DNA of 29,329 nucleotides, from positions 1 through 29,329 of IMG/VR virus record IMGVR_UViG_3300025101_000119; one strand, written 5' to 3'. This stretch comes from a virus. Shown one piece after another: positions 1 to 29,329 of the stretch. Below the pieces are notes generated by a model that did no database searches, was not told the origin of the DNA, and worked only from the letters and a program-made list of their open reading frames with translations. A program made the translations under genes and the position numbers. The number at the start of each line of letters is the position of its first letter. Position 1 is the stretch's first letter.

Positions 1-52
1 CGTTGAGCTTGTTTACACCTTGCCTGAAATATTTTTTTCTGTCAATTCTAAG

Positions 53-82
53 CTGACATACATGTAAAGTAATAAGTATTAT
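53..82 (+). promoter_or_regulatory. Candidate sigma70-type promoter for terminase genes
   Basis: CTGACA (53-58) and TATTAT (77-82) are separated by 18 bases, close to the bacterial TTGACA/TATAAT consensus. The flanking DNA is very AT-rich, so chance matches are likely. A transcript from here would carry the folded element at 107-168 in its 5' untranslated leader before the small terminase gene. Confidence 0.3.
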
Positions 83-106
83 ATAGCTATAACTTTATAT
101 AAAACA

Positions 107-168
107 TATATGGACAGGGAGGGTAGTTGGACTACGAACTATAGCCACCCCCCCATATAGGTAAACCT
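107..168 (+). other. Structured stem-loop element with G and C tracts
   Basis: TATATGG (107-113) pairs perfectly with CCATATA (153-159). Inside, GGG (117-119 or 121-123) faces a seven-C tract (148-154), and TAGTT (124-128) pairs with AACTA (137-141) around an 8-base loop. Immediately after, AGGT-AA-ACCT (159-168) can form a second tiny hairpin that competes for base 159. No T tract follows, so it is not a textbook terminator. It may be a packaging-site structure, an RNA-processing site, or an end structure of an upstream transcript. Confidence 0.5.
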
Positions 169-251
169 CTTATAGCAAGACCCAAAAATACAACGTGTAA
201 AGTTTTGGACTTTTGGTTGACAAATCTTTGATTTTACTTAATGATTCGATT

Positions 252-737
252 ATGGACACATTTCCACTAAAACATACAAAATGGTCTGACCGTCTAGCTT
301 TTGACATCGCTTTGATGTTAGAGGGTAGCGGTGAATCTATGGATGAAGTACGCACACGCCATAGTATTTCGGCAAGCGAGATTATTGATTTCAATAAAGA
401 TAAAGTGTTTTTAAAAAAAGTAGAGTCTTACCGTAATGAAATAAAAGAAAAAGGTATGACCTTTAAGTTAAAAGCGAGAGCACAAGCGGAAGAACTTCTG
501 ATAACAAGCTGGGCTTTGATACATAGTCCAGAAACATCTTCAGCTGTTAAAGCGGATTTAATAAAGTCTACTGTTAAATGGGGTGGGCTAGAGGCAAAAA
601 ACAATACCATGGAGGAAAGTAATGGCGGAGTTAAAATTACAATTAATCTCGGGGGGCAAGAGCACACCACAAAAGTCGTCCATAGTGAAGAAAGCACAAA
701 CCAACCTGAGCTTATCGAAGCTGACCAGTCCGTTTGA
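252..737 (+). CDS. terS: Terminase small subunit (putative)
   Basis: The predicted role is to recognise viral DNA and recruit the large terminase to start packaging. Assignment rests on its place directly before a clear large terminase and on the protein pattern: an N-terminal helical region with a plausible helix-turn-helix (around EVRTRHSISASEIIDFN), a charged central helix, and a C-terminal tail containing GGVKITINLGG, a beta-like ending common in small terminases of such phages. I chose the ATG at 252 (161 aa). An in-frame TTG at 213 would add 13 residues, but neither start has a good ribosome-binding site. The last 116 bases overlap the next gene in another frame. The exact family is not recognised beyond this. 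Confidence 0.75.
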   Translation: MDTFPLKHTKWSDRLAFDIALMLEGSGESMDEVRTRHSISASEIIDFNKDKVFLKKVESYRNEIKEKGMTFKLKARAQAEELLITSWALIHSPETSSAVKADLIKSTVKWGGLEAKNNTMEESNGGVKITINLGGQEHTTKVVHSEESTNQPELIEADQSV

Positions 738-906
738 TACTGTATACAAAGGGAAACTAGCGAAAAAAATGTATGCGTTAAGTGACTATAATAGATTTAC
801 AGCAGAATTAATGAAGTTATCATTGTCTTATACTACAAAAATAGTAAGGCATAAGAAAAAACCTACAGAGTATTATGTTATTCTGTTAGAAAATTACGAG
901 GCTTAA
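622..906 (+). CDS. Small basic protein overlapping terS, unknown function
   Basis: This 94-aa frame begins inside the small terminase gene and stops at the base before the large terminase ATG, in the same frame as that gene. A strong ribosome-binding site, GGAGG (611-615), sits 6 bases before the ATG at 622, which is the main support for starting inside terS. The 116-base overlap is unusually long. The N-terminal half is Lys/Ser/Thr-rich and the C-terminal half contains a predicted amphipathic segment (YALSDYNRFTAELMKLS). Without the overlap, the only later ATG is at 769, giving about 45 residues. It could be a packaging accessory protein, by position alone. Confidence 0.6.
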   Translation: MAELKLQLISGGKSTPQKSSIVKKAQTNLSLSKLTSPFDTVYKGKLAKKMYALSDYNRFTAELMKLSLSYTTKIVRHKKKPTEYYVILLENYEA

Positions 907-2283
907 ATGGACATAGACTATACACCGACCAAAATATGCAAAGATTTTATGGTATCTGATAGTAAGATGCGTGTACTAATGGGACCTGTAGGTTCTGGCA
1001 AGTCAGTTGCAAGTTGTTTTGAGGTAGTTAGACGAGCCTCTATGCAGAAACCAAATAAGCAAGGCATACGAAAATCAAGGGTAGCTATCGTTCGTGAGAC
1101 TGCTAGACAGTTACAGGATACAACAATAAAAACATTCCACGATTGGTTTCCACCAGGCGTATGTGGAGAATATATGAGAACTACTAAAACTTATTTTCTA
1201 AAGGTAGGTGATGTAGAGTGCGAGATTATGTTTAGAGCATTAGATGATTCAGATGACGTAGCAAACTTAAACTCGTTAGAGTTAACATTTGCTTGGTTTA
1301 ATGAGTGTCGAGATATTAATCCAGATATTGTAGACGCTATGTCAAAACGTATTGGTCGTTTCCCATCAGCTAAAGATGGGGGACCTTCTTGGTTCGGGAT
1401 GTGGGGGGACACCAACCCACCCACAATGGATACGTGGTGGTATTATCAAATGGAACATCTTGACCCCTCGGATGGAGTTTCATTTAATGATAATGGGTGG
1501 GACGTATTCAAACAGCCATCAGGCAGAAGTCAAGATGCAGAAAATATAGAGAACTTACCTGAAGGTTATTACGACACACAAGGTAGGTCGGATGAATATA
1601 TTCGTGTGTACATTGACGGAGAGTATGGATTAAGTACAGCAGGGCAACCTGTGTATAAGTATTTTAGACCTGACTACCATATGGCAGACCAAACTTTACA
1701 ACCAGTTATAAACGGTGTGAGACCAATTATTGTTGGTATGGATTTAGGACTGACACCCGCAGCCGTTATAGGACAACAAGACCCACGAGGTAGAGTTCTT
1801 ATACTAGACGAAGCTGTAAGTTTTGATATGGGTATACAACGATTTATACGTACAGTTTTAAAACCATTGTTAACTGAACGTTTTTCAGCGGCTCCTATAT
1901 TAATTATATCTGACCCTGCAGGTATACAAAGAGCTCAAACAGACGAGCGTTCTGCTGTAGATATAATAAAAGCTGAAGGTTTTAGAGTTATGCCAGCAAG
2001 AACAAATAATGTATCGGCTAGGCTTTCAGCGGTAGATGATTTTCTTATGCGTCAAGTAGATGGCGACTCTGCATTTTTAGTAGACCCTAGATGTACAAGA
2101 TTAAAAGCTGCAATGATGGGAGGATATAGGTTTCATAAAAAGAATGGGACCATAGAAAAGAATAAACATTCGCATGTAGCAGAGGGTTTACAGTATCTAA
2201 TGTTACATATAAACAGTACATCAGATGGATTTATTACTAAAAAAAGAGACATAAAACCTGTTGCGGCAGGCGGATGGACTTGA
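907..2283 (+). CDS. terL: Terminase large subunit (ATPase-nuclease)
   Basis: This is the packaging motor: an N-terminal ATPase pumps DNA into the procapsid and a C-terminal RNase H-like nuclease cuts it. At 458 aa it is full length for the family. Visible motifs are a Walker A loop GPVGSGKS (26-33), a Walker B with catalytic Glu, LTFAWFNE (126-133), and the nuclease acidic residues Asp279 (GMDLG) and Asp336 (SDPAG). The C-terminal HVAEGLQYL segment carries Glu426 where most relatives have Asp. It starts one base after the upstream stop. A transcription break (two hairpins) follows the gene. Confidence 0.95.
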   Translation: MDIDYTPTKICKDFMVSDSKMRVLMGPVGSGKSVASCFEVVRRASMQKPNKQGIRKSRVAIVRETARQLQDTTIKTFHDWFPPGVCGEYMRTTKTYFLKVGDVECEIMFRALDDSDDVANLNSLELTFAWFNECRDINPDIVDAMSKRIGRFPSAKDGGPSWFGMWGDTNPPTMDTWWYYQMEHLDPSDGVSFNDNGWDVFKQPSGRSQDAENIENLPEGYYDTQGRSDEYIRVYIDGEYGLSTAGQPVYKYFRPDYHMADQTLQPVINGVRPIIVGMDLGLTPAAVIGQQDPRGRVLILDEAVSFDMGIQRFIRTVLKPLLTERFSAAPILIISDPAGIQRAQTDERSAVDIIKAEGFRVMPARTNNVSARLSAVDDFLMRQVDGDSAFLVDPRCTRLKAAMMGGYRFHKKNGTIEKNKHSHVAEGLQYLMLHINSTSDGFITKKRDIKPVAAGGWT

Positions 2284-2315
2284 TATGCTGAATGTAGTTA
2301 TTCATATTTACTACC

Positions 2316-2344
2316 ATAATTATGATGTTTCCTCTCATAATTAT
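2316..2344 (+). other. Perfect AT-rich hairpin, first of a tandem pair
   Basis: ATAATTATGA (2316-2325) and TCATAATTAT (2335-2344) are perfect inverted repeats around a 9-base loop. It lies 15 bases upstream of a second perfect hairpin after the terminase gene. The stem is AT-rich with only one G-C pair, so it is less stable than its neighbour. It may assist termination or protect the 3' end of the transcript. Confidence 0.6.
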
Positions 2345-2358
2345 ACTTTCTCTACTAT

Positions 2359-2388
2359 ACCCTGCTTATATTTACTCCTAAGCAGGGT
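2359..2388 (+). terminator. Probable transcription terminator after terL
   Basis: ACCCTGCTTA (2359-2368) and TAAGCAGGGT (2379-2388) form a perfect 10-bp stem with a 10-base loop. It is followed by a pyrimidine-rich, T-rich stretch (2389-2400) rather than a pure T run. Its place between the terminase gene and a candidate promoter supports a terminator role. Confidence 0.7.
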
Positions 2389-2398
2389 CCTCTTTCTA

Positions 2399-2427
2399 TT
2401 GGACAATGATGTAATAAAGTATATACT
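2399..2427 (+). promoter_or_regulatory. Candidate sigma70-type promoter for the virion operon
   Basis: TTGGAC (2399-2404), a 17-base spacer, and TATACT (2422-2427) match the bacterial housekeeping promoter consensus at 5 of 6 and 5 of 6 positions with ideal spacing. It begins 10 bases after the terminator stem and ends 22 bases before the next ATG, whose GGAGG lies in between. The order terminator, promoter, ribosome-binding site fits a fresh transcription start for all downstream virion genes. Confidence 0.65.
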
Positions 2428-2449
2428 CAAAATAAATCGGAGGTAAATT

Positions 2450-2692
2450 ATGCCAGGATATAAAAATTATACTATTAAAAAATACAGAGGCGGTGGTCTT
2501 GTAGAAACTAAAAAGTATGAAGACGGTAAAACGGTAGTAACAGAAGATGAAAGAATGAAAGCTATGCAACAATTCTTAAACGAAGATACTTCTAAAGAAG
2601 AGGTCACTGTAATAATAAAAGATTCTAAAAAGAATCCGAATAAATATACAGACATAATGGGCGTACCCATTAAAAAACCAGAGCCTAAATAA
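2450..2692 (+). CDS. Small Lys-rich protein before portal, unknown
   Basis: This 80-aa protein is the first gene after the intergenic promoter and has a strong GGAGG about 6 bases before its ATG. It is rich in Lys, Glu and Thr, with a beta-like N-terminus (GGGLVETKKYEDGKTVVTEDE) followed by a short helix and a VTVIIKD strand, and a Pro/Lys tail. No family is recognised. It ends 3 bases before the portal gene, so a role in head assembly is possible by position. Confidence 0.7.
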   Translation: MPGYKNYTIKKYRGGGLVETKKYEDGKTVVTEDERMKAMQQFLNEDTSKEEVTVIIKDSKKNPNKYTDIMGVPIKKPEPK

Positions 2693-2695
2693 ATT

Positions 2696-4732
2696 ATGGT
2701 ATTACAAGTAATAGGGAACGAAGAGCTCGTTAAAAAAGAGAAAGAGCAAATTGATAAAGCTTTAGAAGAAAGGCAGAATGAGCCTTTGATTTTAGGTTTA
2801 GCTGCACACCTTCGTGAATGTTGGGATGCAGCAAAACGTGCTAAGAAGCCTATCGAAAATATTATGCTTAAAGGACTTCGCCAAAGGAATGGTGAGTATG
2901 AGGCTGACAAGAAAGCCCAGATACAAGCACAAGGTGGCTCTGATATATACATGATGATTACGGAAGTTAAGTGTAGAGCTGCCGAAAGTTGGCTCCGTGA
3001 TATATTATTAGAGACAGGCACTCCCCCATGGGATTTACAGTCTACACCAATACCTGAGCTAGAACCCGAGCATGCACAAGAATTACAAAATAGTTTTGCG
3101 TCCGAAGTTGTAAAAATAGTAGAGCTTGAAGGACAAGCACCAGACCCAGCAAAAATGGAAGAGCTTAGAGAAATGGTAGCTCAACAATATAGATTTAAAT
3201 TATTACAGGCTGCCGATAATAGGGCTCGTAAAATGAAAATAAAAATACAAGACCAATTTGCACAAGGCGGTTGGGGTGAGTCATTTAACGATTTTATTAC
3301 AGACTTAGTAACTTATCCATGTGCTTTTATTAAAGGGCCTATTGTTCGTAGGCAAAGGAAGTTAAGTTACACTAAAGACGAAATGGGTAACACCACAGTA
3401 GAAGCTGATGAAATTATTGCACCAGAGTTTGAGCGTGTTGACCCGTTTAGAGTATACCCAGAACCTGGAATTACTAATATCAATGACGGATATATATTTG
3501 AACATCACCCACTTAGCCGTACAGAATTAGCAGATTTAGTTGGTGTTCCAGGATATGATGACGATGCTATTAGAAAAGTATTAGAGTATGGTAATGGAGA
3601 TTCTTGGATATCAGAAGATGTAGAGTTATCTAAAGATGAAGAAGAAAGAAAGTTTCATTCGTCTGACAGACCGACAGAAATATATGACGCATTAGAATTT
3701 TGGGGTAAAGTAAGCGGTAAAATGCTTGTAGAATGGGGATTAACTGAAGATGAAGTACCTGATGAAGCTCGTGAGTATGATACAAACGTGTGGATGGTAG
3801 GTAATTATGTTATCAAAGCAGTATTAAATTATGACCCATTAGGTGAAAAACCGTATGCAAAAACCTCATTTATTAAATGCCCAGGTGCATTTTGGGGTAA
3901 AGGCATACCAGAAATTATAGAAGATTTACAAAATGTATGTAATGCAGCAGCTCGTGCGTTAGTTAATAACATGGGTATATCAAGTGGGCCACAGGTTGAA
4001 GTTAACCTTGAAAGGATTCCACCAAATGAAGACATTACACAAATGCACCCATGGAAAATATGGCAAGTTACTAATGACCCATTAGGCTCTAGTGCTCCTG
4101 CAGTTAGGTTTAACCAACCTAACGATAATGCAAATACATTAATGGGTGTGTATGAAAGATTTGCTAAATTAGCTGATGACCATTCAGGTATACCATCTTA
4201 TTTACAAGGCGACATAAACGTAAAAGGAGCAGGACGTACAGCGTCTGGTCTTTCAATGTTGATGGGGTCTGCAGGAAAAGGGATACGTCAAGTGGTTATG
4301 CACATAGATAGTGATGTTATAAAACCTGTTGTACACAGACAATTTGTGTATAATATGCGATATGATGAAGATGAGTCTATTAAAGGCGATGTAGAGGTTC
4401 TACCAAAAGGTGCAATCAATCTCGCAGTTAAAGAAACTGTTAACGTCAGAAGAATAGAATTTCTTAACGCAACCGCCAATGAAATCGATATGGGTATCGT
4501 TGGTAAAGAAGGCCGTGCAGCGATACTTCGTGAAGTGGCTAAGAGTTTGCAAATGCCTGTGGATGAAATCGTTCCTTCTAGGGAGAAAGGAAGTTACCAG
4601 ACTAGGATGGCTAAAGAGTTTGCGGCTGAACAAGCACAGCAATCTCCTACACCTACCCAGCCAGATGGCTCCCCTAAAGGAGGAATGGAAGCAAACACAG
4701 TTAGTAACCGTAACACTGGAGGTAAGTCTTGA
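2696..4732 (+). CDS. Portal protein (P22-like portal group)
   Basis: The portal forms the ring at one capsid vertex through which DNA enters and leaves and to which the tail attaches. The 678-aa length is near the P22 portal (about 725 aa). Recognisable stretches are VDPFRVYPEPG around residue 245, a long wing/stem region with GKGIPEIIEDLQNVCNAAARAL near 400-420, and GDINVKGAGRTASGLSMLMG near 505-525, typical of podovirus portals of marine phages. The C-terminal tail is Gln/Pro/Gly-rich and probably disordered. The ribosome-binding site is weak, suggesting coupling to the upstream gene. The stop overlaps the TTG start of the next gene. Confidence 0.9.
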   Translation: MVLQVIGNEELVKKEKEQIDKALEERQNEPLILGLAAHLRECWDAAKRAKKPIENIMLKGLRQRNGEYEADKKAQIQAQGGSDIYMMITEVKCRAAESWLRDILLETGTPPWDLQSTPIPELEPEHAQELQNSFASEVVKIVELEGQAPDPAKMEELREMVAQQYRFKLLQAADNRARKMKIKIQDQFAQGGWGESFNDFITDLVTYPCAFIKGPIVRRQRKLSYTKDEMGNTTVEADEIIAPEFERVDPFRVYPEPGITNINDGYIFEHHPLSRTELADLVGVPGYDDDAIRKVLEYGNGDSWISEDVELSKDEEERKFHSSDRPTEIYDALEFWGKVSGKMLVEWGLTEDEVPDEAREYDTNVWMVGNYVIKAVLNYDPLGEKPYAKTSFIKCPGAFWGKGIPEIIEDLQNVCNAAARALVNNMGISSGPQVEVNLERIPPNEDITQMHPWKIWQVTNDPLGSSAPAVRFNQPNDNANTLMGVYERFAKLADDHSGIPSYLQGDINVKGAGRTASGLSMLMGSAGKGIRQVVMHIDSDVIKPVVHRQFVYNMRYDEDESIKGDVEVLPKGAINLAVKETVNVRRIEFLNATANEIDMGIVGKEGRAAILREVAKSLQMPVDEIVPSREKGSYQTRMAKEFAAEQAQQSPTPTQPDGSPKGGMEANTVSNRNTGGKS

Positions 4733-4944
4733 TTAGACCAGACCCAGAAGTTATTAAGGCTTTAGCCGTATTGGCACGCCAACACCCCCCAGCACTGGAA
4801 TGGCTGAAGGGATGGTTAGACCATGAGTTAAAGCAGCTACCCAATGTTACTCAAAACGTGTCACTTGCACAGGGGCGGTGTCAAGTTTTGAAAGAAATAT
4901 ACACTTTAGTAAAAGAGTCCCCTGATAACGCAGCAAAGTCATGA
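4729..4944 (+). CDS. Small helical protein after portal, unknown
   Basis: This 71-aa protein starts at a TTG that overlaps the portal stop, with GGAGG (4718-4722) 6 bases upstream; this site decides the start. It is mostly helical, with a Trp-containing amphipathic stretch (ALEWLKGWLDHELKQL) and a second helix CQVLKEIYTLVKE. Small helical proteins of this kind sit between portal and scaffold in related phages, but I know no function for them. No membrane segment or catalytic motif is visible. Confidence 0.65.
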   Translation: MIRPDPEVIKALAVLARQHPPALEWLKGWLDHELKQLPNVTQNVSLAQGRCQVLKEIYTLVKESPDNAAKS

Positions 4945-4958
4945 CGACAGCTGTTAAT

Positions 4959-4973
4959 TAACGCATACCGTTA
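4959..4973 (+). promoter_or_regulatory. Small hairpin touching scaffold ribosome-binding site
   Basis: TAACG (4959-4963) pairs with CGTTA (4969-4973) around the loop CATAC. The 3' arm abuts GGAG (4974-4977), the ribosome-binding site of the scaffold gene at 4987. A 5-bp stem is weak. It might modulate scaffold translation, which phages often control tightly, but no direct evidence exists here. Confidence 0.3.
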
Positions 4974-4986
4974 GGAGCGAAACATT

Positions 4987-6030
4987 ATGTCATTACCAAA
5001 GCAAGTTCAAAAACAATCTGAGGATGTACAAGCGTTGTATAAAGAACTTAACAAAGAAACAGCGGAAGCACCTGCTGGTTTAGATTCAGGAGAAAAAGTG
5101 CCTGAAGAAAAACAAGCTGAAACTACCACTGAAGTACCTGTTGAGGAAGATACAACTGCAACTTCCGACAGTGTAGAAAAACAAGCAACTGAGTCTGAGG
5201 CTGAAGAGCACAGCACAACAGACACAAAAGAAGAAAAAGATACATGGGAACAAAAGTATAAAACATTACAAGGCATGTATAATAAAGAAGTTCCGAGCTT
5301 AAGTGCTCAGAACAGACAATTAAACGGCCGTGTTTCTCAATTAGAAACTTTGTTAGGAGACCTTAACAAACAAGCAGAACCAGTGCAGGAGGCACCAGTC
5401 GAGAAGTTAATTACGGAAGACGATGTTAAAGAGTACGGTGATTCTATTGATGTTATGCGTAGAGCAGCAAAGGAAGAAGTAGCAGGAGAATTGGCTCGTG
5501 TTAGACAACTGGAAGCGGAAATAGCTAAGTTGAAAGGCGTAGTACCACAGGTACAACAAGTCCAACAACAACAAAAAACTAGTTCTGAAAAACAGTTTTG
5601 GGATACTTTAAACCATGAAGTACCTAATTGGAACGAAATTAATAGTGACCAAGACTTTCAGTCATGGCTGCTTGAGATTGACCCCCTTACAGGTATTACT
5701 CGCCAAACTTATTTAGAAGACGCACAGCGTAAACTAGATGTTAGTAGGGTAGTAAATTTCTTTAAAGCTTTTGGGAAGGATATAGGTAAAGATGATAATG
5801 CTCGTGGAAAAGGTTCTACGCAATCTGCAGAATTACAAAAACAAGTTGCCCCAGGACGAGGACGTGCTGGACAACCTGTAAGTAATGATGGCAAAACTTA
5901 TACACCGAAAGACATTGAAAAATTTTTTAAAGATGTTAGAACGGGTAAGTATAAGGGAAGAGATGATGAGCGTAACCGAATGGAACGTGACATTTTCGCT
6001 GCACAGCGGGAAGGTCGCATAGTTAATTAA
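4987..6030 (+). CDS. Capsid scaffolding protein
   Basis: Scaffold directs coat protein to form a procapsid of correct size and is then removed. Assignment rests on position between portal and coat and on composition. The 347 residues have a very acidic, Ala/Glu/Thr-rich N-terminal third (10-90), a coiled-coil stretch near 95-127 (LSAQNRQLNGRVSQLETLLGDL), a second coil near 165-185, a Gln-rich linker, and a compact region near 205-265 (FWDTLNHEVPNWNEINSD). A strongly basic helical C-terminus (KDIEKFFKDVRTGKYKGRDD) resembles the coat-binding end of P22-type scaffolds. A small hairpin precedes its ribosome-binding site. Confidence 0.85.
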   Translation: MSLPKQVQKQSEDVQALYKELNKETAEAPAGLDSGEKVPEEKQAETTTEVPVEEDTTATSDSVEKQATESEAEEHSTTDTKEEKDTWEQKYKTLQGMYNKEVPSLSAQNRQLNGRVSQLETLLGDLNKQAEPVQEAPVEKLITEDDVKEYGDSIDVMRRAAKEEVAGELARVRQLEAEIAKLKGVVPQVQQVQQQQKTSSEKQFWDTLNHEVPNWNEINSDQDFQSWLLEIDPLTGITRQTYLEDAQRKLDVSRVVNFFKAFGKDIGKDDNARGKGSTQSAELQKQVAPGRGRAGQPVSNDGKTYTPKDIEKFFKDVRTGKYKGRDDERNRMERDIFAAQREGRIVN

Positions 6031-6048
6031 TAGTAAAAGGAGGCTATT

Positions 6049-6954
6049 ATGGCTTTTGCAACATCTCCAGGTCATCCAACGTATACAGGAAACTTTATAC
6101 CTGAAATTTGGTCTGGAAAATTAATTGAGAATTTCTATGATGCTACTGTGTTATCAGCAATCTCAAACACTGACTACGAAGGTGAAATTCGTAACATGGG
6201 TGATACGGTCAATATCCGTACAACTCCAGAAATCACCATTAAAACATACGTTAAAGGTCAAACTTTAGCGGTTGAAAACCCAGATAAACCAAAATTACAA
6301 TTATTAATCGACAAAGGCGAATACTTCGCTTGTGTTGAAGATGATGTAGATGAGGTACAATCAGACATTGCAATGATGGACCAATGGTCTAAAGACGCTT
6401 CAGAGCGTATGAAGATTAAAATTGACCAACGTGTATTAACTGATTTGTTAACTGGTGTACATGCTAGTAATAAAGGACAAACAGCTGGAGCTATCTCTGG
6501 TAACATTGACCTTGGTGTAGCAGGTACTCCAGAAGCACTTACTACTTCAAATGTAATTGGTAAAATTGTTGACATGGGTACAGTTCTTGACGAAGCTAAC
6601 TGTCCTGAACAGGGTCGTTTTTTATGTATCCCTGCTAAGATGGCTGGTTTAATCAAGCAATCAGACTTAAAAGATGCATCTATTACTGGTGACGGAAATT
6701 CACCATTAAGAAATGGTCGTTTAGGTATGATAGATAGATTTACAGTATATGTAAGTCATAACCTTTATAAGAACGGAAGTGAGTTTAGCGTTATTGCTGG
6801 ACACACAATGGGGTTTACATTTGCGTCACAAATGACAAATATGGAAACAATTCGTTCAGAAACAACTTTTGGTAACATCATTCGTGGTCTTCAAGTTTAC
6901 GGTTATAAAGTCGTTAAACCTGAAGCTCTTGCTACAATGATTGTTACAGTTTAA
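6049..6954 (+). CDS. Major capsid (coat) protein
   Basis: At 301 aa this is the main shell protein, expected to take the HK97 fold. It follows scaffold directly and has the strongest ribosome-binding site type in the window (AGGAGGCTA, 7 bases before the ATG). The N-terminus (FIPEIWSGKLIENFYDATVL), the central GEYFACVEDDVDEVQSD, and the C-terminal IDRFTVYVSHNLY and FGNIIRGLQVYGYKVV resemble coat proteins assigned to the P22 gp5-like group in marine phages. It is shorter than P22 coat (about 430 aa), so it may lack the inserted domain. Codon use is more regular (GGT, GAC, CGT) than in neighbours, fitting high expression. Confidence 0.9.
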   Translation: MAFATSPGHPTYTGNFIPEIWSGKLIENFYDATVLSAISNTDYEGEIRNMGDTVNIRTTPEITIKTYVKGQTLAVENPDKPKLQLLIDKGEYFACVEDDVDEVQSDIAMMDQWSKDASERMKIKIDQRVLTDLLTGVHASNKGQTAGAISGNIDLGVAGTPEALTTSNVIGKIVDMGTVLDEANCPEQGRFLCIPAKMAGLIKQSDLKDASITGDGNSPLRNGRLGMIDRFTVYVSHNLYKNGSEFSVIAGHTMGFTFASQMTNMETIRSETTFGNIIRGLQVYGYKVVKPEALATMIVTV

Positions 6955-6966
6955 TAGGAGGCTAAC

Positions 6967-7434
6967 ATGGCTGCATATACAGACTCGCATGGCTTTGATA
7001 AAGGTTCTGCGGCACATCCTGCTCAGGGCGTTAACAGAGTCGGCTACATGGAAGTAAATTTAAACTTCGCTACTATAACTGCGGACAGAGCTACAGCAGG
7101 TGCTACGGCACTAGCGGCTGGAGATTCTATCGAAGTACTTAGCGTACCAGCGAACACTTTAGTGTTGGCGGTAGGTGCAACTACAGTAACTGCAGAAGGT
7201 GCGGCATCAACATTTGACATCGGTTTAACTGGTGGTGATGTTGATTTGTTTGTTGATGGAGGTGATGCTAACTCAGCGGGAACCACTTCATCAAACGGTG
7301 CAGGGCTAGATGGCGATAACCAAAGCCATTACTTTGCAGCTGCAGACACTATTGATATGCTTATTGGTGTATCAGGTGCTGTAACTGACACCGCTGTAAT
7401 TAAAGTATGGGCGGTTGTTGTTGACTGTTCATAA
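6967..7434 (+). CDS. Probable capsid decoration protein
   Basis: This 155-aa protein follows coat by 12 bases with the same GGAGGCTAAC leader, which suggests similarly high expression. It is rich in Ala, Gly, Asp, Val and Thr, nearly free of Lys and Arg after residue 30, and reads as a beta-strand protein with glycine loops. There is no signal peptide or catalytic motif. Position and composition fit an outer-capsid decoration protein, but the family is not recognised. It is followed by a perfect hairpin, so coat and this gene may share a transcript end. Confidence 0.65.
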   Translation: MAAYTDSHGFDKGSAAHPAQGVNRVGYMEVNLNFATITADRATAGATALAAGDSIEVLSVPANTLVLAVGATTVTAEGAASTFDIGLTGGDVDLFVDGGDANSAGTTSSNGAGLDGDNQSHYFAAADTIDMLIGVSGAVTDTAVIKVWAVVVDCS

Positions 7435-7449
7435 TAAAACATAGCAACG

Positions 7450-7476
7450 GTCGGAGGGTAACTATAACCCTCCGAC
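7450..7476 (+). terminator. Perfect GC-rich hairpin after capsid genes
   Basis: GTCGGAGGGT (7450-7459) and ACCCTCCGAC (7467-7476) form a perfect 10-bp stem with a 7-base loop, 16 bases after the stop at 7434. It is the most stable hairpin seen in the window. No T tract follows, so it may be a weak terminator or a 3'-end stabiliser that sets the ratio of capsid to tail transcripts. Confidence 0.6.
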
Positions 7477-7495
7477 TAACTAAATGGAGGCAAAA

Positions 7496-7744
7496 ATGGC
7501 AGGAAGATGGTTAAGAAATAAAAAAGATGGTGAAATTTATGGGTGGAATGAAATACTTTCAGAAAACCCAGACACTGAAGAAGTGACTGAAGAACAGGCT
7601 TTTCCAGAAAGATTTATACCAAAAAAACAAAAAGCAAGAAAAACTAAAGTTAAATTAAAAACAGAAGTAATACCTGAAGACGAAAAAGCTGTTAACATAG
7701 AGTTAGCAGAAGAAGCAACTAAAGGTATAGATAAGAAGAAATGA
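7496..7744 (+). CDS. Small charged protein before head-tail adaptor
   Basis: I place the start at the ATG at 7496 (82 aa), because GGAGG (7486-7490) lies 5 bases upstream of it. An ATG at 7484 overlaps this site and is less likely. The N-terminus AGRWLRNKKDGEIYGWNE forms a short Trp-containing motif that recurs in small proteins found between coat and adaptor genes of marine phages. The remainder is Lys/Glu-rich and probably disordered. It overlaps the next gene by 4 bases (ATGA). Function unknown; a head-completion or adaptor partner is possible by position. Confidence 0.7.
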   Translation: MAGRWLRNKKDGEIYGWNEILSENPDTEEVTEEQAFPERFIPKKQKARKTKVKLKTEVIPEDEKAVNIELAEEATKGIDKKK

Positions 7745-8406
7745 TTTTAAATGATGTCATTACTGAAGTTAGAAGAATATTACAGGATGAAAACAGTCCA
7801 CAAAGGTATTCTGACACTGTACTTTTAGGGTTTGCAAACCAAGCTTTAAAACGTATTGCAGTAATTAGACCTGATTTATTTGCTTATATGGGTACAGTTG
7901 CATGTACACAAAATGAAGTACTGCAATCAACTCCAAGCGATTCTATAAGACTAATCGAAGTATTTTCTGTTCAAGGAGGTAATGGGGTAACGGAAGTTAA
8001 TAGAGAAGTATTAGACCAGTCATACCCTCAATGGGTTTCTGATACTGCAGGTGCTTGTAAAAATTTTATGAGACATGCTAGAAATCCAAATAAATTTTTT
8101 ATATACCCTAAAGCTCCAGCTAATCAAACATTAGTTGTAGAGTATTCGCAATCTCCTCAAGTTTATGACGGCACAACGACAGTAGCTTTACTACCAGACG
8201 CTTTTTTACCAGCTGTTGTAGACGGTACAGTATTTTTAGCTGAGTCTATTGATAACGAACATGTTAATTCAGGTAGAGCAGACTTATTTTTAAGGTCGTT
8301 TACACAAGCATTAGGTGTTTCAGCTTCTAATAGAATATTTACAGACACAGAAGCAGGTGGGTTACAACCCGTTAACAAACAAAAGATTGAAGAGGACCTC
8401 ACATAA
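7741..8406 (+). CDS. Head-tail adaptor protein (DUF6682-like)
   Basis: At 221 aa this is a likely adaptor bound beneath the portal. The N-terminal helix pattern (NDVITEVRRILQDENSPQ followed by LLGFANQALKRIAVIRPDLF) and the middle segment with RHARNPNKFFIYPKAP resemble the phage adaptor family often annotated DUF6682. Family naming is from memory and moderately sure. It overlaps the gene before by 4 bases and the gene after by 1 base, so translation of the three is probably coupled. No signal or membrane segment. Confidence 0.75.
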   Translation: MILNDVITEVRRILQDENSPQRYSDTVLLGFANQALKRIAVIRPDLFAYMGTVACTQNEVLQSTPSDSIRLIEVFSVQGGNGVTEVNREVLDQSYPQWVSDTAGACKNFMRHARNPNKFFIYPKAPANQTLVVEYSQSPQVYDGTTTVALLPDAFLPAVVDGTVFLAESIDNEHVNSGRADLFLRSFTQALGVSASNRIFTDTEAGGLQPVNKQKIEEDLT

Positions 8407-9062
8407 TGGCTGGAACTAGAACATTTATTGATATTGTAAATAGATTATTACCAAGTGTACCTGGGTGTCCAACACCTGTTGTAGAAAATTATGTTCGTGA
8501 TGCAGCAATCGAAGCGTGTGAACGTACTCTAGCTTGGAGGTATGAACAACCACGAATACGTTTGGTTGTGGGTGCCCATGATTATATATATGAAAGTCCT
8601 AGTAATGCTGAAGTGCATGCTTTTATTACAGCTACTGTAAATGATGAAGTATTAACTCCTGTTACATTAGATAAGTTATATGAATTATACCCTAAATGGC
8701 CAAACCAACCCACTACATCAAGAGCGAAACCTAGGCATATAGCCCAATTAGACCCAGACCATTTTTCAGTTGCACCTGTACCTGACGATACTGAGTCATA
8801 TGATGTAAGAATGATTGTGTGTTTAAAACCATTAAGAACAGCAGATAGTATGGATAAGTCTGTTTTAGATGAATTAGAAAATGTTATTATGCATGGAGCA
8901 CTACAGCATTTGTTGGTATTACCTGACAATAACTGGAGTGATAGAGAACTAGCTTCTTATCATGCAAAACAATTTGCATTTAAGTTATCAGAGCGTAGAG
9001 CTAGAGCTAATCTAGGTGCAGGGCGAGCATCTATAAGAATTAAAGGACAACCTTTTGGGTAG
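8406..9062 (+). CDS. Second head-tail adaptor / tail-completion protein
   Basis: This 218-aa protein starts within the stop codon of the first adaptor. Its pattern is an N-terminal helix pair (VENYVRDAAIEACERTLAWRY), a beta-rich middle with HDYIYESPSNAEVHAF and HFSVAPVPDD, and a C-terminal helical region with LENVIMHGALQHLLVLPDN and a basic tail. It resembles tail or connector completion proteins encoded just before the tail genes in many podoviruses. The arrangement portal, coat, adaptor 1, adaptor 2 supports a role in joining the head to the tail nozzle encoded at 19778. Confidence 0.7.
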   Translation: MAGTRTFIDIVNRLLPSVPGCPTPVVENYVRDAAIEACERTLAWRYEQPRIRLVVGAHDYIYESPSNAEVHAFITATVNDEVLTPVTLDKLYELYPKWPNQPTTSRAKPRHIAQLDPDHFSVAPVPDDTESYDVRMIVCLKPLRTADSMDKSVLDELENVIMHGALQHLLVLPDNNWSDRELASYHAKQFAFKLSERRARANLGAGRASIRIKGQPFG

Positions 9063-9068
9063 TGAAAT

Positions 9069-9401
9069 ATGGCAGATGTAATTAAATTAGTAAAAGGAGA
9101 TGAGTTACCGTTAATTATATTAACTTTAACTGATGATGTAGCTAACACAGCACTAGATTTATCGGCTGGGACTACTTCAGTAACTGTAAAATTTAAAGCT
9201 GTAGGTGGAACATCAGTGTTATCTACAATAAGTTGTGCAAAAACAACAGATGGCTCAGATGGTAAGATACAATTTAGTTTTTCAGGTGGTGTATTAGATG
9301 TTGATGAAGGTTCGTATGAAGGAGAGATTATAGTTAATTATAATGGTAGCTTACATACAGTATATGATTTATTAAAATTTAGAGTAAGGAGTAGTTTCTA
9401 G
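9069..9401 (+). CDS. BppU-like Ig-fold tail protein
   Basis: This 110-aa protein looks like a stand-alone copy of the N-terminal domain of phage baseplate upper protein (BppU_N): an opening KGDELPLIILTLTDD, a central VTVKFKAVGGTSVLST, and an ending DEGSYEGEIIVNYNGSLHTV, all predicted beta strands of an Ig-like sandwich. In BppU the domain docks fibres to the tail. Here it is a separate cistron at the head of the fibre cassette. The ribosome-binding site is weak, and the stop overlaps the GTG of the next gene. Confidence 0.7.
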   Translation: MADVIKLVKGDELPLIILTLTDDVANTALDLSAGTTSVTVKFKAVGGTSVLSTISCAKTTDGSDGKIQFSFSGGVLDVDEGSYEGEIIVNYNGSLHTVYDLLKFRVRSSF

Positions 9402-10111
9402 TGGCTAATATAAGACTTACATCCGCTTTAGCAGCAACAGCCATATCATTTACAGTAAGTGTTAGTAGCATTTCTTCAGCTGTATCTGGTGAAACAGAAG
9501 TTGTTGCGTCTTCAGCTTTAGGAACAAGCATATCATTTAGCCATGAATTAATACCAACTAGAACTATAGCAGGTATTTCAGTTAGTATATCAGAAGTAGA
9601 TATAAAAACTGTAAGTTCTGTTTTAAGTGACACACCATCTATAACAGAAAGTCCAGCTATAAATGTAAGTCAAGTTTCTACTGATTCATTTTCTGTATCA
9701 GATGCTCCAGTATTTAATCTTTCACAAGTTCTAGCTGATACAGCTACTATTTCAGCAACACCAAGTAAAATATTTCAATCTGAAGTTGATTTTGATTTAT
9801 CTGATTCTGATATAGACCCAGACCCAGTTACTGTGTCTGATGTTATTGTTGTTCAGTTTGAATATGATTTAGCAGATACACCATCTATAGCAGATTCACC
9901 AGCATTAAATGTAACACCTGCAGGTAAATCAGATAGTTTTTCTGTTTCAGATTCACCAGTGTTACAACCAAGTTTAGCACCAACAGATAGTGTTACACCT
10001 GGGGACAGCGGTGGATTAGTAATCAATTACGTGTATACTGATGTAGATGACACTACATTAGGAGGACATTATTTTAACCAAACTCCAATTAATCCTGGAG
10101 GGTATGAATAG
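9401..10111 (+). CDS. Ser/Asp-rich repeat tail protein
   Basis: This 236-aa protein starts at a GTG overlapping the previous stop, with AGGAG (9387-9391) 9 bases upstream. Residues about 15-210 are Ser/Asp/Thr/Val-rich with imperfect repeats, for example DTPSITESPAINV matched by DTPSIADSPALNV, and DSFSVSDAPV matched by DSFSVSDSPV. Lys and Arg are almost absent. The C-terminus (YVYTDVDDTTLGGHYFNQTP) differs from the repeats and may be the attachment point. Such low-complexity beta repeats occur in tail-fibre and adhesin stalks. Its place next to a BppU-like protein supports a tail appendage role. No catalytic motif. Confidence 0.65.
   Translation: MANIRLTSALAATAISFTVSVSSISSAVSGETEVVASSALGTSISFSHELIPTRTIAGISVSISEVDIKTVSSVLSDTPSITESPAINVSQVSTDSFSVSDAPVFNLSQVLADTATISATPSKIFQSEVDFDLSDSDIDPDPVTVSDVIVVQFEYDLADTPSIADSPALNVTPAGKSDSFSVSDSPVLQPSLAPTDSVTPGDSGGLVINYVYTDVDDTTLGGHYFNQTPINPGGYE
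9629..9991 (+). repeat. Imperfect in-gene repeat, 246-base period
   Basis: Two copies of about 117 bases start at 9629 and 9875 in the same frame, each encoding DTPSI-x-x-SPA-(I/L)NV and then DSFSVSD-x-PV. The divergence is mostly synonymous or conservative, which points to duplication followed by drift inside a fibre stalk gene. Confidence 0.6.
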
Positions 10112-10121
10112 AGGATAAATT

Positions 10122-10562
10122 ATGATAAGTGATTTAATAAAAATTAAAGGTGATTTAAAAATTACAGTCACCAATCCAGAAGGTAAAATTAAACAGGAAG
10201 TAGAAGTTCCTAATTTAGTTGTTACTACAGGAAAAAACTTTATTGCATCTAGAATGAAAGATGCTAGTGCTACTGCTATGACACATATGGCTATTGGCAC
10301 AGGTAGTACTTCAGCAGCAGCTGGGAATACAGCTCTTGGCAGTGAAGCAGGACGAGTAGCACTTACGTCTACAACTGTTACTGATAATGCTGTAGCTTAC
10401 GTTGCGTCTTTTCCAGCAGGAACAGGCACTGGAGCAATAACTGAAGCAGGACTACTTAATGCAAGTTCAAGCGGAACTTTGCTATGTAGGACTGTGTTTT
10501 CTGTAATTAATAAAGCTTCTGGGGATACATTAGGTATTACTTGGACTGTAACTGTAAGTTAA
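10122..10562 (+). CDS. Tail structural protein, beta-rich
   Basis: At 146 aa, with an N-terminal strand pair (GDLKITVTNPEGKIKQEVEV), a conserved NLVVTTGKNFIASRM turn, and a distinctive AIGTGSTSAAAGNTALGSEAGR segment followed by GAITEAGLLNASSSGTLLCR. This pattern is widespread in short proteins within phage tail modules and is usually annotated only as a structural or tail-fibre-associated protein. It sits between the repeat protein and the cupredoxin fibre. No signal peptide. A baseplate or fibre-base role is inferred from location. Confidence 0.7.
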   Translation: MISDLIKIKGDLKITVTNPEGKIKQEVEVPNLVVTTGKNFIASRMKDASATAMTHMAIGTGSTSAAAGNTALGSEAGRVALTSTTVTDNAVAYVASFPAGTGTGAITEAGLLNASSSGTLLCRTVFSVINKASGDTLGITWTVTVS

Positions 10563-10580
10563 TAAAAGGAGATTTGTTTA

Positions 10581-12017
10581 ATGACTGTTCTATTTAAAAA
10601 CAATGCTCATTCAACATTAGCTTCCAGCATTACGGATTCTGCTACAAGTATTACTCTTGCATCAGGTCATGGAAATGCTAGGTTTCCAGTTACAGCAAGC
10701 CCAAATTATTTTTACGCAACTCTTATAGATGGTTCAAATAACTTAGAAGTTGTAAAATGTACTGCAAGGTCTAGTGATGTCCTTACAGTTGTTAGAGCTC
10801 AAGAAGGTACCTCAGCAAGAGCTTATTCTACAGGTGATAGAATAGAGCTTAGAATTACAGCACAAGGTTTAGAAGATTTAAATGGTACACGAGCTAGTGA
10901 ATATAAATCAGATTGGGGTAGTTCATCAGCCCCTATAACTCATACTGTAACTGTTGGAACTAAAACAGGTGCACATCCGTATACAGGCGTAGGTTCTAGT
11001 AATGCTTATTTTATAGACAACATAGAGTCGCCTGTTCTAGCGTTTGATGGTGCAGATACAGGCAAAACTTATTACTATAGGTTTGACCAAGCTGATGCAA
11101 GTAATGACGGACACCCTTTAAGATTTTATTTAAACGCTGCAAAAAGCACAGCTTATACAACTAATGTAACAACAAATGGTACACCTGGTACTGCTGGTGC
11201 ATACACACAGATTCAAGTAGATGAGTACACTCCAAACCTATTGTACTATCAATGTAGCAGTCATGCTCACATGGGTAATTACATACATCATATTTCTAAT
11301 ATGCATAATAGCAATGGCGTGTTGTTTAAAATGCCAACATCAGATGGTTCTGCTGGACAAATATTAAAAACTGATGGCTCTGGAGTATTAAGTTTTGTAG
11401 CAGCAGCAACAGCTACATACCCAACCGTTACAGGAGTAACTCCTTCAGCTACAGGTAATACTGCGGGTAACCTTGTTATTGCGGGGACAAATTTTGTTGT
11501 AGGGTGTCATGTAGAATTTATAAATTCATCTGGGGTTATAACCCTACCAAACAGTATTGTTAGGGATTCAGCTACACAGCTTACAGTTAATGTAACATTA
11601 GGCACAGATGGCACATATTTTATTAGAGTTGAAAACCCTGATGGTTTAGCAGCTCGTAGCTCATCAGCAATACTTACAGTCTCAGATGCACCTACATGGT
11701 CTACGTCTGCTGGAAGCTTAGGCGAGGTTGCAGCAGGGGCATCAGTATCTTTAGATGTAGATGCCTCATCAGACTCAACAGTAGCGTTTAGCGAAACTAC
11801 AAGTGTGCTAACCAGTAATACTGACACACCTGCAAGTACCATGAATTTAACTCTCAACTCGTCTACAGGTGCAATTACAGGCACAGCTCCTAACGCAACG
11901 AGTGATACAACATATAATTTTACCTTACGAGCAACAGATGCAGAATCGCAAACAGCAGACAGGGCATTTAGTATTACAGTAGCGGTAGGAATTAACAACT
12001 CAGGACAATTTAACTAA
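10581..12017 (+). CDS. Multidomain tail fibre with cupredoxin-like domain
   Basis: This 478-aa protein has four regions. Residues 1-100 form a domain shared with the protein encoded at 14594 (both contain YFYATLID and NNLEVVK). Residues about 115-240 look like a cupredoxin: His178 (NDGHPLRF) and the cluster Cys225, His228, Met231 in YYQCSSHAHMGN sit where type 1 copper ligands are expected. Residues about 280-367 match an IPT/TIG Ig-like domain, and about 370-470 a cadherin- or He_PIG-like Ig domain. It is a likely virion-exposed adhesin. Related cupredoxin-like segments occur in marine phage structural proteins. Copper binding is inferred from motif only. Confidence 0.75.
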   Translation: MTVLFKNNAHSTLASSITDSATSITLASGHGNARFPVTASPNYFYATLIDGSNNLEVVKCTARSSDVLTVVRAQEGTSARAYSTGDRIELRITAQGLEDLNGTRASEYKSDWGSSSAPITHTVTVGTKTGAHPYTGVGSSNAYFIDNIESPVLAFDGADTGKTYYYRFDQADASNDGHPLRFYLNAAKSTAYTTNVTTNGTPGTAGAYTQIQVDEYTPNLLYYQCSSHAHMGNYIHHISNMHNSNGVLFKMPTSDGSAGQILKTDGSGVLSFVAAATATYPTVTGVTPSATGNTAGNLVIAGTNFVVGCHVEFINSSGVITLPNSIVRDSATQLTVNVTLGTDGTYFIRVENPDGLAARSSSAILTVSDAPTWSTSAGSLGEVAAGASVSLDVDASSDSTVAFSETTSVLTSNTDTPASTMNLTLNSSTGAITGTAPNATSDTTYNFTLRATDAESQTADRAFSITVAVGINNSGQFN

Positions 12018-13438
12018 TGGCAAATTCATACTTAACAAAAGATTTTGGTAGTGCGGGGAATAGAAAAACAATGACTTTTAGCTTTTGGGTTAAAAGAAAT
12101 GTTATTGGCTATGGTGGAGATACTCAAGAACTATTTATAGGAGATGCACAATCTTCATATCCATCACACTTTATTGATTTTGATAGTGCTAATAAATTAG
12201 ATATTAGGAGTCAAGATGGGGTAAGTGGTGCAACACTTAGGTTTACATCAGTTAGAGAATTTATAGACACAACGGCTTGGTATCATGTTGTCGTAGCAAT
12301 AGATACAACACAAGCGAGTGCTGGAGATAGGTGTAAAGCATGGGTAAATGGAGAACAAATAACAGCATGGGGTACATCAACTCAGTCAAATGGATTTGGA
12401 CAAAACAGCGATACTAATTTTAACTCAGGTGCAAGTACAGAATATATAGGTAAACATTATAATTTCCATTCTAATTTTAACTTAGCTCATTATCATTTTG
12501 TAGATGGCACAGCTTTAACACCATCAACTTTTGGTGAAACTGATAGCACTACTGGAATATGGAAACCAAAAACTAATCCATCGGTTACTTACGGCACACA
12601 TGGGTTCTTTCTTAAATTTGAAAATGCTGGTGCATTAGGTACTGATTCATCAGGAAACTCCAAAACATGGACAGTTAATGGCAATCTCAAACAATCTATA
12701 TCAACACCTAATAATAAATTTCCAAACTTAAACCCAAGAGGTACACATACCGATTATGATACTCCAGTTTATAATCTTAATGCTGGAACTACTGCTTTAA
12801 TGACAACAGGTGTAAACAGAGTACAACCTATAGATATGTGTTTTCAAGGTGGTAAATGGTATTGGGAGTGTAAGATTGAAAAAGCAAATAACTCATCAAC
12901 ACTTGGTGTATATATGACTGACTTCTCATCTCCAAAAAGAATAGAACAATTTAATGCTGACTTAGCTTTACAATCTGCTGCTAATGGTGGTAAACGAGCA
13001 GTTAGTTTTTTAGCAGATGCTAGTTCATCTAAAATTCAAAATGCTGGTAGCACAGTAACTTATGGTGCTAACTGTAGTGATGGAGATATTATTATGTTCG
13101 CCTTTGATTCAGCTACAGGCAAGGTATGGACAGGTAGAAATGGAACTTGGAACAATGCACCTGGAACATCTAATGTTGGTAATCCAGCAGCTGGTACTTA
13201 TGATAGTGGTACAGTATTAACAAACACAGATAATGATTTAATGTCATTTTATATTAGTGGTCGTTCATCAGATTCAACAAACAGATATATGTATATAAAT
13301 TTTGGACATGGCTACTTTGGAACTACAGCAGTCGCATCAGCAAATGCAGATGGTAATGGTAAAGGCTCGTTTGAGTATGCACCACCTAGTGGATTCTTAG
13401 CTTTATGTAGCTCAAACATTCAATCAGACGGAGGATAA
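12017..13438 (+). CDS. LamG + SPRY-like tail fibre (receptor binding)
   Basis: This 473-aa protein starts inside the preceding stop codon. Residues about 18-200 resemble a LamG/concanavalin-type lectin (TFSFWVKRN; WYHVVVAIDTT; CKAWVNGEQIT). Residues about 265-470 resemble a SPRY/B30.2 fold (GGKWYWECKIE; DIIMFAFDSATGKVWTGRNG). Both folds bind sugars or proteins, so recognition of the host surface is likely. In related phages I recall this pair fused to the domain encoded by the next gene, whereas here a stop, GGAGG and a new ATG separate them. No enzyme motif is visible. Confidence 0.75.
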   Translation: MANSYLTKDFGSAGNRKTMTFSFWVKRNVIGYGGDTQELFIGDAQSSYPSHFIDFDSANKLDIRSQDGVSGATLRFTSVREFIDTTAWYHVVVAIDTTQASAGDRCKAWVNGEQITAWGTSTQSNGFGQNSDTNFNSGASTEYIGKHYNFHSNFNLAHYHFVDGTALTPSTFGETDSTTGIWKPKTNPSVTYGTHGFFLKFENAGALGTDSSGNSKTWTVNGNLKQSISTPNNKFPNLNPRGTHTDYDTPVYNLNAGTTALMTTGVNRVQPIDMCFQGGKWYWECKIEKANNSSTLGVYMTDFSSPKRIEQFNADLALQSAANGGKRAVSFLADASSSKIQNAGSTVTYGANCSDGDIIMFAFDSATGKVWTGRNGTWNNAPGTSNVGNPAAGTYDSGTVLTNTDNDLMSFYISGRSSDSTNRYMYINFGHGYFGTTAVASANADGNGKGSFEYAPPSGFLALCSSNIQSDGG

Positions 13439-13439
13439 T

Positions 13440-14585
13440 ATGGCAACATTTACAAAAATAGCAAAACCATCAGCACACCATGACGAAGTATTATATGCGG
13501 GTAGTGATAGTAACCAAACCATTACTGGTTTAGGTTTTCAACCTGATTGGTTACACATAAAAAACAGAGTAGAGAATGGAGACGGATATCATAATGTTTG
13601 TGATACTGTTAGAGGTCTTAGCAACAATTCATTCTTCAATAGAACAGATGGAACAAATAGTAATAGCAGAGTAACTGCGGTTACTTCAGATGGATTTACT
13701 TTAGCTGGAGATTTAAAATACACTAATAATGCAGACGCTGGATTTATTGCACATTGTTTTAAACTAGCTGGTTCAACAACTACCAATGACGCTAGTGCTA
13801 CAGGCGTTGGCACAATAGATTCAAGTTATCGTGCAAACCAAGACTCAGGTATATCAGTAGTTACTTGGACAGGCACAGGTGCAAATGGCACTATAGCTCA
13901 TGGGTTAGGCAAAGCACCTGACTGTATAATAATGAAAGATATACAACAAGATGGTTACCATTGGGAAATGTATGCACATTCAGGTAATGCTGGTGGTAGC
14001 CCTGAAAACTCAGCATCATCAGATGAAACCCATCACATTAGATTTTTTGATAACTCTTTTGCTGACCCTGATGATGACCATACTTATTTTAATGACACCA
14101 AACCTACTAGCACAGTATTTTCTATAGGTACTGCTAACAATGTAAATCAAAGTGGCATATCACAAATGGCAATTTGTATTGCAAATACTAATGGCTCAGT
14201 ACGAGCTGGGGCATATCAAGGTAATGGTAAAACACATGGCTCATTTATCTTTACAGGTTTTAGACCAAGAGCAATATGGACTTCAGGAAGATTAGCCGAA
14301 GACCCTCATTGGAAAACAGTTACAACTAGATTTACTAGTAATACAAATGCAGCAGCATCAAGTGGTGGGGCTAATCATGGTAATCCAATAGAGCATAACT
14401 TAAAGTTTGGAGATGAATCATCATTAAATGAACAACAACAATGTAATGTTGATATCTTTAGTAATGGATTTTCACCAGCCTCAACAGATGGTAAACACAA
14501 TGGTGGCGGATATTATTATTACTACATAGCATGGGCGGGTGCACCTATGGTTGGAACAAACAAAGTATTAGGAACAGCATTTTAG
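13440..14585 (+). CDS. DUF7483-like tail fibre protein
   Basis: This 381-aa protein contains internally repeated units: GLGFQPDWLHIKNR, GLGKAPDCIIMKDI and TGFRPRAIWTSGR mark three copies of a beta-rich module of roughly 120 residues. The C-terminal YYYYYIAWAGAPMV motif is characteristic of marine phage fibre proteins often annotated DUF7483 (family number from memory). It starts 2 bases after the LamG/SPRY gene with its own GGAGG 5 bases upstream, so it is independently translated. The two genes probably make parts of one appendage. Confidence 0.75.
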   Translation: MATFTKIAKPSAHHDEVLYAGSDSNQTITGLGFQPDWLHIKNRVENGDGYHNVCDTVRGLSNNSFFNRTDGTNSNSRVTAVTSDGFTLAGDLKYTNNADAGFIAHCFKLAGSTTTNDASATGVGTIDSSYRANQDSGISVVTWTGTGANGTIAHGLGKAPDCIIMKDIQQDGYHWEMYAHSGNAGGSPENSASSDETHHIRFFDNSFADPDDDHTYFNDTKPTSTVFSIGTANNVNQSGISQMAICIANTNGSVRAGAYQGNGKTHGSFIFTGFRPRAIWTSGRLAEDPHWKTVTTRFTSNTNAAASSGGANHGNPIEHNLKFGDESSLNEQQQCNVDIFSNGFSPASTDGKHNGGGYYYYYIAWAGAPMVGTNKVLGTAF

Positions 14586-14593
14586 GAGAATAA

Positions 14594-15364
14594 ATGGGAG
14601 TTAAACTAAAAAATAATGCATTTGGAACTTTATCAGCTGGTATTAGTAATTCTGCAACTACTATCACATTAAGTTCAGGACAGGGAGCTAAGTTTCCTAC
14701 TACCAGTGCTGATGATTATTTTTATGCAACTCTTATTGATAGCTCAAATAATCTTGAAGTAGTAAAAGTTACAGCCCGTTCTACTGATTCTATGACGGTT
14801 ACACGAGCTCAGGACAATACTTCTGCAAGAGCTTTTTTAACTGGTGATAGATTTGAACTTAGACCAAACGCAAAAGTTTTTGAGGATATATTATCAGAAT
14901 CAAGAGATTTAAATGGAGCTGAATTTATTCTAGATGCTGATGCAGATACTAGTATAACTGCTGATACAGATGACCAAATAGATATTAAAATAGCTAACTC
15001 AGATGATTTTCAATTTACCTCAAACAAGTTTACAGCACAATTAGGCTCAGGAATATTATTAACGAAATCAACTGCTACTTCTGATGAAGCAAGCAGTGCT
15101 GGTAGTTTTACTGAAAATAACTACAACATATCTCATACTTTAACTTTAGACGGAACCTTAGCTAACGATGCTGTATTAGCTGACTTTACGGTTACATCTG
15201 ACAAATGTCTTGTTACGTCTGTAGTTGTTGGTGTGTGTAGTCTTAAGTGTCATGTAGATATACATACAGTAGCAGCAGGTTCTTTTAAAGTTAGTGTAAC
15301 AAATAAGTCTGGAGGTACCTTAGCTGATGATTCAACTATGGTAATAAACTATGCCATCTTATAA
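14594..15364 (+). CDS. Fibre-base protein, paralogous N-terminal domain
   Basis: At 256 aa, residues 1-95 are clearly paralogous to residues 1-95 of the cupredoxin fibre encoded at 10581 (shared FKNNA/LKNNA, SNSATTITLSSG/TDSATSITLASG, YFYATLID, RAQ-x-x-TSARA, TGDR-x-EL). The C-terminal region is different: an Asp-rich DADADTSITADTDDQIDI stretch common in phage fibre sequences, then beta-rich sequence with two Cys in VVGVCSLKCHVDIH. It is likely a second appendage using the same docking domain. AGGAG lies 5 bases before the start. Its 3' end overlaps the next small gene by 14 bases. Confidence 0.7.
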   Translation: MGVKLKNNAFGTLSAGISNSATTITLSSGQGAKFPTTSADDYFYATLIDSSNNLEVVKVTARSTDSMTVTRAQDNTSARAFLTGDRFELRPNAKVFEDILSESRDLNGAEFILDADADTSITADTDDQIDIKIANSDDFQFTSNKFTAQLGSGILLTKSTATSDEASSAGSFTENNYNISHTLTLDGTLANDAVLADFTVTSDKCLVTSVVVGVCSLKCHVDIHTVAAGSFKVSVTNKSGGTLADDSTMVINYAIL

Positions 15365-15521
15365 AAAAACACCATTACTTATGTACCCAGATGGGACTTT
15401 TGCTAGAAGCAATGCTATTGTTAAAGGGTGTGTAGTTGTAAAAGAAGCACATGATACTGTTGAGATAGGAGAAATTATAAATCAAACTGAGGCAGTAAAA
15501 AAAGCAGAAAACAATGAATAA
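15351..15521 (+). CDS. Short protein (56 aa), unknown
   Basis: This short frame overlaps the fibre gene before it by 14 bases and the coiled-coil gene after it by 8 bases, a pattern typical of compact phage operons. The protein has a basic start (PSYKKTPLLMYPDGTF) and a Val-rich middle (AIVKGCVVVKEAHDTVEIG), with an acidic and Gln-containing end. There is no signal peptide or motif I recognise. The GGAGG at 15311-15315 is too far upstream to serve, so translation is probably coupled to the preceding gene. Without this gene about 150 bases would be empty, which supports it. Confidence 0.6.
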   Translation: MPSYKKTPLLMYPDGTFARSNAIVKGCVVVKEAHDTVEIGEIINQTEAVKKAENNE

Positions 15522-15738
15522 CAAAGATATACAAACAGAAATAGAATTACTAAAAAAAGACATTGATTTAATTAAAAACAATCATCTTGTTCATATGCAA
15601 AAGGATATTGATGTTCTTAAATGTGATGTCAGAGATGTCAAAAGAGCAATATTTAAAGCCCAATATGTTATGTATGGAGCTATTGTAGTCTTTGTTTTGA
15701 TGAGTGATAAATTTACAGAAATACTTAAACTTTTATAG
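15514..15738 (+). CDS. Coiled-coil protein with C-terminal TM (XhlA-like)
   Basis: At 74 aa, residues 1-45 are a heptad-like coiled coil (TEIELLKKDIDLIKNN; MQKDIDVLKCDVRDVKRAI). Residues about 50-66 (YVMYGAIVVFVLM) form a membrane segment, with a short C-terminal tail. This architecture resembles haemolysin XhlA-type phage proteins, which associate with holins at the inner membrane. It could equally be a spanin component or a virion membrane protein. It starts 8 bases inside the previous gene. Confidence 0.65.
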   Translation: MNNKDIQTEIELLKKDIDLIKNNHLVHMQKDIDVLKCDVRDVKRAIFKAQYVMYGAIVVFVLMSDKFTEILKLL

Positions 15739-15748
15739 GAGAAACATT

Positions 15749-15913
15749 ATGCCAATGGGAAAAGGAACATATGGAAACAAAGTAGGTAGACCAAAAAAAC
15801 TGAAGTTCGGTACGGGCGGAAAAGTCAAAAAGAACAAAAAAGGAAAGTTCATGTACGGTATGGGCGGTAAAGTAATTAGCTCTACAAGAATGAAAAAAGG
15901 TAGTTGCAAATAA
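15749..15913 (+). CDS. Small basic Gly/Lys-rich protein
   Basis: At 54 aa, extremely basic and glycine-rich (KFGTGGKVKKNKKGKFMYGMGGKV), with no acidic residues. AGGAGA (15737-15742) precedes the ATG at 15749 by 6 bases, so I prefer this start over the longer upstream frame. The two near-repeats (FGTGGKVKKNKKGKF and YGMGGKVISSTRMKKG) suggest a duplicated nucleic-acid-contacting element. The stop overlaps the start of another small basic gene. It may bind DNA or be packaged in the virion, inferred from charge. Confidence 0.65.
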   Translation: MPMGKGTYGNKVGRPKKLKFGTGGKVKKNKKGKFMYGMGGKVISSTRMKKGSCK

Positions 15914-16083
15914 TGGCTGCAGGTACTAAACATTATTTTAGAGATGGTAGAGAGTTTAAAGGTGCTGTGCATAAAATGCCTAATGGTCAAATCCATACAG
16001 GTAAAACGCACACTGCATCGTCTAAACGAGTCTTTCATTTTAAAGATTTATCTGCCAAATCTAAAAAAGTAGCGAGAGGATAA
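15913..16083 (+). CDS. Small basic protein (56 aa), unknown
   Basis: It starts in the stop codon of the previous gene and ends in the start codon of the next (one-base overlap at each end), strong evidence that it is a real cistron in a coupled operon. The protein is His/Lys/Arg-rich (KHYFRDGREFKGAVHKMP; HTGKTHTASSKRV) with no signal or membrane segment. The repeated G-x-x-H/T-x-GK pattern is reminiscent of small phage proteins of unknown function. Binding to DNA or virion components is inferred from charge. Confidence 0.65.
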   Translation: MAAGTKHYFRDGREFKGAVHKMPNGQIHTGKTHTASSKRVFHFKDLSAKSKKVARG

Positions 16084-16334
16084 TGGTAGCTAAAAAATAT
16101 CAAAGTAAAACTGGAGGGCTTAACGCAGCAGGTAGAGCTCACTTTAAACGTAAAGAGGGAGCTAACCTCAAACCTCCAGTAACTGGTAAAGCACCTAAAG
16201 GTTCTAAAGCGGCAGGTAGGCGAGCCAGCTTTTGTGCTAGAATGAGTGGTGTAAAAGGACCGATGAAAGACAGCAAGGGCAGACCAACTAGAAAAGCATT
16301 GGCGTTAAGAAAATGGAAATGTCGAAAAAAATAA
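16083..16334 (+). CDS. DUF6321-like small basic protein
   Basis: This 83-aa, Lys/Arg/Ala-rich protein has the signature SKTGGLNAAGRAHFKRKEG, then RRASFCARMSGVKGPMKDSKGRPTRKALALRKWKC. I recognise this as a family widespread in marine phages and usually annotated DUF6321. Two Cys (in SFCARM and WKC) may form a pair. Its function is not established; the high charge and conserved Cys suggest a DNA- or virion-associated factor. It overlaps the next gene by 22 bases in another frame. Confidence 0.8.
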   Translation: MVAKKYQSKTGGLNAAGRAHFKRKEGANLKPPVTGKAPKGSKAAGRRASFCARMSGVKGPMKDSKGRPTRKALALRKWKCRKK

Positions 16335-16918
16335 AACAGTGCTGTTATATAATGCTAGTCATTATAGCATTGTTGAGTATTGAGAACGCTATATCAGACG
16401 TTACTAGTTCAGGCAGCACTACCAATACGCAGAGTAATAACGCTGGGTCAAACACAGCAATAACGGGTGGATACGAATCTTCAACAACTTATCAATCAGG
16501 TAGTAGTTCAAACACAACTACCAATAACGAAACGAATAACTCTACAAATCAAAAGACTGCTGTAAACAGTGCTAATTCGCCTGGTATGAGCGTTTATGGG
16601 CAAGACAGCTGTGTAATACCTTTGGCAGCTGGAGTGACCGTAATAGGCTTCTCAGGCTCTTTTGGAAGCTATTACACAGACCCAAATTGTGAAAGACGTA
16701 AATCGGTAGCTGTATTAGCTAAACTTGGCATGAAGGTTGCAGCAATATCACTTATGTGTCAAGACGTTCATGTGTGGCAAGCCATGATGGATGCGGGCAC
16801 GCCATGCCCAGTCGATGGCCTCATTGGAGAATCTGCAAAGAAAAGGTGGATGGAAAAGCGTAAACAAGAATTAACAGGAGCTACTCAAACTAAACCGAGT
16901 ATGACGTGGAATGATTAG
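16313..16918 (+). CDS. Exported four-Cys protein, unknown
   Basis: At 201 aa, the N-terminus carries a signal peptide or membrane anchor (CYIMLVIIALLSIENAIS, possible cleavage after Ser28). Residues 30-90 are Ser/Thr/Asn/Gly-rich and probably disordered. The C-terminal domain has four Cys (100, 126, 149, 165) and a conserved-looking core, CERRKSVAVLAKLGMKVAAI and VWQAMMDAGTPCP. I have seen this core in marine phage proteins placed near the lysis/tail region, without known function. An envelope or periplasm location is likely. ATG at 16319 is an alternative start. It overlaps the 40-aa lipoprotein gene by 8 bases. Confidence 0.7.
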   Translation: MEMSKKIKQCCYIMLVIIALLSIENAISDVTSSGSTTNTQSNNAGSNTAITGGYESSTTYQSGSSSNTTTNNETNNSTNQKTAVNSANSPGMSVYGQDSCVIPLAAGVTVIGFSGSFGSYYTDPNCERRKSVAVLAKLGMKVAAISLMCQDVHVWQAMMDAGTPCPVDGLIGESAKKRWMEKRKQELTGATQTKPSMTWND

Positions 16919-17033
16919 AGCAATACTACTATCTTTAATAATAACTGGTTGTGCTACACACTCAGTTACTTTAGGACCAATGACAGTTTATGGGAGCAAT
17001 GAGCAAGAAATATACTTGCCTGAAAGACAATGA
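16911..17033 (+). CDS. Tiny lipoprotein, candidate outer-membrane spanin
   Basis: Only 40 aa: a hydrophobic signal (RAILLSLIIT) ends at a clear lipobox IITGC with Cys14 as the lipidated residue. This leaves a 27-residue mature peptide with no long coiled coil. It is nested between two exported-protein genes with overlaps of 8 bases upstream and 4 bases downstream (ATGA). Phage o-spanins (Rz1-like) are small lipoproteins, but this one is shorter than most and lacks the usual Pro-rich stretch. It could also be an entry-exclusion or surface lipoprotein. Confidence 0.6.
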   Translation: MIRAILLSLIITGCATHSVTLGPMTVYGSNEQEIYLPERQ

Positions 17034-18730
17034 AATATTTAATACCTTTATTTTTTCCATTGATAGTTTTAGCAGACAGTCAAACAACTGGTAATTTAAT
17101 TACTAATGGTAATTTTAATAATGGAACTACTGGGTGGACACTATCAGGTGACTCACAACGTATTGGTGATTGTTGCCCAGGTGGACACGATTTAGAGTTT
17201 GGAGATAGTGGGAGTATAGAACAATCTTTTAATCTACTTTCTAATACTATTACACAACCTATGCTTAATAATGGCATTACACTTAACTCATCTGTTGAAG
17301 TACAGAATGGAGAGTGTGGAGTATCAGGATGTTGGGGGGGCTCAGGACCAGCTGATACCTTTACAATTAGGTTGCAGATTAAGGATATAAATGACAACGT
17401 GTTGTCAGTAACAACACAGGAGCGTACTAATGTTACGGGAATTAATGGAGAAGATTTTACAGATAGTGTTTCGTTCACTGGGACAGGGTCTAATCAAGGA
17501 GATATATTTATTAGCGGTAGTGATGGGAATAGTCCTGCTAATCTTGGTGGTCCTAATGTGGATAATATTTCTGTAACTATGACCTATGATGATACTGTAT
17601 TATCAGCTACAGAGTCAGCAATCATAGCCACAGCATTTGAAGAGATTGAAGAGGTGTTGTCTACAGAAATAGAAACTGTAGAGTTTATACCTATAGAAGA
17701 ATTTGTCTTTGAAGTTTTTGAAGAACCAGAGATAACATTTGAAATGATTGAAGAAATAACATTTGAAGAGATAGCTGTAGAAGAAATTAACACAGGTATT
17801 GTAGAAATATTTACTGTAGCTATCGAAGAAGAAATTATACCCATGGAGGTAACATATGAAGAACCAAAGGCCATCGAGACATTCACAACAGAAATCCAAG
17901 GCTTTGAAGAAAGAACTGAAACAAACGAAGTTGTCCAAGAGTTCTTTGCGGAAGCAGGGGAGGCCATCATCGAAGCCCCTAACTCTAGCGGAGTCGTTGA
18001 GCGAGAAGCTCCACTTGAAGAAGTTCGAGGAGGAGAGACAACAGAAGCTTCAGGAGAAACAATTAGCGGAACAGGAAATGGAGGAACACCAACAGAAAAC
18101 GAGGAAAGAGTTTCTGCAGAGCCTAGAGAAGAAAGCACAGTCGCAGAGTCTACACCTGAAACTAGTGAGGTATCTAGCGAGTCTGAAACAGTTTCTAATA
18201 GTAGTAGTACAGAAAATACAACTGTTGCTGAAGAAGAAGTAACCGATGAAACTAACGGAGAAACAGAAACAGCTGAAAGTGAACAAGGAAGTGGAGGAAC
18301 TGAAACAGTTGCTCAAGGAGAAAATACCGAAAGCAGTAATGCTGAGGTGGAAGAAAGCAGGGATAGTGAAAGTTCTCGAACAGTTGATACAACGATTTCA
18401 GTAGAAAATATAGAGCGTACAGTTAATAAAACTATACAAAGAATAGACCAGAGATTAGTTACTACTTCTCTTATTGTAGCAAAAGCTATGGAAAGTCCAC
18501 TTTCTATGGACAATTATGGTCAAACCAATAATAATATATTTAGAAACCAGCCATTTATTAGTGGAGGAGAGTATTATGAAGAAAGAGAATATGTTGATAC
18601 TAGAAATATATATGTTGAAAATCAGAACAACTATGGTGATATTGTGGCAAACTATCAAGAACAAATTCAACAGGCTACTGATGAAGTTATAAGAGCAGAA
18701 GAACATCTAAGGAGGATACGTGGATATTAA
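17030..18730 (+). CDS. Large secreted acidic protein with CBM-like domain
   Basis: At 566 aa, a signal peptide (KYLIPLFFPLIVLA, cleavage near Ala15) is followed by a jelly-roll-like domain at about 20-187 (NLITNGNFNNGTTGWTLSGD, typical of carbohydrate-binding or DUF642-like modules) with four Cys (48, 49, 96, 101). Residues about 200-440 are extremely Glu/Thr/Ser-rich and probably disordered. The C-terminus has a short helical region (455-495) and a final helix (NYQEQIQQATDEVIRAEEHL). Export from the host or insertion in the envelope is expected. GC content and C-ending codons rise at about 17880-18110. A long overlapping frame lies inside. Function unknown. Confidence 0.75.
   Translation: MKYLIPLFFPLIVLADSQTTGNLITNGNFNNGTTGWTLSGDSQRIGDCCPGGHDLEFGDSGSIEQSFNLLSNTITQPMLNNGITLNSSVEVQNGECGVSGCWGGSGPADTFTIRLQIKDINDNVLSVTTQERTNVTGINGEDFTDSVSFTGTGSNQGDIFISGSDGNSPANLGGPNVDNISVTMTYDDTVLSATESAIIATAFEEIEEVLSTEIETVEFIPIEEFVFEVFEEPEITFEMIEEITFEEIAVEEINTGIVEIFTVAIEEEIIPMEVTYEEPKAIETFTTEIQGFEERTETNEVVQEFFAEAGEAIIEAPNSSGVVEREAPLEEVRGGETTEASGETISGTGNGGTPTENEERVSAEPREESTVAESTPETSEVSSESETVSNSSSTENTTVAEEEVTDETNGETETAESEQGSGGTETVAQGENTESSNAEVEESRDSESSRTVDTTISVENIERTVNKTIQRIDQRLVTTSLIVAKAMESPLSMDNYGQTNNNIFRNQPFISGGEYYEEREYVDTRNIYVENQNNYGDIVANYQEQIQQATDEVIRAEEHLRRIRGY
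17856..18242 (+). CDS. Possible overlapping basic coiled-coil ORF
   Basis: A 128-codon frame lies wholly inside the acidic secreted protein gene, shifted by +1. It has a strong ribosome-binding site, GGAGG (17844-17848), 7 bases before the ATG. The product would be Lys/Glu/Gln-rich and very basic. The +1 frame of a Glu-codon-rich gene naturally lacks stops and reads as Lys/Arg, so this may be an artefact. The unusual C-ending codons of the host gene in this stretch keep the question open. Confidence 0.2.
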   Translation: MKNQRPSRHSQQKSKALKKELKQTKLSKSSLRKQGRPSSKPLTLAESLSEKLHLKKFEEERQQKLQEKQLAEQEMEEHQQKTRKEFLQSLEKKAQSQSLHLKLVRYLASLKQFLIVVVQKIQLLLKKK

Positions 18731-18953
18731 AACAATAGCGACTGGCATAGGCTTGGTGATTACGATAGCTGGGCTGTTCGTCTACCAGGGCCAATTAATT
18801 ACAAGAATTGATGTGCTTGAAGCACAGAAAGCACCAAACATAAAACCATTAGAACAGGACATAGCAATCAATAAAGCAGAGATTGCTGTGTTGAAAGCAA
18901 AAATAGACGAAATAAAATCAAGGTCTGACAACCCGTTGGGAGGTGGTTTATGA
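18720..18953 (+). CDS. TM + coiled-coil protein, candidate inner-membrane spanin
   Basis: At 77 aa from a GTG at 18720, GGAGG (18711-18715) lies 4 bases upstream and decides the start. Residues about 5-22 (TIATGIGLVITIAGLFVY) are one membrane segment, followed by a coiled coil at about 28-68 (IDVLEAQKAPNIKPLEQDIA; AEIAVLKAKIDEIKS). This N-terminal TM plus periplasmic coil matches inner-membrane spanin (Rz-like) architecture, though it is short. It could pair with the lipoprotein encoded at 16911. It overlaps the holin-like gene by 4 bases. Confidence 0.65.
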   Translation: MDIKTIATGIGLVITIAGLFVYQGQLITRIDVLEAQKAPNIKPLEQDIAINKAEIAVLKAKIDEIKSRSDNPLGGGL

Positions 18954-19387
18954 TGGGAATACCAATGGAGCTACTCAGCATGCTAGCTAGCACAGTGCTA
19001 GGCGGAATAATGTCTATTCAAGCCCAGAAAGGACAAGCTCAAGCAGAGCGAGAGAAGATGTTAATGCAACGTGCAGAGTTTGCAGCAAAACAAACAGATA
19101 AAGCTAGACAAGTATCTGACCCACACACCAAGCACACAAGGCGTTGGATAGCTTTAATGTGCGTATTCTCTATTATCGTAGTACCTATCGTGGCTCCAAT
19201 CTTTACAGATGTAAACATTGCATACCAGATAATGACGCAAGCAGATTCAGGATGGTGGATATTTGGAGAGACTTACGAAACCTCATACTTTGAAGAAGGT
19301 AATACAATTTATATAACTAACTTACAATCTCATACAATTTTTTCAATTATCGGGTTATATTTTGGAGGAAGTTTAACACGTAAGTAA
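18950..19387 (+). CDS. Holin-like three-TM protein
   Basis: At 145 aa, hydrophobic segments lie near residues 7-23, 66-86 and 126-142. Between the first two is a Gln/Ala/Lys-rich amphipathic stretch (AQKGQAQAEREKMLMQRAEF) and a conserved-looking KHTRRWIALM. The layout resembles GTA-type three-TM holins found in marine phages. A holin would form the inner-membrane lesion that starts lysis. It starts in the stop of the spanin-like gene with GGGAGG (18938-18943) 6 bases upstream. Segment positions are estimated by eye. Confidence 0.65.
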   Translation: MMGIPMELLSMLASTVLGGIMSIQAQKGQAQAEREKMLMQRAEFAAKQTDKARQVSDPHTKHTRRWIALMCVFSIIVVPIVAPIFTDVNIAYQIMTQADSGWWIFGETYETSYFEEGNTIYITNLQSHTIFSIIGLYFGGSLTRK

Positions 19388-19408
19388 TTGATTTTTAAGG
19401 AGAATATT

Positions 19409-19555
19409 ATGGCAAAATTATGTGCAAAAGGAAAAGCAGCAGCTAAACGTAAATTTAAAAAGTATCCATCAGCATATGCTAATATGTATGCATCGGGTGT
19501 ATGTTCGGGCAGAATAAAACCTGGAGGTAAAAAGCGTGGCAAAAAAAGGGCTTAG
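19409..19555 (+). CDS. Small basic two-Cys protein (48 aa)
   Basis: It is Lys/Ala-rich (KLCAKGKAAAKRKFKKYPSA) with a compact core YPSAYANMYASGVCSG and a basic Gly tail. This core is familiar from tiny proteins of marine phages whose function is unknown. Two Cys (5 and 32) could pair. AAGGAGA lies 6 bases before the ATG. The 3' end overlaps the next basic gene by 20 bases, suggesting coupled translation. DNA or virion association is inferred from charge. Confidence 0.75.
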   Translation: MAKLCAKGKAAAKRKFKKYPSAYANMYASGVCSGRIKPGGKKRGKKRA

Positions 19556-19778
19556 ACAATGGGTTAAAGATAAATGGGTTGATATTGCTAACCCACGTTC
19601 TGACGGTTCGTTTCCACCATGTGGTAGGTCAAAGGGTGAAAAAAGAGGTAAGTATCCTAAGTGTGTACCGTTAGCAAAGGCAAGAAGTATGTCAGCTGGT
19701 AGAAAACGTGCTGCAGTCAAACGTAAACAATCTAAAGACAATACATCAAAGGGTAAACCAGGGTACGCAAAAACATAA
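19536..19778 (+). CDS. Small basic protein, DUF5872-like
   Basis: At 80 aa from a GTG at 19536 with GGAGG (19523-19527) 8 bases upstream. The segment LRQWVKDKWVDIANPRSDGS followed by FPPCGRSKGEKRGKYPKCVPLAKA is a recognisable pattern in small viral proteins, often annotated DUF5872 (name from memory, moderately sure). Two Cys (29, 43) sit in a C-G-R...Y-P-K-C arrangement that might bind a metal with other residues or form a disulfide. The tail is Lys/Arg-rich. The stop overlaps the nozzle start by 1 base. Confidence 0.7.
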   Translation: MAKKGLRQWVKDKWVDIANPRSDGSFPPCGRSKGEKRGKYPKCVPLAKARSMSAGRKRAAVKRKQSKDNTSKGKPGYAKT

Positions 19779-22165
19779 TGGCATCAATTAAAATAACAGG
19801 TTTTTTAGGCGAAGCTCCAAAAGTATCTTCTGAGTTACTACCAATCTCTGCTGCTCAAACAGCTTATAATGTAAAGTTATATTCTGGCGACCTTATACCG
19901 TATAGAATTCCTAAAACTGTAGATACTACAGCAAGAGCAGGTACGATTGAAACCATACATGCTTTAAAAAACCCAAGTACAAATGCTAATGTATGGCTTA
20001 GTTGGACTTCTGATGTCGATATAGTTACAGCTTCAGATGCTTCTGATAACGAACAAAGATTTTATTATACTGGAGACGAAGAACCTAAAGTATCAACTTA
20101 TGATTTAGCTACATCAGGCTCTGCACCATACCCAGCTTCTAGTGGATACTATGATTTAGGATTAGATGCACCGACTACCACGGTTACAGCTACTGCGTCT
20201 TCTTTCTCTGTAGTAAGTTCTACTCATTACGAACGTGATTCTGGTAATACAGCTACATTTTATGGGGGTGCTAGTCATAATTTACGTTCGGGAAATGTTG
20301 TAACCATAAGAGATTTTTCAGGTTCTACAGAAGCTGAAGCTTTTAATGCGTCAAACGTTGAAGTTACAGTGATTAATGCAACAGATTTTCAATATTTTAG
20401 CCCAGGAAGCACAGTATCTAAAACGGCAAATACTACAGGTCGAACAGATATGGCTGGTGTTACTCAAATTAGAACTTACTTACATACATTTATAACTCCT
20501 TGGGGAGAAGAATCTTCACCATCTTCTGTGTCTAATGAAGTATTTATTAAAGAAGGTCAATCAGTTACTGTATCTAATATACCAACAGCAAAACCAAGTG
20601 GAGACAACTTTGTACGAGGTGTACGATTATATCGTAGTGTTACATCAGCTGCGGCTTCAGATTATTTTTTACTTAGGACTTTATGGTTTCCAACTACTAC
20701 AGCTACATTATCACGAGTTGGCTCGACTAATATAGCTACTATAAAATTAGCCCACCCACATAATATGATAGCAGGAGACAGATTTAAATTATCAGGAACT
20801 ACTACTGATAGCGGTAATTTTAATGTAACTGGCGGTACAGTACTTACTGTAGTTGATAGATTAACATTTACTTATAGTAATAACGGTGGGGATGTGTCAT
20901 CTACAGCAGATGCTAATGGAACTTTATTTCATGACGTAGCAGAACTATCAACGCTTAGTGCTAGATATTGGGGCGATGGAGGTGCTTATAATTTTACAGA
21001 TGACTTCTTAGTGTCGGGTCTAGCAACTTTAATAGAATCTGAGGACTATGATAAACCTAAATCTACTATGAAAGGATTAACAAATGTTAACAATAATATG
21101 TTAGCAGGATTTTTCGATAATCAATTATGTTTTTCTTTTCCAGATAAACCACATGCATGGCCTATTAAACATAGATTAACATTTGATGAAAATATTGTTG
21201 CTATATCAGCTTCTGATTCTTTTATATTAGTTTTAACTGAAAAGTACCCGTACATTGTTTCAGGTAACAACCCAGTTCTTATGTCGTCACAACGTGTTGA
21301 CGTAGATTACCCATGTGTTGCTAAAAAATCTGTAGTTAATTTAGGTTATGGTGTTGCATGGGCTACTCATGGTGGGCTAGCAATATATAAATCAGGCACA
21401 GGTATAGATTTAGTTACAAAAATTGTACATGATTGGGATACATGGAACGCATCAATAGACCCGACTACTGTTGTTGGTCAGTATTATAATGGTAAATATT
21501 TTGGGTCTCATTCTACAGGCTCTTTTATTTTTGAAAGAGACGATAAGGTAGGAGGGTATTTTACAACTACTGCTTATACTTTTACCGCTGCTTACTTAGA
21601 TAGTTTAGCTAACATTTTGTACTATATAGACAACACAATAGGAGATATCAAAGAATGGGATAATGTAGAAGAAATTCTTGCACCTCTTGAATGGAAGTCT
21701 AAGACTATAGTTACTAAAGATTATGCAAACTTTGGGGCTGCTAGAGTTATAGCAGATTATACTGTAACTGATGCAGAAACCCTTATTAATACTAATTATA
21801 ATAACTCTGTAGCTGTATCTAATGCAGCCATATGGTCTGCGTCTCAACAATTAGGAACTGTGAATGGACCTACAGATTATATGGATGGCTCAATTAGAGA
21901 TGAAAATCAAGGTACACTAAATGCGTTCCCTATAAATGGGGACGGCCAAACGCAAAATCTAAAAGATGTAACAGGAACTTTACCTGTAACATTTAAATTT
22001 TTTGCAGATAAATCTCTTATATTTCAAGCTACTGTATCGTCTAGTGATATATTTAGATTACCTTCTGGGTATCGTTCTGATACATTTGAAGTAGCTGTGT
22101 CAGGTTCTGCAAGAATTAGAGCTATACATATAGGTGAAACACCACACGGATTGAGGTCAGCATAA
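19778..22165 (+). CDS. Tail nozzle protein (podovirus tail tube type)
   Basis: This 795-aa protein is the size and pattern of the large beta-propeller nozzle that extends the short tail below the adaptors (T7 gp12 / P22 gp10-like role). It opens with KITGFLGEAPKVSSELLPIS, has many short beta repeats with DFQYFSPG, and a mid-C-terminal propeller-like part (SDSFILVLTEKYPYIVSGNN, YGVAWATHGGLAIY). Its placement before ejection genes agrees. Homology to a named family is not certain from sequence alone. It starts in the stop of the preceding small basic gene and ends in the start of the next. Confidence 0.8.
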   Translation: MASIKITGFLGEAPKVSSELLPISAAQTAYNVKLYSGDLIPYRIPKTVDTTARAGTIETIHALKNPSTNANVWLSWTSDVDIVTASDASDNEQRFYYTGDEEPKVSTYDLATSGSAPYPASSGYYDLGLDAPTTTVTATASSFSVVSSTHYERDSGNTATFYGGASHNLRSGNVVTIRDFSGSTEAEAFNASNVEVTVINATDFQYFSPGSTVSKTANTTGRTDMAGVTQIRTYLHTFITPWGEESSPSSVSNEVFIKEGQSVTVSNIPTAKPSGDNFVRGVRLYRSVTSAAASDYFLLRTLWFPTTTATLSRVGSTNIATIKLAHPHNMIAGDRFKLSGTTTDSGNFNVTGGTVLTVVDRLTFTYSNNGGDVSSTADANGTLFHDVAELSTLSARYWGDGGAYNFTDDFLVSGLATLIESEDYDKPKSTMKGLTNVNNNMLAGFFDNQLCFSFPDKPHAWPIKHRLTFDENIVAISASDSFILVLTEKYPYIVSGNNPVLMSSQRVDVDYPCVAKKSVVNLGYGVAWATHGGLAIYKSGTGIDLVTKIVHDWDTWNASIDPTTVVGQYYNGKYFGSHSTGSFIFERDDKVGGYFTTTAYTFTAAYLDSLANILYYIDNTIGDIKEWDNVEEILAPLEWKSKTIVTKDYANFGAARVIADYTVTDAETLINTNYNNSVAVSNAAIWSASQQLGTVNGPTDYMDGSIRDENQGTLNAFPINGDGQTQNLKDVTGTLPVTFKFFADKSLIFQATVSSSDIFRLPSGYRSDTFEVAVSGSARIRAIHIGETPHGLRSA

Positions 22166-22512
22166 TGGCAAGATTTACAAGCATACCAGGAATACCACAA
22201 AGTAGCATTACAGATGAACAAGCTTTTATGATTTCTACAATAAAGCAAAATTTAGAACTTTTGATTGGTACAAGAGGAGAAGATGATTTACAAAGTAAAG
22301 CAGTTTTAAAAGGTGACATAAATGTAAACACTTTGAGTAGACAGGATATGTCACAACTAACAGCTAAAGGAGCAGGTTTTACAATAAGTGGTCAAAATGT
22401 TGTTAGCCTCGAAGATTATGATAAACTTAGACAGAATGTACAAACATTAGCAGATGATTTAGCTTTTACAAGAGCCGTATTAAATGCTTTAATAAAACAA
22501 TTAAAAGGATAA
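22165..22512 (+). CDS. Small tail/virion protein with C-terminal coil
   Basis: This 115-aa protein starts inside the nozzle stop codon. The N-terminus has a Pro-rich turn (FTSIPGIPQSSITDEQAFMI) then a helix (STIKQNLELLIGT), a short beta region (GAGFTISGQNVVS), and a C-terminal coiled helix (DYDKLRQNVQTLADDLAFTR). Small proteins of this layout follow the nozzle gene in related phages. A tail-tip or adaptor role is inferred from position. No signal or membrane segment. Confidence 0.65.
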   Translation: MARFTSIPGIPQSSITDEQAFMISTIKQNLELLIGTRGEDDLQSKAVLKGDINVNTLSRQDMSQLTAKGAGFTISGQNVVSLEDYDKLRQNVQTLADDLAFTRAVLNALIKQLKG

Positions 22513-22516
22513 TATT

Positions 22517-23332
22517 ATGACTGAATTAGACAAAAACTTAGGGATTATGATGACACAACCAGATAGCTTTACAGATGCGTCTGCTCCCTCGTTAGATTTA
22601 CCACCAGCTATACAATCACTAATAGACATGCCAATGCAACCATCTGATATGCAAACATCAATGTATCAAGAAGGTGGCATGGTTCAACCAGCTGGGATAC
22701 AAATGCAACAGCAAGGTCCAAGAAATGGGCAATCTTTAGATATGGAAGTAAATGAAACAATGAGAAGTAACCCAGAAGTTATAGCTAGAATACGGGCAGC
22801 TATCGAAGCAGGTATTCAAAGTGGTGAATTAACTTTAGAAGAAATGAATATGGCTGTGCAATTAGCTAGAGTAGTTCTAGAAAACCCATCTATGTATCCG
22901 CAGATTAGACAGTTTGCTATACAGAAAGGTTTAGCAACGGAACAGGAATTACCTGTTGAGTATGACGAAGGTCTAATAATTGCTTTAATTACAGCAGGTA
23001 AAGCTATGGAAGCTGATGTTCAATTTACAAGAGAACAACAACCTATGCAAGATATGAAAGATGGTGGGTTATTAGAAGTACCCGAAGGAAACAGAGGTTT
23101 GGCTAAACTACCTGTAAATGTAAGAAATAATATGGGATACATGCAAGATGGTGGTGTACTAAAAGGACCATCGCATAATGATGGTGGCATACCAGTTAAA
23201 GTAGCTGGTGTAAATAACGCTGAAATGGAAGGTGGAGAATATGTTATACCTAAAAAAGTAGTTATGGCAAAAGGTACAGAATTTTTTGATAAAATGTTAG
23301 CTAGCTATGAGGATAAACCAGATGCTTCATGA
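22517..23332 (+). CDS. Virion protein with GGI/EGGE motif
   Basis: At 271 aa, the N-terminal third is Met/Gln/Pro-rich with GGM motifs. A helical middle follows (NPEVIARIRAAIEAGIQSGE; LEEMNMAVQLARVVLENP). Near the C-terminus a distinct motif reads GGVLKGPSHNDGGIPVKVAG, then EMEGGEYVIPKKVV. The G-SH-x-x-GGI ... E-x-EGGE pattern recurs in phage virion proteins. I read it as a virion or ejection-associated domain of unknown mechanism. It lies between nozzle and ejection genes, so it is probably packaged. The 3' end overlaps the GNAT-like gene by 11 bases. Confidence 0.7.
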   Translation: MTELDKNLGIMMTQPDSFTDASAPSLDLPPAIQSLIDMPMQPSDMQTSMYQEGGMVQPAGIQMQQQGPRNGQSLDMEVNETMRSNPEVIARIRAAIEAGIQSGELTLEEMNMAVQLARVVLENPSMYPQIRQFAIQKGLATEQELPVEYDEGLIIALITAGKAMEADVQFTREQQPMQDMKDGGLLEVPEGNRGLAKLPVNVRNNMGYMQDGGVLKGPSHNDGGIPVKVAGVNNAEMEGGEYVIPKKVVMAKGTEFFDKMLASYEDKPDAS

Positions 23333-23789
23333 AATAAAAAGCGTAACTAATTCGACATACACACCACAACTTCTTTCCACAAAAGAACTCATAGATACAT
23401 ACTGGGACCAATGTGTTCCCCTCTTACAAAAATGTATAGATAAGATGGATGGAGAAATGATAGTAGAAGACATATATGCTTCGGCTACTCAAGGCAAAGC
23501 ATTTATTATAGTTGTTAAAAATGATTATGATAATTATGTAAAGTTAGCTTTAGTATTAGAACTAGTGTATTATCCTAGATATACAGCTATGAATGTATTA
23601 GCTTTAGGTGGCGAAGATTTAAAAAATATGATAAATCTATATTGGAAACATGTTTGTGGATGGGCACTAATTTGTGGGGTTAAAAAAATGGAATGCACAG
23701 TATCTCCAGCTATGGAAAGAATTCTAAAAAGCGTAGGCTTTAAACAACAATATATTAAAATGAGGCAAGATTTATGGGCGGAAGTGTAG
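23322..23789 (+). CDS. GNAT-like virion protein
   Basis: I place the start at 23322 (155 aa) because GAGG (23309-23312) lies 9 bases upstream. An ATG at 23307 would add five residues. The pattern is that of GNAT-fold proteins next to podovirus internal virion genes: MIVEDIYASATQGKAFIIVV, then ALVLELVYYPRYTAMNVLALGG, an amphipathic helix, and MECTVSPAMERILKSVGFKQ at the end. The usual acetyl-CoA-binding R/Q-x-x-G-x-G/A loop is not evident, so it may be structural rather than enzymatic, as in the T7 gp13-related group. It overlaps the next gene by 16 bases. Confidence 0.7.
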   Translation: MLHEIKSVTNSTYTPQLLSTKELIDTYWDQCVPLLQKCIDKMDGEMIVEDIYASATQGKAFIIVVKNDYDNYVKLALVLELVYYPRYTAMNVLALGGEDLKNMINLYWKHVCGWALICGVKKMECTVSPAMERILKSVGFKQQYIKMRQDLWAEV

Positions 23790-25126
23790 GTAAAGTCGTA
23801 TCCGTTGTAGCAGCAGTAGCAGTACCTGTTTATGCTCCTGGAATTGCAGCGTCATTTGGAGTTTCATCAGCTATTAATACAGCTATAGGAGTGGCAGCTA
23901 ATTCTGCGATAGGAACTGTAGCTGGGTCTGCGATTGTAGGTGCAGGACTTGGAGCTGTATCAGCAGTTGTTACAGGACAACCTATTTCCAGAGGTGCTAC
24001 AGCAGGATTTATTGGTGGTGGCTTTGGTGGAGGCATTGAAGCATTAACAGCTTCAGGTGTTCTTACACCTTATGGTGGCCCTGCAGTTGATGCTGCGGGA
24101 AGGCCTATACCTGGAGCTGCTCAAGGAGCAACATCTTCGACTGTTGCACCACCTGTTTCTGTAGGTGGAACAAATCCATTAGCAGGAGCTGACATGTCAG
24201 CAGTAGGAAAACTTATACAACAAGGCGGTGGTGCAGCTAGACAATCAGCTGGATTAACTGGTTTAGGCACTCCACAGGCAAGAAATACAGGACGTGATTT
24301 ACAAGAAATAGCAAGAACTACTGGAAGTCAAGTGCTTGATAAAGTTTTAGACGCAGATAAATTAGCATCCTTAACAGTACAAGCTGTAGGACAACTTACT
24401 GCAGCAGCTCTCTACCCTGATTCTGGTCTTCCAGGATTTTCAGAAGAAGAAAAAGAATTAGTAGATGCTAGACGAAAAGAAATGGAAGAATTAAGAATAA
24501 AAGATAACGAAGCTTATGAACAACAGATTGCTTTGTCTAAACAACTTTTAGTCCAAGCAGGATATGTTGACCCAACCTATTTTGCTAACCAAGCTGCTAA
24601 TACAGCAGCAATACAAAACGCTCGAGCAATACAAGAGCAAAGAGAAAGAGATGCATTTAACCCACTTTTAACCGAATTTAATACACGTCAGCTAAATCAA
24701 CAAAGTATAGATGCAGCAAAAAATAGACAATCAGCATTTGATACAGGATTTCTTAAAGGGGTTGGTATGAAAAGCACAATTTTAGGTAATATTGGTGATG
24801 CTATACCAAAAGCACCTACGCAATATTCAATACTTACAGCAGATTTACAAGATGATTTAACTAAAGCTGAAGACCGTGCTGTAAAAGGAAGGCAGAATGT
24901 AGCAAACTTTACTGCTGGCCTTAATACTACTACAGGCAGAAGTCCTGAAGATGAAGCAAATCTAGCTAGGATAACTAAAAATGTTACGGACGGTATAGCT
25001 GGTTTAACTAGTTCTGGACAAGACTCATCAAATTATTTAAGACCAAATCTTGGTGGTTTAAATTTAGCATACGATGATGATGAAGTTGCTGACCAAATTG
25101 CTGCGGGTATATCAAAAGGAATATAA
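23774..25126 (+). CDS. Internal virion (ejection) protein 1
   Basis: At 450 aa, the N-terminal 110 residues are Ala/Gly/Val-rich with glycine-zipper segments (AIVGAGLGAVSAVVTG; GFIGGGFGGGIEAL), typical of ejected proteins that insert into the host membrane to carry DNA across the envelope. The centre is helical and charged (SEEEKELVDARRKEMEELRI; AIQEQRERDAFNPLLTEF). The C-terminus is loosely structured. It begins inside the GNAT-like gene and stops in the start of the next gene. Assignment is by composition and position; no enzyme motif is visible. Confidence 0.75.
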   Translation: MGGSVGKVVSVVAAVAVPVYAPGIAASFGVSSAINTAIGVAANSAIGTVAGSAIVGAGLGAVSAVVTGQPISRGATAGFIGGGFGGGIEALTASGVLTPYGGPAVDAAGRPIPGAAQGATSSTVAPPVSVGGTNPLAGADMSAVGKLIQQGGGAARQSAGLTGLGTPQARNTGRDLQEIARTTGSQVLDKVLDADKLASLTVQAVGQLTAAALYPDSGLPGFSEEEKELVDARRKEMEELRIKDNEAYEQQIALSKQLLVQAGYVDPTYFANQAANTAAIQNARAIQEQRERDAFNPLLTEFNTRQLNQQSIDAAKNRQSAFDTGFLKGVGMKSTILGNIGDAIPKAPTQYSILTADLQDDLTKAEDRAVKGRQNVANFTAGLNTTTGRSPEDEANLARITKNVTDGIAGLTSSGQDSSNYLRPNLGGLNLAYDDDEVADQIAAGISKGI

Positions 25127-26889
25127 TGTCAATATTTAAAACAGGATTATCAATAGACCCAAATTCTTATGTAGATGCTGTAGAAAAACAAAGTAGGTTA
25201 TTTGACTTACAAAGAAGAAACCAACAAATAAAAGACGAATCAGAATTTTTAGCAAACATTAATCAAGCTCGTGGTGATATTGTTGGTGGTGCTCCTGATA
25301 CATCTGCACCTCAGTCTGCGGGGCTTAGAAAAATGATAGAGCGAAACCCAGATGGAACTTACGGCACCCCAGTACCAGAACCTAAAATTGAAAACCCTAT
25401 GGCTACTCTTAGCTTAGGTAATGCTTTACCAGCTAGAGATGAAGCTGTAACAACGTTTGATAGACAAAAAGCAGCAAGAGATGAAATAGTTCAAACAAAA
25501 GGTTTAGCTAGTGGTTTACTTCAAGATAAAGAAGGTAGAGACATAACTTTGTTTGGTTCTTTAACTAGACCTGGTGATTGGTTTACAGGTGTAGACACAG
25601 CAGAAAGTTATTTACTAGGTGCTAGAGATAAATTTGCTGACCCAGAATATGAAGATTATTTAAAAAAAGCTTTGCCTTACCAAACTTCTACAAGTGAAGA
25701 TTATGCTAGAGAGTATGCTGAAGCTCAAGCTATAGGACCAGCAGTTATGGAAGCTGTTGCAAAAAGAGGTAGAGGAGAAAGCCTTAATGATAGAGAGCAA
25801 GAGCTTGTAAGAAGATATGATATAAACCCTAGAATATATTCAGATACTAGTTTTACTGATAGATTAGCAAGAGAAAGAGCAGAAGATATTTACAAAGGCT
25901 CTAAACAAGCAAGAGCAGAAATAGATAACTTTCAAAAAGAAAAGGAAGTAACAGTAGATAACACAGGTAGGGTTGTAAGAGTATCTGACGGTAAAACAGT
26001 TGGTATACAAAAACTAAAAGATACCAGAGGTTTTTGGGATAAAGCGTTAGACCCTAACGGTATTGTATCTGGTTTTAAAATTTTGCAAGACGCTGCAGAC
26101 AAAGTTAATAAAGATATAACTGCAGATAAAAATTATCTAAAAGAACCAGCTAAAGCGGGTAAAGATATTAAAAAGGCACTTGATACAAGAAAAGACTTAG
26201 CTTTTTCTGCAAGAGAATATTATGGGCTTGCACAAATAGCAGCTCAAAACGGTAATATGCAAGATTACCAATCTTATATGAAAATAGCCGATGCATACAA
26301 AACTAATATAAACCAACAAGATGACCAAATAGTTTATCTAGAAGGTATGCAATCATTAAACGAATTAACACAAGGCAGCACAGGTCGTGCATCTAAAGTA
26401 TGGTCTTTATTTTCAGGTAGAGATGTACAAATTATAAAAAGAGATGACGGTAACTTTGACGTTACTATTGATGGTCAGCAACAAAGAACAGGTGTAAGTC
26501 TTAAAAGGTTATCAGATGAATTAAGATTACAGTTTGATACTGGTCACAGAACAAGACTTGCACAAGCTGCAATAGGCAGAGCTGAATTAGCTTTTGCAAA
26601 TAATTTAGAAATTAAAAAAGAATATGTAAAACTTCTAGCTCAAGCTAAAACAGAAAAAATGAAACTTGTAATACAAGGTATTATTGAGGAAGCAAAAGCT
26701 GGGAAAGCTAAACTATTTCAAGATAGTTTTGGGGAGTATAGCGGTACAATTTTTGTAAATAGAAACGGTGTTATAACAGCTTTACAACAATCAGAAACAG
26801 AGATAGACGGTAAAACACAAACTAGCTTACAGGAAGTTCCTGTAAGTCAGTTAGCAGGTGGTAATCAATTTTTATCTGCGTACGATTAA
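25126..26889 (+). CDS. Internal virion (ejection) protein 2
   Basis: This 587-aa protein begins in the stop of ejection protein 1. It is largely helical and charged, with an N-terminal coil (VDAVEKQSRLFDLQRRNQQI), a helical middle (AFSAREYYGLAQIAAQNGNM, reminiscent of a tetratricopeptide-like pair), and a C-terminal coil (KEYVKLLAQAKTEKMKLVIQ) before a beta-like segment. There is no signal peptide or hydrolase motif. Its position between two glycine-zipper proteins supports a role in the internal core and ejection channel. Confidence 0.75.
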   Translation: MSIFKTGLSIDPNSYVDAVEKQSRLFDLQRRNQQIKDESEFLANINQARGDIVGGAPDTSAPQSAGLRKMIERNPDGTYGTPVPEPKIENPMATLSLGNALPARDEAVTTFDRQKAARDEIVQTKGLASGLLQDKEGRDITLFGSLTRPGDWFTGVDTAESYLLGARDKFADPEYEDYLKKALPYQTSTSEDYAREYAEAQAIGPAVMEAVAKRGRGESLNDREQELVRRYDINPRIYSDTSFTDRLARERAEDIYKGSKQARAEIDNFQKEKEVTVDNTGRVVRVSDGKTVGIQKLKDTRGFWDKALDPNGIVSGFKILQDAADKVNKDITADKNYLKEPAKAGKDIKKALDTRKDLAFSAREYYGLAQIAAQNGNMQDYQSYMKIADAYKTNINQQDDQIVYLEGMQSLNELTQGSTGRASKVWSLFSGRDVQIIKRDDGNFDVTIDGQQQRTGVSLKRLSDELRLQFDTGHRTRLAQAAIGRAELAFANNLEIKKEYVKLLAQAKTEKMKLVIQGIIEEAKAGKAKLFQDSFGEYSGTIFVNRNGVITALQQSETEIDGKTQTSLQEVPVSQLAGGNQFLSAYD

Positions 26890-26906
26890 ATAAATAAGGA
26901 GTTACT

Positions 26907-29329
26907 ATGGTAGAAAAAGTAGGCTTAACAACTCCTCAAACAACTTCAGACATAACTACATCTGAAGGTTTAGGTGTAGGAAGTTTTGGTAATCCTTATT
27001 TACCGCAAGATTCTTCTGGTGCTCTCGAAAAAGATATTACAAAAACTTCAGCTTTACTTGACATTGTTACAGATACATCACAACTAGAAGAACCTGAGCA
27101 AGTAGACTTAGGCCCACAAGTTTTATTTAGCCCATCAACTAAAAAGATGTTTGTCAATGGTGCTACTTTTGATGTTGACGATTACCAATCAGCGTTAGAC
27201 GCAAAACAATTTTTAACACAACCAACGGCTCCAGCCCCTGTAGATGTAGCAGAGGATTGGGTTAGAGTAAGTCCAGATACTTTTACTAAGTATATACAAG
27301 ATATAAAAAATCCTAGCTTAGGCAGACTAGCTTCTAAAAATTTTGATATTGGTGTAGATAATTTAAAGTTATTAGCTGGTAGAGGTTTACAATTTTATGG
27401 TAAGGAAGAAACAGGTAAAGAGTGGGTTGACGAAGCATTAACAGATTTATACAAAAACCAACCATTTCAAAGAGAATTCCAAAACGAATCAGGTGAGTTT
27501 GTATCTAATGGTTTAGTCGATTGGTTTGTAGCAAACTTAGCACAGCAAGGTCCTATGATATTAGAATCTATTGCTGTAGCTTTAGTCGGTGGTGTTGCAG
27601 GTGGAGTAGCTGGTGGAGGTGCAAACCCATTTACAGCCCTCGGTGGTAGTTTATCTGCTTTGATGAGTAAAGAATCATTTAAACAAGGTGTATTGGCTGC
27701 TGCTAAAAAATACAGTAAAGGACAACCAATGACTGTTGGTGAGAAAAAACTTCTTCGTGAAGTATCAGGCATGGCTGGTGCAACAAAAGTTAAGAATGAT
27801 GTTTTTTATAATAACCCGTTTACAGGTGCGAAAAACAGAGCTATTAGAGATGATGCTTTAGAATATAGTGGAGCTAAAATAGCAGGAAAAGGTGGTGCAA
27901 CTCAAGCCCGTATAGGTGGTGCAGCAGGATTTTCTATACTAGGAGCTCAACAATTAGGTCAAGCTGACATTTATGGAGAAGTCAGAGAAACTGGTGTTGG
28001 TGATAGAGGCACAGCTTTTCTAGGTTCGTTCCCTTATGCTGCGGCTGAAGTTATACCTGAGTTTTTTCTAGCGGGTAAAGTACTAGGTTTAAACCCAGCT
28101 AAAATGAGAACGGGTGCTGACGTATTAAAACGTGGGCCTAAAAATATTTTTAGAAGAGCTGGTGAAGGTATTGCAGTTGGTGGTGCATTAGAAGGTGCTA
28201 CTGAATTAGCACAAGAAAGTATACTATTAGGTGGTACAGACCAGCTAGGAGATGCTGGTACATATAGAAGATTACTCAATGCGTTTGCAGCAGGTTTTGC
28301 AATCGGTGGTCCTATCGGTGGTATTGCAAATCTTAAAACGGACAAGGTTGCTGATGTATTAAATCCAGAAAGTAACAAAGACCCAGAGCCAGAAACTACT
28401 TCACAGAAACCACCAGAGCCAGATGAGACTGGGCAACTTCCACTATTTGGGCCCGAAGTAACATCAAGAACTAGAGATACTAGAAGGAATCCAACAGGTG
28501 TTCCACAACCTGAACCTGTAGAAACACCACAACCTACACAGCTAGATATTTTTGGTGGAGAAGAAATTATACCTACACAACCAGAAGTAGAAACAGACCC
28601 AAATCAACTAGAATTAGATTTAGCTGGGCAACAAGCTGCTGCAACAGGACAACAAAGTTTACTTACACCAACAGGTCGTGCTAGAAACAGAAGAAGGCAA
28701 CAAGCTGGAGCAACTGGAGCAGCTGCAACAGCTGGGCCATCTGCATCTAACCTTCAAGTTTCTGGCCCTATAGGTTCACCTGCATTGGTACCTAATCCAG
28801 TTTTGCAACAAGTTCAACAAAATAGACAACCTCCTGTTCAAACTACTGGTCAAGTTTCTGACCCTATAGGTTCACCTATACCTGCATCTAATCCAATTTT
28901 GCAAACAATTCAACAAACTAGTCAGCCCGAAGTAAAACCAGAAACAGATATAAACAACGATTTATATAAATTAAAAACAGGTAGAACTATAAGTACTTTT
29001 AACCAACAAGATTTATTAGACCAAAGAGACAGATTAATACGTAAGAAAAAATTAACTAAAAGAGAAGACAAAGACCTTCAAGCTGTTACAGCTGCTATTA
29101 GTAGGCGTGAAGCTGCTATGGCAACAGGTGCTGCAGCAAGTGTTGGGGCTGAAAATAGATTACAAGAAATTGTTAACGAACAAAAACAAATAGAGAAAGA
29201 TAATAAACGAAACGCAGCTATTTTAAGAAAAGCTGAAAGAGAAGAAATAGAAAGAATCCGTAAAGCTAGAAAATTTGCAGATGATAATAATGTAGACCGA
29301 AACTCTCCAGAATTTTTACAACAATATAA
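26907..29329 (+). CDS. Large internal virion (ejection) protein, 3' partial
   Basis: The frame is open from the ATG at 26907 (AAGGAG upstream) to the window end, 807 codons without a stop. The last complete codon is Tyr and the remaining AA cannot be a stop, so the gene continues. The region near residues 205-250 (MILESIAVALVGGVAGGVAG) and later AVGGALEGATELAQESILLG and AAGFAIGGPIGGIANL are glycine-zipper membrane-active segments. Residues about 490-690 are Pro/Gln/Thr-rich with a 32-residue repeat. The rest is charged and coiled. A lytic transglycosylase domain, common in such proteins, is not seen in the part present. Confidence 0.8.
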   Translation, partial: MVEKVGLTTPQTTSDITTSEGLGVGSFGNPYLPQDSSGALEKDITKTSALLDIVTDTSQLEEPEQVDLGPQVLFSPSTKKMFVNGATFDVDDYQSALDAKQFLTQPTAPAPVDVAEDWVRVSPDTFTKYIQDIKNPSLGRLASKNFDIGVDNLKLLAGRGLQFYGKEETGKEWVDEALTDLYKNQPFQREFQNESGEFVSNGLVDWFVANLAQQGPMILESIAVALVGGVAGGVAGGGANPFTALGGSLSALMSKESFKQGVLAAAKKYSKGQPMTVGEKKLLREVSGMAGATKVKNDVFYNNPFTGAKNRAIRDDALEYSGAKIAGKGGATQARIGGAAGFSILGAQQLGQADIYGEVRETGVGDRGTAFLGSFPYAAAEVIPEFFLAGKVLGLNPAKMRTGADVLKRGPKNIFRRAGEGIAVGGALEGATELAQESILLGGTDQLGDAGTYRRLLNAFAAGFAIGGPIGGIANLKTDKVADVLNPESNKDPEPETTSQKPPEPDETGQLPLFGPEVTSRTRDTRRNPTGVPQPEPVETPQPTQLDIFGGEEIIPTQPEVETDPNQLELDLAGQQAAATGQQSLLTPTGRARNRRRQQAGATGAAATAGPSASNLQVSGPIGSPALVPNPVLQQVQQNRQPPVQTTGQVSDPIGSPIPASNPILQTIQQTSQPEVKPETDINNDLYKLKTGRTISTFNQQDLLDQRDRLIRKKKLTKREDKDLQAVTAAISRREAAMATGAAASVGAENRLQEIVNEQKQIEKDNKRNAAILRKAEREEIERIRKARKFADDNNVDRNSPEFLQQY
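28755..28926 (+). repeat. Tandem repeat, 96-base period
   Basis: Two copies start at 28755 and 28851, each beginning CAAGTTTCTG then CCCTATAGGTTCACCT, keeping frame with the ejection-protein gene. They encode QVSGPIGSPALVPNPVLQ and QVSDPIGSPIPASNPILQ. Spacing is exactly 32 codons. The repeat lies in a Pro/Gln-rich linker, where copy-number change would alter linker length. Confidence 0.75.

Follow-up and report, generated by a model that had tools for sequence, protein, structure and literature searches.

A conserved transcription-unit boundary predicted between the packaging and virion genes of a marine phage group

Gene layout and the gap downstream of terL

The DNA analysed here (the window) comprises positions 1–29,329 of virus record IMGVR_UViG_3300025101_000119, a length of 29,329 bases, and belongs to a common group of marine phages that is known here from metagenomic contigs alone. 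Its packaging block lies on the plus strand and consists of a terS-like ORF (252–737; 161 aa), a small ORF (622–906; 94 aa) without a family match in profile scans and the gene for the terminase large subunit (TerL; 907–2283; 458 aa), which matches PF04466 (1.4e-7) and phrog_2 (1.9e-24). The virion block begins on the same strand with an 80-aa ORF (2450–2692), to which no family was assigned, and an SU10-like portal protein (2696–4732; PF23899, 6.8e-16; phrog_332, 1.8e-53), and includes the major head protein (6049–6954), identified by family matches. A giant late gene occupies 26907–29327 of the window and 2155–10461 of relative L108; the version in relative G002, equated with it on position alone, encodes 2768 aa. 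Matches were to phage families annotated without function and to no others.

The nearest isolates in a phage collection that may omit very near records are distant. TerL is 44.3% identical to that of Pseudomonas phage Rollin, and the head protein is 56.0% identical to that of Rhizobium phage RHph_TM3_14A and 33.0% to that of HMO-2011, a head-protein relative whose TerL is not among the 40 TerL hits listed. The boundary described below is not seen in these three phages: only 9 bases separate TerL from the next gene in Rollin and 10 bases at the same place in HMO-2011, and the portal gene of RHph_TM3_14A runs the opposite way. At least 600 stretches in IMG/VR encode TerL relatives, of which the best 80 (82–100% identity) were kept. 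Two contigs (L061 and L079) break off ahead of the terL stop codon; among the 79 loci counted with the window, 78 have at least 150 bases past that stop. The 165 bases downstream of it gave 49 distinct sequences, the window's own included; these relatives share descent, and counts across the gaps are not independent samples.

The gap between terL and the 80-aa ORF spans 2284–2449 (166 bases). A first-pass annotation of the window had called it the longest inside the gene array, which is true among the hand-picked genes with two exceptions, the 245 bases that open the window and a gap of 169 bases at 15914–16082; the latter holds an unlisted 56-codon ORF that starts at 15913. Direct reading confirms the elements that had been noted within the gap, namely two perfect 10-bp inverted repeats on the plus strand at 2316–2344 (hairpin 1, AT-rich, ATAATTATGA-9-TCATAATTAT) and 2359–2388 (hairpin 2, ACCCTGCTTA-10-TAAGCAGGGT), followed by TTGGAC (2399–2404) and, 17 bases later, TATACT (2422–2427).

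Perfect 10-bp stems with loops of 3–12 bases occur three times in the 29,329 bases, compared with a mean of 0.35 (s.d. 0.75) in 60 dinucleotide shuffles, and none of the 60 shuffles contains two such stems within 70 bases. The third stem (7450–7476), a GC-rich hairpin, stands one gene further on than the major head protein, at the end of that next gene; it lacks a U tract in the window, and a hairpin of differing sequence is found at the equivalent place in many relatives, in a comparison of 41 rows of which several show coding sequence owing to wrong offsets. The segment 2284–2434 has a folding energy of −29.2 (z = −3.12), which 2 of 200 shuffles equalled. A terminator scan listed neither hairpin of the gap because it allowed loops of 3–8 bases and these loops have 9 and 10, and no Rfam family matched in the window at the gathering score.

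Hairpin 2 as a candidate intrinsic terminator

The folding energy of hairpin 2 in the window is −14.5 kcal/mol (z = −5.30), or −14.0 kcal/mol in the scan across all gaps. The hairpin is present in all 49 distinct gaps when two scans are combined: copies with an internal mismatch in L026 and L033 were missed by the first scan and found by the second, and in L012 and L035 the automatic choice, which requires at least five T and may trim stems, took another hairpin, so that the expected one, seen in the earlier scan, was given hand-set ends. The stem is followed directly by an imperfect, pyrimidine-rich U tract, CCTCTTTCTATT (2389–2400, plus strand). At least five of the nine bases after hairpin 2 are T in 47 of the 49 gaps; the exceptions are L012, with an interrupted tail, and L035, with none. 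The window itself has five T in nine, interrupted by C, and many relatives carry TTTTTT or TTTTTCTTG at this position.

Covariation was assessed in three alignments: A1 (nine sequences, the window's clade), A2 (eight sequences) and A3 (30 of the 49, omitting L035 and 18 sequences close to others already in A3). The consensus fold of A1 missed hairpin 2, the stems being out of register in that alignment. In A3, 86.3% of the cells pair, compared with 69.6% in shuffles and at most 60.0% when the two arms are slid, and 50 cells differ on both sides, compared with 18.3 in shuffles. The covariation score is 0.561 versus 0.265 in shuffles that do not preserve kinship among the sequences (0 of 500 reach it) and at most 0.192 in slid controls. 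The other two of the five measures are not striking: changes on both sides affect eight of nine pairs (6.6 expected; 28 of 500 shuffles reach this) and further pair types number 20 (18.0 expected; 76 of 500). The sequence of the stem differs from clade to clade while its base pairing is retained. Together these observations are good evidence that hairpin 2 is a selected RNA hairpin.

This free variation of sequence, with covariation pointing to folded RNA, speaks against a role of the gap as a packaging signal (cos or pac), with inverted repeats that terminase would bind close to the gene encoding it. Such a site would suit the inverted repeats and a position next to the terminase gene, TTCATATTT is invariant in the nine sequences of the closest clade and one 21.8-kb contig (L066) ends one base past the terL stop. 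However, 68 of 78 loci extend 500 bases or more beyond the gap, and the remaining contig ends fall at scattered places without a pile-up, although contig ends are a weak test; contigs of ∼54 kb carry terL at many offsets. We consider a packaging signal very unlikely.

In intrinsic (Rho-independent) terminators of bacteria and phages, the end of a gene is followed at once by a stable stem that leads into a U-rich tail. Both elements are found here, as a stable, structurally conserved hairpin and, at sequence level, a U-rich tract immediately after the stem, and hairpin 2 with its tail is best read as a terminator of this type. The copy in the window departs from the classic form in its 10-nt loop and C-interrupted U tract, and many relatives have cleaner tails. 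With −14.0 kcal/mol and the tail CCTCTTTCT, it is among the weakest of the set; therefore, leakage is likely, and termination in this genome is probably partial. The break in transcription that had been proposed for this gap is thus supported, as a prediction, by the conserved position and structure of hairpin 2 and by the U-rich tail that nearly all distinct gaps (47 of 49) share.

Hairpin 1 (−7.0 kcal/mol; z = −4.85) is strong for its composition. It is co-located in the window's clade and in an eight-member subclade (L015, L016, L017, L020, L021, L026, L027 and L033), and its stem is short or missing in distant clades. In the two alignments in which it was scored, none of its pairs changes on both sides; by eye, ATAGTTATA pairs with TATAACTAT in L008 and L012, a compensatory change missed in the alignment. 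The view of the tandem hairpins as one device is more weakly supported than the transcription break, and we tentatively regard hairpin 1 as accessory to the 3′ end. An anti-Shine–Dalgarno role for CCTC in the loop of hairpin 1 was considered and dropped, as this motif is not constant by eye (L002, L006 and L027 differ).

The candidate promoter of the virion unit

TTGGAC matches the consensus TTGACA at only three of six positions; shifting the register by one base gives TGGACA-16-TATACT, which scores 10 of 12. The candidate promoter T-TGGACA-16-TATACT (2399–2427, plus strand) would start transcription at 2434, the seventh base after the −10 box, just upstream of the Shine–Dalgarno sequence GGAGG (2439–2443) of the first virion-unit gene. 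The first 20 kb contain 61 promoter-like sites, compared with 64.6 (s.d. 8.3) in shuffles. A bare match is therefore at chance level, and support comes from conservation: of the 49 gaps, 38 have TATACT downstream of the terminator, where chance would give 4.7, and 17 contain a promoter scoring 10 of 12, compared with 3.2% of shuffles. Fifteen of these 17 have the form TNGACA-16-TATACT, and the remaining two, L013 and L014, score elsewhere (ATGACA-18-GATAAT). The chance level of the promoter match is what one would expect if a chance pair of hairpins and a chance promoter match had met in an AT-rich spacer; the rarity of the stems, the covariation of hairpin 2 and the conservation of position in 49 distinct gaps speak against such a coincidence, to which we give almost no weight.

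The −35 and −10 boxes, 16–18 nt apart, are clear in the window's clade and in part of the others. Within the window's clade AAGTATATACTC is kept and the spacer is mostly variable; exact AAGTATATACTC occurs once in the window when both strands are searched. The −35 box is TGGACA in most members, TGGATA in L008 and L012 and TGTATA in L013 and L014. A second clade, to which L023 and L034 belong, has a −35 box whose TTG overlaps the T tract of the terminator (TTTTTCTTG). No clear promoter was found in the eight-member subclade or in L035. In this subclade the stretch from terminator to ribosome site is cut to about 27–29 bases; by eye, a weak remnant of the promoter might survive within the 3′ arm of the hairpin as TAGACA, with TANNNT 17 bases further on. 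The TATACT of L027 sits inside the U tract, off promoter spacing. L069, L071 and L074–L076 likewise have no clear promoter at the exact spot used by the window, and a better pair of boxes (TTGCGT-17-TATAAA or similar, by eye) may lie further on. The restart of transcription that had been suggested together with the break therefore stands as a prediction for the window's clade and many relatives, but not for the eight-member subclade and L035, nor for the exact spot in L069, L071 and L074–L076. Conservation in related phages, put forward in the first-pass annotation as a check, was found for hairpin 2 (49 of 49) and TATACT (38 of 49), but for hairpin 1 only in the nearer clades.

A Shine–Dalgarno-like match to a loose pattern precedes the next start in 47 of 49 gaps, 37 of these with GGAGG; L007 and L071 have no match, and the matches in L035, L074 and L075 are unconvincing. 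By eye, several relatives share AACTTG-NN-TRTATACT, which includes part of the promoter spacer. A candidate regulator motif, ACTTGNNTNTATACTT, was found with at most one mismatch in six of nine records and was set aside, since the match in G008 lies only outside the gap and a reversed control also gave two hits.

The promoter-poor subclade, whose virion genes otherwise have no clear start here, would be accommodated if the main role of the hairpins were in stabilizing or maturing the terminase mRNA at its 3′ end, as stem-loops or an RNase site, with transcription largely reading through. The imperfect U tract of the window fits such a role, as does the hairpin at 7450–7476, which, kept in many relatives and without a U tract in the window, suggests that non-classic hairpins are used. 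However, a mere stabilizer would not need the U-rich tail that follows hairpin 2 in 47 of 49 gaps, and we regard end protection as improbable.

Transcription of the virion genes by the host RNA polymerase, as envisaged previously, is consistent with these motifs. No RNA polymerase family was reported for the window and relative proteins scanned, which cover part of the ORFs. A search with PF00940 matched nowhere, controls included, and was not used as a negative.

The predicted terminase unit and the proposed arrangement

Upstream of the terS-like ORF, TTGACA-17-AATGAT (217–245, plus strand) forms a second candidate promoter, identified by motif scan and comparison with relatives. The ATG at 252 lies 6 nt after its −10 box and has no Shine–Dalgarno sequence. 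A search for the terS-like gene gave 76 hits; after removal of four partial ones, the remaining 72 contained 37 distinct upstream sequences, all of which, the window's included, carry TTGACA. The −10 box, assigned by best match, lies 16–18 bases after TTGACA, and its distance to the ATG is 6 nt in 28 sequences, 7 in three, 8 in one and 9 in five; a Shine–Dalgarno-like tetramer precedes the ATG in one of 37. The spacing of 6–9 nt would thus place the start on or just before the ATG, and the terS-like gene is predicted to be translated from a leaderless message; at the level of sequence, the locus shows both a promoter that puts +1 at or near the start codon and the lack of a Shine–Dalgarno sequence. 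The whole promoter–ATG pattern occurs once per record in 13 of 13 records, with one reversed-control hit, in the window; having been derived from the same sequences, it tests uniqueness only.

Among 53 distinct sequences, 46 carry an exact divergent TTGACA on the other strand at a distance of 150–204 nt, compared with 0.77 expected from shuffles, and by locus the figure is 53 of 66; without regard to position, 56 of 68 loci have a TTGACA within 420 bases. Beyond the terS-like ORF, relative G001 has genes of opposite orientation, among them members of the DNA polymerase A, helicase, nuclease and single-strand-binding families.

The label 'terS-like' rests mainly on position, to which a weak fold match is added, because the predicted fold is of low confidence and no Foldseek E value is significant. 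The protein matches phrog_36773, a family annotated without function, and no solved relative was found by sequence (best E = 0.3). Its AlphaFold2 model has a mean pLDDT of 63.9. Foldseek rows for this model include the small terminases of PaP3, E217, NV1 and Sf6 and also unrelated helical proteins, none with E ≤ 0.001. In VIA-align comparisons of the same low-confidence model, the phage protein 2ao9 gives Z = 9.1 (61 residues, r.m.s.d. 1.8), E217 TerS gives Z = 5.9 (103 residues, r.m.s.d. 7.4) and the small terminases as a set give Z = 4.2–5.9.

The sequence itself shows the two hairpins and how they are conserved, as well as the promoter motifs and the order of the genes; from these features we infer termination, initiation, the start positions, leaderless translation and a difference in expression. 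Our preferred interpretation, with a probability of about 0.78, is that two transcription units meet at the gap in a conserved boundary, made up of a terminator and then a promoter, and that both are read by a host-type (sigma-70) polymerase. The first unit (∼2.0 kb), consisting of the terS-like ORF, the small ORF and terL, would start at the TTGACA promoter, with a predicted +1 on the terS-like ATG or at most three bases before it, and would end at hairpin 2 and its U-rich tail, termination being probably partial in this genome. The second unit (the 80-aa ORF, portal, capsid and onward) would restart at TGGACA-16-TATACT with a short leader and GGAGG. Since the blocks are separated by a conserved predicted stop signal, in most cases with a start signal behind it, the packaging and particle-building genes are probably made as separate messages. 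The likely purpose would be separate control, in amount and perhaps in time, of terminase, of which few copies are needed, and of the abundant virion proteins. Expression of the two sets at different levels or times, as had been suggested from the window sequence, is plausible and is helped by the separate promoter, with a predicted leaderless start for terminase and a Shine–Dalgarno-type start for the virion genes.

A more elaborate form of this arrangement, which we put forward tentatively and consider doubtful as it stands, makes the leaderless terminase unit early and has the terminator bar early polymerase from a virion operon that awaits its own promoter. The terminase TTGACA promoter and the divergent one directed at the replication genes belong to one class, so that the former might be read soon after entry, and the AACTTG-NN-TRTATACT motif in the virion promoter spacer may bind a phage regulator.

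Returning to the two-unit boundary, it appears real and conserved, and ordinary in kind, as a predicted terminator and then a promoter; it supplies a concrete conserved transcription-unit boundary for a common marine phage group. The less expected part is the predicted leaderless start, by which a packaging gene would be translated from a leaderless message. Literature searches, which could not use a group name, found no transcript map for this group, and the word 'promoter' is missing from the main-text portions available of two papers on HMO-2011-type phages (PMC9038755 and PMC6918029). In the parts consulted of PMC4351075, PMC11373665, PMC3342100, PMC9004378, PMC11845039, PMC6471424 and PMC6210493 no leaderless message is tied to a terminase; in the last four, 'leaderless' appears there only in the reference list.

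In the accessible text on LUZ100 and T7, a local promoter and terminator set the level of the capsid gene (PMC10134795). The present arrangement is similar in that the expression of a single block inside the late region would depend on a promoter and a terminator; it differs in that termination would isolate the terminase genes and in that the promoters look sigma-70-like, whereas there a phage-specific promoter serves the major capsid gene. Divergent SigA-like promoters and predicted leaderless mRNAs are described in a passage on cluster O mycobacteriophages (PMC4351075), which resemble the window in having divergent promoters in one intergenic region and a predicted +1 that coincides with the start codon's first base but differ in host group and genes, and that passage gives no tie to terminase. 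A leaderless transcript is also predicted for one gene of phage Adephagia, according to an excerpt (PMC11373665). The cI transcript of phage lambda is leaderless (PMC3342100); there, as predicted here, transcription and translation start at the AUG without a ribosome-binding site, but cI is a known repressor message, unlike the predicted message of the terS-like gene.

Some minor features were observed on the replication side. The divergent TTGACA of the window lies at about 17–45 on the minus strand, facing the replication genes. Among the replication-side genes of relative L082 are an HslV-family peptidase (10667–11149; phrog_1040) and a DUF2201 metallopeptidase/VWA-like protein (7308–8462). 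Between the divergent promoters of the window, at about 115–155, are a G tract and a C tract (GGGAGGGTAGTTGGACT...CACCCCCCC), with similar tracts in some close relatives; a hairpin, an origin or a terminase site are possible roles for this element.

Follow-up and report, generated by a model that had tools for sequence, protein, structure and literature searches.

The described systems closest to the locus studied here are the two-component spanins of Gram-negative phages (Rz/Rz1), which likewise form an envelope-targeted set beside holin and endolysin genes; the i-spanin has an N-terminal transmembrane (TM) segment and a periplasmic coiled coil, while the o-spanin is a tiny lipoprotein. Further points of comparison are the beta-sandwiches of the carbohydrate-binding modules CBM_4_9, CBM16 and CBM61 and of the Fbs1 sugar-recognition domain, and a set of marine-phage genes annotated as 'putative carbohydrate binding domain containing protein' (AP013540 S28C10, HTVC033P gp45). 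The latter are known by annotation, and a role in host recognition has been assumed for them (PMC3909814). In the literature searched on S28C10/HTVC033P-type proteins there is no report of a signal peptide or of a lysis-module context. SAR11 bacteria, like their phages, rank among the most abundant marine organisms, and how SAR11 phages open the outer membrane is not settled in the literature we found; the main texts of papers on pelagiphage spanins, holins and proteomics do not describe the gene set reported here.

The stretch of DNA analysed, which we refer to as the window, is 29,329 nt long and contains recognisable terminase, head-tail adaptor, major head and tail genes. Because homologues of its protein C occur in named phages, we regard the window as part of a podovirus-like relative of pelagiphages, and judging from these relatives its host would be a SAR11 bacterium. 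The features of the locus are as follows.

15514..15738, plus strand: small protein with a C-terminal TM segment; a possible member of the cassette, with weak homologues at similar positions
16313..16918, plus strand: protein A, predicted to be secreted or N-anchored; a Ser/Thr/Asn-rich part precedes a 4-Cys domain; lies upstream of C as its conserved partner
16911..17033, plus strand: protein B, small lipoprotein of 40 aa with lipobox LIITG-C; optional; o-spanin-like in size and position
17030..18730, plus strand: protein C, 566 aa, ATG start; signal peptide, beta-sandwich, acidic linker and helical tail
17030..17074, plus strand: predicted signal peptide of C (aa 1-15); -3/-1/+1 pattern kept in 51 non-redundant relatives
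17075..17590, plus strand: glycan-recognition-type beta-sandwich of C (aa ~16-187), from the AlphaFold2 model, fold matches and Cys pattern
17594..18397, plus strand: acidic, Glu/Ser/Thr-rich, disordered linker of C, from composition and a pLDDT of ~30
18398..18727, plus strand: helical C-terminal tail of C (aa ~457-566), from AlphaFold2 helices
18720..18953, plus strand: protein D, N-terminal TM segment and coiled coil, ending in NPL; overlaps the end of C; i-spanin-like topology
18950..19387, plus strand: protein E, 145 aa with three hydrophobic segments; holin candidate

Set against the Rz/Rz1 pair, D shares with the i-spanin the predicted topology of an N-terminal TM segment and a periplasmic coiled coil, and B is, like the o-spanin, a tiny lipoprotein, but it is optional here and absent from most other groups. 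Protein A has no counterpart in the Rz/Rz1 system, and C differs from it as a large, soluble, apparently Sec-secreted protein in which a glycan-binding-type domain is joined to a long acidic linker; having neither a lipobox nor a TM segment, C is by definition not a spanin. With the CBMs and Fbs1 it shares the beta-sandwich (C residues 17-188, Z 13-19) at about 13-16% identity, and it differs from them in carrying no attached enzyme. The S28C10 and HTVC033P proteins are true homologues of C, with the same architecture and the same neighbours.

The open reading frame at 17030-18730 (plus strand) is present in the window exactly as the original prediction gave it. It is not a chance frame, since a single IMG/VR scan returned 175 relatives of the N-terminal domain (80 kept), and the complete copies among them have the same architecture and an intact frame. 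The protein begins with a predicted AXA-type cleavable signal peptide, with no lipobox Cys and with no TM segment in the mature part; with cleavage placed between A15 and D16, the N-terminus reads MKYLIPLFFPLIVLA followed by DS. In all 51 non-redundant relatives the residue at -1 is A, S or G (A in 46), position -3 takes one of V, L, A, S, T and G, and D, E or Q stands at +1; the hydrophobic stretch varies in sequence, while the cleavage pattern stays. From this residue pattern the N-terminus looks like a Sec-type substrate of signal peptidase I, which bears out the signal peptide claimed at the outset and supports the predicted export of C from the cytoplasm.

The four-Cys domain that had been proposed to follow the signal peptide is modelled by AlphaFold2 (from a 49-sequence alignment) as a confident all-beta sandwich over residues ~16-187, with a pLDDT mostly of 80-96 and lower values in two loops. 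Among 53 non-redundant sequences, Cys48-Cys49 is invariant, and Cys96 and Cys101 go missing as a pair in 12, the behaviour expected of a disulfide in an exported protein. In structure comparisons Fbs1/Fbs2 come first, through their glycan-recognition domains (Z 18.7, 13% identity; rmsd 2.8 over 165 residues), followed by CBM61 (Z 14.1) and CBM16 (Z 13.2), and capsule-depolymerase tail domains are also among the matches; Foldseek pairs the domain with a carbohydrate-binding beta-sandwich at E 4.6e-8. At the level of sequence, 25 of 49 relatives match Pfam CBM_4_9 (best E=1.5e-4), C of the window itself has no Pfam match at E<=1, CBM_4_9 included, and searching solved structures by sequence returned nothing meaningful for C or A. 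The modelled domain is thus closest to glycan-recognition folds, which agrees with the carbohydrate-binding-type domain originally proposed, with the qualification that fold likeness alone does not establish sugar binding.

The acidic stretch that follows is real but longer than the 240 residues first estimated, running from aa 189 to 456 (~268 residues, of which 72 are Glu). It is 51% E+S+T, has a net charge of -67 and no Cys, and has a pLDDT of ~30 in the model, which places disorder at aa ~210-456. The helical C-terminus, also foreseen, appears in the model as two helices (aa 458-505 and 538-564, pLDDT ~50-86). What did not hold is the view that this is an unusual combination, at least among these phages: the protein forms a family that is widespread in pelagiphages and keeps a fixed set of neighbouring genes.

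Named phages with homologues of C are Votkovvirus S28C10 (Autographiviridae) and the Pelagibacter phages Baldr, HTVC202P and HTVC033P, and we conclude that C belongs to a large, essentially undescribed family of pelagiphages (SAR11 phages). Protein A as query leads to further phages, namely HTVC023P, HTVC115P and the myovirus Mosig, in which A is followed by a C equivalent, whose N-terminal domain is unlike that of the window or has strongly diverged from it and which has an acidic linker and a tail, and then by a D-type protein. That the alternative N-terminal domains of the Mosig, HTVC023P and HTVC115P types share a fold with that of the window is only a guess. In HTVC115P, the annotated start of gp53 (L089 5470-6870) appears too late, as the near-identical locus L151 has an in-frame upstream signal peptide; gp53 as a query against viral contigs found 498 relatives in one scan, more than the window type. 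No relative of C was found in GTDB contigs. An A-like protein (53% identity over 112 residues) lies at the end of a 3.8-kb contig of a Saccharimonadia MAG (L093), probably a phage contig binned with the MAG. One record of 54.8 kb (L028, G008) has two complete E-A-C-D sets with different C tails, the second at G008:C1:10000-22000 (L231), which may reflect a duplication, a hybrid or a chimeric assembly.

The gene order A-(B)-C-D is kept in four groups of C, that of the window (N1) and the Mosig, HTVC023P and HTVC115P (H115) types. A D protein ending in NPL lies directly downstream of C at 63/64, 16/16, 27/29 and 60/74 loci of these groups, in the same order, and the same ending is found in 2 of 2037 control ORFs of the same size. 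The signature of A is present upstream of C at 54/71, 12/12, 34/34 and 55/72 loci of the four groups. The loci behind these counts are related and not independent events, so that we regard the spread of A-C-D over pelagiphage podo-, sipho- and myoviruses as the stronger point; found in three morphotypes, the set is not tied to one tail type. A scan for promoters and terminators found no more than in shuffled sequence.

The lipobox is present in all 37 homologues of B that were found, and a lipoprotein-like ORF lies near C at 21 of 47 loci of the window's group versus none of 56 in the H115 group; among the H115 and Mosig-type loci tested there was no lipoprotein. NPL is the C-terminal end of all 70 D homologues found. 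D matches a PHROG family of Rz-like spanins weakly (E=0.025), and its matches to spanin families are weak throughout. D differs in length between the two types of C tail: it has 75-81 residues beside the common tail (one exception, 61), 63-75 beside the other, and 107-113 in three cultured-phage outliers; judged from sequence, this pairing fits a contact between the two proteins and also simple linkage. At one locus (L072), an ORF starting MDINKKYNLIVIDPPW is inserted between C and D; by its DPPW motif we take it to be MT-A70-like.

Protein E is called a holin mainly by position and topology, since nothing in the window matches PF11351 (GTA_holin_3TM) at E<=5 and protein E shows no more than a weak likeness (E=0.002) to a holin-like protein; its position is that of the PF11351 holins in Mosig and in the locus L175. 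The gene set has several short and very basic peptides on either side (window 15704-16334 and 19388-19778), one of which, at 16083-16334, matches DUF6321 (E=2e-27), and their homologues accompany E and A in many loci.

Several annotations of neighbouring genes deserve a comment. CRP-207 gp73 (L091 3292-3873) and CRP-810 gp51 (L090 6168-6590) are annotated as lysozymes and look like D-type TM/coiled-coil proteins with the NPL end; in Pfam, gp73 of CRP-207 has no lysozyme match. CRP-810 gp53, annotated as an 'OmpA family protein', is an A-type protein by sequence similarity, and we rejected the OmpA reading. A Manatee Spring protein among the neighbours is labelled 'tonB'.

Genes of host lysis are found around the set in several phages. 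In L175 the order is C, D, a small TM protein, a lysozyme (PF00959, 1e-9) and a 3TM holin (PF11351, 1.5e-8); in HTVC023P and in L118 an M15 peptidase follows D; in HTVC033P an Amidase_2 gene and a small membrane protein lie upstream of A; and in Mosig a PF11351 holin is immediately upstream of A-C-D. Within 4 kb of C, an endolysin was recognised at 9 of 12 HTVC023P-type loci, where M15, amidase and lysozyme enzymes are all represented, and at 15 of 32 H115 loci, against a chance level that we estimate at about 20% (a stretch of ~9.5 kb in a genome of 40-60 kb). In the window's own group, none of 34 loci has a recognised endolysin at this distance, and all 34 have E or another holin-like match within it. 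The record of the window, a 29-kb fragment, has no Amidase_2, and in S28C10 and HTVC202P the recognised endolysin is far from C. The classical Rz family (PF03245) gave no match above the cut-off in 19 records, which is weak evidence. By gene content, the set lies in holin/endolysin cassettes, the endolysin part of this statement coming from outside the window's own group.

Based on this, we suggest that C is the periplasmic, probably glycan-binding part of a spanin-like lysis module of SAR11 phages that disrupts the outer membrane, a reading to which we assign a probability of about 50%. The export signals on A, B and C would place these proteins in the envelope; D fits the inner-membrane part and B, where present, the lipoprotein, and as the exported C is long enough for the periplasm, we propose it as the link between a glycan and D. 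Late in infection, C would be exported to the periplasm, where its beta-domain would bind an envelope glycan (peptidoglycan, LPS or another surface polysaccharide), its acidic linker would span the periplasm, and its helical tail would engage the coiled coil of the inner-membrane protein D. After the action of holin and endolysin, the A-C-D assembly, with B where present, would help to disrupt or detach the outer membrane, and so do the job of a spanin complex through another architecture. The suggestion in the original prediction that the protein acts on the host envelope fits this neighbourhood. We further speculate, with a good deal of reserve, that in many SAR11 phages a secreted glycan-binding C on an acidic spring, together with D and A, takes the place of the lipoprotein o-spanin, and that its glycan-binding domains can be swapped to suit the envelope of the host.

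If A-C-D is indeed responsible for the outer-membrane step, these phages would have built a spanin-like solution around a glycan-binding protein. The set is conserved across phage types and found in hundreds of contigs, where it is annotated as hypothetical; it would then serve as a marker for the lysis cassettes of SAR11 phages, and the assumption that these carbohydrate-binding genes encode virion host-recognition proteins would have to be corrected.

Three other functions have been considered for C. It could bind glycans in the periplasm or at the surface and change the envelope of the infected cell, so that superinfecting phages are excluded. This would make use of the predicted export and of the glycan-binding type of domain, it would suit the variable N-terminal domains on a common C chassis, and A does weakly match a PHROG labelled superinfection exclusion (phrog_4980, E=4e-4, mostly in the Ser/Thr-rich part). 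However, superinfection-exclusion genes are usually solitary and lineage-specific, whereas A-C-D is a set of several genes that phages of different morphotypes have kept, next to genes for holins and endolysins, and it has no match to a defence model; we therefore consider this function unlikely.

Less probable still is that C acts as a lectin that is freed at lysis and spares the progeny, by covering receptor glycans on debris or on sister cells or by binding to released virions. A secreted, acidic, soluble protein with a glycan-binding-type domain would suit this purpose, and the location among lysis genes would fit as well, but the conserved helical tail of C would be left without explanation, as would D, an inner-membrane coiled-coil protein that almost always directly follows C. 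For the blocking of re-adsorption and the coating of virions, both raised by the original prediction, we found nothing that favours either over the role in the envelope and lysis.

Equally doubtful is a role of C in the virion, as a receptor-binding or decoration protein. The count of such carbohydrate-binding-domain genes in hypervariable islands (PMC3909814) speaks for it, as do the beta fold of the domain, common in tail fibres and receptor-binding proteins, and the place of the set in the window, between tail-fibre and tail-tube genes. A Sec signal peptide is, however, hard to reconcile with virion assembly in the cytoplasm, and podo-, sipho- and myoviruses share this set although their tails are unrelated. 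Within the window's group the domain of C is moreover the conserved part, with a median pairwise identity of 77% compared to 69% for A and 59% for D, although the value for C is partly a matter of ascertainment, as these loci were picked by similarity of this very domain. Tail genes beside A-C-D are conserved only within the window-like group. Since the set spans morphotypes, travels with holin-like genes and, in several groups, adjoins endolysins of different classes, a tail or capsid role of C is unlikely; the fold alone would allow it, but the export signal and the occurrence of the set in phages with different kinds of tail led us to set this role aside, in line with the earlier view that C is not a typical structural protein. 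A function in defence or counter-defence was dropped, as PADLOC gave no match.

In the fibre region of the window, the proteins at 12017-13438 and 13440-14585 show a weak SPRY match (E=0.008) and a match to DUF7483 (4e-54), respectively, and both align to different parts of the same long PHROG family of virion structural proteins.
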